NCBI GenBank assembly: GCA_913009695.1
Contig: CAJVWV010000004.1
Location: 1 to 53,152, forward strand
Reading direction: 5' to 3'
DNA from: an uncultured bacterium
Lineage (GTDB): Bacteria > Patescibacteriota > Patescibacteriia > Patescibacteriales > SZUA-104
DNA length: 53,152 bases
Positions 1-53,152 of this stretch are shown here, in pieces. Position 1 is the stretch's first letter. The number at the start of each line of letters is the position of its first letter. Position numbers and translations under genes: made by a program. The notes under the pieces were generated by a model. That model saw only the letters and a list, made by a program, of their open reading frames with translations, was not told where the DNA came from and did not search any database.

Positions 1-2
1 GA

Positions 3-194
3 GAAAATTATTTACTTGAACAAATGTCAGATGAAGAGTTGGAAAAAATAGTAAAAGAAATTGTAGAAACAGGACAGTGTCCTGTTTCTATACAAGATTT
101 CGGGAAAATAATGGGACAGGTTATGCCGCGCGTAAAAGGAAAAGCTGACGGCAATAAAGTAAGTGAAGCGGTGAAGAAGATTTTGTCTAAATAA
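3..194 (+). CDS. YqeY/GatB C-terminal-domain protein, 3' part only
   Basis: An open frame enters from the left edge and stops at a TAA ending at 194, giving the last 63 residues of a protein. They read as the C-terminal helical domain of the GatB/YqeY family, with a conserved end of the form KIMGQVMPRVKGKADGNKV followed by a short helix. Proteins of this family share the tail domain of amidotransferase subunit GatB and are often free-standing (YqeY) with no firmly known role beyond a suspected link to tRNA metabolism. The N-terminus lies outside the window, so a free YqeY cannot be told from a GatB tail with certainty. YqeY is more likely from the close match of the terminal motif. Confidence 0.8.
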   Translation, partial: ENYLLEQMSDEELEKIVKEIVETGQCPVSIQDFGKIMGQVMPRVKGKADGNKVSEAVKKILSK

Positions 195-212
195 AATTAT
201 ATAAAACACATT

Positions 213-269
213 AAAGAAGGCGAGGATTGTCCGCTTCGGTAAGCGAGACGAGTAATTCTCGCCTTCTTT
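213..269. terminator. Strong hairpin after the yqeY-like gene
   Basis: The arms AAAGAAGGCGAG (213-224) and CTCGCCTTCTTT (258-269) are perfect 12-bp complements with A/T-rich outer ends, so the structure could stop transcription in both directions. The 33-nt loop holds a second small hairpin around CGCTTCGGTAAGCG. It lies 18 nt after the stop codon. Confidence 0.75.
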
Positions 270-454
270 ATATGTGTAAGACAAAATATTATCCTCCGTA
301 TTGCTTTTGTCGCCTGATTAGACATACTCCATTAGAGGGCGTGGACTTTTTTTTATTAAGGTATTATGATATAATATATATAGAAAATTAGTATGTTTAT
401 AAGCTGGTTTATAATTGGACAACTCATAAAAAAAGTTGTCTCTTTTTAAGTTTT
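270..454. other. Intergenic region before ftsK with hairpins
   Basis: No gene was found. GACAAAA (280-286) can pair with TTTTGTC (305-311), leaving CCTCC in the loop. A TATAAT at 370-375 is the best -10 box for ftsK, though no convincing -35 box lies in front of it. A terminator-like hairpin follows at 418-447, listed separately. Confidence 0.4.
418..447 (+). terminator. Terminator-like hairpin in the ftsK leader
   Basis: GACAACT (418-424) pairs with AGTTGTC (434-440), and TCTTTTT follows. The hairpin ends only 8 nt before the ftsK ATG and lies downstream of the TATAAT at 370. It therefore looks like either an attenuator in the ftsK leader or the terminator of a short upstream transcript. 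Confidence 0.55.
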
Positions 455-3031
455 ATGGCAAAACGTAAAAAAAGATTTAGAAGAAAAAAGGATCCATTAG
501 ATTATATTGCCCTACCTAGTTTACCTAAGTTGGACTTAGACCCTGACACAAAGAGGGGTATTTTTATTGTTTTAATTTTGGCCATTGGAGCGATTAGTTT
601 TCTTAGCCTTTTTGATTTGGCCGGCGGCATGGGAGTTTATATTGAAAAAGGAATAACTTTTATTTTTGGCTGGGGAAAATGGATAGCGCCTTTGCTTTTG
701 CTCCTTCTTGGCTTCTTTTTATATAATGATGATAAGTATTATGTCGGAGGCACTACTTATCTTGGATTATTTTTGTTCGTTATTTCTCTTCAGCCTCTTC
801 TTCATTTTTTTGTTCCTCATGATGAATGGCAGGAGATGGTTGAACTGGGAGTGGGCGGAGGATACTTAGGATTTTTATTAGCTTCGGCATTTTTTAAATT
901 AATAGGATTTTGGGGAGGGTTGATTATAATTATTGGTCTCTTGATAGTTTCTTTAATGATTATGTTTAACGCGCCTCTTTATAGTTTAATCGGATCTGAA
1001 GGCTGGTTAGCTAAATTAATTTTTCATCCAATAAAATTTATTTTTAATAAAGTATTTAGACGCGGCGAAGATGTTGAAAAGGAAGACGAAGAAGACGAGG
1101 AGGATGAAGAGGACGAAGAAGAAATTGAAGAAGAAGACGAGGAGGATGAAGAGGACGAAGAAACAGGTTTTTCTAAGCATGGGCTTAAGGACGAATCCTC
1201 CTACGCTAAAGCTTCGGCGGACGAGCCGGAATTTATGTCTGCTTCATTTAATGAAAAAGGAAAAATTAAAAAAGACGATAAGGTTTTTAAACGAAGTAAT
1301 GTTAAAATTGATTTACCGTTAGATTTGCTTAGCGGAAAAATAGGCAAGCCGACTTCGGGAGACATAAAAAATAATATGATAGTTATTCAGAAAGCCTTGA
1401 AGAATTTCGGCATTCCGGTTGAGATGGGAGAAGTTAGCGTTGGTCCAACCGTTACCCAGTATACTTTTAAACCAAGCGAAGGAGTTAAACTGTCGCGCAT
1501 TACTAATTTAAGTAATGACTTGGCGTTAGCTTTAGCGGCGCATCCAATCCGCATTGAAGCTCCAATTCCGGGAAAATCTTTAGTAGGCGTTGAAGTTCCT
1601 AATCAGACCAAAGCTATTGTCGGACAAAAAGAAATTTTATCTGATAAAGAATTTAAAAATAGGAAAAATAATTTAATGTTGGCTCTTGGTAAAGACGTTT
1701 CCGGAAAAGCGTGGATGTACGAATTGTCCAAGATGCCTCACTTGCTTGTTGCCGGCGCCACTAACTCAGGTAAGTCGGTTTGTTTAAACTCGGTTATTGT
1801 TTCACTCCTTTATCAAAACAATCCGGATGATTTAAAGTTTATTATGGTTGATCCTAAACGCGTAGAGCTACCCGTTTATAATGGCATCCCGCACCTCTTA
1901 ACTCCGGTTATTACTGACGTTAATAAAACCATAAACGCTTTAAAATGGTGTCTTAATGAAATGGACAGGCGTTTTGAGATTTTAAGCAAGGCAGGCAAAC
2001 GCAATATTCAATCTTATAATTTAAGCGTGAACGGTTCAGGAAAAAACGGCAAGGAGAAGATGCCCTACATAGTATTTATAGTTGATGAGCTGGCTGATTT
2101 AATGGTAGCGGCCGCTCGCGATATTGAAGCTTCGGTTATTAGATTGGCGCAGATGGCTAGGGCAGTCGGCATCCATTTAGTTTTAGCAACGCAAAGACCA
2201 AGTGTTGACGTTATTACCGGCTTAATTAAAGCTAATATGCCGGCTCGTATCGCTTTTTCAGTCGCTTCCGGAACCGATTCAAGAACAATTTTAGATTCTT
2301 TAGGCGCGGAAAAATTATTAGGCCGCGGAGACATGCTTTTTATAACCGCTGAATTATCAAAGCCGAAAAGATTGCAAGGAGCCTTTGTTAGCGACGCCGA
2401 GATTAAAAAAATAGTTCGTTATATAAAAGAAAATGGCGGAGAGACAGATTATGTTGAAGGCGTAACTGAAAGACAAAAAGTGAGCGGGATGGCTGGCGTT
2501 GGCATGGATGGCGGGAGTGTAGATGATGATGAATTACTAGCTGAAGCAAAGGAATTGATTATTAATTCAGGCAAAGCCTCGGCTTCATACTTACAGCGCA
2601 GGTTAAGTATTGGATATGCCCGCGCCGCGCGAATATTAGATATTTTGGAAGAGATGGGGGTTGTTGGTCCGTCTGCCGGAGCAAAGCCCAGAGAGATATT
2701 GATTAGTAAGGAACAGTATGATAGTATGATATCTCAGGGAGTAAGTGGCGTAGCTCTTCATGATAGAGAAGAGTCTGAGGCTCCGGACGATTACCTCACC
2801 CCCGACCCCTCTCCTAGCCAGGAGATGGGAGAAGATGAAGAGGATGAGAAGGAAGATGAAGATGATAGCGAAGAAGAAATAGAAGGGGGAGAGGAGGAGG
2901 ACGACGAAAGCGAAGAAGATGCTGATGATAATGAAGAGTCGGATGATGAGAAACCCTCCTACGCTAAAGCTTCGGAGGGCGGGGAAGACGATGACGATGA
3001 TGAAGATGAAGGAAAATATTCTTCAAGGTAA
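455..3031 (+). CDS. ftsK: DNA translocase FtsK/SpoIIIE
   Basis: An 858-residue septal DNA pump that moves chromosome ends during division. The N-terminal ~200 residues hold about four membrane segments. They are followed by an almost purely Asp/Glu linker (about 207-237) and the motor, with Walker A GATNSGKS at 434-441 and Walker B VDELADL from 543. The winged-helix gamma domain (around SASYLQRRLSIGYARAARIL) reads DNA polarity in this family. Unlike typical FtsK, about 110 further residues, mostly Asp/Glu, follow the gamma domain. Three palindromic DNA elements are translated inside the gene: SYAKASADE (about 248-256), LTPDPSPSQEMGE (about 782-794) and SYAKASEGG (about 835-843). All lie in the linker or tail and spare the motor. 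Confidence 0.97.
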   Translation: MAKRKKRFRRKKDPLDYIALPSLPKLDLDPDTKRGIFIVLILAIGAISFLSLFDLAGGMGVYIEKGITFIFGWGKWIAPLLLLLLGFFLYNDDKYYVGGTTYLGLFLFVISLQPLLHFFVPHDEWQEMVELGVGGGYLGFLLASAFFKLIGFWGGLIIIIGLLIVSLMIMFNAPLYSLIGSEGWLAKLIFHPIKFIFNKVFRRGEDVEKEDEEDEEDEEDEEEIEEEDEEDEEDEETGFSKHGLKDESSYAKASADEPEFMSASFNEKGKIKKDDKVFKRSNVKIDLPLDLLSGKIGKPTSGDIKNNMIVIQKALKNFGIPVEMGEVSVGPTVTQYTFKPSEGVKLSRITNLSNDLALALAAHPIRIEAPIPGKSLVGVEVPNQTKAIVGQKEILSDKEFKNRKNNLMLALGKDVSGKAWMYELSKMPHLLVAGATNSGKSVCLNSVIVSLLYQNNPDDLKFIMVDPKRVELPVYNGIPHLLTPVITDVNKTINALKWCLNEMDRRFEILSKAGKRNIQSYNLSVNGSGKNGKEKMPYIVFIVDELADLMVAAARDIEASVIRLAQMARAVGIHLVLATQRPSVDVITGLIKANMPARIAFSVASGTDSRTILDSLGAEKLLGRGDMLFITAELSKPKRLQGAFVSDAEIKKIVRYIKENGGETDYVEGVTERQKVSGMAGVGMDGGSVDDDELLAEAKELIINSGKASASYLQRRLSIGYARAARILDILEEMGVVGPSAGAKPREILISKEQYDSMISQGVSGVALHDREESEAPDDYLTPDPSPSQEMGEDEEDEKEDEDDSEEEIEGGEEEDDESEEDADDNEESDDEKPSYAKASEGGEDDDDDEDEGKYSSR
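1196..1224 (+). repeat. YAKAS palindromic element, copy 1 (in ftsK)
   Basis: A GC-rich imperfect palindrome around CTACGCTAAAGCTTCGG, read in frame as SYAKASADE in the acidic linker of FtsK. The CGG is followed by CGGACG where other copies have AGGG. Confidence 0.85.
2806..2829 (+). repeat. CCCCTCTCCT palindrome inside ftsK
   Basis: CCCCTCTCCT and AGGAGATGGG flank a 4-nt loop. Together with the preceding CTCACCCCCGA it is translated as LTPDPSPSQEMGE, between the gamma domain and the acidic tail of FtsK. Similar inserts are present in the helicase gene (48606) and pheT (52663). Confidence 0.7.
2954..2979 (+). repeat. YAKAS palindromic element, copy 2 (in ftsK)
   Basis: CCCTCC and GGAGGG bracket TACGCTAAAGCTTC, and the element is read as PSYAKASEG in the acidic tail of FtsK. 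This is the cleanest copy and defines the ~26-nt unit. Confidence 0.9.
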
Positions 3032-3037
3032 TAGATT

Positions 3038-3073
3038 TAATTTTCAATTTCTAATTTTCAAACAATTTCTAAT
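3038..3073. repeat. AT-rich intergenic repeat (TTTTCAATTT type)
   Basis: Contains TTTTCAATTTCTAATTTT followed by CAAACAATT. It starts just after the ftsK stop. Near copies lie after the stops at 5945 and 14399, and an inverted one after 15051. Confidence 0.7.
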
Positions 3074-3107
3074 TAGCTAATTATTAATTAAGAATTGTTT
3101 TCCGTTG

Positions 3108-3138
3108 CGGCAGAATCTCTCCGCAGAGGATTCTGCCG
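3108..3138. repeat. REP-like palindrome family A, copy 1
   Basis: CGGCAGAATC and GATTCTGCCG enclose TCTCCGCAGAG. The flanks (GTTG before, GTTAACGC after) are shared with copy 3 at 19104, in the same orientation. It stands before the broken BRO-type gene. Confidence 0.85.
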
Positions 3139-3172
3139 GTTAACGCTCTTAACATAATTAATCCAATTAATA

Positions 3173-3987
3173 ATGACAATAAAAAATCAAAATACGCATC
3201 TGGCTTTATTTAAGGGCAAGAAAATAAGGAAGATTGTTTTTCAAAAAGAATGGTGGTTTTCGGTTTTAGATGTTATAAAAGTTTTAACTGACAGTCCGCA
3301 ACCCAAAACATATTGGGCTAAAATGAAGGAAAGGGATAAAGAGATGTCTCAACCGTCCCCATTTTGGGAACAGTTGAAAATGCCGGCTGAAGACGGTAAA
3401 ATGCGTGAAACCGACTGCGCCGACACCGAAGGAATGTTTAGGATTGTCCAATCAATTCCATCGCCAAAAGCTGAACCGCTAAAGCGCTGGCTTGCTAAAG
3501 TCGGTTATGAGCGCGTACAGGAAATAGAAAATCCGGAACTTGCGACTAAGCGCGCAAAAATGTTATATAAACTTAAAGGATATCCCGATGATTGGATTGA
3601 AAAGCGAATGCGCGGCATTGCTATTCGGGAAGAATTAACCGATGAGTGGGAAAAACGCGGAGCAGAAACTAACCGCGATTATGAGATATTGACGGCTGAA
3701 ATATCGCAAGCGACATTTGGATTAAAGCCAAATGAATACAAAAAGCATAAAGGACTGAAGCGGGAAAATTTGCGCGACCATATGGACGACTTTGAATGGA
3801 AATTCACCGGACAAAAGACACTAAGGGCGTACCGAGATTAAAAGACGACGCGCGTGTTGGCGGTTCGGTCGCCGGTTCGGCCAGAAAACAGATAGAAAGA
3901 AAAATCGGCAGGAAAATTGTTTCAAAAAGTAATTTTTTAAAACAACAAAATATAAAAAAATTAAAAAATTGGAGACAGGGTATTTAA
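3173..3987 (+). pseudogene. BRO-N domain (phage antirepressor-like) gene, frameshifted
   Basis: The first frame (3173-3841, 222 codons) encodes a BRO-N-like domain (ALFKGKKIRKIVFQKEWWFSVLDVIKVL) and the helical middle part typical of phage antirepressor-like proteins in CPR genomes (about residues 115-200). The usual C-terminal motif of this group (GG.VAG.ARK.IE) is found in another frame, within 3796-3987, as GGSVAGSARKQIERK. The two parts meet near 3795, where the residues expected between MDDFE and EIHRTKD are also missing. A small deletion that shifted the frame explains this best. The N-terminal part may still make protein. The DNA-binding antirepressor role is inferred from the domain only. 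Confidence 0.7.
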
Positions 3988-3995
3988 TTAGGGAG

Positions 3996-4024
3996 TTGAC
4001 AATATATACCTCATAAGGTATATT
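3996..4024 (+). promoter_or_regulatory. higBA-like promoter with embedded operator
   Basis: TTGACA (3996-4001), a 17-nt spacer and TATATT (4019-4024) form a good sigma70-type promoter, 14 nt before the toxin ATG. A perfect inverted repeat, ATATACCT-CATA-AGGTATAT (4004-4023), fills the spacer and -10 box. This is where an autorepressing HTH antitoxin would be expected to bind. Confidence 0.8.
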
Positions 4025-4037
4025 GATAATATAGATT

Positions 4038-4373
4038 ATGACAATAAATATTTATTACCATAGGTCAAGTACGGGCAATGAAATTATTAAAAATTACATA
4101 AAATCATTAGATGAAGAAACGCAGGACGCGGTTTACGCGTTTTTAAGAAAATTCAGGGATGACTCGCGTTTTCGGCAAATTCCGTACACTAAAAAGATAC
4201 ACAAAGATATTTTTGAAATTAGAATAAAAGTCAGGGATCATTTTAGAATACTATACGCGTTTATAGAAAAAGATAGTGTAATTTTGTTGCATATTTTTAA
4301 AAAGAAAACTAATAAAATATCTCGCAAAGATTTAAAATTAGCCATTAACAGATTAAAATTATATGAAAGCTAA
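4038..4373 (+). CDS. RelE/HigB-type toxin (phage Gp49-like)
   Basis: A 111-residue protein with the fold signature of the Gp49/HigB group of RelE-superfamily toxins: a strand-turn-strand core reading IHKDIFEIRIKVRDHFRILYAF and a Lys-rich C-terminal segment (FKKKTNKISRKDLKLA). Members of the group are ribosome-dependent mRNA interferases. The gene comes first and overlaps the HTH gene by 11 nt, the toxin-before-antitoxin order typical of HigBA. A palindromic promoter precedes it. The product is probably toxic only when the partner is lost. Its mRNA-cleaving activity is inferred from family. Confidence 0.85.
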   Translation: MTINIYYHRSSTGNEIIKNYIKSLDEETQDAVYAFLRKFRDDSRFRQIPYTKKIHKDIFEIRIKVRDHFRILYAFIEKDSVILLHIFKKKTNKISRKDLKLAINRLKLYES

Positions 4374-4704
4374 TAGGCGATACAATTTAACAAAAATTAA
4401 AAAATTATCTAAATTTAACGATGACTTGAATGATAAGTTAAAAAATTCAAGCTTTAAAAAGAGGCATTTTTTGATATTAAGAAGACTAGAGTTAGCGCAT
4501 GAGATTATGCTGGCAAGAAAAAAAGCCAAATTAACCCAGAAAGAGTTCGCTAAAAAACTCCATACCAGTCAGAGTTTTGTGGCCAGAATAGAAAATGGAA
4601 ATCAGAATTTAACTGTTGATGTATTAATTAAAATAGCCGATGTTTTAGCAAACAAACAAAAAGCTCCGATAAAATTTGAAATTGTAGGTTCGGTTTTAAG
4701 GTAA
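4363..4704 (+). CDS. HigA-type antitoxin, XRE-family HTH
   Basis: A 113-residue protein whose C-terminal half is a clear lambda-repressor-like helix-turn-helix (about residues 47-98: LARKKAKLTQKEFAKKLHTSQSFVARIENG). The first ~45 residues are charged and probably hold the toxin-binding part. Its start lies inside the end of the toxin gene, so the two are translationally coupled. It is the likely ligand of the palindrome at 4004-4023 and so the repressor of its own operon. XRE antitoxin is a firm call. The HigA label rests on gene order and the partner family. Confidence 0.85.
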   Translation: MKANRRYNLTKIKKLSKFNDDLNDKLKNSSFKKRHFLILRRLELAHEIMLARKKAKLTQKEFAKKLHTSQSFVARIENGNQNLTVDVLIKIADVLANKQKAPIKFEIVGSVLR

Positions 4705-4783
4705 CTGTTTTTAATATAAAAAATACAAAAATATTAAATGATTTGTTTTTAAATAATAAATTTTTCAATTAAAAATTAATTTT

Positions 4784-5428
4784 ATGATAATAACTTGGAT
4801 AGGACATTCATGTTTTAAAATTCAGGACAAGACCGGATCGGAAGGGGTTACGGTTGTTACTGATCCTTTTGATAAGAAGGTCGGCTTTAAGGCGCCTAAT
4901 TTTGAAGCCGATATTGTTACGGTTAGTCATGACCACTATGATCACAATAACGCAAACGCGTTAAGGGGCGATCCTTTTGTCGTTGACTGCGCTGGAGAAT
5001 ATGACCGCAAGGGCGTGGCTATAGCAGGTATTGAATCTTATCATGACACAAAACAGGGAGCGGAAAAAGGAAAAAATATAATTTATAGAATTGATATGGA
5101 TGATATTTCAGTCGCTCATCTGGGAGACCTAGGGCATGAACTGGACACAAAACAATTAGAAAGATTAGAGGGAACTGACATATTATTAATTCCAATTGGC
5201 GGGAAATATACGATTGATTATAAAAAGGCCGTAGAGGTCGTTAAGCAGATTGATCCAAGAATTGTTATTCCAATGCATTATAAAGTAAAAGGATTAAAGG
5301 TAGATGTTGACGGAGTTGATAAGTTTGTAAAAGAAATGGGATTAAAACCTACCAATGAAGAAAAATTAAAGATAAGTAAAAAAGATTTACCGCAGGAAGA
5401 AACGGAGTTGGTTATTTTAAACATGTAA
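4784..5428 (+). CDS. Metallo-beta-lactamase-fold hydrolase (UPF0173-like)
   Basis: A 214-residue soluble protein that begins with the typical MIITWIGHSCFKI and carries the metal-binding motif HDHYDH at 49-54. Further ligands are plausible at the DLGH segment (about residue 113) and at H165 in IPMHYKVKG. Length and motif order match the short L-ascorbate-lactonase-like or UPF0173 branch of the superfamily (Lactamase_B_3). The substrate cannot be told. A single base separates it from the next gene, so the two are probably cotranscribed. Confidence 0.85.
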   Translation: MIITWIGHSCFKIQDKTGSEGVTVVTDPFDKKVGFKAPNFEADIVTVSHDHYDHNNANALRGDPFVVDCAGEYDRKGVAIAGIESYHDTKQGAEKGKNIIYRIDMDDISVAHLGDLGHELDTKQLERLEGTDILLIPIGGKYTIDYKKAVEVVKQIDPRIVIPMHYKVKGLKVDVDGVDKFVKEMGLKPTNEEKLKISKKDLPQEETELVILNM

Positions 5429-5429
5429 C

Positions 5430-5945
5430 ATGAAACAAAAAATTACTAAAACTAAAAAAACAACAAAAAAGCCGGTGAGAAAAACAGCACGCAAACTAAG
5501 AGTTACAAAGCCGAGAACAAAAATTGTAAAACTGGAAGGAGAAAAGGACATTAAAGATATTAGAGCGGAAATAGAGAGAGCCGTAAAATTAGAGCGGGAT
5601 AAAAGGTTAATTCTTTGGAGCGGAGTTACTTTTTTTATGGTTGTTATTTTTGTTTTTTGGATATTTAATTTAAAGCAGACTTTTAAACAAATTGAAAGCA
5701 GTAATTCGCAAAATCAAGAGTTTAATTTAAATAAAATAACTGATGATTTTAGCAAGACGATGGAAGAGATGAAAGGGAATTTAGCTGATATAAAAGAGTT
5801 CGCGGAGATACCCGCGGAAGTTAGCACTAGCACTGAAGATAAAATAGGAACAAGTTCTCCCTTTGTACAGCCGAATCAGGAAGAGATTGATGAGTTAAAG
5901 GCGAGGCTGGAAGAGTTGGAGAATAGGATTGAGGCTGGAGAATGA
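5430..5945 (+). CDS. Unrecognised single-pass membrane protein with coiled coil
   Basis: A 171-residue protein: a basic N-terminus rich in Lys/Thr/Arg (residues 1-35), a short acidic helix, one membrane span near 63-82 (LILWSGVTFFMVVIFVFWIF), then a hydrophilic part that ends in a heptad-like coiled coil (EEIDELKARLEELENRIE). The basic end is probably cytoplasmic and the coiled coil external. It begins 1 nt after the hydrolase stop. No family was recognised. Confidence 0.75.
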   Translation: MKQKITKTKKTTKKPVRKTARKLRVTKPRTKIVKLEGEKDIKDIRAEIERAVKLERDKRLILWSGVTFFMVVIFVFWIFNLKQTFKQIESSNSQNQEFNLNKITDDFSKTMEEMKGNLADIKEFAEIPAEVSTSTEDKIGTSSPFVQPNQEEIDELKARLEELENRIEAGE

Positions 5946-5954
5946 ATAATAATT

Positions 5955-5992
5955 ATTTAATTTTCAATTTTCAATTTTCAAACAATTATTAA
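5955..5992. repeat. AT-rich intergenic repeat (TTTTCAATTT type)
   Basis: TTTTCAATTTTCAATTTTCA followed by AACAATTATTAA, in the short gap before gyrA. A variant of the repeats at 3038 and 14396. Confidence 0.6.
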
Positions 5993-6002
5993 TTTTTTAA
6001 TT

Positions 6003-8717
6003 ATGGCAAAAGATAAAAATAAGATAAATAAGAAAACTGTAAAACCAGCGAAAAGCGTGGTTAAGCCCTCATCCGCTAAAGCTTCGGAGGGTAAAAAAGT
6101 TGTGTCCAAAAAGGTTATTAAAAAATCGGTCAAAGTGGTTAATAAAATACAAAAGGAAGTTACAAAGAAAGAGGTTAAAGAAAATGTTAAAGAAGAAGCT
6201 GTAAAGCCAGAAGTTGAAGAGAAAGATGATAAAAAGGCAGTGCATTACATAGTCGGTGGAAAAGAAAAAACTGAATTCGGTATGGTTGAACCGCAACCTA
6301 TTGTTAAAGAAATGCGCAAGTCGTATTTGGATTATGCCATGAGCGTTATTGTGGCGCGCGCCCTGCCGGACGTACGGGACGGTTTAAAGCCGGTTCATAG
6401 AAGAATTCTTTATGCTATGTGGAGTATTGGGCTAAGGGCCGGAGCTAAATTTAGAAAATCCGCTACCGTTGTCGGTGAAGTTCTAGGTAAATATCATCCT
6501 CATGGCGATACTGCGGTTTACGATTCAATGGTTCGTATGGCGCAGAATTTTTCTTTACGTTATACATTAGTAAGAGGACAGGGTAATTTCGGTTCTATGG
6601 ACGGAGATCGGGCAGCGGCTATGCGTTATACCGAAGCCAAGCTATCGCCCATTTCAGAGGAATTAATTTTTGATATTGAAAAAAATACAGTTGATTTTAC
6701 GCCTAACTTTGACGGCTCGCACAAGGAGCCTAGAGTTATGCCGGCAAAACTTCCTAACCTGCTTCTTAACGGCACAATGGGAATCGCGGTCGGTATGGCG
6801 ACTAACATCCCGCCGCATAACTTAAGAGAATTAATACAGGCTATAAATCATTTAATAGATAATCCTGAATTAACCACCGAAGATTTAACGCAGTTCGTTA
6901 AAGGGCCGGATTTTCCGACCGGCGGAATTATTTATAATCAAAAAGATATATTGCACGCTTATACAACCGGAAGGGGTGGCATTGTTATGCGCGGTAGAGC
7001 GGAGATTAAAGAAGATAAGAGTGGAATGTTTAAGATAATTATTACTGAACTTCCTTATCAGGTTAATAAAGCGAATTTAGTTGAAAAAATCGCTGATTTA
7101 GTCAAAGATAAAAAGCTAGAAGGAATTAGAGATTTACGAGATGAGTCGGATAAAGAGGGTGTGCGCGTTGTTGTTGATTTAAAAAGGGACGCGTACCCGA
7201 AGAAAATTTTAAATAGTTTATATAAACATACCCAATTGCAGGAAACATTCCATGTAAATATGCTCGCGTTAATTGACGGAATTCAGCCTAAGGTTTTAAA
7301 TTTAAAAATAGTATTGGAAGAATATATTAAGCACAGGGAAATTGTAGTTAGGCGCCGAACGCAGTTTGATTTAGATAAAGCTAAAGATCGGGCGCATATC
7401 TTAGAAGGCTTAATGATCGCCTTAAATAAGATTGACGCGGTTATAAAAATAATTAAAGCTTCAAAAGACAAGGAAGTGGCTAAAGTTAATTTAATAAAGA
7501 AGTTTAAACTATCCGAACGCCAAGCTATAGCGATTTTAGAAATGAAACTGCAAAGCCTAGCTAACTTAGAAAAATTAAAAATTGAAGATGAATTAAAGGA
7601 GAAAAAGAAAATAATTAAAGAATTAGAGGCGATATTAAAATCTCGTAAAAAAATTCAAGAGATTATTAAAAAAGAAATTAATGATTTAAATGATAAATTT
7701 GGCGACGACAGAAAGACGCAGGTTGTATCGCATGGCGTTCAAGATATTTCTGTTGAAGATTTAGTGCCGAACGAGGAAACAATGATAATGATGACGCGCG
7801 ACGGATATATTAAGCGGCTTTCGCCGGATACGTTCAAGGTTCAAGGACGGGGAGGAAAAGGAGTAATCGGCTTATCAACCAAAGAAGAAGATATGGTAGA
7901 ATTTTTATTTACTACTATGACTCATTCCGATATTTTATTTTTTACGACTCGCGGACGGGTATTCCAGCTTAAAGCCTATGAAATTCCGCAGGCTTCAAGA
8001 ACCGCCAAGGGACAAGCTATCGTAAATTTCTTACAACTTCCAACTGAAGAAAAAGTAACCTCGGTTCTTCCTCTTGATAAAATCGCAAAATCAAAATTTT
8101 TATTCTTTGCTACCGAGAAAGGCTTGGTTAAAAAAGTAAAACTGGAAGCCTTTGCTAACGTGCGCCGCAGCGGACTTATCGCTATTAAAATAAAAGACGG
8201 AGACGAGCTTATCTGGGTTAAACCGACTAAGGGTGATGATTATATTTTACTTGTAACCGCTAATGGCCAGGCGATTAGATTTAAAGAAAAAGATGTGCGC
8301 GATATGGGAAGAAGCGCCGCCGGAGTTAGAGGGGTTCGCCTTAAAAAAGATGATATTTTAGTCGGCATGGGCGTAATAAAAAATGATAAAGAAAAATTGA
8401 AAAAATATCAAATTTTATCTATAATGGAAAAAGGATTTGGTAAACGCACCGCGTTAAATATGTATAAAGTTCAGGGACGCGGAGGATCTGGCATAAAAAC
8501 CGCTAAAGTAACTCCAAAAACCGGAAAGCTGATTAACGCTTTTATTGTAAATAGCGAGACAATGAAAGAAAAAGATATAATAATTATTTCTGAAAAAGGA
8601 CAGTTAATCAGGCTACCGTTTAAAACCGTAAACCAATCAGGCCGTGATACGCAGGGCGTAAGACTTATGCGTTTTAAAGAGATAGGAGATAATGTGGCCT
8701 GCGTAACATGGGCGTAA
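6003..8717 (+). CDS. gyrA: DNA gyrase subunit A
   Basis: A 904-residue type II topoisomerase subunit that cuts and rejoins DNA for negative supercoiling. The breakage-reunion domain starts near residue 95 ([27 protein letters not shown]). The catalytic tyrosine is Y209 in [14 protein letters not shown]-terminal beta-propeller follows, with the GyrA box QGRGGKG at 614-620, which supports gyrase rather than ParC. About 90 residues of Lys/Glu/Val-rich sequence precede the usual start and include a translated YAKAS-type element (SSAKASEGK). Such a tail is not part of standard GyrA. GyrB is not in the window. Confidence 0.96.
6066..6091 (+). repeat. YAKAS palindromic element, copy 3 (in gyrA)
   Basis: CCCTCATCCGCTAAAGCTTC followed by GGAGGG, read as PSSAKASEG in the N-terminal extension of GyrA. 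The same reading frame as the other copies is used. Confidence 0.9.
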
Positions 8718-8779
8718 TTCAATTAACAATTACGAATTATCAATTATTAATATATTAATTATTAATTAAATATAACATT

Positions 8780-9751
8780 ATGAAGAAATTTTTTATCGCG
8801 ATGATTATGCTATCAGTAGTGTTAGCAGGATGCGCATTAGAAGGAGAAAAAAAGGAAGCAGTAATAACCATAGAAGAAGCTTCGGTTAAGGCGTTAGATT
8901 TTATTAATGAAAATTTAATGGCGCCGGGAAGCGAAGCAACCGTTAAGGAAACGATTGAAGAAGGTGATATGTATAAAATTACGGTTAATTTGCCTAATGG
9001 ACAGGACGTTGATACATATATTACAAAAGACGGAGAAAAATTTTTTCCTCAAGTTTTTAATTTAAACGAGGAAGAAAAACAGCCGGAAGAAAATACAAGC
9101 GCCAATAAGCCGGCTGACAGTACAGTTTCTTCTAAAAATGATAAACCGGAAATAGAATTATTCGTTATGAGCCATTGCCCTTACGGAGCTCAGATTGAAA
9201 AAGGAATTTTACCTGCCCTAGAAGCTTTGGGCGATAAAGTTGATTTTGAATTAAGGTTTTGCGACTATGCTATGCATGGAGAAAAAGAGCTTAACGAAGA
9301 GCTTGAGCAATATTGCGTACAAAAAGAAGCGCCGGACAAATTGTTTAGTTATTTAAATTGTTTTTTGGCTAGTGGAGACGAAGGGGACGCGTGTTTCTCT
9401 GAAGTCGGAATTGATAAATCTAAGATTGACTCTTGCGTAGCTTCAGCCGACAGCCAGTTTAAGGTAACGGAGAACTTTAAAGATAAAAGCACTTGGAAAG
9501 GAAATTTCCCGACTTTTAATATTTATAAATCTGATGTAGATAAATATAGCGTAGGCGGTTCTCCAACTCTCATAATTAACGGTAATAAAATTTCCGCGGC
9601 AAGAGATTCGGCCAGCCTGCTCGCGACAATTTGTTCCGCTTTTAACAACGCCCCTGATGAATGTTCCAAGCAATTATCTCCAACCTCTCCGTCTCCTGGA
9701 TTTGGAGCAGGCGCAAGCGGAGGAGGCAGCGCTCAAGGATGCGGACAGTAA
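8780..9751 (+). CDS. Lipoprotein with DsbA/thioredoxin-like domain
   Basis: A 323-residue exported protein. A signal peptide with lipobox LAGC puts a lipidated cysteine at C18. Residues ~30-95 form a small domain resembling those that precede thioredoxin domains in surface lipoproteins. A linker follows, then a thioredoxin-fold domain from about 120 with a CPYG motif at 133-136 and a likely cis-Pro loop in GGSPTLIING. Several further cysteines lie between. The active-site motif is C-x-x-G rather than C-x-x-C, so the protein may work through other cysteines or be a disulfide-binding relative. The tail is Gly/Ser-rich and ends in GCGQ. It stands alone before a strong terminator. Confidence 0.8.
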   Translation: MKKFFIAMIMLSVVLAGCALEGEKKEAVITIEEASVKALDFINENLMAPGSEATVKETIEEGDMYKITVNLPNGQDVDTYITKDGEKFFPQVFNLNEEEKQPEENTSANKPADSTVSSKNDKPEIELFVMSHCPYGAQIEKGILPALEALGDKVDFELRFCDYAMHGEKELNEELEQYCVQKEAPDKLFSYLNCFLASGDEGDACFSEVGIDKSKIDSCVASADSQFKVTENFKDKSTWKGNFPTFNIYKSDVDKYSVGGSPTLIINGNKISAARDSASLLATICSAFNNAPDECSKQLSPTSPSPGFGAGASGGGSAQGCGQ

Positions 9752-9779
9752 TTTCACTAACACATAGCACTTAACATAA

Positions 9780-9817
9780 AACAAACTAGCCAATTATGGC
9801 TAGTTTGTTATTTTTTG
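9780..9817 (+). terminator. Intrinsic terminator
   Basis: AACAAACTAGCC (9780-9791) and GGCTAGTTTGTT (9798-9809) form a perfect 12-bp stem with a 6-nt loop, followed by ATTTTTT. It ends the lipoprotein transcription unit. Confidence 0.92.
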
Positions 9818-9833
9818 GAGAAAAGTTTGACTG

Positions 9834-9842
9834 TGGTATAAT
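9834..9842 (+). promoter_or_regulatory. Extended -10 promoter, probably leaderless transcript
   Basis: TGGTATAAT lies only 6 nt before the ATG at 9849. With start sites normally about 7 nt after the -10 box, transcription would begin at or next to the A of the start codon. The same TGGTATAAT is found before 11971. Confidence 0.65.
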
Positions 9843-9848
9843 AAGGAT

Positions 9849-10427
9849 ATGTTTAGAAAAAAATATCCTGAAAAAAATTTGGACATAAGACTTAATAATA
9901 ATCCAGTTAAATACACCTTAAAAACAAGCAGTAAAGCAAAACGAATGCGTTTAGCTATTTATTGCGACGGGAGCCTTGTTGTTACAAGGCCCTTTTGGTT
10001 AAGTGATCGTAAAGTAGAAAGATTTATTTTAGAAAAATCAAGCTGGGTAATTAAAAAACTGGAACATTTTAAAAATTTTACAACCAGCCTGCCAGTAAGC
10101 GGTAAAAGCCATTATTTAAAATATAAAAGCGAGACATATAAATTTATAGAAGAGCGTATAAAATATTATAACGAATTTTATAATTTTAAATTTAATAGAA
10201 TTAATATTAAAAATCAGAAAACACGCTGGGGGAGCTGTTCTAAAAAAGGAAATTTAAATTTTAATTATAGAATATTGTTTTTGCCTAAGCGCGTCGCGGA
10301 TTATATTATAGTGCATGAACTGTGCCATATAAAAGAATTTAACCATTCTAAAAATTTTTGGAATTTAGTAGCTGAGAGATTGCCTGATCATAAAAATTTA
10401 AGAAAGGAATTAAAATTAAAAATTTAA
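9849..10427 (+). CDS. YgjP-like (DUF45/WLM) zinc metallopeptidase-fold protein
   Basis: A 192-residue protein of the YgjP family. The zinc motif HELCH lies at 156-160, with a third likely ligand at H166 in KEFNHSKNFW. The upstream block KTRWGSCSKKGNLNFNYRI is the conserved family signature. Members resemble SprT/WLM peptidases in fold, but their substrates are not settled. The gene is monocistronic, between a terminator and another promoter, and seems to be transcribed without a 5' leader. Confidence 0.85.
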   Translation: MFRKKYPEKNLDIRLNNNPVKYTLKTSSKAKRMRLAIYCDGSLVVTRPFWLSDRKVERFILEKSSWVIKKLEHFKNFTTSLPVSGKSHYLKYKSETYKFIEERIKYYNEFYNFKFNRINIKNQKTRWGSCSKKGNLNFNYRILFLPKRVADYIIVHELCHIKEFNHSKNFWNLVAERLPDHKNLRKELKLKI

Positions 10428-10435
10428 TGATATAC

Positions 10436-10462
10436 TTGTTTTTTATAAAAAAACATTATAAT
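10436..10462 (+). promoter_or_regulatory. Promoter of the 94-residue protein gene
   Basis: TTGTTT (10436-10441), a 15-nt spacer and TATAAT (10457-10462), 31 nt before the ATG at 10494. Confidence 0.5.
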
Positions 10463-10493
10463 AAGAATACTTAATTAATTAAAAAAAATAAAT

Positions 10494-10778
10494 ATGAATG
10501 AACAAATTAATATTTCATCAAAGTATTCACCTGAGGATATAGAATATTTAAATAGAATTGTGAAGGAAATAATAGATAGCTATGAAGATAATGAAAAAAA
10601 AGTAAATTTAAAAACAGGCAGTGAACATATTATATATACCAAAATAAATGGAAGTAAAGTTATGTTTCCTAAATGGGAAAAAATGTCTATAAAAGATAAG
10701 GATCCAGTAGACATGGAAGAATATATCAAAAAAGTTATTAATGAGGATTTAGAGCAAAACAAAAAGAAGGAAGTTTAA
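10494..10778 (+). CDS. Small hypothetical protein, 94 residues
   Basis: A hydrophilic protein with no membrane span: an acidic helical N-terminal half and a short beta-like segment (HIIYTKINGSKVMFPKW), ending in a charged helix. No family recognised. It has its own promoter-like sequence, and codon use fits the AT-rich host. The FabK-like gene that follows, 34 nt on, has quite different composition, so the two need not be linked in function. Confidence 0.65.
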   Translation: MNEQINISSKYSPEDIEYLNRIVKEIIDSYEDNEKKVNLKTGSEHIIYTKINGSKVMFPKWEKMSIKDKDPVDMEEYIKKVINEDLEQNKKKEV

Positions 10779-10812
10779 AAAATCATTGTTATTTTAAAAA
10801 AAGGAGGAATCA

Positions 10813-11883
10813 ATGCAAAAGAAATTGCCGGCATTAAAAATAGCTGATTTAAGTATTGACCCCCCTATTATCCAGGGCGGTATGGGTGTTAGAGTGTCGC
10901 GTGCTAATCTGGCAGCCGCGGTTGCAAATGAAGGCGGTGTGGGTGTGATAGCCGGTGTTGGTCTCGGAAAATTTGAAGACCTTCCCGGTAAAGAATTCGT
11001 GTTGGTCAACGACGAAGCGTTAAGAGAAGAGATAAGAAAAGCAAGGAATATGATGACTAAGGGTGTCTTGGGTGTAAACCTGATGGTGGCGCTCTCCAAC
11101 TACGAAGAATTAGTCAGGACCTCGGCGGAGGAAGGCATTGATGTGATTATATCGGGCGCTGGTCTTCCTCTTGATCTTCCCGCGCATGTAGAAGGCAAAG
11201 ACGTCAAACTCGTCCCGATAGTATCGTCTTTAAGGGCATTGAAGATCATCTGTAACAAATGGAAAAAGAACTTCAAAAGACTTCCTGATGCCGCAGTGGT
11301 TGAAGGAGCCAAGGCGGGCGGTCATATAGGTTTTGATCACCAGGAAGTTGTCGATGGCAAAACAGCCTCGCTTGAAGAGCTGGTAAGCGAAGTAGTAGAA
11401 TATGCCAATACATTTGATCCGAAGATTCCAGTGATAGCTGCCGGAGGTATTTTTGACGGCAAGGATATCGTGGACTTCATTAAACTTGGCGCATCCGGAG
11501 TCCAGATAGGTACCCGCTTTGTCTGTACCGATGAATGTGACGTGCATCCGAGCTTTAAGCAGGCGTACATTGACGCGAAGGAAGAAGACCTTGTTGTCAT
11601 AAAGAGTCCTGTTGGTATGCCCGGACGTGTGATCAGAAATAAATTTATTGAGGATGTTATGCGAGGCAAAACCACTCCCGCAGCCTGTAACTTCAGATGC
11701 TTAAGAACATGCGACACCAAAAAAGCCCCTTACTGTATTGCCAAGGCGTTGGCAAATGCCGCTGAAGGCAATCTTGATGAAGGCCTTTTGTTCGCTGGAT
11801 CCAACGTTTACAAATGCAACGAGATCGTTTCAGTAAAACAGTTAATGGATGAGCTCGTCGCTGAAGCAATAGAAAATTTGTAA
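10813..11883 (+). CDS. Nitronate monooxygenase / FabK-like FMN enzyme
   Basis: A 356-residue TIM-barrel flavoprotein of the NPD family. It starts with the typical PPIIQGGMGVRVSRANLAAAVANEGGVG and has the family blocks GVNLMVA, EGAKAGGHIGFD and AAGGIFDGKDIVDFIKLGASGVQIGTRF (FMN phosphate site). Relatives oxidise alkyl nitronates or reduce enoyl-ACP; these cannot be separated here. The C-terminal part has a cluster of cysteines (CNFRCLRTCDTKKAPYC) common to one branch. An unusually strong SD, AAGGAGG, stands 6 nt before the ATG. Codons end in G or C far more often than in neighbouring genes, suggesting recent transfer. A terminator follows at once. Confidence 0.88.
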   Translation: MQKKLPALKIADLSIDPPIIQGGMGVRVSRANLAAAVANEGGVGVIAGVGLGKFEDLPGKEFVLVNDEALREEIRKARNMMTKGVLGVNLMVALSNYEELVRTSAEEGIDVIISGAGLPLDLPAHVEGKDVKLVPIVSSLRALKIICNKWKKNFKRLPDAAVVEGAKAGGHIGFDHQEVVDGKTASLEELVSEVVEYANTFDPKIPVIAAGGIFDGKDIVDFIKLGASGVQIGTRFVCTDECDVHPSFKQAYIDAKEEDLVVIKSPVGMPGRVIRNKFIEDVMRGKTTPAACNFRCLRTCDTKKAPYCIAKALANAAEGNLDEGLLFAGSNVYKCNEIVSVKQLMDELVAEAIENL

Positions 11884-11898
11884 GTTCAAATCATCACT

Positions 11899-11929
11899 AC
11901 GGCTGGTTTTAAACCAGTCGTTTTATTTT
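11899..11929 (+). terminator. Intrinsic terminator after the FabK-like gene
   Basis: ACGGCTGGTTT and AAACCAGTCGT pair over 11 positions with one G-T wobble, followed by TTTATTTTA. Confidence 0.85.
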
Positions 11930-11955
11930 AATAAAAAAACGGTGATAGTTTTTTA

Positions 11956-11964
11956 TGGTATAAT
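11956..11964 (+). promoter_or_regulatory. Extended -10 promoter, probably leaderless transcript
   Basis: TGGTATAAT ends 6 nt before the ATG at 11971, the same arrangement as at 9834. Confidence 0.65.
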
Positions 11965-11970
11965 TTTATT

Positions 11971-13227
11971 ATGAAGACAAAAAAGAGAAAAATAGACAGG
12001 TTTATTTTTGGAGGTATTTTTTTAAGCCTAGGAATACTCTTGTTTTTTGGATATTATTTATTTTTTCTAAAGCCCGTTTTTGTTTTGCGAGATTGGACTA
12101 CGGTTGGCAAGTTCACGGAAACCTCCCCCAGCCTCCTCCCCTCCAATTCGGCGGGCAGGCTTAGTAAGGAGTGGGAAGTTAAGAGTTCGGAAGAGGAAAT
12201 TATTTTGCCGGTTCATGTTGCGACTCCGGACGCGGTACGCGCAATTTATATGACAAACTGCGTTGCTCAGAGTCCAAGGTGGCGTGAAGGCTTAGTTGAC
12301 CTTGTTATGGATACGGAATTGAATTCCATTGTTATTGATATAAAGGATTACTCAGGAAAAATATCTTTTAAATTAGATGGCTCGTTTTTTGAAAATAATG
12401 AGACTTCAAGGTGTACGGTTGATGATATAGAGGAGTTTATTAAATCTCTTCACGAAAAAGATATTTATGTTATCGGGCGTATTACTGTTTTTCAGGATCC
12501 TTATTACGCGGTGGAAAGGCCGGACTTGGCGGTTAAAAGAAAAAACGGTTCAGTTTGGAAAGATTATAAAGGAATAAGTTTTATTGACATCGGAGCCCGT
12601 GAATTTTGGGATTATATTGTTGCCCTTTCACGCGAATCTTATAATATTGGGTTTGACGAGTTAAACTATGATTATATACGTTTTCCATCTGATGGCAATA
12701 TGAGTGATGCTTATTATCCATTTAGCGGGGAAATCGTTAAAGAAGATCCGGAGCTTGGTAAAGCAAAAGTAGTTCAAGGTTTTTTTAAATATTTAGATGA
12801 AGGGTTAAGCGATACTGGAGTTATATTATCAGCGGATCTTTTCGGCATGGCAACCGTTAATACTGATGATTTAAATATCGGGCAGGTTCTTGAATACGCG
12901 GAACCGTATTTTGATTATATTTCACCGATGGTTTATCCGTCGCATTACCCAACCGGATTTATAGGGTATAGCGACGTAAACGCGCATCCTTACGCAATTG
13001 TAAAATATTCTATGGATAAAGCGGCAGAACGGCTTAATGCCGCTTCTTCAACTCCAGAAAAACTTAGGCCATGGCTTCAGGATTTTAGTTGGCCAGTTAC
13101 ATATACATCCAGTATGGTTCGCGCGCAGATACAGGCGGTCTATGATGCAGGTCTAGATTCTTGGATGCTTTGGAGTCCGTCGAATACATATACGCGTTCG
13201 GCGCTGGAAAGTAAACTTGAAAAGTAA
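11971..13227 (+). CDS. Putative glycoside hydrolase, DUF4015-like
   Basis: A 418-residue membrane-anchored protein. One N-terminal span (about residues 9-30), a short linker, then a barrel-like domain from about 85. Its start (RAIYMTNCVAQSPRW and TELNSIVIDIKDYSG) and end (SPMVYPSHYPTGFIGY, RPWLQDFSW) match the DUF4015 putative glycosidase family. Activity is inferred from the barrel fold and is unproven for the family. The linker (about residues 51-70, SPSLLPSNSAGRLSKEW) is GC-rich and looks like another inserted repeat element. Transcription seems leaderless. The stop codon abuts a highly structured RNA-like segment. Confidence 0.82.
   Translation: MKTKKRKIDRFIFGGIFLSLGILLFFGYYLFFLKPVFVLRDWTTVGKFTETSPSLLPSNSAGRLSKEWEVKSSEEEIILPVHVATPDAVRAIYMTNCVAQSPRWREGLVDLVMDTELNSIVIDIKDYSGKISFKLDGSFFENNETSRCTVDDIEEFIKSLHEKDIYVIGRITVFQDPYYAVERPDLAVKRKNGSVWKDYKGISFIDIGAREFWDYIVALSRESYNIGFDELNYDYIRFPSDGNMSDAYYPFSGEIVKEDPELGKAKVVQGFFKYLDEGLSDTGVILSADLFGMATVNTDDLNIGQVLEYAEPYFDYISPMVYPSHYPTGFIGYSDVNAHPYAIVKYSMDKAAERLNAASSTPEKLRPWLQDFSWPVTYTSSMVRAQIQAVYDAGLDSWMLWSPSNTYTRSALESKLEK
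12121..12174 (+). repeat. Possible inserted GC-rich element in the DUF4015-like gene
   Basis: A C-rich then G-rich stretch (CCTCCCCCAGCCTCCTCCCC through AAGGAGTGGG) in an AT-rich gene, read as SPSLLPSNSAGRLSKEW between the membrane anchor and the catalytic domain. It resembles the other in-frame repeats but its arms pair poorly. Confidence 0.45.
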
Positions 13228-13228
13228 A

Positions 13229-13324
13229 CCCCGTTAAATATGTGTCGCCTGTCGGTGGCTTTAGACCACCGACTGCGACTAATCTATTACTGCCGATTTC
13301 ATCAGCGGCTTTATTTAACTGGGG
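13229..13324. ncRNA. Predicted three-way-junction RNA or REP-like structure
   Basis: A closing stem pairs 13229-13240 with 13312-13324 (12 bp, one bulged T). Inside is a long hairpin, 13244-13279 (GTCGC/GCGAC, then GTCGGTGG/CCACCGAC, 7-nt loop). A short hairpin follows at 13292-13309 (GCCG/CGGC). No U tract follows, so it is not an ordinary terminator. It may be a small RNA, a 3' UTR structure or a REP-type mobile palindrome. Confidence 0.5.
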
Positions 13325-13367
13325 TAAATATATATGTATATAATATAGATATTAATAATTTAAATAA

Positions 13368-13383
13368 TCCGCCGGAGGCGGAC
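13368..13383. repeat. CCGCC/GGCGG mini-palindrome before a small gene
   Basis: CCGCCGGAGGCGG in AT-rich sequence, about 10 nt before the ATG at 13393. Similar short GC palindromes lie inside that gene (13409-13424) and before the genes at 14494 and 19629. Confidence 0.55.
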
Positions 13384-13392
13384 AAGAAAAAT

Positions 13393-13635
13393 ATGAAAAA
13401 AACAAAAGCCCGCCAAAAGGGCGGACAGGCAAAAAAATGCCCAGAAGACATGATTAAAGAAAAAATTCATGATGTGGCTGATGATCTTAGTAAGATGATA
13501 AAGAAAGCAAAGAGTAGTTATGATAAAGCTGACCCAGACACAAAGAAAAAAGTTTTAGCCGGAATCGCTGGAGCTGGCGCTCTTTTGACTAGCGTCTTAG
13601 GCGCAAGAGCTTTAAAGAAAAAGAAGAAAAAATAA
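13393..13635 (+). CDS. Small basic protein with one membrane-like helix
   Basis: An 80-residue protein. The ATG at 13393 is chosen because the longer open frame runs back through the structured element. It has a basic start containing ARQKGGQAK, which is encoded by a CCCGCC/GGGCGG palindrome. An amphipathic helix follows (MIKEKIHDVADDLSKMIKKAKSSYDKA), then a hydrophobic stretch near 56-71 (VLAGIAGAGALLTSVLGARAL) and an all-Lys end. This could be a YtxH-like or DNA/membrane-binding small protein. No firm family. A TATAAT at 13339-13344 could serve it. Confidence 0.6.
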   Translation: MKKTKARQKGGQAKKCPEDMIKEKIHDVADDLSKMIKKAKSSYDKADPDTKKKVLAGIAGAGALLTSVLGARALKKKKKK

Positions 13636-13688
13636 ATACAAGTATTTTTGTGATAATATGACAGAAGGGAGGAGCTAATAATAAATTT

Positions 13689-14399
13689 ATGGCTTTAATT
13701 TTTGATATAGAAACAATTGGCGCTGACTTTGACGAGTTAGATGAGACAACGCAGAACAGCTTAACTCGTTGGATTAGGCGTGAGTCTGGAGACGACAAAG
13801 GAAAATATAATGTAATGCTTAAGGATTTAAAAGAGGGGCTTGGATTTTCTCCCCTAACTGGAGAAATAGTGGCGGCTGGAGTGTACGACACTGAAAGAGA
13901 AAAGGGGGTTGTTTATTACGCTGTTGGAGATTCAATAAAAGGTGACACGCAGGAAAACAACTTTACTTTTAAACCAATGACTGAATTAGGCATGCTCCAA
14001 AGTTTTTGGCAAGGAGCATTGCATTATAATGAGTTCGTCAGTTTTAACGGAAGGTCTTTTGACGTTCCTTTTCTAATGATTAGATCAGCGGTTCATAAAA
14101 TAAAACCCGGAGTTAATTTAATGACTAATCGTTATTTGGGGAGCCAACCATACAATGTTAAGCACATAGATTTAATGGATCAGCTTTCTTTTTATGGCGC
14201 GGTTAGGCGCAGGGGCAACCTACATCTTTATTGTCAGGCATTCGGGATTAAATCGCCAAAGTCTAAAGGAATTACCGGAGATGATGTGGGACGGTTGTAT
14301 AAAGAGAAAGAATATGAGAAAATAGCGAAATATAATAGCTGGGATTTAATAGCTACGGCGGAGCTATATAAGAGATGGAGAGATTATATTAGGTTTTAA
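13689..14399 (+). CDS. 3'-5' exonuclease related to DNA polymerase B exonuclease domain
   Basis: A 236-residue RNase H-fold protein. The Exo I motif DIETI gives D6 and E8. Exo II is in SFNGRSFDVPFL. The Exo III region near the C-terminus, YNSWDLIATAELYKRW, keeps the expected Asp. Arrangement and length agree with the free-standing PolB-type exonuclease family (DNA_pol_B_exo2). The role is probably DNA or RNA 3'-end trimming. A strong SD (GGGAGGAG) lies about 15 nt before the start. The AT-rich intergenic repeat follows the stop directly. Confidence 0.82.
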   Translation: MALIFDIETIGADFDELDETTQNSLTRWIRRESGDDKGKYNVMLKDLKEGLGFSPLTGEIVAAGVYDTEREKGVVYYAVGDSIKGDTQENNFTFKPMTELGMLQSFWQGALHYNEFVSFNGRSFDVPFLMIRSAVHKIKPGVNLMTNRYLGSQPYNVKHIDLMDQLSFYGAVRRRGNLHLYCQAFGIKSPKSKGITGDDVGRLYKEKEYEKIAKYNSWDLIATAELYKRWRDYIRF

Positions 14400-14430
14400 T
14401 TTTCAATTTCTAATTTTCAAACAATTTTTT
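14396..14430. repeat. AT-rich intergenic repeat (TTTTCAATTT type)
   Basis: TTTTCAATTTCTAATTTTCA plus AACAATTTTTT, overlapping the stop codon of the exonuclease gene. Very similar to the copy at 3038. Confidence 0.7.
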
Positions 14431-14493
14431 CCGCTCCTAAATAATTTATATTGATGCGGGATCCCGCCAAAGGCGGTGACAATTATTTAATTT

Positions 14494-15051
14494 ATGAATT
14501 ATAATATAATTAAAAAAGAAATAGAGGATATTTTACCCAACTCTCCTCTTGAATTTGAATTAGCTCATTCTCGTCTAACTTTAAAATGGTTGATTAAATT
14601 GAAACCTGATGCAGATGAAGCTTTACGTATTGCGGCAATATCTCACGATATTGATCGAGCCATAACGGGAATAACAGAAAAAGACCTAAAAGATTTTTCT
14701 AAATTAGATGAATTTAAAAAAGAACATTCAATAAGGTCAGCAAACATTATTTCTGATTTATTAAAAAAACATAACTACAGTAAAAAAATTATAGAAAAAG
14801 TAAAAAGACTAGTTGAATGTCATGAATTTGGAGGAGAAAAAGAATCAGATGTATTAAAAGAAGCAGATAGCTTGGCATATTTTGATTATAATATTCCTTT
14901 TTATCTGAAGCGTAATGGCATAGAAAAAACAAAGAAAAAAATTAAATTTATGTATGATAGACTGTCTGGTCAATCTAAGAAATTTGTTAATGATATTAAG
15001 TTTAATGACAAGGAGGTTAATAATTTGGTAAAAAGTGTTATTAATAATTAA
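14494..15051 (+). CDS. HD-domain protein, DUF4202-like
   Basis: A 185-residue all-helical protein. The HD metal motif is seen in ELAHSRLTLKWL and AAISHDIDRA, and further conserved residues in VECHEFGGEKESDVLKEADSLAYFD. The whole pattern is that of the DUF4202-type HD family, whose substrates are unknown; related enzymes are phosphohydrolases. It is preceded by a CCGCC/GGCGG mini-palindrome at about 14466-14478 and followed by an inverted copy of the AT-rich intergenic repeat. Confidence 0.75.
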   Translation: MNYNIIKKEIEDILPNSPLEFELAHSRLTLKWLIKLKPDADEALRIAAISHDIDRAITGITEKDLKDFSKLDEFKKEHSIRSANIISDLLKKHNYSKKIIEKVKRLVECHEFGGEKESDVLKEADSLAYFDYNIPFYLKRNGIEKTKKKIKFMYDRLSGQSKKFVNDIKFNDKEVNNLVKSVINN

Positions 15052-15052
15052 T

Positions 15053-15098
15053 AAATTAGTAATTGTTTGAAAATTGAAAATTAGAAATTGAAAATTAC
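15053..15098. repeat. AT-rich intergenic repeat, inverted copy
   Basis: AATTGTTTGAAAATTG and AAAATTAGAAATTGAAAATT form the reverse complement of the copies at 3038 and 14396, so the two copies flank the HD gene in opposite directions. Confidence 0.7.
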
Positions 15099-15104
15099 CC
15101 TTTC

Positions 15105-15132
15105 TTGCATTTTTTTGGAATTCATGTACAAT
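15105..15132 (+). promoter_or_regulatory. Promoter of the S1-domain gene
   Basis: TTGCAT (15105-15110), a 16-nt spacer and TACAAT (15127-15132). This leaves a leader of about 150 nt before the chosen ATG at 15288. Confidence 0.65.
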
Positions 15133-15188
15133 AGAGTAGTACAATAAAATCCTGTAAATATGGGATAAAAATAAACACCTGTAATAAA

Positions 15189-15236
15189 TTCCTTGATTTT
15201 AAGGTGGTCAAGGAACTTCTTATTCCGCATGCGGAA
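15189..15236 (+). promoter_or_regulatory. Structured leader of the S1-domain gene
   Basis: TTCCTTGA (15189-15196) pairs with TCAAGGAA (15208-15215), and TTCCGCATGCGGAA (15223-15236) is self-complementary. Both lie in the predicted 5' leader. Autoregulation by the S1 protein is possible; it is known for ribosomal protein S1 in other bacteria. Confidence 0.45.
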
Positions 15237-15287
15237 AAGAGGTTAAAAGGTATTTTTTTATTGCAAAAAACTACTTTTTTAAATATT

Positions 15288-16598
15288 ATGACAAAAGATA
15301 AAAATGACGAACAAACCAGAAACAGCGACTTCGCTGATTTATTAGATAAAGACACTTTTCAGGCGCCTAAAGCAGGCGATACCGTAACTGGAACAGTGAT
15401 ATCATCTTCAAAAGCAGAGGTTAGATTAGATATTGATGGAGTAATGACAGGTATTGTTCGCGGGCCTGAGCTTTATGTTGAGGTAGAGGAATATGCTAAT
15501 TTAAAGTCCGGCGACGAGGTTGAGGCTACGGTTATTGATGAAGAAAATGAGAATGGCGAATTGGAATTATCTTTTAAATACGCCGGTCAGGAAAAGATTT
15601 GGGGCGATTTAAGGGACGCTTTTGAAAATAAAACTAATATTAAAATTAAAGTTGTAGCGGCAAACAGAGGCGGGCTTGTGGCGAGCTTTGGTCAAGTTAA
15701 CGGATTTTTACCGGTTTCTCAACTTTCACCGGAAAAGTATCCTCGAGTAAGCGGCGGGGATAGAGGTAAAATTCTTGAAAAGTTAAAATCATACGTTGGC
15801 GATGAGATGGAAGTTAAGGTTGTAAATTTAGAGGAAGCGGAAAAAGAAGAAAAAATAATTTTTAGTGAAAAAGATGTCTGGAATGAAAAACAGAAAAACG
15901 TTATAGGAAAATATAAAGTAGGCGTTGTTGTTGAAGGAAATATTACCGCTATTGCTGATTTCGGAGTTTTTGTCAGTTTTGGTGAAAACTTAGAAGGCCT
16001 TATTCATATTTCCGAATTAGCTTGGCAGAGGATTGATAATCCGGGAGATTTATTTAAAGTCGGCGATAAGGTCAAAGCGGAAGTAATAAGTTTGGAAGGC
16101 TCAAAAATATTTCTTTCCGCTAAGAAATTAGCCAAGGATCCATGGAGCGACGTGGACAAGAAATATAAATCCGGTCAAACAGTTAAAGGAACAATTTTAA
16201 AAGTTAATCCGTTTGGTTTGTTCGTAGAGCTTGATAATGTTATTCATGGGCTAGCGCATATCAGCCAGTTAGGATTAGCTCCCGGCCAAAAAATAAATGA
16301 TGTATTTAAGGTTAATGATAAAAAGGAATTTACCGTGGTTTCTGTTGAAGCAAAGAACCATAGATTAGGGCTGTCATTTGGAAAAATTAAAGACGTAGAT
16401 GATAAAAAAGAAAAAGAATTAAAAAAGACAGAAAAGAAGACCACGAAGGAGAGTAAGCTCCCTGCGGGACAAGAAGAAGACAAGAAAAGTGTTAACAAAG
16501 ACAATAAGAAGGATGTTAAAGAAACTAAAGATAAATCTAAAGATACTCCCAAAAAACCAAAGAAGGAAGAGAAAAAGAAAGTTGAAGTAAAGAAATAA
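15288..16598 (+). CDS. S1 RNA-binding domain protein (ribosomal protein S1-like)
   Basis: A 436-residue protein with four S1-type OB folds (about residues 22-90, 103-190, 206-280 and 290-365). The last two are the most typical (VVVEGNITAIADFGVFVSFGENLEGLIHISEL). The tail after 370 is nearly all Lys/Glu/Asp and contains a possible inserted segment, SKLPAGQEED. Four domains suit the short S1 homologues that bind mRNA at the ribosome. The ATG at 15288 is preferred to a GTG at 15204, which lies inside the leader hairpin. Confidence 0.88.
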   Translation: MTKDKNDEQTRNSDFADLLDKDTFQAPKAGDTVTGTVISSSKAEVRLDIDGVMTGIVRGPELYVEVEEYANLKSGDEVEATVIDEENENGELELSFKYAGQEKIWGDLRDAFENKTNIKIKVVAANRGGLVASFGQVNGFLPVSQLSPEKYPRVSGGDRGKILEKLKSYVGDEMEVKVVNLEEAEKEEKIIFSEKDVWNEKQKNVIGKYKVGVVVEGNITAIADFGVFVSFGENLEGLIHISELAWQRIDNPGDLFKVGDKVKAEVISLEGSKIFLSAKKLAKDPWSDVDKKYKSGQTVKGTILKVNPFGLFVELDNVIHGLAHISQLGLAPGQKINDVFKVNDKKEFTVVSVEAKNHRLGLSFGKIKDVDDKKEKELKKTEKKTTKESKLPAGQEEDKKSVNKDNKKDVKETKDKSKDTPKKPKKEEKKKVEVKK

Positions 16599-16614
16599 TT
16601 TAATATAAAACTAT

Positions 16615-16641
16615 AAAAAGACGCGCTATATGCGTCTTTTT
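16615..16641 (+). terminator. Intrinsic terminator after the S1-domain gene
   Basis: AAAAAGACGC and GCGTCTTTTT form a perfect 10-bp stem with a 7-nt loop. The T-run is part of the 3' arm. Confidence 0.9.
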
Positions 16642-16772
16642 ATTATGGTTGCCAAAAACCCAGCAATATTATATACTTTTATAGTAATTAAAATAATAAA
16701 TTTATATGTCATTTACTGATTTACGGTAAAAAATTATTCGTAAATTCGTAAAAGATTCGTAATTCGTAGACT

Positions 16773-18608
16773 ATGAAGAATTTAATAAAAAATTTTTTAG
16801 TATTTTTTATTGTTTTTTTAGCGGTTGCCGCTATTTTTAGTTATTTTGGAGAATCGGTTGAAAAACCGGAAAGGGCGGGGACTGAAGAACTGATTAATTA
16901 TATAAACAATGAAGAAGTGGAGAGTATTGTTGTTGAGGGAAGCAAGTTAAGCATTATTTTGAAGGATGGTAGTAAAAAAATAGTAAAAAAGGAAGTTGGA
17001 GAATCTTTTTCCGAACTGCTTAGTAATTTTAACGTAGCTCCTGAAAAAATTGTCGCTATTAATATAGAGGTAAAAGAAGGAGAGGGGCTTAATTTTTGGA
17101 TGGTAAGCATATTACCGTTTTTAATTCCATTTTTATTGATTGGAGTTTTTATTTATTTTATGATGCGTTCAGTACAGGGCGCTAATTCTAAGGCTATGAT
17201 GTTCGGGCAATCGCAGGTAAAGCAGTACGGAAAAGATAATAAAGAAAAAGTTACCTTTAAAAATGTTGCCGGCGTAAAAGAGGCTAAGGAAGACTTAAAG
17301 GAGGTGGTTGAATTTTTAAAGCATCCCAAGAAATTTCTTGAATTAGGAGCTCGTATTCCCAGGGGCGCGTTATTATTAGGCAGTCCGGGAACAGGTAAAA
17401 CATTATTGGCTCGGGCGGTTGCCGGCGAGGCTGACGTACCGTTTTTTCATATTTCCGGTTCGGAATTCGTTGAAATGTTTGTTGGCGTTGGCGCTTCACG
17501 CGTAAGAGACTTGTTTAAGCAGGCGAAGAAAAGCGCTCCTTGTATTATTTTTATTGACGAAATTGATGCGGTAGGAAGAAGGCGCGGTGCCGGACTTGGC
17601 GGATCACATGACGAGCGTGAGCAAACACTAAACCAGATTTTAGTAGAGATGGACGGATTTGAGCCCAACGTTAATGTTATTGTTTTGGCCGCCACTAATA
17701 GGCCTGATGTATTAGATCCGGCGCTACTTAGACCGGGACGTTTTGACCGCCAGATTGTTTTAGACGAGCCTGATATCGCGGACAGAGAAGGAATACTAAA
17801 AGTGCATGCTAAGAAAAAACCTTTAGCTAAAGAAGTAAGTTTGCGCCGCGTTGCTGAACGAACCCCCGGATTTAGCGGAGCTGATTTGGCAAACTTGCTT
17901 AATGAAGCGGCGATACTCGCCGCTAGGCGCAACAAAAAAATAATTGAGATGGACGAATTATTAGAAAGTATTGAAAGGGTGATGCTTGGCCCGGAAAGAA
18001 AAAGCAGAGTATTAACGGAAAAAGAGAAAAAAATTACAGCCTATCACGAAGCTGGGCATGCCATTGTAGCGCATTTTTTACCTAATACTGATCCGGTGCA
18101 TAAAATTTCAATTATTGCCCGAGGACGGGCTGGAGGCTATACTCTAAAACTGCCAATTACAGATAAGCACATGCAAACTAAAATGGAATTTACTGAAGAA
18201 ATCGCCGTGCTTCTCGCGGGATACGTTACTGAAAAAGAAATTTTCGGTGATATTACTACCGGCGCTACTTCGGATTTACGTCGGGCTACTAAGCTCGCTC
18301 GTCGTCTTGTTACGGATTTCGGTATGTCAGAAAACTTAGGGCCGCGTACTTATGGCGAAAAAGAAGAGATGATATTTTTAGGCAGGGAAATTCACGAACA
18401 AAGGGATTATAGTGAAAAAGTCGCCGAGCAGATTGATAAGGAAATCACTCTTTTTATAGAGCACGCGGTTCATACCGCCAAAGGAATTGTTAACAAAGAG
18501 CGCGATGTTATGGAAAAAGTTGTTAAAGTGTTGCTCAAAAAGGAAACTTTGGAGAAGGAGGGATTTGAAAAGATTGTAGGCAAGAAGCCGAAGGAGGATA
18601 AGGGGTAG
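16773..18608 (+). CDS. ftsH: ATP-dependent zinc metalloprotease FtsH
   Basis: A 611-residue membrane AAA+ protease that removes misfolded or short-lived proteins. Two membrane spans (about 6-25 and 109-130) bracket a small external domain. The AAA module has Walker A GSPGTGKT (203-210; the usual second residue is Pro) and Walker [13 protein letters not shown]. An SRH follows ([22 protein letters not shown]). The zinc motif HEAGH lies at 425-429. Four ATTCGTAA-like units precede the start. A family A palindrome follows 14 nt after the stop. Confidence 0.97.
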
Positions 18609-18622
18609 TGGGCGGGGAAAAC

Positions 18623-18653
18623 CGGCAGAATCCTCTGCGGAGAGATTCTGCCG
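18623..18653. repeat. REP-like palindrome family A, copy 2
   Basis: CGGCAGAATCCTCTGCGG then AGAGATTCTGCCG, the reverse-complement orientation of copy 1. It lies just after ftsH and could also act as a 3' end structure. Confidence 0.85.
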
Positions 18654-18720
18654 TGGCGGAGTAGAGAGTAGATTTGCGTATAATTTATTGTATGAAATAA
18701 TCAATTTTAAAACAATAATT

Positions 18721-19062
18721 ATGGATATTTTAATAATTACAATGGCGTTATTGACGATGTCATTTTGGGCATATTGTAATATATTTTATCAACGCCACCT
18801 ATTGAGACATCAACAAGGCTACTTGATTTTTTCTGTTATTCAGTGGATTTTAATTTTTATAAGTTTGGTTTGGCTGTGGAGCTGGCTAATTGGCATCATT
18901 TCTCTCTTGGTGTTGCTTTTAGGTGGCGCTGTTCTTGCCACAAATTTTACAACTAATCAAATATATAAATTATTAAAAATAACACCCGATATTTCACTTG
19001 CACTATTTGGTGTTTTTGTGTGGTTGTTGGGTATATTATTGATTATTAAAATATTTATTTAA
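18721..19062 (+). CDS. Small hydrophobic membrane protein, unrecognised
   Basis: A 113-residue protein with about four membrane helices and almost no soluble part. The ATG at 18721 (MDILIITMALL) is preferred to a TTG 33 nt upstream, because the extra residues are polar and the ATG has an AT-rich region typical of starts here. No family recognised. It lies between two family A palindromes. Confidence 0.6.
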   Translation: MDILIITMALLTMSFWAYCNIFYQRHLLRHQQGYLIFSVIQWILIFISLVWLWSWLIGIISLLVLLLGGAVLATNFTTNQIYKLLKITPDISLALFGVFVWLLGILLIIKIFI

Positions 19063-19103
19063 TAAATAGTATTTACACGTAAGACAATTCACTAGTCACG
19101 TTG

Positions 19104-19134
19104 CGGCAGAATCTCCCGATAGGGGATTCTGCCG
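19104..19134. repeat. REP-like palindrome family A, copy 3
   Basis: CGGCAGAATCTCCCGATAGG followed by GGATTCTGCCG, with flanks like copy 1. It stands 33 nt before the transposase remnant and faces copy 4 beyond it. Confidence 0.85.
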
Positions 19135-19167
19135 GTTAAACGCACTTAATAAGTAATCTAACTAAAC

Positions 19168-19533
19168 ATGGCAGTAAGAAATAAAACTCCGTTCATGGCT
19201 AATGAAATATATTTTATTACTTTTACCATTTTGGGTTGGAAACATATATTTATCAGCGATAAATATTGCGATTTAGTATATAAGTGGTTTGACTACATGA
19301 AAGAAAGGTATAATAATAAAATATACGGATATGTTATTATGCCTAACCATGTCCATTTGCTTTTATATATTAGCGATAAATCTTCAAAATTACCCGTGCT
19401 TATTTTTAACGGGAAAAAATTTTTAGCGTTTGGAGTCAGAGATTTGTTGAAAAACCGGCAGAATCCTCTGCGGAGAGATTCTGCCGCGGTGAAAATTGGT
19501 TTGTTGAATTGGTGGCGGAGTGGTGATTATTGA
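19168..19533 (+). pseudogene. IS200/REP-type (Y1) transposase, 3'-truncated
   Basis: The first ~97 codons encode the N-terminal half of a Y1-type HUH transposase: an IYFITFTILGWKHIF start, the YKWFDYMKERY segment and the HUH motif in MPNHVHLLLY. Similarity then stops. The rest (KNRQNPLRRDSAAVKIG and on) is simply the translation of palindrome copy 4 and what follows, so the part with the catalytic tyrosine is gone. Copies 3 and 4 flank it as inverted repeats. This matches a REP-associated transposase that has been cut down by insertion of, or recombination at, its own palindrome. Confidence 0.82.
19456..19486. repeat. REP-like palindrome family A, copy 4
   Basis: Same orientation as copy 2, inverted relative to copy 3. 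It forms the artificial C-terminal codons of the transposase remnant. Confidence 0.85.
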
Positions 19534-19556
19534 CTTTTTAATTTTTGTGTTATAAT
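19530..19556 (+). promoter_or_regulatory. Promoter of the multi-span membrane protein gene
   Basis: TTGACT (19530-19535), a 15-nt spacer and TATAAT (19551-19556) with an extended -10 TG. The leader to 19629 holds AAAGGAGGTCAG and a GCTAAGGGCGG segment. Confidence 0.6.
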
Positions 19557-19628
19557 AAAATTAGGTTAATTATTAAAGGAGGTCAGCCTGAGGCAGATAA
19601 ACTCGCTAAGGGCGGATAAAAAAATAAT

Positions 19629-20621
19629 ATGAGCTTATACAAAAAAATATTAAGCCAAGCATGGAAAACGACATGGAACTATAAATATTTATGGTTTTTC
19701 GGTCTTTTTGCCGCTTTGCTTGGCGGTGGCGGAGAATATAGAATATTATTAAAAAGCTTTTCAGGCGATACTGGAGGGTCGTTATTTCCCGGACTGCAGC
19801 GATTTATAGAAACAGGAGTTTTTAGCATTAAAAATATAGGGCAGGCCGCCAAAGAAGACCCGTTAACTTTTATTACCGCAATAGTGGTATTTTTAGTTAT
19901 TTTAGCCTTATCTTTATTTTTAATTTGGCTGGCCATTGTCGCGCAAGCCGCTTTAGTAAATAATGCCGCCGGCTATTTGGCTAATAAAAAAAATGATTTT
20001 AAAAGCGGTGTTATAAAAGGAAAAGAAAAATTTTGGTCTGTGCTTAGTTTAAATATAATTATTAAAGCTATAATTTATGTTGTATTCGTTTTAGTTAGTT
20101 TGCCAATAATTTTAACAGTAGCTAAGCAGGGTGCCCTTTTTGCCAATACAGTTTATATAGTTTTATTTATAATTTTTATTTTTATTGCTTTAGTATTATC
20201 ATTCGTAGTAAAATATGCTATTGCTTACGTAGTGATCAAGGGAGATAATTTAATAAATTCAATTAAATCGGGTTGGCAGTTATTTATTAATAATTGGATG
20301 ATTAGCGTAGAAATGGCTGTTATATTGTTTTTGATTAATTTTTTCGTTGGTTTATTTATCGTGTTAATAGTACTAACTCTATCAATACCATTTTTCTTTC
20401 TAGCTGCTCTCTTTTATAAAATTGCCTTTACAGCCGGTTTTTGGCTGATAATGTCTTTGGCGTTAATTGTATTTTTGGCTATTATTGTTTTTGGGGGAGC
20501 GATACTTTCAACTTTTCAGATATCATCATGGACAGGTCTATTTATCCAATTAATCAATAAGGGCGGAACCAGCAAAATTATTAGAGTTATTGAAGGGATT
20601 AAAGAAAGAATTACAAAATAA
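19629..20621 (+). CDS. Multi-span membrane protein, unrecognised
   Basis: A 330-residue protein with six or so membrane helices. It starts with a short amphipathic region (LYKKILSQAWKTTWNYKYLWFFGLFAALLGGGGEY), a form common to CPR membrane proteins of unknown role. A cytoplasmic loop carries KGEKFWSVLSLNIIIKA-like residues. The central part (ARVVIKGDNLINSIKSGWQLF type) looks like the DUF975 or glycerophosphodiester-phosphodiesterase membrane-domain group. It is followed by a palindrome and a terminator, so it is monocistronic. Transport or envelope function can only be guessed. Confidence 0.65.
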   Translation: MSLYKKILSQAWKTTWNYKYLWFFGLFAALLGGGGEYRILLKSFSGDTGGSLFPGLQRFIETGVFSIKNIGQAAKEDPLTFITAIVVFLVILALSLFLIWLAIVAQAALVNNAAGYLANKKNDFKSGVIKGKEKFWSVLSLNIIIKAIIYVVFVLVSLPIILTVAKQGALFANTVYIVLFIIFIFIALVLSFVVKYAIAYVVIKGDNLINSIKSGWQLFINNWMISVEMAVILFLINFFVGLFIVLIVLTLSIPFFFLAALFYKIAFTAGFWLIMSLALIVFLAIIVFGGAILSTFQISSWTGLFIQLINKGGTSKIIRVIEGIKERITK

Positions 20622-20638
20622 TAAATAAAATAACGTAA

Positions 20639-20658
20639 AGACGCAAAATTTTGCGTCT
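20639..20658 (+). terminator. Perfect 20-nt palindrome after the membrane protein gene
   Basis: AGACGCAAAATTTTGCGTCT is fully self-complementary. No T-run follows, and a second, better terminator lies just downstream. Confidence 0.5.
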
Positions 20659-20670
20659 CAACAAAAACAA

Positions 20671-20700
20671 AAAGAAGGTGCCTTTCGCCTTCTTTTATTA
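20671..20700 (+). terminator. Intrinsic terminator
   Basis: AAAGAAGG and CCTTCTTT arms with inner G-C pairs, followed by TATTATTT. It separates the membrane protein from the pilB-like unit. Confidence 0.85.
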
Positions 20701-20712
20701 TTTAACTTATTT

Positions 20713-20733
20713 TGGTATAATAGACTTGAGTCT
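20713..20733 (+). promoter_or_regulatory. Extended -10 promoter of the pilB-like gene, with overlapping inverted repeat
   Basis: TGGTATAAT (20713-20721) is followed at once by AGACT-TG-AGTCT (20722-20733), which would span the transcription start. This is a plausible operator. The ATG is at 20765. Confidence 0.55.
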
Positions 20734-20764
20734 AATGTAATAGTTAATAATTACGTATTATTTT

Positions 20765-22480
20765 ATGTCTAATGCCTCACAATCAATAGAAGATTTACTT
20801 GGAGCTTCCGATGATAATAATGGAGATGAAAGCGCGCAGGCGAAATTTATTCAAAAACAGAAAGAGATAAAAATTAAAGAAACAGAAAGATCAACAAAAA
20901 GAATAGCAAATGACGTTGGTATGTTATATATTGATTTATCTGATTTTGCGATTAGCCCGGAAGCTTTGGTTTTATTAAACGAAGAAGAAGCCAGAAATAT
21001 ATCAACGGTTTGTTTTTTTTATGACGGAAAAAATATTAGATTAGGCACAGTTGATTATGAAAGCAGCGAAGCCAAAAATTTATTAAAAAATTTAGAAAAA
21101 AAATATTTTTCTAAAGGAACTCTTTATTTAATTTCAGAACATAGCCTTAATCGAGCGCTAGATATCTATAAAACAATTCCAAGGCCGCGTAAAATTATTA
21201 GAGGAATAAACGTTACTGAAGAAGAGTTAAATAGATATAGTGAAAAATTTTCCAGCTTTAAGGACGCGCAGAGCCAAATAGAGATTACTCAAAATATTTC
21301 AGATATTGTTGTTATTATTATGGCCGCGGCGATAAGGGCTGATTCTTCAGACGTTCATATAGAAGTTGAAGAAAAAGATATTAAAGTAAGATTTAGAATT
21401 GACGGTGTTTTGCATGACATAGCAATCATAAAAAAAGAGTTATGGAATAAAATAATTTCACGTTTTAAAATATTAACAAAAGTTAAGGTAAATATTTCTA
21501 ATAAGCCTCAGGACGGTCGGATGTCTATTTTTATGAAGAATGACAGAGTGGACATTAGGGCTTCTTTTTTACCGACTGCTTATGGTGAAAGTTTGGTAAT
21601 GAGACTACTTAAATCAAGTTCGGTCGGTCTAGGGTTTGAAAAGCTGGGTATTCGCAAAAAATCTTTTAAACAGCTAGAAAGGGAAGTTAATCGTCCAAAT
21701 GGCATGATTATTACAACCGGTCCAACCGGTTCGGGTAAGACGACAACCCTTTACGCGATATTAAAAAAATTAAACACCCCGGAAACAAAGATTGTTACGG
21801 TTGAAGATCCGATTGAATATCAATTAAAAGGTATTAATCAGTCACAAACAAGCGAAAAGTATACTTTTGCTCAAGGGCTTCGCTCTATTGTCCGTCAGGA
21901 TCCTGATATTATTATGGTTGGGGAAATTAGGGACATAGAAACGGCTGAAATTGCTATTCAAGCGGCTCTAACCGGACATTTAGTCTTGTCTACGATACAT
22001 ACAAACAACGCGGCCGGTACAATACCAAGATTTTTATCAATGGGAGTAAAGCCGTTTTTACTAGCGCCTGCTTTAAACGCAATGATCGGACAAAGGTTGG
22101 CTAGAAGAATCTGCCAAAATTGTAAAACCGAAGAAAAGCTTGATAATGAAACACTAAACAAGGTCAAAGAAATATTGCAAAAACTGCCCGAAGAAGACAA
22201 AAAGGACGTGGATTTAAATAATTTAAAATTTTATAAAGGAAAAGGCTGTGAGACCTGTCAGAATATTGGCTATAAAGGAAGAGTTGGGATTTATGAAATT
22301 ATGGCTTCTGATAAAGAGACTAGTGAATTAATATTATCCGGAAAAATTAGCGAATATGATATTAGCGAAGCGGCCATAAAAAAAGGCATGGTTACAATGG
22401 TACAGGACGGCTTATTAAAAGCGATTGACGGCGTTACTAGTGTTGAAGAAATATTTAGAGTAGCTGAGCAAAAAAGTTAA
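20765..22480 (+). CDS. Type IV pilus assembly/type II secretion ATPase (PilB/GspE)
   Basis: A 571-residue cytoplasmic secretion ATPase. The N-terminal domain covers residues 1-150. The catalytic domain has Walker A GPTGSGKT (319-326), an Asp box (TVEDPIEYQL), Walker B DIIMVGEIRD and a His box (TGHLVLSTIHTNNA). A zinc module has two Cys pairs about 45 residues apart (CQNC and CETC). This gives extension-type PilB/GspE rather than PilT, which lacks the zinc module. No PilC, PilM or pilin gene is adjacent. CPR cells commonly carry type IV pili, so the rest may be elsewhere. Confidence 0.92.
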   Translation: MSNASQSIEDLLGASDDNNGDESAQAKFIQKQKEIKIKETERSTKRIANDVGMLYIDLSDFAISPEALVLLNEEEARNISTVCFFYDGKNIRLGTVDYESSEAKNLLKNLEKKYFSKGTLYLISEHSLNRALDIYKTIPRPRKIIRGINVTEEELNRYSEKFSSFKDAQSQIEITQNISDIVVIIMAAAIRADSSDVHIEVEEKDIKVRFRIDGVLHDIAIIKKELWNKIISRFKILTKVKVNISNKPQDGRMSIFMKNDRVDIRASFLPTAYGESLVMRLLKSSSVGLGFEKLGIRKKSFKQLEREVNRPNGMIITTGPTGSGKTTTLYAILKKLNTPETKIVTVEDPIEYQLKGINQSQTSEKYTFAQGLRSIVRQDPDIIMVGEIRDIETAEIAIQAALTGHLVLSTIHTNNAAGTIPRFLSMGVKPFLLAPALNAMIGQRLARRICQNCKTEEKLDNETLNKVKEILQKLPEEDKKDVDLNNLKFYKGKGCETCQNIGYKGRVGIYEIMASDKETSELILSGKISEYDISEAAIKKGMVTMVQDGLLKAIDGVTSVEEIFRVAEQKS

Positions 22481-22569
22481 AAAATTAAAAAATAAGAACA
22501 AGAAGATAAATAAGAATAAAAAATTTTATTTCCTTATATTTATTTTATTTTATTTTTCTTTTTAAAAAT

Positions 22570-23139
22570 ATGATTAACAAAAAATTTATACAAAAACTAA
22601 AGAAAGATTATGACAATAAAACGGGAGAAAGAAGGCAGATTATAAGTCTGTCTAATATTATTTTAAATGATTCAAAAAGAGTTATTTTTTCTTTGCACAG
22701 GTCGGACATGAAAAGGGCGGTTGAATTATTAAATAATGCCGAGAAGGCTCTAAATAATTTAGGAAAGAAATTTGGTTATGCCCGGCTAAATGAAGAAGGG
22801 GCTTACAAGGCGGCCGCGGAAGAGTATGTGGAGGCTAAAATGTTTTATCGTGTTATGACAGGAAAGAAAGTTGATAAAATTAGTAAAATTGAGTTGAGTG
22901 TTGATAGTCTGTTGGGAGGAGTTTGCGATTTAACCGGTGAACTGGTAAGAAAAGCGATTAATCAGGCGTCAGAGGGAAATTTTGAAGAAGTAAAAAAAAT
23001 TAAAAAAGCCATAAATGAAATTATGGCGGAATTGGTAGAGTTTGATATAACCGGTTATTTAAGGACGAAATTTGATCAGGCAAAGACGAATTTAAGAAAA
23101 ATAGAGCAGATTGATTATGAAATAAAGTTAAGAAAATAG
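22570..23139 (+). CDS. Translin-like protein
   Basis: A 189-residue, wholly helical and charged protein. The pattern (KDYDNKTGERRQIISLSNIILNDSKRVIFSLHR at the start and LLGGVCDLTGELVRKAINQASEGN in the middle) resembles translin, a nucleic-acid-binding octamer-forming family known mainly from eukaryotes and archaea. A bacterial copy would presumably bind RNA or single-stranded DNA. It is 90 nt after the pilB-like gene with no clear promoter or terminator between. Confidence 0.65.
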   Translation: MINKKFIQKLKKDYDNKTGERRQIISLSNIILNDSKRVIFSLHRSDMKRAVELLNNAEKALNNLGKKFGYARLNEEGAYKAAAEEYVEAKMFYRVMTGKKVDKISKIELSVDSLLGGVCDLTGELVRKAINQASEGNFEEVKKIKKAINEIMAELVEFDITGYLRTKFDQAKTNLRKIEQIDYEIKLRK

Positions 23140-23220
23140 TATTAAAATTTCTAAATTCTAAATAATATTACAATATTTGTAAGTTTGTCCCTATTAATTC
23201 TTTATTATTTAACGGGGACA

Positions 23221-25824
23221 ATGAAAGGATTTGTATATTTTGCGGTAAAATTTATGAAAAATATAAAAGGATTGTCTGAGAGCCAAGTGGTTGAAATGCG
23301 GAATAAATTCGGGTATAACGAGATTCCAAGTAAAGATGAACCGGGCATAAAGCGTTTATTTAAAAAATTATGGAGTCCGATTCCATGGATGATAGAAATT
23401 GCCGCTATTCTTTCGGCGGCTATCGGAAAATGGGAAGATTTTGTCATTATTATTGTTTTGTTGTTTGTAAATATTTTTGTTGATTATTCGCAGGAATCAA
23501 AAGCGCTGAACGCGCTGAAAACTTTAAAAGAAAAATTAGCCAAAACGGCCTTAGTGTTTAGAGACGGTAAGTTTAAAGAAATTAACGCGCGCTATTTGGT
23601 GCCGGGAGATATTATTAAACTCAAAATCGGTGATATTATTCCGGCTGACGCTAAATTGATTGACGGGAAATATTTGGAAATTGATCAATCCGCCCTTACT
23701 GGCGAATCATTGCCGGTTGATAAAAAAATTGGAGATACGGTGTATTCTAACGCCATAGTGAAAATGGGCGAGATGCTTGCCGAAGTTTCCGCTATCGGAC
23801 TTAAAACTTTTTTTGGCAAAAGCGCTGTTTTGGTTGAGCAAGCGCAAAAAGAAAAGAAAAGCCATTTTCAAAAAGCGGTTATTCGCATAGGCAATTTTTT
23901 GATTTTTTTTACGGTTATTTTAGCCGTTTTAATAATGGCCGTTTCCATATTCAGGAATGATAGTTTTTTTGAAGATTTGCAGTTTATTTTAGTGCTGGTA
24001 GTCGCGTCTATTCCGGTCGCTTTGCCGGCCGTGCTTTCAGTCGCCATGGCGGTTGGGGCGATTTCTATTGCTAAACGCAAGGCCATTGTCAGCAGCTTGC
24101 CGGCTATTGAGGAATTGGCGGGTATAGACGTGTTATGCGCCGATAAAACAGGCACTCTTACTTTAAACAAGATGAGCATCAGCCGACCGATCGCGTATTC
24201 GCGCTTTAGTGAAAAAGATTTATTTACTTATGCGGTTTTGGCGAGCCGTCGGGAGAATAAAGATCCGATAGAGCGTCCAATTTTTGAGTATTTGGATAAT
24301 CATTTTCCGGATAATGAAATTAGCGCCTTCAAACAGCGGGAATTTATTCCTTTTGATCCGGTGCGGAAAAGAACAGAGGCGATTGTCTTTGGCAAAGGCG
24401 AAAAATTAACCTTGGTAAAGGGTGCTCCGCAAGTTATTATTGCGATGTGCGGAGGCAATAGCATTAAAAAGCGATTACTTAATGATGTGCGGATTTTTGC
24501 CGCTAAGGGCTATCGTGCCTTAGCTGTGGCCGTTAGAAAAGAAGGTAAAACTGATTTTGATTGCGTTGGGATAATTCCTTTATTTGACCCTCCGCGCGTG
24601 GATTCGGCGAATGTCGTAAAAGATGTAAAGAAAATGGGCATTGATGTTAAAATGCTTACGGGAGATAATTACGCGATAGCGGTCCAAATCGCCAATTTGT
24701 TGAATATCGGCTCTAATATTTTAGACACCTCGGAATTGAAAAGCGCTGATCCGTCAAAAGAATTTGCCGCCTTGAGCGAAATTATCGCCAAGGGACTGTA
24801 TGAAAAAATAAAAAGCCGCGCATCAAAAAAGGAAATTAAGGGATTCGGTCGACAAATATCAAAAGAAGTAAAAAACCGGCTAAGCGAAACGGAATTGCCG
24901 AATGGGTTTATAAAAAAACACGAATCCGACATCATTAAATTAATAGAAGACGCCAATGGCTTTTCGCAAGTGATGCCGGAAGATAAATATTTTATCATTG
25001 ATAAATTGCAGAAAGGCGGACATATTGTCGCCATGACTGGAGATGGAGTGAATGACGCGCCGGCATTGAAAAAGGCCGATGTCGGCGTGGCCGTTTCAGG
25101 CGCCACGGACGCGGCCATGGCGGCGGCGGATCTCATCCTTCTTTCACCTGGACTGTCGGTAATCAACCACGCGATACGCATCGCGCGCAAGACATTTGAG
25201 CGGATGAAGGCCTATGCGATTTTTAGGATAGCGGAAACCATACGTATCATCCTATTTATGTCCCTTTCCATTATTGTATTTAATTTTTATCCGATAACGG
25301 CTATTATGATTGTGGTTTTGGCTCTTTTAAACGATGTTCCGGTAATGATGATTGCTTATGACAACGCGTGCGTTGACGACAAGCCCGTGCGCTGGGATAT
25401 GAAGGAAGTGCTTACTGTCGCGACAGTGTTGGGCTTAGCCGGAGTGGCATCCTCATTTTTGCTTTTTTACTGGTTGCAGTCGCATAATTATCCTTTGGTA
25501 TTTATTCAGGCTATGTTGTTTATTAAGCTAGATGTGGCCGGACATTCAACTCTTTATTTAACTCGCGCCGGACGGCATCATTTTTGGCATAAGCCGTTTC
25601 CTTCGTTAAAGTTTTTTTTGCCGGCATTCAGCTCCAGGATAATAGGCACCTTGGCCGCCGTTTATGGGATATTTATGGCGCCAATCGGCTGGAAATACGC
25701 CGGATATATGTGGCTGTACGCTACGGCATGGTGGTTCTTTAATGATTTTATCAAAGTTTCAACTTATAAAATTTTAGACAAAAAAGTCAGTTTGTCTCGT
25801 GCAGAGAGGATGTGTAAAACATGA
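23221..25824 (+). CDS. P-type H+-ATPase (type IIIA, plasma-membrane-like)
   Basis: An 867-residue ion pump. Order of motifs: cation-ATPase N-terminal domain (GLSESQVVEMRNKFGYNEIP), TGES loop (ALTGESLPV), phosphorylated Asp D308 in DKTGTLT, MLTGDN, and the hinge MTGDGVNDAPALKKADVGVAV, with about ten membrane spans. The WSPIPWMIEIAAILS segment and the ~70-residue insertion before the hinge match proton-exporting IIIA pumps of proteobacteria and methanogens. The start is uncertain: ATG 23221 (after GGGGAC), ATG 23254 and an upstream TTG are possible. It overlaps the next gene as ATGA. G/C-ending codons are more frequent than in neighbours to the left. Confidence 0.9.
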   Translation: MKGFVYFAVKFMKNIKGLSESQVVEMRNKFGYNEIPSKDEPGIKRLFKKLWSPIPWMIEIAAILSAAIGKWEDFVIIIVLLFVNIFVDYSQESKALNALKTLKEKLAKTALVFRDGKFKEINARYLVPGDIIKLKIGDIIPADAKLIDGKYLEIDQSALTGESLPVDKKIGDTVYSNAIVKMGEMLAEVSAIGLKTFFGKSAVLVEQAQKEKKSHFQKAVIRIGNFLIFFTVILAVLIMAVSIFRNDSFFEDLQFILVLVVASIPVALPAVLSVAMAVGAISIAKRKAIVSSLPAIEELAGIDVLCADKTGTLTLNKMSISRPIAYSRFSEKDLFTYAVLASRRENKDPIERPIFEYLDNHFPDNEISAFKQREFIPFDPVRKRTEAIVFGKGEKLTLVKGAPQVIIAMCGGNSIKKRLLNDVRIFAAKGYRALAVAVRKEGKTDFDCVGIIPLFDPPRVDSANVVKDVKKMGIDVKMLTGDNYAIAVQIANLLNIGSNILDTSELKSADPSKEFAALSEIIAKGLYEKIKSRASKKEIKGFGRQISKEVKNRLSETELPNGFIKKHESDIIKLIEDANGFSQVMPEDKYFIIDKLQKGGHIVAMTGDGVNDAPALKKADVGVAVSGATDAAMAAADLILLSPGLSVINHAIRIARKTFERMKAYAIFRIAETIRIILFMSLSIIVFNFYPITAIMIVVLALLNDVPVMMIAYDNACVDDKPVRWDMKEVLTVATVLGLAGVASSFLLFYWLQSHNYPLVFIQAMLFIKLDVAGHSTLYLTRAGRHHFWHKPFPSLKFFLPAFSSRIIGTLAAVYGIFMAPIGWKYAGYMWLYATAWWFFNDFIKVSTYKILDKKVSLSRAERMCKT

Positions 25825-26009
25825 AAACAAAAGAATTATTTTACGGCATTATCGCTGAAGTGTCTTTTTATGGATTTATTTATTATGCTTCGTATTTATT
25901 GAAAGTAGATGCCGATTTATGGATAAGTTCGCTGATATTGCTTATATTGGCGAATATGGCGATAATGTGGTGTCCGGTAATAGGAAAATATTGTAAAAAT
26001 AACAAATAA
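25821..26009 (+). CDS. Two-span small membrane protein with terminal cysteines
   Basis: A 62-residue protein with two helices (about 9-27 and 34-51) and an end reading MWCPVIGKYCKNNK, a Cys pair seven residues apart just after the second helix. It starts in the stop of the pump gene (ATGA), so its translation is coupled. Its unusual cysteine end agrees with a redox theme in this cluster. No family recognised; a small pump subunit or regulator is possible. Confidence 0.7.
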   Translation: MKTKELFYGIIAEVSFYGFIYYASYLLKVDADLWISSLILLILANMAIMWCPVIGKYCKNNK

Positions 26010-26021
26010 AAATTTTATTTT

Positions 26022-26438
26022 ATGGTTAATAAATTAAGAATTTTAATAATTCTATTTATTTTTATAGTGTCTGGAACAATTTTTATTCTTATAAAAGATA
26101 AAAATTGGCAGGAGTTTTTTAAACAAAATGCTTCCGAATCCGGACAAATCGCGGATAGCGCCGATCAACAAATTATCTTTTTTTACGGCAAAGGCTGTCC
26201 GCATTGCGCTTTGGTTGAAGATTTTTTCAAAGAAAATAAAATTGAAGAAAAAATTAAATTTGAAAAAAAGGAAGTGTATAACAATAAAAATAATTTTAAC
26301 GAATTATCAGTAAAAGCTGAGGCTTGCGGTCTGCCGGTTGATTCTATCGGCGTGCCGTTTCTCTGGGATGGCGAAAAGTGCCTAATTGGAGACAAAGATA
26401 TTATTGATTTTTTTAGGCGGCAAATTAATAGTAAATAA
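26022..26438 (+). CDS. Membrane-anchored thioredoxin-fold protein (CPHC)
   Basis: A 138-residue protein: one N-terminal membrane anchor (about 5-26) and an external glutaredoxin/thioredoxin-like domain with active site C59-P-H-C62 in FFYGKGCPHCALVEDFF. A conserved Pro loop lies in GVPFLWDGEKCLIG. The CPHC motif is that of oxidising thiol-disulfide proteins such as DsbA. It lies 12 nt after the small two-span gene and 12 nt before the CPIC protein, which suggests the two redox proteins act together. Confidence 0.85.
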   Translation: MVNKLRILIILFIFIVSGTIFILIKDKNWQEFFKQNASESGQIADSADQQIIFFYGKGCPHCALVEDFFKENKIEEKIKFEKKEVYNNKNNFNELSVKAEACGLPVDSIGVPFLWDGEKCLIGDKDIIDFFRRQINSK

Positions 26439-26450
26439 TAAGTGAATAAT

Positions 26451-26972
26451 ATGAGATTAAAATATTTTTTTTATTTTTCTATAATGTATTTGTTCAGCTT
26501 AACGGTCGGACATTATGCTTACGCGATTTGCCCGATATGCGTGATAGCTGTCGGTGCTGGCGTGGGAGTGTCGCGCTGGCTTGGCATTGACGATATAATT
26601 ACGGGGCTATGGATAGGCGGATTGGCTGTTTCAATGATAATTTGGACGATTAATTGGCTTGAGAAAAAAAATATAAAATTTAAATTTAGAAACATTATAA
26701 CAGCTGTCGGTTATTACGCTATTATTGTAATTCCTCTTTATTTTAACGGCATAATCGGCAATCCCTTAAATATTTTATGCGGCTACAATTTTTTAGATAA
26801 AATGCTTTTGGGAATTATAAACGGAAGCATTGCTTTTTATTTTGCCGTTATTTGGTATGAATATCTTAAAGAAAAAAATGAGGGGCGCGCTTACTTTCCG
26901 TTTCAAAAGGTGGCAATGCCGGTTCTATTTTTAGTAATTATAAGCATTATTTTTTATTATTTAACAAAATAG
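26451..26972 (+). CDS. Polytopic membrane protein with CPIC motif
   Basis: A 173-residue protein with about five membrane helices. C27-P-I-C30 lies at the start of the second hydrophobic block (AICPICVIAVGAGVGVSRWLGIDDIITGLWIGGL). An additional Cys is found in NPLNILCGYNF. It is not a clear VKOR or DsbB, but the paired cysteines at a membrane face fit a thiol-electron carrier that could serve the CPHC protein next to it. A GTG at 26442 could give three more residues. It ends 4 nt before the next gene. Confidence 0.7.
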   Translation: MRLKYFFYFSIMYLFSLTVGHYAYAICPICVIAVGAGVGVSRWLGIDDIITGLWIGGLAVSMIIWTINWLEKKNIKFKFRNIITAVGYYAIIVIPLYFNGIIGNPLNILCGYNFLDKMLLGIINGSIAFYFAVIWYEYLKEKNEGRAYFPFQKVAMPVLFLVIISIIFYYLTK

Positions 26973-26976
26973 CCAT

Positions 26977-27516
26977 ATGAAAGAAGACAAAAAAACAATA
27001 AAAAAATTAGACGAGTTTATCCAGAAAGTTGATGAAATGAAAAAGCAAGATAAAATGGATCTGTCGTCAGATCAGGATTTAAGTATAGCTATTATGAATT
27101 TAGTAAGCATTGAAGAGCATTTCTTTTTTACCGGCGCCAAGCTGGGCAAAACGGAATATTACGATATGCTTAAAGAAGTAAGGGAAATGCGCAAGTCGCT
27201 TTTAAAAAAAATAATTAAAGAATATGAAGGAGAAGTTTGGTGTATCTCCAAGCATCTTTTAGCGGCTTCCATGCGCCTGATGGAAGTGGGAACGAAACAG
27301 CTGGGAATGGGCAACAATAAAGAGGCCTATGATTTGTTTGATAAAGCGTATAATTTATATTCTCTTTTTTGGGGAGTAAATATGAAATTAATTAGCGCCA
27401 AAGATATTAAAAAGATTGATGAACAGGCGATAAATAAGCATGATAAAGAAAAAAAGGGTTTCATGGGCAAATTGGGGGAATTAGTTAAAAAAGCGATTGA
27501 TTGCTGTATTGAGTGA
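26977..27516 (+). CDS. Unrecognised soluble helical protein in the pump/redox cluster
   Basis: A 179-residue, all-helical and charged protein without membrane spans. Its centre (IKEYEGEVWCISKHLLAASMRLMEVGTKQL and KEAYDLFDKAYNLYSLFWGVNMKL) looks like one helical-bundle domain with a TPR-like end, and it terminates in DCCIE. Packed between the CPIC membrane protein and the DedA-PAP2-LssY gene, which it nearly touches (17 nt), so it very probably belongs to the same operon. No family recognised. Confidence 0.7.
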   Translation: MKEDKKTIKKLDEFIQKVDEMKKQDKMDLSSDQDLSIAIMNLVSIEEHFFFTGAKLGKTEYYDMLKEVREMRKSLLKKIIKEYEGEVWCISKHLLAASMRLMEVGTKQLGMGNNKEAYDLFDKAYNLYSLFWGVNMKLISAKDIKKIDEQAINKHDKEKKGFMGKLGELVKKAIDCCIE

Positions 27517-27532
27517 TTTAAGAATAAATTAT

Positions 27533-29638
27533 ATGGATTTTATTAATAATTTACTTCCGGTAATTGAACATTTTACAATGCTTGGATATTGGTTGGTTTT
27601 TTTGTTTGCTTTTACCGAGTCATTGGCTTTTGTTGGTTTATTTATTCCAGGTACCATGGCGGTAATATTGGCTGGATTTTTAGCCGCGCAAGGTTATTTA
27701 GACCTAGGTAATCTTTTTTGGTTCGTCGCTGTCGGAGCGATTTTGGGAGACGGTTTAAGTTATTACCTTGGGCGAAGGGGCGCGATATCTTTTCGGACGG
27801 AAAATATAATTTTTAAGCCAGAGCTGCTTAAGAAAGGAGAGGAATTTTTTAAAAAGCGGGGCGCGTCTAGTGTATTTTGGGGGCGTTTCATCGGCTGGGT
27901 GCGGCCGGTAATTCCTTTTGTTGCCGGCTTATTTAAGCTTAATAAAAAAGTTTTTTTATTTTGGAATGTATTGAGCGGATTGTTGTGGGCGGCCGCGCAT
28001 ATCGCTTTAGGTTATTTTTTCGGGCAGGCATGGCAAACTATTGTTCTTTGGTCAACCAGAACCAGTATTTTAATAGCCGTACTTGCGGGGTTTTTGATTG
28101 TATTTTATTCGCTAAAATGGCTTGTATTTAAAAAAGGAAGGCAAATATTGTCTTTTATAATTTCTTTATGGCGATCAATTAAAGAGGCGGTTGGCAATAA
28201 CGAATATATTAAAAAATTTATTTCAAATCATCCGCGGTTTTGGAAATTTATTAAAGCCCGTTTGGACAAGAATAAATTTTCAGGACTGCCGCTTACCGTT
28301 TTAACTCTGGCGTTTATTTACGCGCTGCTTCTTCTGGGAGGAATTATTGAAGACGTTATCACATCCGATGTTATTGTTTCCGTTGACGCGCGCGTTGCTA
28401 ATTTATTGGCCATATTCAGAAATCCGGAATTAACAAAATTTTTCCTTTGGGTAACTCTCTTGGGAAAATGGCAGGTTGTTCTTGTTTTTTTGCTCGCGAC
28501 AATTTGTTTTTTCTGGATTCTACGGAGGCGCGCTTATATTTTTCTTCTTTTATTTACGGTTATTGGCAGCGAAGCCTTTACGTGGGCCGCAAAGCATCTT
28601 TTTCGCCGTCTTCGCCCTGATACGGCGGTTTATACGGAACACTCTTTTTCTTTTCCAAGCGGACACGCTACCATTGCCATGGCCTTTTACGGTTTTATTG
28701 CTTTTGTATTGATTCGAGAAACAGAGCCGTGGAAGAAAAAAGTTAATTATTTTTTTCTCGGAATATTGTTAATTTTATTTATTGGATTTAGCCGGTTGTA
28801 TTTAGGTGTCCATTATTTAAGCGATGTTTGGGGCGGATATTTAGTCGGGCTATTGGCATTGCTTATCAGTATCAGCATGATTGAATGGCTGGATTCCCAT
28901 CAAAAAGTTAAAAAAGAAAACATATTAACAAAAAAATCTAAAATTATATTATTGCTTGTATCTCTGGCTTCTTTATTTTTTTATGTTAATTTCGCGGTTC
29001 ATTATAATCCAATTCTCTTGCCATCCTCAAATCCTCCGAAAAATAATGCGATAATAGAAAATGTAGATACTATTTTTTCCAATGATCAAATAAAATATAC
29101 CGAGACCCTGACCGGAGAAAAACAAGAACCGTTGAATTTTGTTATCATTGCCGATAATGGCGGGCAATTAATAAAAATTTTTAAAAATGCCGGTTGGACA
29201 TTGGCGGATAAAGCGAGTTTTAGTTCGGCGGTGGAGTTGGCGAAGTCAGCCGCGCTAAAAGAAGAATATTCGGCCGCGCCGATGACCCCGTCGTTTTGGA
29301 ATAAAAAACCGCATAATTTCGGATTTGAAAAGCCGACTGCCGTCAATAACGCGAGAGAAAGGCATCACGCGCGGTTTTGGAAAACGAATTTTAAAACTGA
29401 AAACGGGAAACTAATCTATGTTGGCACGGCCAGTTTGGATGTCGGTTTAAAATGGGGAATTACGCATAAAATAAAGCCGGACATAGATACCGAAAGGGAA
29501 TTTTTGCTTAAAGATCTGCAAAAAACGGGACAGGTGGCAAAATATCAAAAAAAGCAATTAGTTGAATCGGTTTTAGGAAAAAATTTTTCCGGAGATCCTT
29601 TCTTTACCGACGGCAAGATATATATTATTGAATTTTAA
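27533..29638 (+). CDS. DedA-PAP2-LssY fusion membrane protein
   Basis: A 701-residue protein made of three parts. Residues 1-200 form a DedA/SNARE-associated domain (FAFTESLAFVGLFIPGTMAV and GDGLSYYLGRRG). Residues ~260-465 form a PAP2 lipid phosphatase with the three signatures KHLFRRLRP, PSGH and SRLYLGVHYLSDV. Residues ~520-701 resemble the LssY C-terminal domain (GGQLIKIFKNAGWTLAD, GLKWGITHKI). Such proteins are thought to act on undecaprenyl or phosphatidic acid phosphates at the membrane. The ATG at 27533 is preferred to an upstream TTG inside the previous gene. Confidence 0.88.
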   Translation: MDFINNLLPVIEHFTMLGYWLVFLFAFTESLAFVGLFIPGTMAVILAGFLAAQGYLDLGNLFWFVAVGAILGDGLSYYLGRRGAISFRTENIIFKPELLKKGEEFFKKRGASSVFWGRFIGWVRPVIPFVAGLFKLNKKVFLFWNVLSGLLWAAAHIALGYFFGQAWQTIVLWSTRTSILIAVLAGFLIVFYSLKWLVFKKGRQILSFIISLWRSIKEAVGNNEYIKKFISNHPRFWKFIKARLDKNKFSGLPLTVLTLAFIYALLLLGGIIEDVITSDVIVSVDARVANLLAIFRNPELTKFFLWVTLLGKWQVVLVFLLATICFFWILRRRAYIFLLLFTVIGSEAFTWAAKHLFRRLRPDTAVYTEHSFSFPSGHATIAMAFYGFIAFVLIRETEPWKKKVNYFFLGILLILFIGFSRLYLGVHYLSDVWGGYLVGLLALLISISMIEWLDSHQKVKKENILTKKSKIILLLVSLASLFFYVNFAVHYNPILLPSSNPPKNNAIIENVDTIFSNDQIKYTETLTGEKQEPLNFVIIADNGGQLIKIFKNAGWTLADKASFSSAVELAKSAALKEEYSAAPMTPSFWNKKPHNFGFEKPTAVNNARERHHARFWKTNFKTENGKLIYVGTASLDVGLKWGITHKIKPDIDTEREFLLKDLQKTGQVAKYQKKQLVESVLGKNFSGDPFFTDGKIYIIEF

Positions 29639-29659
29639 TTTTTATACAACTGAAATTTT

Positions 29660-30166
29660 ATGAAAATTGTAATAATTTCTGACGTACACGATAATTTGGT
29701 GAACTTGGAGAAATGCTTAAATTGGTGTAAAAATGAAAAAATTAAACATTTAATTTGTTGTGGGGATATTACTAACAGCGAGACTTTAAAGTTTTTAGCT
29801 GAAAAATTTATAGGAGAAATATATTTAGTTAAGGGTAATATTGAAATTTACGATGAAGAAGATTTAAAAAAGTATAAAAATATTCAATATTTTGGAAAAA
29901 TTGGAAGATTTAAAATAAACAATACGACCATAGGAATTTGCCATGAACCATATTTAATAGATAAAATTTTAGAAAAGGATAGTTGCGAAATAATTTTTTA
30001 TGGACACACGCATAAGCCGTGGTCATCCTATGCCAAGGCTTCGGACGGCAAGAAGACGCTAACGGTTAATCCTGGCGCTCTTGGCGGTATGTTTATGAAA
30101 TCAACTTTTGCAGTTTATGACACAAAGAGCAAAGTAATGGAATTAAAAATACTTGAGTCGTTATAA
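29660..30166 (+). CDS. YfcE/MJ0936-type metallophosphoesterase
   Basis: A 168-residue calcineurin-fold phosphodiesterase. Metal motifs: DVHDN (residues 8-12), CGDIT, KGNIE (GN followed by IE, where many have HD), CHEP and GHTHKP. A YAKAS-type element inserts SYAKASDGKK at about 121-131, just after GHTHKPW and before the VNPGAL block that normally follows with a shorter loop. The fold probably tolerates this as a surface loop. The substrate is likely a phosphodiester. It lies 21 nt after the LssY-type gene. Confidence 0.87.
   Translation: MKIVIISDVHDNLVNLEKCLNWCKNEKIKHLICCGDITNSETLKFLAEKFIGEIYLVKGNIEIYDEEDLKKYKNIQYFGKIGRFKINNTTIGICHEPYLIDKILEKDSCEIIFYGHTHKPWSSYAKASDGKKTLTVNPGALGGMFMKSTFAVYDTKSKVMELKILESL
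30022..30049 (+). repeat. YAKAS palindromic element, copy 4 (in phosphodiesterase gene)
   Basis: GTCATCCTATGCCAAGGCTT followed by CGGACGGC, read as SSYAKASDG. It is the most diverged copy, yet its frame and protein product are kept. Confidence 0.85.
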
Positions 30167-30231
30167 AAAAATTTGATTAATTTAAAAATACTAGTTATGC
30201 GCAATTTAGTGTTTTTTTTGCGCCAATAAAG

Positions 30232-30240
30232 TGTTATAAT
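30232..30240 (+). promoter_or_regulatory. Extended -10 promoter of the trehalose-synthase-like gene
   Basis: TGTTATAAT, 22 nt before the ATG at 30263. No convincing -35 box at normal distance. Confidence 0.5.
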
Positions 30241-30262
30241 ATTTTTAAGAATTGATAGACCA

Positions 30263-32155
30263 ATGGCAAACCATAAAAATAATAATGGAAAAAGCATGAG
30301 GCAGCCAGCTTATGTCGGAGTAAACATAGAGGATGGCGGTTTTTGCGTTGCCATAAAGGTAAAAGAAAAAATATCCGTTGAATGTGTAAAGGATAATAAT
30401 GGCAACATTGATAAAAAAATTTTTTCTTGGTTTTATAAATATCCGCTATCTAACCATGTAAAAATAGTCGGAGCCGGCATTACGGGTTATGGAGAAGACA
30501 AGGAAAGAGAAAAGAAACTAGCTGCTGATATTTGGTTAAAGGAGGATATTGTGCCATTTTTTTTAAAAAGCGAAGGAATTAGCAGTGAAGAAAAAGCTAA
30601 AAATGCTGCCAATGAGGTGGCAAAAAATTTTACGGATGATATTTTATTGGATGTTAAATTTGATACAAGAAGAAAGGTGGCAGTTAAAGAATTGGCGCGA
30701 TTAGAGGATTTTACAAAAACAATTTCAGAGGAAGAATCTGAATTGCTTTCAAAATTAGTAAGTAAATTCAAGAAGCAAAGAGGAAGACTAATTTTTTTCA
30801 GCTCAACTCCGCAGGGGGGAGGGGTAGCTTTAATGCGACATGCTTTGATTCGTTTTTTTAGGTTGCTTGGAATAAACGCGGAGTGGTATGTTATGAGTTC
30901 AAACGAAGAAATTTTTCAAATAACTAAAAAGAAATTCCATAATGTTTTACAAGGCGTAGCTCCGAAAGATATAAGGTTAACCCAAAAAGATAAAAAATTA
31001 TTTAATAAATGGAGTAAAAAGAACGCGGAAAAATTTAAGCCGATTTTTAAAAAAGCCAAGGTAATTGTTATTGATGATCCGCAGCCATCCGGACTGATTC
31101 GTTATATTAAAAAGGTTAATCCAAGAATAAAATTGATATATAGGTCTCATATTCAAATTGAAGGTGATTTAACAAATAAAAAAGACACTCCACAGAAAAT
31201 TACTTGGGATTTTATTTGGAACAATATTAAAGATTGTGACTTATTTGTAAGCCATCCAATTTTGGAATTTATTCCCCATAACGTACCGCGAGACAGGACT
31301 GTTTTAATGGGTGCCGCCACTGATGATTTGGGTGGTTTAAATAAAGAATTAGCTAAAAGGCATATGCGGTATTACTTTAATATGTTCAATGAAATATTAG
31401 AAGAAAACGAACAAACGCCCCTAAACCTAAAAAGACCATATATAATTCAGGTTGCCCGCTTTGATCCTTCAAAAGGAATTCCAGACGTAATAGAATCATA
31501 TAGAAAATTAAGAAAAAAAATTGAAAAAGAAAATTGGCCACAAAGTAAAATTCCGCAACTAGTTATTACCGGACATGGGGCCATTGACGATCCGGAAGGT
31601 CTGCCGATATATAATGAAACAATAGCCAGTCTAGAGATGGATATACATAAAAAATTTGCCGATGACGTAAAAGTGGCTAGGTTGCCGCATAATGATCAAA
31701 TTTTAAACGCCCTACTTAGAGGAAGCTTTATTGCACTTCAACTTTCGCATAAGGAAGGTTATGAAATAAAAGTGTCCGAAGCTCTTAATAAAGGAAAACC
31801 GGTTATAGCATACAGGGCCGGTGGTATCCCTCTTCAGATTAAAGACAAGGTAACGGGCTATCTTGTTAAAGTCGGCGATACTGGAAAAGTCGCGGATTTA
31901 CTATATAAAATTTTAGCAGACAGAGAGCTGTATAAAACATTAAGTAAAAATGCGAAAGAAAAAATAGAACGGGATTTTTATATTGTTAAAAATGGAATTA
32001 AATGGCTTTATTTGGCTACGGAATTATTAGACAAGGGAGAGGTAAAAGGCAATCGGCGACATGTGCGGGATTTAATTGAAAAGACAAGACAAGTTAAGAT
32101 AACTAAGTATTTACCAATGTGGTTTGCTGAAATGTTGGAATTATTTAAGAAATAA
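30263..32155 (+). CDS. Trehalose synthase/phosphorylase-like GT4 glycosyltransferase
   Basis: A 630-residue GT-B enzyme. The N-terminal ~230 residues form an extra domain, as in fungal-type trehalose phosphorylase and TreT relatives. The first Rossmann part begins at FFSSTPQGGGVALMRHALIRFFRLLGI. The donor-binding half carries PYIIQVARFDPSKGIPDVIESY and a GT4 E-x7-E-like block, EGYEIKVSEALNKGKPVIAYRAGG. Relatives make or split trehalose from a nucleotide sugar or glucose 1-phosphate plus glucose; the direction cannot be read from sequence. The neighbouring phosphatase-like gene, 30 nt on, could supply or use the sugar phosphate. Confidence 0.8.
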   Translation: MANHKNNNGKSMRQPAYVGVNIEDGGFCVAIKVKEKISVECVKDNNGNIDKKIFSWFYKYPLSNHVKIVGAGITGYGEDKEREKKLAADIWLKEDIVPFFLKSEGISSEEKAKNAANEVAKNFTDDILLDVKFDTRRKVAVKELARLEDFTKTISEEESELLSKLVSKFKKQRGRLIFFSSTPQGGGVALMRHALIRFFRLLGINAEWYVMSSNEEIFQITKKKFHNVLQGVAPKDIRLTQKDKKLFNKWSKKNAEKFKPIFKKAKVIVIDDPQPSGLIRYIKKVNPRIKLIYRSHIQIEGDLTNKKDTPQKITWDFIWNNIKDCDLFVSHPILEFIPHNVPRDRTVLMGAATDDLGGLNKELAKRHMRYYFNMFNEILEENEQTPLNLKRPYIIQVARFDPSKGIPDVIESYRKLRKKIEKENWPQSKIPQLVITGHGAIDDPEGLPIYNETIASLEMDIHKKFADDVKVARLPHNDQILNALLRGSFIALQLSHKEGYEIKVSEALNKGKPVIAYRAGGIPLQIKDKVTGYLVKVGDTGKVADLLYKILADRELYKTLSKNAKEKIERDFYIVKNGIKWLYLATELLDKGEVKGNRRHVRDLIEKTRQVKITKYLPMWFAEMLELFKK

Positions 32156-32185
32156 TTATAATAACTATTTATTTAAAGTAAAAAT

Positions 32186-32959
32186 ATGGAAAAAAATATT
32201 AAAAAAGTTGCAGTAGACGCAGCCAAGAAGGCAGGGAAAATTCTTATTGGTAAATATAAAAATTTTAATAGGGGAGCTGTAAAATTAAAGGCGCATCATG
32301 AAATTTTAACTAAAGCTGATTTGTTGTCTGAAAAGATAATTTTAGAAGAAATTAAAAATAGTTTTTCGGATCATAAAATTTTATCCGAAGAGTCGGGACA
32401 AAATAAAAATCATTCTGATTATCTTTGGGTTGTTGATCCGGTAGACGGTACAACTAATTTTTCTATGCATAATCCGCTTTGGTGTATATCTATTGGTGTA
32501 TTTTATAGGGACAAGGTAGTTTTAGGAGTAACTTATGCTCCAATTTTAGATGAACTATATATTGCGGAAAAAGGAAAAGGAGCCAGAAAGAATGGAAAAA
32601 AAATTAAAGTTTCAAAGTACACTCAAAAATCTCTACATACATTTTGTCACGGGCGTGAAAATAAACATTTTAAAGTAGCTTTAAAATATTATACTTATCA
32701 AAAATTGAATGAATTAGACTGCCGTCAATTAGGGAGCGCCGCAATTGAATTAGCTTATGTTGCAAGCGGACGGACAGAATCAATAATGATTCCAGGCGCA
32801 AATTCATGGGACGTAGCTGCGGGAGTATTAATGGTTCGTGAGGCTGGCGGGAAAGTTACGGATTTTAAAGGTAAAGAATGGACTCTAAAAAGCAGTAATA
32901 TGTTAGCAAGCAACGGGAAGGTGCATAAGGAATTATTGAGAGTAATAAAAAGAAAATAG
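32186..32959 (+). CDS. Inositol monophosphatase-family phosphatase
   Basis: A 257-residue Mg2+-dependent phosphatase. Metal ligands are in SEESG (about 68-72) and D84-P-V-D87-G-T-T-N. The C-terminal motif WDVAAGVLMVREAGG is complete. SuhB-like inositol phosphatases, fructose-bisphosphatases of this fold and PAP phosphatases share these motifs, so the substrate is open. It is in tandem with the trehalose-like enzyme and ends the long plus-strand block before uvrA on the other strand. Confidence 0.88.
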   Translation: MEKNIKKVAVDAAKKAGKILIGKYKNFNRGAVKLKAHHEILTKADLLSEKIILEEIKNSFSDHKILSEESGQNKNHSDYLWVVDPVDGTTNFSMHNPLWCISIGVFYRDKVVLGVTYAPILDELYIAEKGKGARKNGKKIKVSKYTQKSLHTFCHGRENKHFKVALKYYTYQKLNELDCRQLGSAAIELAYVASGRTESIMIPGANSWDVAAGVLMVREAGGKVTDFKGKEWTLKSSNMLASNGKVHKELLRVIKRK

Positions 32960-33012
32960 TATATATTGACAAATTTATTTTTATTTTCATTTTAAAAATT
33001 ATACAATTATAA

Positions 33013-33041
33013 AAAATACCTCGCAATATGCGGGGTATTTT
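33013..33041. terminator. Bidirectional terminator between convergent genes
   Basis: AAAATACCTCGC and GCGGGGTATTTT enclose AATAT, with A and T runs on both sides. It serves the phosphatase gene on plus and uvrA on minus. Confidence 0.9.
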
Positions 33042-33063
33042 AAAATATGTAATTTGTTGATGA

Positions 33064-35910
33064 TTATTTTAGTACTTTTTTCAAGTATTTTCCTGTATAA
33101 CTTTTAGTGTTTTGAGAAACCTCTTTTGGCGTGCCTTGCGCGACGATTTCACCGCCCTTGTCGCCGCCTTCCGGACCTAAATCAATAATATGGTCAACGG
33201 ATTTAATAACGTCTAAATTATGTTCAATAATTAAAACGGTGTTGCCTTTATCTATTAATTTATTTAAAACTTCAAGCAGGCGCTTAATATCGTCAAAGTG
33301 GAGACCGGTTGTCGGTTCATCAAGAATATACAAGGTTTTGCCGGTTGCTCTTCGTGATAATTCCGTTGCAAGTTTAACTCTTTGCGCCTCACCGCCTGAA
33401 AGAGTAGTAGCGGATTGCCCTAATTTTGCGTATCCTAGCCCGACTTCAAAAAGAGTGGCAAGTTTTTGATGGATTGCCGGAATATTTTTAAAGAAGTGCA
33501 TTGCCTCCTCAACCGTCATCTGTAGCACTTCGGAAATATTTTTTCCTTTATAATGAATTTCTAAAGCTTCTTTATTATATCTTTGTCCATGGCAAACTTC
33601 GCATTCAACGTACACGTCCGGCAGGAATTGCATTTCAATTTTAACCATGCCGTCGCCTGAACAAGCTTCGCATCTTCCGCCAACAACATTAAATGAAAAA
33701 CGTCCCGCCTTATATCCTTTTATTTTTGCTTCGGGAAGTGACGCAAACAATTCGCGAATAGGAGTGAAGGCTCCCGTATAAGTCGCGGGATTGGATCTTG
33801 GAGTTCTGCCGATTGGGGATTGATCAATGTTAATTACTTTATCAACATGCGAAAGCCCCTCAATATCTTTATGCTCACCAGGAGTTTTTTTGGCGCGGTA
33901 GAATTTTTTATTTAAAGAAGTAGCCAATATATCAGTCATAAGAGTTGATTTTCCAGAGCCGGAAACGCCGGTTATGGCTATGAATTTACCTAAAGGAAAT
34001 TCAACGTCAATATTTTTTAAATTATGCTCAGTCGCGCCAATAACTTTTAATGATCCGCCGTTTCCTTTTCTGTATTTTATTGGCGTTGGTATAGATTTTT
34101 TTCCAGCTAAGTATTGCCCGGTTAACGACTTGGCTGTTTTTTTTATTTTTGCTCCATTACCTTCAGCTATAAGCTCACCGCCGTGCGCTCCCGCGCCTGG
34201 ACCAATATCAATAATATGGTCAGCCGCCAGCATCATAGCTTCATCATGTTCAACCACTATTACGGTATTGCCTAAATCACGAAGTTTTTTTAATGTATTT
34301 ATCAATTTATTATTATCTCTTTGATGTAAGCCGATTGAAGGTTCGTCAAGAATATAAAGAACTCCGGTTAAGCCCGACCCTATTTGTGTCGCCAATCTAA
34401 TTCTTTGCGCTTCACCGCCGGATAATGAAACGGCCGAACGCGACAGGGTTAAATAATCAAGACCGACGTTCAATAAAAATTCAAGGCGAGTCTCAATTTC
34501 TTTTAAAATTTGCGCGGATATTTTTTTATCCCGAGCGGAAAGAGTTTTAGATTTTTCCAAATCAGAAAAGAACTTTTTAGTGCCATCAATCGTTTTACTG
34601 GTTACTTCGTGAATTGAAAGTTCAGCCAATTTTACAGCCAAAATTTCAGGCTTTAACCTCTGGCCGCTACAAGAGGGACAAATTAAAACGCGCATGTATT
34701 GTTCAATATCTTTCCTAACGTAGTCAGATTCAGTTTGCTTGTATCTGCGTTCAAGATTAGGGACTACTCCTTCAAAGTCGGTTGTTAATTCACCAGAGAA
34801 TTTATCGCTATCGTAGTCAATATTAAAACTTTTGTCACCCGCGCCGTAGAGTATTATATCAAGTTGTTTTTTAGACAGATCTTTTAGCGGAGTATTTAAA
34901 TCAAAGCCATGGGCTTGAGCAACCGTACCCAAAATGCGCATTAACCATGACTGGCCTCCGCCGGTTGAATGCGACCAAGGCTTTACTGCTCCCTGTGCAA
35001 GGGTTAAATTATAATTTAATATTAGATCAGAGTCAATTTCCAGTTTCGTTCCCAAACCGGAACATTCAGAACAAGCGCCGTGCGGAGAATTAAATGAAAA
35101 ATTACGTGGTTCTAACTCGGGTAGATTAATTCCGCAATCAGGGCAGGCAAAAAGCTGGGAATATAAAATATCTTTTTTTTCTTTTTGGTCAAAAATCATA
35201 ACCAGACCGTCGCCCAAATCAAGCGCTTTTTCAACAGCCTCAGTCAACCGCGCCCTGTCTTCTTTATCTTTTGTTGCTTTAAGCCTATCAATAACGATTT
35301 CTAAGTCATGCTTTTTCTTTTTATCAACCGTCATGTCCTGTAATTCTTCTAGGGTGTAAATTTTTTCGTCAAACCTAACTCGGTTGTATCCAGCATTGAT
35401 AACTCTTTCTAAAATATTTTTATGCTCTCCCTTTTTACCGCGAATTAATGGAGCTAAAACAATAATTTCTTTATTTAAATATGCCGCGCTAACTTGTTTT
35501 ACTATTTCGTCAATAGAGAGCTTGCTAATTTTTTTATCGCATTTTGGGCAGTGCGGAACGCCTACGCGAGCGTAAAGCAAGCGAAGGTAGTCGTAGATTT
35601 CGGTAACCGTTCCAACGGTTGAACGAGGATTATGTGAAGTTGATTTTTGGTCAATAGAAATAGCCGGAGAAAGACCTTCAATTAAATCAACATCAGCTTT
35701 GTCCATTAAGCCGATAAACTGCCGAGCGTAAGCCGAAAGAGACTCAACATACCGTCTTTGCCCCTCGGCATATATAGTATCAAAAGCAAGAGAAGATTTT
35801 CCTGAACCGGAAAGACCGGTAATAACAACCAATTTATCGCGCGGAATTTCAACATTAATATTTTTTAAATTATGAACCCGAGCGCCTTTTATCTTAATAA
35901 CATTTTGCAT
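33064..35910 (-). CDS. uvrA: Excinuclease ABC subunit A
   Basis: A 948-residue damage-recognition ATPase of nucleotide excision repair, of full usual length. The two ABC modules have Walker [10 protein letters not shown] near the start and GVSGSGKST near residue 640. Both ABC signatures are present (LSGGEAQR twice), and the zinc-finger cysteines in CPKC, CPDCG, CSECSG, CEACSG and [10 protein letters not shown] are intact. Standing alone on the minus strand, it has its own promoter. UvrB and UvrC are not in the window. Confidence 0.97.
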
Positions 35911-35946
35911 AGTTATATATAGTTAAAGTATTAACAAACGAATATT

Positions 35947-35975
35947 ATTGTACACTATATTTTAGGTTTTGGCAA
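35947..35975 (-). promoter_or_regulatory. Promoter of uvrA
   Basis: On the minus strand, TTGCCA (35975-35970), a 17-nt spacer and TACAAT (35952-35947). This leaves about 30 nt of leader. No SOS-box-like site was seen. Confidence 0.7.
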
Positions 35976-36016
35976 GAGTGGACTCACGTAACATGAAACA
36001 TGTAACATAAAACAAT

Positions 36017-36047
36017 AAAAAAAGGGGTTTAGCTGTCGCTAAACCCC
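36017..36047 (-). terminator. Intrinsic terminator of the minus-strand hypothetical gene
   Basis: Read on minus, GGGGTTTAGC and GCTAAACCCC form a perfect 10-bp stem with a 4-nt loop, followed by seven T. Confidence 0.92.
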
Positions 36048-36059
36048 AAGGGTAATTAA

Positions 36060-36623
36060 TTATATGCTGAAATCTATTTTTTCGCTTATGGGTATTCTTA
36101 TTATATCTACTCCTTGTTTATGCTTTATTCCGAGTTGATCAAGTCTTGAGCTTACTCTTTTTATAAGCTCTAAGGCTTCATTTTCACCATCTTCGCCATG
36201 ACACATTTGAGTGGATATAACAATCTGCTCGTCAAAATTCTTCACATTAAAGCTAAGGTAACTGTACAAATTTCCTATTGCCGATCCCAGTACGAGTGCT
36301 TTCTTTAGATTTTCCTCAGCTACTTGTTTTTCAGCTTCTTCGTTATAGTATTCAATCCACCCCTCACGTTTACGTGTATTATAGTATCCACGAACTTTTT
36401 CGCTAGCTGAAATATGCCCGATGAACTCAAACTTTTGGGTTTTATTAAAGTGTTTTGTGTTAAGTTCATCGATCCAGAGATATACTTGTTTTTTCCCGTC
36501 TGGGAAGTCAATGGTTACATCCATGGATTCACCACCATAAATCACATGCAAGATGATGAAATCGAATCCCGGCCCCTTGTCCTTTACAATTTTAAGTCTT
36601 CCCTTACCTTTTACTGATGTCAT
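36060..36623 (-). CDS. Unrecognised soluble protein on its own promoter
   Basis: A 187-residue protein. The start at 36623 is chosen for its GGGAGGTG ribosome site 4 nt upstream; an open frame continues 16 codons further but with no site. The first half appears beta-rich (GKGRLKIVKDKGPGFDFIILHVIYGGESMDVTIDF) and the second helical (EEAEKQVAEENLKKALVLGSAIGNLYSYL), followed by an alpha/beta end. No family recognised. Its G/C-ending codons, near-consensus promoter, hairpin-bearing leader and perfect terminator make it a self-contained cassette. Confidence 0.7.
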   Translation of the reverse strand: MTSVKGKGRLKIVKDKGPGFDFIILHVIYGGESMDVTIDFPDGKKQVYLWIDELNTKHFNKTQKFEFIGHISASEKVRGYYNTRKREGWIEYYNEEAEKQVAEENLKKALVLGSAIGNLYSYLSFNVKNFDEQIVISTQMCHGEDGENEALELIKRVSSRLDQLGIKHKQGVDIIRIPISEKIDFSI

Positions 36624-36677
36624 ACGACACCTCCCTACAAATTTATTAAGCGGTAATTCCGCTTTGCCCAAGGCAAA

Positions 36678-36695
36678 CCTACGTATACACGTAGG
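36678..36695 (-). promoter_or_regulatory. Leader hairpin of the minus-strand gene
   Basis: CCTACG and CGTAGG arms (with ATAC/GTAT-type pairing inside) in the ~100-nt 5' leader. A second small hairpin, TTTGCC-TTG-GGCAAA, follows on the transcript. Confidence 0.5.
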
Positions 36696-36724
36696 ATTTT
36701 TTTAATGATCATAAAGAATGGTTT

Positions 36725-36752
36725 ATTATATCAATTAAGAGGGATTTGTCAA
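36725..36752 (-). promoter_or_regulatory. Near-consensus promoter of the minus-strand gene
   Basis: Read on minus, TTGACA (36752-36747), a 16-nt spacer and TATAAT (36730-36725). This is the best sigma70-like promoter in the window. Confidence 0.85.
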
Positions 36753-36798
36753 GTCCGTGAAATACTGATAAACTAAAAATAGCAAAACATCAGTTTAA

Positions 36799-36842
36799 AT
36801 CTGTTTAAATCAATGCTTAATTTTGCATTGATTTAAACAGAT
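36799..36842. repeat. Perfect 18-bp inverted repeat before rmuC
   Basis: ATCTGTTTAAATCAATGC and GCATTGATTTAAACAGAT flank TTAATTTT. No T-run is positioned for a terminator. It may be a protein-binding site or a mobile-element trace. Confidence 0.75.
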
Positions 36843-36847
36843 TAAGA

Positions 36848-36876
36848 CCCCGTAAAATTACTGTGTAATAACGGGG
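36848..36876 (+). promoter_or_regulatory. Hairpin adjoining the rmuC start
   Basis: CCCCGT and ACGGGG, with inner ATTAC/GTAAT, enclose a 3-nt loop. It ends 11 nt before the ATG at 36888 and might mask the ribosome-binding region. Confidence 0.5.
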
Positions 36877-36887
36877 CAGGCAGATTT

Positions 36888-37979
36888 ATGGATACTAATT
36901 TAACCACATTTTTGTTAGTTATATTAATAATCGGAGTAATAGCCGTGATTTTTTTACTATTGCGCAAAAAAGAAGGCAATGGAGACGGAGAAAAATTAGC
37001 GGCTTTAATGGAGAGAATGACGAATTTAGGTGAACAAAATAAAGATTTAAGGCAAGCTATGGATACTAAGTTGGCGGAAACTCACAGAACAACACAAGAG
37101 CATTTTGGCCAAACCACGAAAGTTATCCAAGGCATAACCGGCCATTCGGCAAAATTAATTTCCGAGGTAACGGAGAAATTAACTAAGTTGGACGAAACCA
37201 ATAAGCAGGTAGTAAATTTTTCAGCGCAATTGCAGAATCTGCAAGACATTTTAAAAAATCCAAAACAACGCGGCGTTCTCGGAGAATATTTTTTAGAAGA
37301 AACTTTGAAAAATGTTTTACCTCCTAATTCATATCAAATGCAATACAGCTTTAAAGATGGTTCTATTGTGGACGCTGTGGTGTTCGTAAAAGAAAAAATT
37401 ATTCCGATTGATTCTAAGTTTAGTTTGGAAAATTACGAAAAATTATTAAATACCAACGATCCTGATGTTCGTGAAAAACTGGAAAAGCAATTTAAGCAGG
37501 ACTTAAAACTTAGGATTGACGAGACTTCAAAATACGTAAAGCCGACTGAAAAAACAATGGACTTTGCTTTTATGTTTATCCCGTCAGAAGCTATTTATTA
37601 TGATTTACTCGTAAATAAAGTCGGCGCGGTTCACGTTAATACAAGAGATTTAATTGAATATGCTTTTAGAGACAGAAAAGTTATAATTGTTTCGCCGACC
37701 TCTTTCCTGGCCTATTTGCAAACTGTCTTGCAAGGGTTACGCGCTATGCAGATTGAAGATAGCGCGAAAGAAATAATGGCTAACGTGCAGAAATTAGATA
37801 AGCATATTAATAGCTATGAGGATTTTATGAAAAAGCTGGGCGTGAGCATGTCAACGACAGTAAACCATTATAATCATGCCTACAAAGAGTTTAAAAAAAT
37901 TGATAAAGATGTGGCGCGCATTACGGACAGTAAATCAAAAGTAGAACCTATGGTTTTGGATAAACCTAAAACAGATTAA
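36888..37979 (+). CDS. rmuC: RmuC-family DNA recombination protein
   Basis: A 363-residue protein with an N-terminal membrane anchor (about 5-24), a long coiled coil (about 30-125) and the RmuC core with a PD-(D/E)XK-like nuclease fold. The core contains RGVLGEYFLEETLKNVLPPNSYQ, SIVDAVVFVKEKIIPIDSKFSLENY (catalytic D and D-x-K) and FMFIPSEAIYYDLLVNK. RmuC limits recombination at repeats in other bacteria, of possible relevance in a repeat-laden genome. An AT-rich palindromic gap follows (37980-38086). Confidence 0.9.
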   Translation: MDTNLTTFLLVILIIGVIAVIFLLLRKKEGNGDGEKLAALMERMTNLGEQNKDLRQAMDTKLAETHRTTQEHFGQTTKVIQGITGHSAKLISEVTEKLTKLDETNKQVVNFSAQLQNLQDILKNPKQRGVLGEYFLEETLKNVLPPNSYQMQYSFKDGSIVDAVVFVKEKIIPIDSKFSLENYEKLLNTNDPDVREKLEKQFKQDLKLRIDETSKYVKPTEKTMDFAFMFIPSEAIYYDLLVNKVGAVHVNTRDLIEYAFRDRKVIIVSPTSFLAYLQTVLQGLRAMQIEDSAKEIMANVQKLDKHINSYEDFMKKLGVSMSTTVNHYNHAYKEFKKIDKDVARITDSKSKVEPMVLDKPKTD

Positions 37980-38086
37980 TTTTTTAATTTTTTAATTTTT
38001 AAATAATACTCTAATTTTTAATATTTAAATATTTGGATATTAAAAATTATTTAAAAATTAAAAATTACAAAATTTAAAAATTAAAT
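37980..38086. repeat. AT-rich intergenic inverted repeat
   Basis: TTAATTTTTAAATAAT near 37994 and ATTATTTAAAAATTAA near 38046 are inverted copies around an AT-only core. There is no gene. Confidence 0.5.
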
Positions 38087-39055
38087 ATGAGTTTTAAAAC
38101 AGAAAATAAAAATATCGAACTGCAAAGGGCAATCGTGCGTACGGTTGCCTATTTTGATATGTTTGACTTTCCGTTGACTGATTTTGAGGTTTGGAAGTTT
38201 ATTAGTATTAAGTGCGGTTTGTCTGATGTGCGGCGGGCGTTAAAGGAACTTAGTTCCGTGCAAAGCAAGAATGGCTTTTATTTTTTACGCGGTAGAAGCG
38301 AAATTATTAAGACGAGATTAAAAAGATATATTTATACTTATAGAAAATTTAAACGGGCGATGCGCGTAGCTAAAATATTTAAATTTATTCCTTGGATAAA
38401 AATGATTGCGATTAGCAATATAATCGGCGCGCATAATTTAAGAGACGAAAGCGATATTGATTTTTTTATAATTACAAAAACAAAAAAAATTTGGTTAACA
38501 AGGTTTTTTTGTTCTAGTGTAGCGCAGACTTTAGGGCTTAGGCCGAAAAAAGGTGATGAGCGTGATAAGGTTTGTTTAAATTTTTATGTAAGCGAGGAGA
38601 TGATGGATATAAGCGGGTTGATGCTGGACAGCCAAGGGGGTGTCGGACACCCTATAGGGTGTCCGACACCTAAAAATAATGATATTTATTTTAAGTATTG
38701 GTTAATTAATTTAGTTCCTATTTATGATGCAGGCAATACGTATAAAAATTTTATACGGGAAAATAACTGGATAAAAAATTATTTTCCAAATTGGCGATTA
38801 GTGCAAACAGAAAGACGGCGTTATTTTAAAAAAGGTTTTTCATTATTCAATGTATTGAATTTGTTTAATGGGTTAGAGAGCGTATTTAAAAAATTACAAC
38901 TTAGGCTAATGCCTAAGAACATGAAAGAATTAATGAATAAAGATACAAGAGTAGTAATAAATAATAACGTTTTGAAGATGCATGTTAATGATAGAAGGTC
39001 GGAATATAACGAGAGGTTTAGTAATAAGTTGGAGGAGATAATAAAAAATAGCTGA
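38087..39055 (+). CDS. Nucleotidyltransferase-like protein with winged-helix-like N-terminus
   Basis: A 322-residue protein. The start (residues ~10-75) looks like a small helical DNA-binding-type domain. The centre, IIGAHNLRDESDIDFFIITK, has the G-x(n)-D-x-D pattern of minimal nucleotidyltransferases (about residues 113-132). The rest is basic and helical. The type recurs beside polysaccharide genes in CPR contigs, and an O-antigen-ligase-like gene follows. A perfect 32-nt palindrome is translated in frame as GGVGHPIGCPTP (about 184-195). Target and role unknown. Confidence 0.65.
   Translation: MSFKTENKNIELQRAIVRTVAYFDMFDFPLTDFEVWKFISIKCGLSDVRRALKELSSVQSKNGFYFLRGRSEIIKTRLKRYIYTYRKFKRAMRVAKIFKFIPWIKMIAISNIIGAHNLRDESDIDFFIITKTKKIWLTRFFCSSVAQTLGLRPKKGDERDKVCLNFYVSEEMMDISGLMLDSQGGVGHPIGCPTPKNNDIYFKYWLINLVPIYDAGNTYKNFIRENNWIKNYFPNWRLVQTERRRYFKKGFSLFNVLNLFNGLESVFKKLQLRLMPKNMKELMNKDTRVVINNNVLKMHVNDRRSEYNERFSNKLEEIIKNS
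38639..38670. repeat. Perfect 32-nt palindrome inside a coding gene
   Basis: GGTGTCGGACACCCTA and its exact reverse complement lie back to back with no loop, in frame in the nucleotidyltransferase-like gene. GC-rich against an AT-rich background. Confidence 0.95.
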
Positions 39056-39100
39056 TAATAATAAATAATTGTTTCATTGCTTCATTGTTATATTGTTTTT

Positions 39101-40444
39101 ATGAAAAATGTTAATAAAATAATTGAATATGGACTATATTTATTAGTTTTTCTATTGCCATGGCAGACGCGCTGGATTATTAAAGCCGGAGAATTGAACA
39201 GCGGATATTGGGAGTATGGAACTATAAGTCTTTATGTGACAGATATATTGCTATTAGCGGTTTTAGGGTTATTTATAGTAAGTAGTTTAAAAAAACAAGT
39301 CGAAAGTCGAAAGTCGAAAGTCGAAAGTTATTGGTGGATTATTGCAGGATTAGAATTGACTATTTTTATATCTATATTTTTCGCGGCTGATAAATTTTTG
39401 GCTATTTATAAGTATGGAATATTTTTATTGGGAGTTGGATTATTTTGGCTAATTGTCAGCGCGAATTATAATAAAACGAAATTATATTTAAGTTTACTGG
39501 CGGGAATATTTATTCAGGCGTGCTTAGGGATTTGGCAGTTTTTAACGCAATCAAGCTTTTCTTCAAAGTGGCTGGGAGTAGCGATACATAGGGCGGGTGA
39601 GCTTGGAACCTCGGTTATTGAAATTATTGCGACTGATGGTGTCACTGAAAGATGGCTTCGCGCTTACGGCGGATTGGATCATCCTAATATGTTGGGTGGA
39701 ATATTGGCCATTGGCTTACTTTTGTTTATTTATCAAAGTATTAAAAAATCTAGTCAGTTGTCAGACCAAAAATCAAAAATTTATAAAACAATACTTAATT
39801 ATTTTTTATTAATAATTTTTGTTTCAGGATTATTTTTTTCTTTTTCTCGTGCTGCTTGGCTTGGCTTTGCGGCTGGGCTTATAACTATCTTTATTTTGCT
39901 TCTTTGGAGAAAAGATTTTAAGGGTCAGAAAAAATTATTAGAATTGGTTTTGATAGGCGGGGTATTGGTTTTTATTATATTTAGCGCGTATGGCGATTTA
40001 GCAGTTACTCGCTTTAAGGCTGAATCCCGACTAGAGGAAAAGTCTTATGTTGAACGAATAAGCTCTATGAAGGAGGCTAAGGAAATAATTAAAGATAAAT
40101 GGCTATTTGGCGCCGGCATAGGCAACTACACCTTAGAAGTACATAAAAGAGAGGATATGGCAAAACCAAGTTTTTATTTTCAACCCGCGCATAATGTATT
40201 TTTATTAGTTTGGGCGGAAATTGGAATTTTTGGCATGTTATTCTTTGTCAGCTTATTATATTATGCATGCTATTCTCTTATTAAAAATCTTAGGAGGGAT
40301 AAGAATTTTAATGTTTATTGTATTTGTTTATTGGCGGCCATGATTGTTATGTTCCTTGTTGATCATTGGTGGTGGAGTTTGCATTTTGGAGTTTTGTTTT
40401 TTTGGCTGATTATGGGATTGATGCTTAAAGAAAAGGATGTTTAA
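39101..40444 (+). CDS. O-antigen ligase/polymerase-like membrane protein (Wzy_C)
   Basis: A 447-residue protein with about eleven membrane helices. The family region is the C-terminal half, with a large external loop reading WLFGAGIGNYTLEVHKRE and FYFQPAHNVFLLVWAEIGIFGMLFF. That loop resembles the H-x3-L-x-E-like motif of O-antigen ligases and polymerases. It transfers lipid-linked glycans in the family. A four-unit AGTCGAA repeat is translated in a cytoplasmic loop (QVESRKSKVESKVES). ATG 39101 is preferred to an upstream TTG. Confidence 0.85.
   Translation: MKNVNKIIEYGLYLLVFLLPWQTRWIIKAGELNSGYWEYGTISLYVTDILLLAVLGLFIVSSLKKQVESRKSKVESYWWIIAGLELTIFISIFFAADKFLAIYKYGIFLLGVGLFWLIVSANYNKTKLYLSLLAGIFIQACLGIWQFLTQSSFSSKWLGVAIHRAGELGTSVIEIIATDGVTERWLRAYGGLDHPNMLGGILAIGLLLFIYQSIKKSSQLSDQKSKIYKTILNYFLLIIFVSGLFFSFSRAAWLGFAAGLITIFILLLWRKDFKGQKKLLELVLIGGVLVFIIFSAYGDLAVTRFKAESRLEEKSYVERISSMKEAKEIIKDKWLFGAGIGNYTLEVHKREDMAKPSFYFQPAHNVFLLVWAEIGIFGMLFFVSLLYYACYSLIKNLRRDKNFNVYCICLLAAMIVMFLVDHWWWSLHFGVLFFWLIMGLMLKEKDV
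39298..39328 (+). repeat. AGTCGAA heptamer, four tandem units (in ligase gene)
   Basis: Four exact AGTCGAA units plus AGT. The same four-unit array is found at 47201 in the helicase gene. Since 7 is not a multiple of 3, loss or gain of a unit would shift the frame. Confidence 0.95.
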
Positions 40445-40480
40445 TTATTTTTTTATTGGGTTATAATTTAATTGTAAAAT

Positions 40481-40600
40481 ATGTCTAAAATACAAAAATT
40501 AAAAAACGGGTTGCGTTATATAAATGTACCAATAAGTGGCACTAAAACTGCCACGATTTTAGTTATGGTCGGGATGGGATTTAAATATGGCATACTTTAA
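40481..40600 (+). pseudogene. M16 peptidase remnant, first ~39 codons
   Basis: An open frame of 39 codons whose product (MSKIQKLKNGLRYINVPISG and on) matches the start of the complete M16 gene at 42280 in 30 of the first ~32 positions apart from conservative changes. Most base differences are silent. Similarity is lost after VMVGMGFKYG. It keeps a TATAAT (40462-40467) just upstream. It looks like the stump of a tandem M16 paralogue cut by, or lost beside, the AbiE insertion. Confidence 0.85.
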
Positions 40601-40750
40601 AATAACCGCTAAGCCATATTAAACTATATGACTTTTTTAAAGTTGGACAAGCGGAATTAAAACTGTTGTTTGGTCAGAGAAGGTTGTTTTATTTTTTATA
40701 ATAGTATATAATGTTTATAGATATAAACTATATATGATTTATAACTATAT
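40601..40750. other. Gap between the M16 remnant and abiEi
   Basis: No gene or M16 similarity was found here. The right half holds the abiE promoter and repeats, listed separately. Confidence 0.6.
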
Positions 40751-40754
40751 ATGA
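40684..40754 (+). promoter_or_regulatory. abiE promoter with direct repeats over the start codon
   Basis: TTGTTT (40684-40689), a 17-nt spacer and TATAAT (40707-40712). Two copies of ACTATATATGA follow at 40727-40737 and 40744-40754, 17 nt apart, the second covering the abiEi ATG. AbiEi antitoxins repress their own operon in known systems, so these are likely operator units. The first repeat also opens a six-codon frame ending in the ATGA of abiEi. Confidence 0.65.
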
Positions 40755-41524
40755 AAAATACAATATTAAGTGAAAAAGACGCTCAAATTATAGAAAAAGT
40801 AATATTAAAGTATGGGCGAATAGTTGTTATAGGCGATTTAATGGGAATATTTACGAAATATTACAATAAATCATCCGCCCACAACAGAATACAAACATTG
40901 GTTCGCGCCGGCTGGTTTTTGCGCGTTAAAAGAGGACTTTATTTAATAGTTGAAGGATTAGCTTCAAGGTCAATCAGTGATATATCTTTATTTATTATTT
41001 CTCAAGCGTTAAATAAAGATTCATATATTTCGCTTGACAGCGCTTTAAATTATTACCAAATGTTTGACCAATACTCTAAGAATGTAGCAGCGATAAATTA
41101 TCGTTTTAGCAAGCAGTATATTTTTCAGGGAAATGTTTTTAAATTCATAAAGGTGGCGAAAAAATATTACTTTGGATTTACGCGAATTCGCCAAGATGGG
41201 AAAATGATAAACATGGCAACAAAAGAAAAAGCGCTTTTGGATTATTTATATTTGGATAGAAGTTTTTATTCCGCCAGCTTAGTTTATGAAAAAATAAAAG
41301 AGCATAAAAAAGAAATTGATTTTATAAAATTGCGGGAATACGCATTGAAATACGGAATTTCAATTCAAAGAAAATTGGGGTTATTATTGGATCAAATAGG
41401 AATAAACGCCGATGAATTGTTGCGCAATTCAAAAATGCGTAAGGGGTATTCCCAGTTTACCAAAGAATCAAAAATATTTAACGCCAAATGGCGGATTTAT
41501 TATGATGATAGAATTATTAAGTAG
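40751..41524 (+). CDS. AbiEi-type antitoxin
   Basis: A 257-residue protein with a winged-helix N-terminus (about 13-70: IVVIGDLMGIFTKYYNKSSAHNRIQTLVRAGWFLRVKRGLYLI), the tetra-helical start followed by 'G.Y' wing seen in AbiEi regulators. The C-terminal part is the helical antitoxin domain. It overlaps the toxin gene by 23 nt. In type IV AbiE systems AbiEi both represses the operon and counters the toxin without binding it. The system confers abortive phage defence in other bacteria. Confidence 0.82.
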   Translation: MKNTILSEKDAQIIEKVILKYGRIVVIGDLMGIFTKYYNKSSAHNRIQTLVRAGWFLRVKRGLYLIVEGLASRSISDISLFIISQALNKDSYISLDSALNYYQMFDQYSKNVAAINYRFSKQYIFQGNVFKFIKVAKKYYFGFTRIRQDGKMINMATKEKALLDYLYLDRSFYSASLVYEKIKEHKKEIDFIKLREYALKYGISIQRKLGLLLDQIGINADELLRNSKMRKGYSQFTKESKIFNAKWRIYYDDRIIK

Positions 41525-42278
41525 GCAGGAGTTGATTTTGCTTAACAAAAAACTGAAGTATCCTTTAGCTATCGCCGAAAAAGATTATTTTTTGGCATTG
41601 GTTTCCAAAATTATTTTTGATTCAGTATTGAAAGACAAATTGATTTTTAAGGGTGGAACAGCGTTGCATCATGTCTATCTGCCTCAGCTTAGGTTTTCCG
41701 AAGATTTGGATTTTTCCAGCAACGCGAATAAAATAGAACTTGAAGAAGTTAAGAATATTTTTAGCGATTTTGATTTTTTGGAAATAAAAAAAGATTATGT
41801 TTCCGGGGCAACGGTTAAAATTGAGCGGCTTAAATATGCCGGTCCATTAGTGCAGGAAAATTCGCTTAAGGTAGAAATAGATTTTTTGCAGAATGTCGTT
41901 TTGCCGCCGCTTGAATTGAATTACAAAAATGTTTATGGCGTTAAAACCAAAGTCAGAGTTATGGATATAAGAGAGATAGCGGCTGAGAAAATAAGAGCCA
42001 TGAATGATAGAGTGAGATACAGGGATTTTTATGATTTTGCCATGATTATGAAAAAGCTGGATGTTAACGCGAGCGAAGTTGTAGGTCTGGTTAAGCAAAA
42101 AGAAATCAGAAAGGCTATAAGCAGAGAGAATATTTTAAATAATTGGCAACTGGCCAAGCAGGAGAAGAAAAGGGAATTTGCAAGCATTTATTATTCTGAA
42201 GAAGCGCCGGACATGGAAATGGAAAAAATGCTTAAAGGACTGAATATTAAAACTATTAATGTTAATAATCAACAATAA
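41502..42278 (+). CDS. AbiEii-type nucleotidyltransferase toxin
   Basis: A 258-residue protein of the AbiEii/AbiGii nucleotidyltransferase family. The active-site motif is complete: IFKGGTALHHVYLPQLRFSEDLDFS (G and D-x-D around residues 47-70 from the chosen start). A later block, REIAAEKIRAMNDRVRYRDFYDFAMIM, holds the conserved KxxA and RxxRDxxD residues. Family members transfer nucleotides to tRNA or other targets and block growth. ATG 41502 is preferred to a TTG at 41412. It ends 1 nt before the M16 gene. Confidence 0.87.
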   Translation: MMIELLSRQELILLNKKLKYPLAIAEKDYFLALVSKIIFDSVLKDKLIFKGGTALHHVYLPQLRFSEDLDFSSNANKIELEEVKNIFSDFDFLEIKKDYVSGATVKIERLKYAGPLVQENSLKVEIDFLQNVVLPPLELNYKNVYGVKTKVRVMDIREIAAEKIRAMNDRVRYRDFYDFAMIMKKLDVNASEVVGLVKQKEIRKAISRENILNNWQLAKQEKKREFASIYYSEEAPDMEMEKMLKGLNIKTINVNNQQ

Positions 42279-42279
42279 T

Positions 42280-43533
42280 ATGCCAAAAATACAAAAATTA
42301 AAAAACGGTTTACGCTATGTTGGCGTGCCGATAAAAGGCACTAAAACTGCCACGATTTTAGTTATGGTTGGAACCGGCTCTAAGTATGAAAATAAAAATA
42401 ATAACGGTATTTCGCATTTTTTAGAGCATATGTTTTTTAAAGGAACTAAAAAGCGGCCGAATACATTAGCGATATCAGGGGAGCTGGATAGCATGGGCGC
42501 GGAATTTAATGCTTTTACCGCTAAAGAATATACGGGATATTGGATAAAAGTTGATAGTGATAAGCTGGAATCTGCCATAGACATAGTAAGCGATATATTG
42601 CTTAACTCCAGATTTAATATGAAGGAAATAGAAAAAGAAAAAGGCGTAATTATTGAGGAGATAAATATGTATAGAGACAACCCAATGATGTTTATTGAAG
42701 ATCTGTTTGAAGAATGTCTATACGGAGATCAGCCGGCGGGCTGGGATACAATCGGCACAAAGAAAAATATTTTACGGTTTAAAAGGAAGGATTTTATTGA
42801 TTATTTAAAATCTCAGTACGGAGTAGACAATACAATAGTTTGCGTTGCTGGTAATTTAAAGAAAAGAGTTAAAAAACAAGTTGAGAAAAATTTTAAAAAA
42901 TTAGACGGAGCGAAATTTAAAGACAAGAAAGCTGTTCAAGAAAAACAAGATACGCCGAAGATAAAAATTCATTATAAAAAAACTGATCAGGCGCATTTGT
43001 CTTTGGGGGTGCGGGCGTTTCCTGTTAACCATAAAGACGAATATATATTAAAAATATTATCAATTATTTTGGGCGGCTCCATGAGTTCCAGATTATTTAC
43101 TGAACTTCGCGAAAGAAGGGGAATGGCTTATTATGTAAGAACGCAGGCCGAATTTTATACGGATACGGGCTATCTATCAACGCAGGCTGGCGTACCAGTT
43201 AAAAAACTAGAAGAAGCAATAAAGACTATTTTAAATGAATACAAAAAAGTAACTACTAAATTAGTAAGCGAAAAAGAACTGCAGCGCGTAAAAGATTTAT
43301 TTAAAGGCAGGATGGCGATTTTTCAGGAAGCCTCGGATAATGTAGCTAGCTGGCATGGTCGGCATATTATTTTAAGAGGAAAGGCTATAACGCCCGATGA
43401 ATTTATTAAAAAAGTTTTGGCCGTTAAGGCGAAAGATATTCAAAGAGTGGCAAAAGAGATTTTTGTAAACGAGGGGTTGAATTTGGCGGTTATTGGACCG
43501 TATAGGAAGTTGGATTTAAGATTAAAAGTTTAA
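42280..43533 (+). CDS. M16-family zinc peptidase
   Basis: A 417-residue pitrilysin/mitochondrial-processing-peptidase-type protease. The inverted zinc motif H46-F-L-E49-H50 and a downstream Glu in EKEKGVIIEEINMYRDNP are in place. The C-terminal half has GGSMSSRLFTELRERRGMAYYV, the R/Y pair typical of the second M16 domain. The gene lost its own promoter region to the AbiE pair, whose stop is 1 nt upstream, and may now depend on the abiE promoter. Confidence 0.92.
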   Translation: MPKIQKLKNGLRYVGVPIKGTKTATILVMVGTGSKYENKNNNGISHFLEHMFFKGTKKRPNTLAISGELDSMGAEFNAFTAKEYTGYWIKVDSDKLESAIDIVSDILLNSRFNMKEIEKEKGVIIEEINMYRDNPMMFIEDLFEECLYGDQPAGWDTIGTKKNILRFKRKDFIDYLKSQYGVDNTIVCVAGNLKKRVKKQVEKNFKKLDGAKFKDKKAVQEKQDTPKIKIHYKKTDQAHLSLGVRAFPVNHKDEYILKILSIILGGSMSSRLFTELRERRGMAYYVRTQAEFYTDTGYLSTQAGVPVKKLEEAIKTILNEYKKVTTKLVSEKELQRVKDLFKGRMAIFQEASDNVASWHGRHIILRGKAITPDEFIKKVLAVKAKDIQRVAKEIFVNEGLNLAVIGPYRKLDLRLKV

Positions 43534-43570
43534 GTAAGCACAAGCGGACTGTTTGCGAACGGGAGTGAGC

Positions 43571-43639
43571 GGACAGTTTGCGGTAGTGGACGAACGAATT
43601 CGCAAACTGTCCATTCGCTCCGCTCATAAACAGTCCGTA
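43571..43639. repeat. REP-like family B, left copy
   Basis: Arms GGACAGTTTGCG (43571-43582) and CGCAAACTGTCC (43601-43612), then ATTCGCTCCGCTCATAAACA and GTCCG. An outer CGGACTGTTT at 43544 pairs with the terminal ACAGTCCG. Confidence 0.88.
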
Positions 43640-43744
43640 AATTTAAGACAAGCGAACCTGCGGATGTGAATTTTCAAGACATAAATTTACAAACTGTCCG
43701 TTCCGCTGAGGCGAAACAAACAGTCCGCAAATTTAAAATAAAAT

Positions 43745-44330
43745 ATGCGTTTAGATCGATATAGAAATTTTCATAAAAATGGAATTTATCATATTTATAA
43801 CCGAGGCAACAATAAAAATAATATTTTTTTAGACAAGATAGATTATGTTTTTTATCTCATAGAATTAAGAAAATGTTTAAAGAAATATGATGTTGCTTTA
43901 TTAGGTTATTGTTTAATGCCGAATCATATTCATTTAGAGGCAAGACAGAACAGCGAAGTTTCTTTGTCAAAATGTATCGGCGATTTGCACACAAAGTATT
44001 CAAGTTATTGCAATAAAAAATATAATAAAATCGGTCATTTATTTCAGGGAAGGTTTAAGACCAAGGAAGCAAAATCTGAAGCGCAAATATTGGAACTGGT
44101 TTTTTTATATCCATATTAATCCGGTTAGCGCGAAATTAACGGAATATCCTGAGGATTGGGAATGGTCAAGCGCGCGGGATTACGCGGAATTAAGAAATGG
44201 GACATTATGCGATAAAAAAATAGCATTAGATCTGTTAAGCGGATTAGAGGAATATAATAAGATAATGAAGGATAAGTTGGCGAAGAAGCAGTGGGATAAA
44301 ATTGACGAATTGTTATTTTATGAAGCCTGA
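43745..44330 (+). pseudogene. REP-associated tyrosine transposase (RAYT), frameshifted
   Basis: The first frame (43745-44119) encodes a Y1/HUH transposase: GIYHIYNRGNNKNNIFLDKIDY start, HUH in MPNHIHLE, and the catalytic-Tyr helix region KYSSYCNKKYNKIGHLFQGRFK. At the T-run 44100-44106 the frame breaks. One base fewer would continue as VFYIHINPVSAKLTEYPEDW, the family's next conserved block, to a stop at 44330. The gene is thus whole but for a one-base shift. A real mutation, a slippery-site frameshift or a sequence error are all possible. The flanking palindromes are its probable substrates. Confidence 0.85.
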
Positions 44331-44333
44331 AGT

Positions 44334-44402
44334 GGACAGTTCGCGGTAGCGGACTAACGAATTCGCAAACTGTCCATTCGCTCCGCTCATAAACAGTCCG
44401 CA
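44334..44402. repeat. REP-like family B, right copy
   Basis: Nearly the same as 43571-43639 with only a few changes in ~69 nt, starting 3 nt after the transposase stop codon. Confidence 0.88.
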
Positions 44403-44426
44403 AATTCTGCGTTAATTTTTTGAATT

Positions 44427-45020
44427 ATGAAAAGAATAAAAGTAAAGCCACCATACATTTCATTAACACAGCAAAAATTATGCTGTGTGCCTTGCGCTAT
44501 TCAGTGGATTTTATTGAGGAGAGGATTAAAACTAGTTGAGCAGGAAATTATAGGAAGAGAGCTGGATTTAATAGTGCCTAAAAAGTTTAAACATTTATTT
44601 ATTGGTAAAGTTAAAATAGGTGGAAGGCATCAAAAAAGAGATTATGGAACACATGAAACAGACGGCGTAAAAACGAATAAATTTTTAAAAAAGTATAAAA
44701 TACCATTAAAAGCTAAAAAGATTTTTTATTCAGAATTTAAAGACGTTCAACATGCCGCTGAAATAATCGTTGATAATTTAAAGAAAGGAAATGATATGAT
44801 GATTGTCACTTATTTAGCGGCTATTTGGCCAAAAAAGAAAAACGGACACGCAATGCTAATCAGTGAAATTATACTTAATAAAAAACCGAAAATAGTTGTT
44901 GGAGAACCAACTTTTATGAGAAAAAAGTTTTACGAGCTTGATTTAGCTAAGGTTATTAAGGGGATGGATAAAAAATGGGACGGCGAGGAAAGAGGGATTT
45001 ATGTTTTTAGTAAAAGATAA
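44427..45020 (+). CDS. Putative papain-fold (C39-like) protein
   Basis: A 197-residue protein. The N-terminal YISLTQQKLCCVPCAIQWIL resembles the Q...C block of C39-type cysteine proteases (C19, C20 and C23 are candidates). A likely His lies in KKNGHAMLISEI, and an Asn/Asp-containing strand follows. No signal peptide is seen, so it would act in the cytoplasm. It could be a peptidase or an inactive relative. It ends 8 nt before the helicase-nuclease gene and shares its strand; the functional link is unknown. Confidence 0.55.
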   Translation: MKRIKVKPPYISLTQQKLCCVPCAIQWILLRRGLKLVEQEIIGRELDLIVPKKFKHLFIGKVKIGGRHQKRDYGTHETDGVKTNKFLKKYKIPLKAKKIFYSEFKDVQHAAEIIVDNLKKGNDMMIVTYLAAIWPKKKNGHAMLISEIILNKKPKIVVGEPTFMRKKFYELDLAKVIKGMDKKWDGEERGIYVFSKR

Positions 45021-45028
45021 AATTTAAT

Positions 45029-48000
45029 ATGGTTAATAATTTAATGGAAAATTTAAATAAAGAGCAGCTTGAAGCCGTTACTCATAGGGAGGGCCCGCTT
45101 TTGATTGTGGCGGGTGCTGGAACCGGTAAAACGACCGTTATAACGCAAAAAATCGCCTATATGATTGAGCAGGGTTTGGCAAATTCAGATGAGATACTTG
45201 CACTAACTTTTACGGAAAAAGCGGCAGGAGAAATGGAAGAAAGAGTTGATAGACTTCTGCCAATTGGATATTTAGATTTATGGATTTCTACTTTTCACAG
45301 CTTTGCTGAAAAAATTTTACAAGCGCATGGTTTAGAAATTGGTCTTCCTTCCGGATTTAAGTTATTAAACGAATTTGAACAATGGATTTTAATAAAAAAG
45401 AATTTAGATAAGTTTGAACTGGATTATTACCAGCCGGTTGGTAATCCGACTAAATTTATTAATGCTTTGCTTAAACATTTTTCGCGGCTTAAAGACGAAG
45501 ATATTAATCCGAAACAATATTTAGAATACGCGGAAGAGCTAAAACAGAATCTAGATAATGCGTTATCAGGAGGCAGTACCAAGACAAAGCTTAAAAAAAT
45601 AATTTTCGTGGATATAGACGGAGAAATTACAAAAGAAATGGCCACGCAGGAAGTGGCGCGAATTAACGAAGTAGCCAATGCCTACCATATTTATCAAAAT
45701 CTTCTTTTAGAGGAAGAGTCTATGGACTTCGGAGATTTAATAAATTATACTTTAAAATTATTCCGTGAACGCCCTTTAATTTTAGAAAAATACAAACATC
45801 AGTTTAAATATATATTGGTTGATGAATTTCAAGATACTAATTGGGCGCAATATGAATTAGTTAAAATGCTGACCAATAAAAAGAATAATTTAACCGTTGT
45901 GGGAGATGATGATCAATGTTTGCCGGGCAATAGCATGATTTTAACAAAAGATGGAAAGAAGAGGATAGATAATATAAAAGCAGGAGAGGAAGTGGCGACC
46001 GCGGTGGGTAAAGGTTATTTAAGTTATAGTAGGGTAAATTATGTAAATAGAAATAAAAAACAAGCAAGATTATTAACTTTTAAAACTAAAAAAGGGCATA
46101 AAATAACAGTGACGGATAATCATAAGATGTTTTGTTTTGTGCCTCCCAGCCAGTGGGAACATTCAATCTCAAGAAAAGAAGATAAAAAGTTTTATTATGT
46201 GTATTTAATGCATAAGCAAGAATTAGGATGGCGGATGGGCATAACAAATGATTTGGCGGTTAGATTAAAATTAGAAAGATCCGCGGATAAAATTATTGCC
46301 ATTAAAGCATTTAACTCTGAAGAAGAAGCAAAATATAATGAGACATTACTTTCCCTTAAATATGGCGTTCCAACGGTTTGTTTTCAGGAAAGAGGGGGCG
46401 TGATGGATAAAAAAGAATGGAGCGAAAAATTATATAAAGATTTAGATGTTGAAAGTAACGTGATTAAATTGGCCAATGATTTAAAGATTGATTTAGAAGC
46501 GCATCAAGTTTGTTTAGATGCCGTTAATAGAGGCGGTAAAGTAAGGATTAAAATTATACTGGAAATGTGCTATAGAAATTATCGCTCTAAAGGCGCTAAA
46601 AGTATTTTTTTGCAAAGCCCTAAGGTTATGCATCAGTTAACCGTTGAAACCAGCCATAAGCCAACACTTAAAAAGATAGATGAGATGGGATTTAATTTAG
46701 TTAAAGCTAAAAAGGGAAAGCGATTAAGAATATCTAACGCTGATTTAAGTTATTTAGGAATATTTGCGCGTAAAATTCAGAAAAGTACAGGTGGGATTAT
46801 TGAAAATAGAATTAAAGTCGGCAAAACAAACATTGCCCACAAAAAAGCATTAATAGTGCCGGCAAGCAATGTTTTGCCGGGGATGTTTTTGCCGGTTGTG
46901 ACAAAACAGGGTATTATTTATGACCAAATTATAGATAGAAAAAAGCAGGAGAAAAAAATAACTGTTTATGATTTAGAAATTGACCGCACTCATAATTTTG
47001 TCGCTAATGGAGTTGTCGTTCATAATTCAATTTATAGGTTCAGGGGAGCATCCATGAGTAATATTTTACAATTTAAAAAAGATTATAAAAAAGCTGAACA
47101 AATAGCTTTAGTTAAAAACTATCGTAACACGCAGGATATTCTAGATTTGTCTTATGAATTCGTTAAATTAAATAATCCTAATCGATTGGAATACCAACTT
47201 AGTCGAAAGTCGAAAGTCGAAAGTCGAAAGTCAGAACAGAAGTTAAATAAAAAATTAGAAGCACAGGAAAAGGGCAAAGGTGAAATAGAGGTTATTCAAG
47301 GCGAAGATTTAAACGATGAAGTTAGACAAGTCGTTGAAAAGATTGCTGACATTAAAATCAAAGACAAAAAATCAAACTGGGGAGATTTTGCTATATTGGT
47401 GCGCGCGAACGAAAGCGCGAAAGAGTTTTCTAATGCTCTTGAGGTGGCTGATCTACCTTATCAGTTTTTAGCTTCGCGCGGTCTTTACACAAAGCCGGTT
47501 ATTATGGATATTATTGCTTACTTGAATTTATTGGACAATTACCATGAAAGTAAATCCATGTATCGCGTATTAAACCTGCCGATTTTTGATTTTTCTTATC
47601 AGGAATTAGTAAATTTTAATTATTGGGCATACAAAAAAACATGGTCGCTTTTTGAAGTTTTAAAAAGCGCGGCTTGCCTTAATTTGGGCGTAGATTTACA
47701 GAAAAAAATTGAAAAAGTTTTAAGCTTAATAGAAAAGCATACTTCTTTGGTGCGAGACAATAGTGTTAGCGAAATTATTTTAGCGTTTTTGAATGATAGT
47801 GGCTACTTAAAACATATAACTTCGCAGGATGAACAAAAGAGCAGAGAGCTAGCCAGTTATTTAAACCAGTTTATGAAACGCATAAAAACTTTTGAAGCCG
47901 GTTCGGATGAAAAAAGCGTAAAATTATTTTTAGAGGAATTAAGAATGGAAATTAATTCGGGGGAGCAAGGCGCGTTAATGCCCGACATGGAATTAGGCCC

Positions 48001-49258
48001 TGATACTATTAAGCTAATGACCGCTCATGGCGCCAAGGGGCTTGAGTTTAAATATGTATTTATCGTTAATATGGTTGATAAACGGTTCCCGACGATTAAA
48101 AGAAAGGATCCAATTTTAATTCCGGACGCGTTAATTAAGGAAATTTTGCCGGAGGGAGATATTCATATTGAAGAAGAGCGAAGATTATTTTACGTTGCTA
48201 TGACGCGCGCCAAGCAGGGTTTATATTTTTCTTGGGCGCCCGATTATGGACTCGCAAGAAAGAAGAAACCTTCAAGATTTTTAGAGGAGTGCGGATTAAT
48301 TAAAATCAAGGAATCTAAAAAAAGTACAAAGAAAGATTTAGAAGAAGAGTTTAGTAAAACAAAAAAACTTGATTCAGGGTTCAAACAAATAGGATACAAA
48401 GCACCTTCATATTTTTCTTATACGCAACTAGCTACGTTTTCAAACTGTCCTTATCAATATAGGTTCGCGCATATTTTACGTATTCCAATGCGAGGCAAAG
48501 CAATTTTTTCATTCGGAAAAACAATGCACTCTACTTTGCAAAAATTATTTGAATTAATAAATGAAAAAAAGAACCTGAAGCAAGGGGACTTATTCGGGGA
48601 AACCGCCCCCACCCCCAGCCCCTCCCCCACTCCTTCGTCGCGGGAGAGGGGAGCTAAAACAAAAACTGGTCAAGTAAATATTAGTTTGGATGAAATTTTA
48701 GAAATTTATGAACAAAGCTGGATTGATGATTGGTATGAATCTAAAAAACAAAAAGAAGAATACAAAAAAAATGGCAAAGAGATATTAAAAGGTTTTTATG
48801 AAAAATATAAAGATAATTGGCCAAAAGTAGTTATGACCGAGAAAGGATTTAATATTAAATTGCCCAGTAACGGCGACGTATATACTGTTAGAGGGTTTAT
48901 TGATAGGATTGATATGGTGGACGGCCACCGCCCAGGCGGGGCAAGAAAATTAAAAATTGTAGATTATAAAACAGGTAAGCCAAAAGAAAAATTAAGTTTT
49001 GATGAAAAAGAGCAGCTTTTAATCTATCAGATGGCGGTTAAGGATTTATTTAAGGAAGACGTCGGTTCAGTCGCTTTTTATTATTTAAACAACAATACTG
49101 AAGTAGAATTTCTTGGCACTGATGAAGAGCTGGAAAAAGTCAGGGAGAAAATTATAAACAATATTGAAGAGATAAAAAAAGGTGAATTTCCTCCAAAACC
49201 GTCTCAGTTATGTAAGTTTTGTGATTTTTTTGATATTTGTGAGTTTAGGAAGGCATAA
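45029..49258 (+). CDS. UvrD/AddA-type helicase fused to PD-(D/E)XK nuclease, with an intein
   Basis: A 1409-residue reading frame, or 1039 residues after removal of a 370-residue intein. Helicase motifs: Walker A GAGTGKT (29-35), Walker B VDEFQDTN, motif III GDDDQ/SIYRFRGA (split by the intein), and later KNYRNTQDIL, TAHGAKGLEFKYVF and RRLFYVAMTRAK. The C-terminal part is a RecB/Cas4-like nuclease (RGFIDRID, IVDYKTG) with four cysteines, one in SNCPYQY and three in CKFCDFFDIC, arranged as for an AddB-type iron-sulfur cluster. The likely role is double-strand break end processing. AGTCGAA repeats and a C-rich palindrome are translated within it. Confidence 0.93.
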   Translation: MVNNLMENLNKEQLEAVTHREGPLLIVAGAGTGKTTVITQKIAYMIEQGLANSDEILALTFTEKAAGEMEERVDRLLPIGYLDLWISTFHSFAEKILQAHGLEIGLPSGFKLLNEFEQWILIKKNLDKFELDYYQPVGNPTKFINALLKHFSRLKDEDINPKQYLEYAEELKQNLDNALSGGSTKTKLKKIIFVDIDGEITKEMATQEVARINEVANAYHIYQNLLLEEESMDFGDLINYTLKLFRERPLILEKYKHQFKYILVDEFQDTNWAQYELVKMLTNKKNNLTVVGDDDQCLPGNSMILTKDGKKRIDNIKAGEEVATAVGKGYLSYSRVNYVNRNKKQARLLTFKTKKGHKITVTDNHKMFCFVPPSQWEHSISRKEDKKFYYVYLMHKQELGWRMGITNDLAVRLKLERSADKIIAIKAFNSEEEAKYNETLLSLKYGVPTVCFQERGGVMDKKEWSEKLYKDLDVESNVIKLANDLKIDLEAHQVCLDAVNRGGKVRIKIILEMCYRNYRSKGAKSIFLQSPKVMHQLTVETSHKPTLKKIDEMGFNLVKAKKGKRLRISNADLSYLGIFARKIQKSTGGIIENRIKVGKTNIAHKKALIVPASNVLPGMFLPVVTKQGIIYDQIIDRKKQEKKITVYDLEIDRTHNFVANGVVVHNSIYRFRGASMSNILQFKKDYKKAEQIALVKNYRNTQDILDLSYEFVKLNNPNRLEYQLSRKSKVESRKSEQKLNKKLEAQEKGKGEIEVIQGEDLNDEVRQVVEKIADIKIKDKKSNWGDFAILVRANESAKEFSNALEVADLPYQFLASRGLYTKPVIMDIIAYLNLLDNYHESKSMYRVLNLPIFDFSYQELVNFNYWAYKKTWSLFEVLKSAACLNLGVDLQKKIEKVLSLIEKHTSLVRDNSVSEIILAFLNDSGYLKHITSQDEQKSRELASYLNQFMKRIKTFEAGSDEKSVKLFLEELRMEINSGEQGALMPDMELGPDTIKLMTAHGAKGLEFKYVFIVNMVDKRFPTIKRKDPILIPDALIKEILPEGDIHIEEERRLFYVAMTRAKQGLYFSWAPDYGLARKKKPSRFLEECGLIKIKESKKSTKKDLEEEFSKTKKLDSGFKQIGYKAPSYFSYTQLATFSNCPYQYRFAHILRIPMRGKAIFSFGKTMHSTLQKLFELINEKKNLKQGDLFGETAPTPSPSPTPSSRERGAKTKTGQVNISLDEILEIYEQSWIDDWYESKKQKEEYKKNGKEILKGFYEKYKDNWPKVVMTEKGFNIKLPSNGDVYTVRGFIDRIDMVDGHRPGGARKLKIVDYKTGKPKEKLSFDEKEQLLIYQMAVKDLFKEDVGSVAFYYLNNNTEVEFLGTDEELEKVREKIINNIEEIKKGEFPPKPSQLCKFCDFFDICEFRKA
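45917..47026 (+). other. Intein in helicase motif III, GIY-YIG-like insert
   Basis: Residues 297-666 of the frame. It starts with C297 (CLPGNSMILTKDGKKRI, block A), has block B with T-x-x-H in VTDNHK, block F (VYDLEIDRTHNFVANG) and ends VVVHN before Ser667, so all splicing residues are present. Between them, residues ~388-455 read YYVYLM, then WRMGITND, an Arg, and a Glu in KYNETLLSLKYG. This looks like a GIY-YIG homing endonuclease domain in place of the usual LAGLIDADG. It sits between Q and S of the DDDQSIY motif. Confidence 0.88.
47201..47231 (+). repeat. AGTCGAA heptamer, four tandem units (in helicase gene)
   Basis: Four exact AGTCGAA units then AGTC, translated as SRKSKVESRKS right after the conserved NPNRLEYQL segment. 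Same unit and copy number as at 39298. Confidence 0.95.
48606..48653 (+). repeat. C-rich/G-rich palindrome in the helicase gene
   Basis: CCCCTCCCCC and GCGGGAGAGGGGAG arms, read as TPSPSPTPSSRERGA in the nuclease part, between the first Fe-S cysteine region and the RGFIDRID block. Related to the insert at 2806 in ftsK. Confidence 0.7.
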
Positions 49259-49322
49259 TGCGAAGCTACGAATTAGTATGCAAATTCTACAAAATTACGA
49301 ACATGCGAATTATTTTTTTCTC

Positions 49323-49351
49323 TTGAAAAATCTATATTAAAATGGTAAAGT
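49323..49351 (+). promoter_or_regulatory. Promoter of the pheS operon
   Basis: TTGAAA (49323-49328), a 17-nt spacer and TAAAGT (49346-49351), 33 nt before the ATG at 49385. Confidence 0.5.
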
Positions 49352-49384
49352 AAATTATGTAACGAGTAATAAGATACGCGTAAA

Positions 49385-49819
49385 ATGACACTAAGAACAT
49401 ATTTAGTTATAATGTTTGTAACAACTTTGCTTTGCTGGGTTGCTTTTGTTTTTGTCCTATGGACTGTTAATCCGGAAGTAACTAATTGGCTCGGCTTTAT
49501 TTTATTTTATTTATCTTTGTTTTTGTCCATTGTTGGATCTTCGGCAATCGTTGGTTTTATTGTAAGATTTATCGGTTTAAAGCATGAATTAGCCTTTAGA
49601 TCGGTTAGAGACGCTTTTCGACAATCATTTTTATTTTCATTTTTTGTTGTAGCTACATTGTTGCTTTTGTCGCAGGATTTATTTAGCTGGCTTAATTTAT
49701 TTTTTTTAGTAGTCGGCTTATCGGTATTAGAATTTTTTCTTATTAGTTATAATAAGCCTTACCAAGTGAACCACGACAATATTGAACCAATAAATAATGA
49801 GCTTGAAGAACAAGTTTAA
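49385..49819 (+). CDS. Small four-span membrane protein before pheS
   Basis: A 144-residue protein with four membrane helices (about 5-27, 35-60, 80-103, 105-122) and a short acidic end. It ends 3 nt before pheS, so it belongs to that operon, a neighbourhood often seen in CPR contigs. No family or function recognised. Confidence 0.7.
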   Translation: MTLRTYLVIMFVTTLLCWVAFVFVLWTVNPEVTNWLGFILFYLSLFLSIVGSSAIVGFIVRFIGLKHELAFRSVRDAFRQSFLFSFFVVATLLLLSQDLFSWLNLFFLVVGLSVLEFFLISYNKPYQVNHDNIEPINNELEEQV

Positions 49820-49822
49820 TTT

Positions 49823-50869
49823 ATGAAAGAAAAATTAGAAAAATTAAAAAAGGAAATACTTGATAATCTGGAGAAAGTTAAAAATCCGGATGCTTTTCGT
49901 AATCTTGAAGTAAAATATTTGGGACGAAAGGGAAAATTAACGAAAATTTTAAAAGGAATTTCCGGTTTAAGCGTTGAAGAAAAGAAAACTTTAGGAAAAT
50001 TCGCTAACGAGATTAAAGTAGAATTACGGGACGTATTTAAAAAGACAAAAGAGATTATTGAGGGAAGCGTTGGCAGGGAATATTTTGTTGATGTTACATT
50101 GCCGGGAAAGAAAATAAAAAAAGGACATATTCATCCGATAACTCAAGTGCAAAATGAACTGGAAGATTTATTTACTTCAATGGGATTTATTATTTTGGAC
50201 GGTCCGGAACTTGAATCGGATTATTATAACTTTGAAGCTCTAAATATACCCGCACATCATCCTGCGCGTGATATGCAGGATACTTTTTATATAGACCCGT
50301 CCTACGCTAAAGCTTCGGAGGGCAAGCAAAAAAAACTTGATTTAGTGATGAGGACTCATACTTCTCCAGTGCAGATTAGGGCTATGCAAAAATACGGCGC
50401 GCCTTTAAAGCTTGTTGTGCCGGGAAGAGTTTTTAGATCCGAGGATATAGACGCTAATCATGATCATACTTTTTATCAGCTTGAAGGTTTAATGATAGAC
50501 GAAAATATTTCCATCGCTAATTTAACGTCCGTTTTAAAGGAGATGCTTTCTGGCATCCTGAAACAGGAAGTAAAATTGAGGTTAAGGCCTGGTTATTTTC
50601 CGTTCGTTGAACCGGGTTTTGAAATTGATGTTAATTGTACGATTTGTACGGGTAAAGGATGTCCGAGCTGTAAAAATGGCGGATGGCTAGAGATGCTTGG
50701 CGCCGGCTTAGTGCATCCTAACGTATTAAAGGCCGGAGGGATAGATCCTAAAAAATATAGTGGTTTTGCTTTTGGCATGGGAGTAAATAGATTGGCAATG
50801 ATGAAATATGGGATTGATGATATTAGATTATTTAATAGCGGGGATTTAAGATTCCTCAAACAATTTTAA
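49823..50869 (+). CDS. pheS: Phenylalanine-tRNA ligase alpha subunit
   Basis: A 348-residue class II aminoacyl-tRNA synthetase subunit. The N-terminal coiled coil (1-85) binds tRNA. The catalytic core has motif 1 GHIHPITQVQNELEDLF, motif 2 FRSEDIDANHDHTFYQLEG and motif 3 GFAFGMGVNRLAMM. A translated YAKAS element (PSYAKASEGK, about 158-168) sits in a loop between FYID and LVMRTHTSPVQ, where family members are shorter. It is separated from pheT by two unrelated genes. Confidence 0.96.
   Translation: MKEKLEKLKKEILDNLEKVKNPDAFRNLEVKYLGRKGKLTKILKGISGLSVEEKKTLGKFANEIKVELRDVFKKTKEIIEGSVGREYFVDVTLPGKKIKKGHIHPITQVQNELEDLFTSMGFIILDGPELESDYYNFEALNIPAHHPARDMQDTFYIDPSYAKASEGKQKKLDLVMRTHTSPVQIRAMQKYGAPLKLVVPGRVFRSEDIDANHDHTFYQLEGLMIDENISIANLTSVLKEMLSGILKQEVKLRLRPGYFPFVEPGFEIDVNCTICTGKGCPSCKNGGWLEMLGAGLVHPNVLKAGGIDPKKYSGFAFGMGVNRLAMMKYGIDDIRLFNSGDLRFLKQF
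50296..50322 (+). repeat. YAKAS palindromic element, copy 5 (in pheS)
   Basis: CCGTCCTACGCTAAAGCTTC followed by GGAGGGC, read as PSYAKASEGK. Nearly identical to copy 2 in ftsK. Confidence 0.9.
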
Positions 50870-50877
50870 AATACATT

Positions 50878-51627
50878 ATGCAAATTGAAGTAAAAGAAAT
50901 AATTAAATATTTAGAAGATTATTTGAAAGTTAAAGACTTTGAAGATTATTGCACAAATGGCCTTCAGGTTGAAGGCGTGCCAAAAATAAACAAAATTATT
51001 ACCGGCGTAAGTTTGTCGCAGGAATTAATTGAAACCGCTATAAAGAAAAAAGCAAAAATGATAATGGTACATCATGGTATTTTTGATAAAAATTTACCTT
51101 CCCATTTTCAATTAAAGGGAGTTGTTAAAAATAGGATAAAATTACTTTTAGAGAACAATATTAATCTTGTCGGATTTCATTTGCCGCTTGACGCGCATCC
51201 GGTAATTGGCAATAATGCCGGTTTATGCAAGTTATTGAGTATTAAAAATATAGAGCCTTTTTATGTGGGCTTTGTGGGCAATTTAGCGGAACCGATGAAA
51301 TTTAATGATTTTGTAGATTTAGTAAATAAGAAATTGGAAATTAATTCATACATAATACCTGCGGGACCAAGGATTATTAAAAGAATAGGGATTATTTCCG
51401 GCGGTGCTTCCCGCGAATATGTGGTAGCCCAAGAGCTGGGAGCAGATACTTATCTTTGTGGAGAGATATGTGAGAGCGTAGTAACAGCGGTTGAGGAGGA
51501 TAAAATTAATTTTATTAATGCAGGACATTATAATACTGAAAAAATGGGCATTCAAAACTTGGGAGAATTAGTTGCTAAAAAGTTTGGCGTTAAAGTTGAA
51601 TTTATTGATATCCCTAATGAAATTTAG
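50878..51627 (+). CDS. NIF3/YbgI-type dinuclear metal protein
   Basis: A 249-residue protein of the NIF3 family (GTP cyclohydrolase I type 2 homologues). Signature blocks: TNGLQVEG near the start, MVHHGIFDKNLP (metal His pair), VGFHLPLDAHPVIGNN and the C-terminal INAGHYNTEKMG (His/Glu ligands). The family forms metal-bound hexameric rings; the reaction in bacteria is not settled. It lies 8 nt after pheS and 3 nt before the NUDIX gene. Confidence 0.9.
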   Translation: MQIEVKEIIKYLEDYLKVKDFEDYCTNGLQVEGVPKINKIITGVSLSQELIETAIKKKAKMIMVHHGIFDKNLPSHFQLKGVVKNRIKLLLENNINLVGFHLPLDAHPVIGNNAGLCKLLSIKNIEPFYVGFVGNLAEPMKFNDFVDLVNKKLEINSYIIPAGPRIIKRIGIISGGASREYVVAQELGADTYLCGEICESVVTAVEEDKINFINAGHYNTEKMGIQNLGELVAKKFGVKVEFIDIPNEI

Positions 51628-51630
51628 ATT

Positions 51631-52068
51631 ATGAGTGAAGATAATAAAAAATATCCCAGGGTGGGCATTGGAGTAATGATTCAAAATGAAAAAGGAGAAA
51701 TGCTTTTGGGTTTAAGGCAGAATTCCCATGGAGCAGGAGAATGGAGCTTTCCGGGAGGACATCAGGATTTTGGCGAAAGGATATTTGAAACAGCCAAAAG
51801 AGAAGTAAAAGAAGAAGTTGGTTTAGAAGTAGATGAATTTGAATTAATTTCAGTGGCGGATGAGATGAGATACATAAAAACAGACGGAAAACATTATTTA
51901 AATATAGGCGTTAAAGGAACATATAAGGGTGGGGAGCCGAAAGTTATGGAGCCTGATAAATGTAAAGAGTGGAAATGGGTGAGTCTAGATAATTTGCCTG
52001 ATAATTTATTTGAAGGAACTGAGCTAGTAATTAATAATTTTAAAAAAGGAACAATTTATAATAGTTAA
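51631..52068 (+). CDS. NUDIX hydrolase (MutT/NUDT15-like)
   Basis: A 145-residue pyrophosphohydrolase with a complete NUDIX box, G-x5-E-x7-R-E-V-K-E-E-V-G, in GGHQDFGERIFETAKREVKEEVG. GVGVMIQNEKGEMLLGLR and the WKWVSLDNLP end match short nucleotide-cleaning NUDIX enzymes. The substrate is probably a nucleotide such as an oxidised or C/dCTP-type base. It lies 3 nt before pheT in the same operon. Confidence 0.9.
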   Translation: MSEDNKKYPRVGIGVMIQNEKGEMLLGLRQNSHGAGEWSFPGGHQDFGERIFETAKREVKEEVGLEVDEFELISVADEMRYIKTDGKHYLNIGVKGTYKGGEPKVMEPDKCKEWKWVSLDNLPDNLFEGTELVINNFKKGTIYNS

Positions 52069-52070
52069 AT

Positions 52071-53020
52071 ATGTATATATCACTAAATTGGTTAAAAGAT
52101 TACGTTGATATTCCGAGGAAGGTTTCTCCGGATGATTTAGGTTTGCTTTTAACGACTCATACGGTTGAAATTGATGATGTCATAAATCAAGCGGAGAAAT
52201 TTAAAAACGTGGCTGTTGGAAAAATTTTAGAAATAAATAAACATCCTAATGCGGATAGATTACAGTTAGCTAAAGTTGATGTTAGAAACGAAATATTAGA
52301 TATTGTCTGTGGGGCTTCTAACATCGAGGTTGGTCAGTTAGTGCCGGTTGCTTTAGTCGGTGCTATTTTACCTAATGGTTTAGAAATTAAGGAAGCTGAG
52401 GTTCGCGGAGAGAAATCTTTTGGCATGATGTGTGCTGCGGATGAGCTCGGTTTAGGTGATGATCATAGCGGAATTATAATATTGGATAAAAAAGCTAAGG
52501 TAGGACAGAATTTTGCCGATTATTTAGGCGTTAAAGATACGGTTTACGAAGTAGATAATAAATCAATTACACATCGCCCTGACCTTTGGAGTCATTACGG
52601 TTTAGCTCGTGAGATTAGCGCGTTTTTGGGTGTTAAATTTAAGGAACATAACACAAATAAATCCCCCCTAACCCCCTTTAATAAAGGGGGAGAAATTAAA
52701 TTAAAAGGAAAAATTGAGGATTATGATTTATGTCCGAGATATATGGCGATTGCCATGGATGGCATCGCAATAGAAGATTCGCCAAAATGGATGCAGGAAA
52801 GATTAATTGCTGTTGGCGTGAGGCCGATTAGCAATATCGTTGATATAACAAACTATGTATTATTAGAACTGGGTCAGCCTTTGCATGCTTTTGATGCTAA
52901 ACTATTGGGAGATAAAATTGTAGTTAGACGAGCGAAAAATAAAGAAGTAATAGAAACTTTAGACGGTGAAAAAAGGAAGCTAGATAAAAATGATATTGTT
53001 ATTACTGATGGAAAAAATCC
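52071..53020 (+). CDS. pheT: Phenylalanine-tRNA ligase beta subunit, 3'-truncated
   Basis: About 316 codons of the ~800 expected. The N-terminal MYISLNWLKDYVDIP, the EMAP/tRNA-binding domain (VGKILEINKHPNADRLQLAKV), and the start of the B3/B4 editing domain (VRPISNIVDITNYVLLELGQPLHAFD) are clear. A C-rich/G-rich palindrome inserts KSPLTPFNKGGE near 198-209. The genuine sequence ends after DGKNP, where an adapter begins. The frame that runs on to 53087 (DRKSTRLNSSH and on) is artefact and must not be kept. Confidence 0.95.
52663..52690 (+). repeat. CCCCCTTTA palindrome inside pheT
   Basis: CCCCCTTTA, AT and AAAGGGGG form a near-perfect palindrome (52672-52690), preceded by CCCCCCTAA and read as SPLTPFNKGGE between tRNA-binding and B3/B4 domains. 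Confidence 0.85.
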
Positions 53021-53152
53021 AGATCGGAAGAGCACACGTCTGAACTCCAGTCACACTGATATATCTCGTATGCCGTCTTCTGCTTGAAAAAAAAAAAAAA
53101 ACAATCAAAAACAAAAAATAAAAAAAAAAATAAAATAATAAAAAATATATAA
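53021..53152. other. Illumina adapter plus poly-A-like artefact
   Basis: From AGATCGGAAGAGCACACGTC (53021) the bases follow the TruSeq index adapter, with barcode ACTGATAT at about 53055-53062 and the end ATGCCGTCTTCTGCTTG at 53070-53086. A-rich low-complexity sequence then runs to the edge. This is assembly contamination. Confidence 0.98.

Follow-up and report, generated by a model that had tools for sequence, protein, structure and literature searches.

In the window, that is, the whole 53,152-nt stretch of DNA from a tiny uncultured bacterium of Patescibacteria type that was analyzed, motif III of a DNA-repair helicase is split by a complete 370-aa class 1 intein (GDDDQ^C...HN^S). This intein is probably a mobile element, which carries in frame a compact homing endonuclease of a GIY-YIG 'RIG' type and a second module that would aid DNA recognition. 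The features are listed in Table 1.

Table 1. Features of the helicase gene and its intein in the window; residue numbers are those of the intein.
Feature	Position	Strand	Basis
Host gene, UvrD/PcrA-like SF1 helicase with C-terminal PD-(D/E)XK nuclease domain	45029..49258	+	PF00580, PF13361, PF12705
N-extein, ending ...VVGDDDQ (first half of motif III)	45029..45916	+	uninterrupted in homologues
Intein, 370 aa, C1 ... H369 N370	45917..47026	+	PF14890, TIGR01445, TIGR01443; AlphaFold
N-terminal Hint part, blocks A and B, TDNH at 66-69	45917..46141	+	TIGR01445, residues 1-72
Predicted GIY-YIG-type domain, residues 92-159	46190..46393	+	hhalign P 1.4e-5 and 2.4e-6, AlphaFold
Tyr96, Tyr of the GIY half-motif, presumed general base	46202..46204	+	invariant 29/29; role by analogy, PMC4081073
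Arg106, Arg at the YIG Tyr position	46232..46234	+	Arg in 29/29 inteins
Arg116, predicted catalytic Arg, first helix	46262..46264	+	invariant, aligned to GIY-YIG Arg
Glu142, predicted metal-binding Glu, last helix	46340..46342	+	invariant, aligned to GIY-YIG Glu
Second module, candidate DNA-recognition part, residues 160-303	46394..46825	+	AlphaFold
C-terminal Hint part, block F VYDLEIDRTHNFV, block G VVVHN	46838..47026	+	TIGR01443
C-extein, starting SIYRFRGA	47027..49255	+	Pfam matches
PD-(D/E)XK domain within C-extein	about 48413-49243	+	Pfam match

The host ORF encodes a precursor of 1409 aa, or 1039 aa after the predicted splicing, and was matched by PF00580 (E 3e-70), PF13361 (7e-52) and PF12705 (1.5e-32). 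The intein occupies residues 297-666 of this precursor and is the sole intein found in its genome. It was matched by PF14890 (Intein_splicing) with E 3e-17 and 63 bits (cut-off 36), and by the NCBIfam models TIGR01445 in the N-terminal (1e-8) and TIGR01443 in the C-terminal region (9e-8). The class 1 splicing residues, namely C1, T66-D-N-H69, H369-N370 and Ser+1, are all there and are kept in the relatives. The intein coordinates, the splicing blocks and the lengths of the intein and the spliced form that had been claimed in an earlier note on this DNA proved exact, and the split of GDDDQ/SIYRFRGA, which it placed in the ATPase core, lies in helicase motif III.

Helicases of sister lineages were then compared for empty sites, as the earlier note had proposed. 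The site was empty in 27 same-order homologues sampled, in which GDDDQ (or ADDDQ) runs straight into a SIY/AIY/SIF-type stretch, and was occupied by the same intein type in two (G286 and G289). Same-site relatives of the insert were present in 5 of the 285 other genomes of the class (286 sampled including the window's own), and a scan of the genome collection yielded 20 loci with the insert, mostly in Patescibacteria and two labelled Omnitrophota. Since relatives occur at the same site in other genomes and at these 20 loci, the insert is no chance feature. The collection scan used an alignment of five close members, as one that included the divergent L007 was too weak. Two candidate relatives from the class-genome scan, L008 and L009, were discarded as spurious matches in unrelated ORFs.

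The string YYVYLM...WRMGITND...R...E, from which the earlier note had read a GIY-YIG-like domain, is present at intein residues 93-142; no Pfam, NCBIfam or PHROG family matched the insert. The alignment of 29 inserts was compared by hhalign, as a profile, with 26 GIY-YIG proteins gathered with PF01541 from related genomes, and a score of 32.2 was obtained (P 1.4e-5). The match was colinear over the first ~65 residues of the insert, with GIY/YVY, YIG/RIG, Arg/Arg and Glu/Glu paired. The controls scored 14.2 (reversed alignment), 13.7 (second module) and 8.8 (Hint), the best of 200 column shuffles against the GIY-YIG profile reached 17.5, and a repeat with a separate alignment gave 28.8 (P 5e-5). 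The Patescibacteria/Omnitrophota members alone matched the GIY-YIG profile at P 2.4e-6, and the phage, plasmid and PcrA members alone at P 3.7e-4. The motif spacing was nearly identical, being Y5-G17-T19-R25 in the inteins and Y5-G18-T20-R26 in the GIY-YIG proteins. GIY-YIG relatives also came first in two other searches, non-significantly when taken singly: T5orf172 was the lowest-E Pfam match of any member (E 0.028), and the GIY-YIG protein 1zg2 was the best PDB sequence match of the domain profile (E 0.78).

AlphaFold modelled the intein with a pLDDT of 91.3 and a pTM of 0.88 when 24 sequences were supplied, and with a pLDDT of 32 from the single sequence alone. The GIY-YIG part of the model consists of strands 93-100 and 104-110, helix 113-119, strand 123-132 and helix 135-149, a b-b-a-b-a order in which the first helix holds Arg116 and the last one Glu142. 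The GIY-YIG fold as in I-TevI and UvrC has the same order plus a second helix, and the model agrees in element order with the fold that defines the superfamily, a three-stranded sheet with flanking helices (b-b-a-(a)-b-a). Foldseek of the whole model against PDB matched the Hint part only; the search was dominated by Hint, but the three best viral matches span the full length, one of them named helicase and one adenine methyltransferase. The structure prediction and profile test of the insert proposed in the earlier note thus gave an agreeing element order and a colinear match, and together with Tyr, Arg and Glu being invariant in 29 relatives, they uphold its GIY-YIG reading. Judged by sequence homology, the insert domain is predicted to belong to the GIY-YIG superfamily.

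Y96, R106, G108, R116 and E142 were conserved in 29 of 29 relatives sampled, which come from bacteria, from phages and from a plasmid. Of the motif described earlier, the GIY half, the Arg and the Glu held, while the supposed 'YIG' half is 'RIG': the Tyr, which all 26 GIY-YIG comparison proteins have, is replaced by Arg in all 29 inteins, and the usual His after the catalytic Arg is also replaced, mostly by Glu120. The YIG Tyr does not strictly define the superfamily. The GIY-half Tyr is thought to be the general base of GIY-YIG nucleases (PMC4081073), and R.Hpy188I, which has Lys at the YIG Tyr position, is an active enzyme (PMC2630997, PMC4081073). R.Hpy188I is a restriction enzyme, unlike the nuclease domain of the window intein, and its basic residue is Lys rather than Arg. 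Because this enzyme is active with Lys and the GIY Tyr is invariant here, the loss of the YIG Tyr alone does not equal a loss of activity, and by analogy with this Lys precedent the RIG-type domain is regarded as a variant active site. The replaced YIG Tyr and His could have altered or abolished the chemistry.

The first part of the insert is constant in the relatives (YxYLM...GxRxG.T...R...E...E...SLKYGIPT..F). Same-site relatives occur in Patescibacteria, Omnitrophota-labelled genomes, phi92-like coliphages and SPO1. The insert was further found in the inteins of UvrD-like helicases from phi92-like coliphages, KP2025, a 485-kb uncultured phage, SPO1 and CampHawk, and in a Stanieria (cyanobacterial) plasmid and two PcrA-type helicases of Patescibacteria. 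Apart from Stanieria, whose profile E-value was non-significant and which is a member by motif only, all other members were found by the Patescibacteria/Omnitrophota profile with E 4e-18 to 8e-4, while reversed sequences failed. Viral scans with the window family, SPO1 and L007 as queries gave no matches. A GIY-YIG-like intein is also carried by an adenine-methyltransferase/ParB-like protein of Streptococcus suis phages (L035:1361-3472, L069-L077), so this nuclease type is not tied to helicases. Up to 14 GIY-YIG matches each were found in related small genomes, mostly free-standing ORFs of 80-140 aa, and such ORFs are a possible source of the intein's domain. At L017, L019 and L023, labelled uncultured bacterium or Omnitrophota, the extein branch is much longer than the intein branch, and Cys, not Ser, directly follows the intein.

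The intein is under purifying selection. The dN/dS of the GIY domain was 0.03-0.10 in six pairs, no higher than in the Hint part; between the window and L010, it was 0.085 for the whole intein and 0.051 for the GIY domain. Horizontal spread into the same site was also evident. In five of six pairs, the intein showed less silent divergence than either of its flanking exteins (0.53 vs. 0.80-0.84 for window/L010), SPO1/CampHawk being ambiguous, and the third-position identity between KP2025 and PaulScherrer was 91-100% over the first ~200 intein codons vs. 41-52% in the extein upstream. The intein and extein trees of 19 loci rejected each other (AU p 9e-6 and 7e-48). The lower silent divergence of the intein and the mutual rejection of the trees indicated that the element moves. 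The incongruent trees and silent-site differences fit homing, and transfer without homing fits them too.

For the extra ~110 residues behind the nuclease domain, the earlier note had seen no match to a known splicing block and suggested that they may bind DNA. Pfam and PDB profile searches of the second module gave no significant match. It folds confidently, shows only a weak half-LAGLIDADG likeness and is a candidate DNA-recognition part; its end lies near intein residue 303 (~599 in the protein), not ~590. The model, mostly of high confidence, comprises helices 165-176 and 178-189, strands, helix 248-256, two strands and helix 277-291. A half LAGLIDADG domain has this same order (helix, two strands, helix, two strands, helix), and the score against the LAGLIDADG_3 profile, 18.6 (P 0.011), was weak, though above 199 shuffles. 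The module was not accepted as a LAGLIDADG domain, since the same element order comes with only this weak score, and neither a LAGLIDADG motif nor a Pfam match to such an endonuclease was found in the intein. The short inteins of SPO1, the S. suis phages and Stanieria lack the greater part of the module, which argues that the GIY-YIG part is the core. Between phages KP2025 and PaulScherrer (L030 vs. L034), Hint-N plus GIY-YIG were 94-98% identical and the second module 70-72%, so the two parts seem to have separate histories. The second module, of ~110-140 residues, probably helps to recognize DNA. A bolder reading, which we consider unlikely, is that of a two-part endonuclease in a widespread, unnamed class of GIY-YIG inteins, in which a GIY-YIG 'RIG' cutter is joined to a worn-down, DNA-reading LAGLIDADG half without its motif helix; if true, nature would have its own version of the engineered I-TevI-LAGLIDADG fusions.

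What follows on splicing, on DNA cleavage and on its target is inferred, as is the part of the second module in DNA recognition. The precursor helicase would presumably be inactive, because its motif III is split. An acyl shift at Cys1 aided by the TDNH block, transfer to Ser+1 and cyclization of Asn370 with His369 would release the 370-aa intein and restore the helicase. The freed intein would cut helicase genes that lack an intein, at the codons for GDDDQ/SIY; Tyr96 would serve as general base, Arg116 would act on the phosphate and Glu142 would bind the metal ion. The element would then spread when the cut gene is repaired from an intein-bearing copy. That the domain is an active homing endonuclease is likely.

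Other explanations of the insert were weighed against this course. An artefact, either a mis-assembled ORF or an interruption that is a linker rather than an intein, is hardly conceivable: the window genome is fragmented and 80%-complete, but independent assemblies carry the insert at the same codon with 86% (same-family genome) and 65% identity (G289), and the splicing motifs are complete, so an assembly artefact was rejected. It is also very improbable that the insert is an unrelated nuclease or DNA-binding fold whose likeness to GIY-YIG arose by convergence or by chance. In favor of convergence, no single family member passed the Pfam GIY-YIG cut-off or matched T5orf172 significantly. Comparison with T5orf172/MUG113, chosen for the basic residue at their YIG position, likewise gave no match, the T5orf172 profile being shallow (four distinct sequences) with a reversed control of 22.4. 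However, when the family is divided into two sets that do not overlap, each set still gives a colinear match to the GIY-YIG profile, the motif spacing and secondary-structure order agree, and the shuffled and reversed controls fail.

The GIY-YIG fold may instead have been kept while DNA cutting was lost, the domain being degenerate or re-purposed for DNA binding or Hint folding and the element spreading by ordinary recombination. Many natural inteins carry decayed endonucleases, and the replacement of both the YIG Tyr and, mostly, the next His extends to all members. Such a loss is nonetheless rather unlikely, as Tyr96, Arg116 and Glu142 are invariant across a deep divergence that includes phages, the dN/dS of the domain does not exceed that of the Hint part, and the incongruent trees with low intein divergence suggest active spread; R.Hpy188I, moreover, cuts with Lys at the same position (PMC2630997, PMC4081073).

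The closest known systems, the gp34.33 inteins of SPO1/CampHawk (275 aa) and the UvrD inteins of phi92-like phages/Justusliebigvirus (346-347 aa), share the host type, the place in motif III and the GIY-YIG-like insert after block B, with 24-35% identity to the window insert; unlike the window intein, the SPO1-type ones lack most of the second module. The SPO1 and PaulScherrer records annotate an intein and name no nuclease type. The LAGLIDADG (DOD) inteins PI-SceI and PI-PfuI likewise carry an endonuclease after block B of Hint and are mobile by homing, and LAGLIDADG inteins were the best Foldseek matches of the whole model, but the nuclease of the window intein is of the GIY-YIG type and has no LAGLIDADG motif. 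The I-TevI-type endonucleases of group I introns also combine a GIY-YIG domain and a following separate module in a mobile intervening sequence; the window element differs in being an intein, in having RIG instead of YIG and in its second module, which is unrelated as far as tested.

LAGLIDADG nucleases and some HNH nucleases are known from inteins. For the GIY-YIG superfamily, a survey stated in 2006 that no member had been found in an intein (PMC1564403), and in the open literature searched no GIY-YIG domain inside a contiguous intein was reported, only genes beside split inteins, priority being unproven. In AceL NrdHF, a gene fractured by a split intein (PMC7891396), intein and GIY-YIG also occur together, but there the nuclease is a separate ORF between the intein halves, whereas in the window a single contiguous intein contains the nuclease as an in-frame fusion. 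Contiguous GIY-YIG inteins, as a family, would extend the nuclease lineages of inteins by one more, would show repeated endonuclease capture by Hint domains and would provide a small enzyme that consists of one chain and has a variant active site; SPO1 and the phi92-like coliphages are genetically tractable cases for direct homing tests.

Several other features were noted upstream of the helicase gene. An ORF of 124 aa at 43745-44119 encodes a Y1 (IS200-like/REP-associated) transposase (PF01797, 4.5e-12), which may be shortened. Beside it, inverted repeats at 43544-43728 and 44333-44384 contain several imperfect-palindrome copies (GGACTGTTTGCG / CGCAAACTGTCC), and the ORF and palindromes resemble a RAYT with its REP sequences. 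An AbiEii-type nucleotidyltransferase lies at 41412-42278 (PF08843, 1.8e-28) and is overlapped from upstream by a 257-aa ORF without Pfam match (40751-41524); the two are probably an AbiE-like toxin-antitoxin pair. The 197-aa ORF at 44427-45020, also without Pfam match, looks like a putative C39/papain-like peptidase from its Cys...His pattern (LCCVPCAIQ ... HAMLI).
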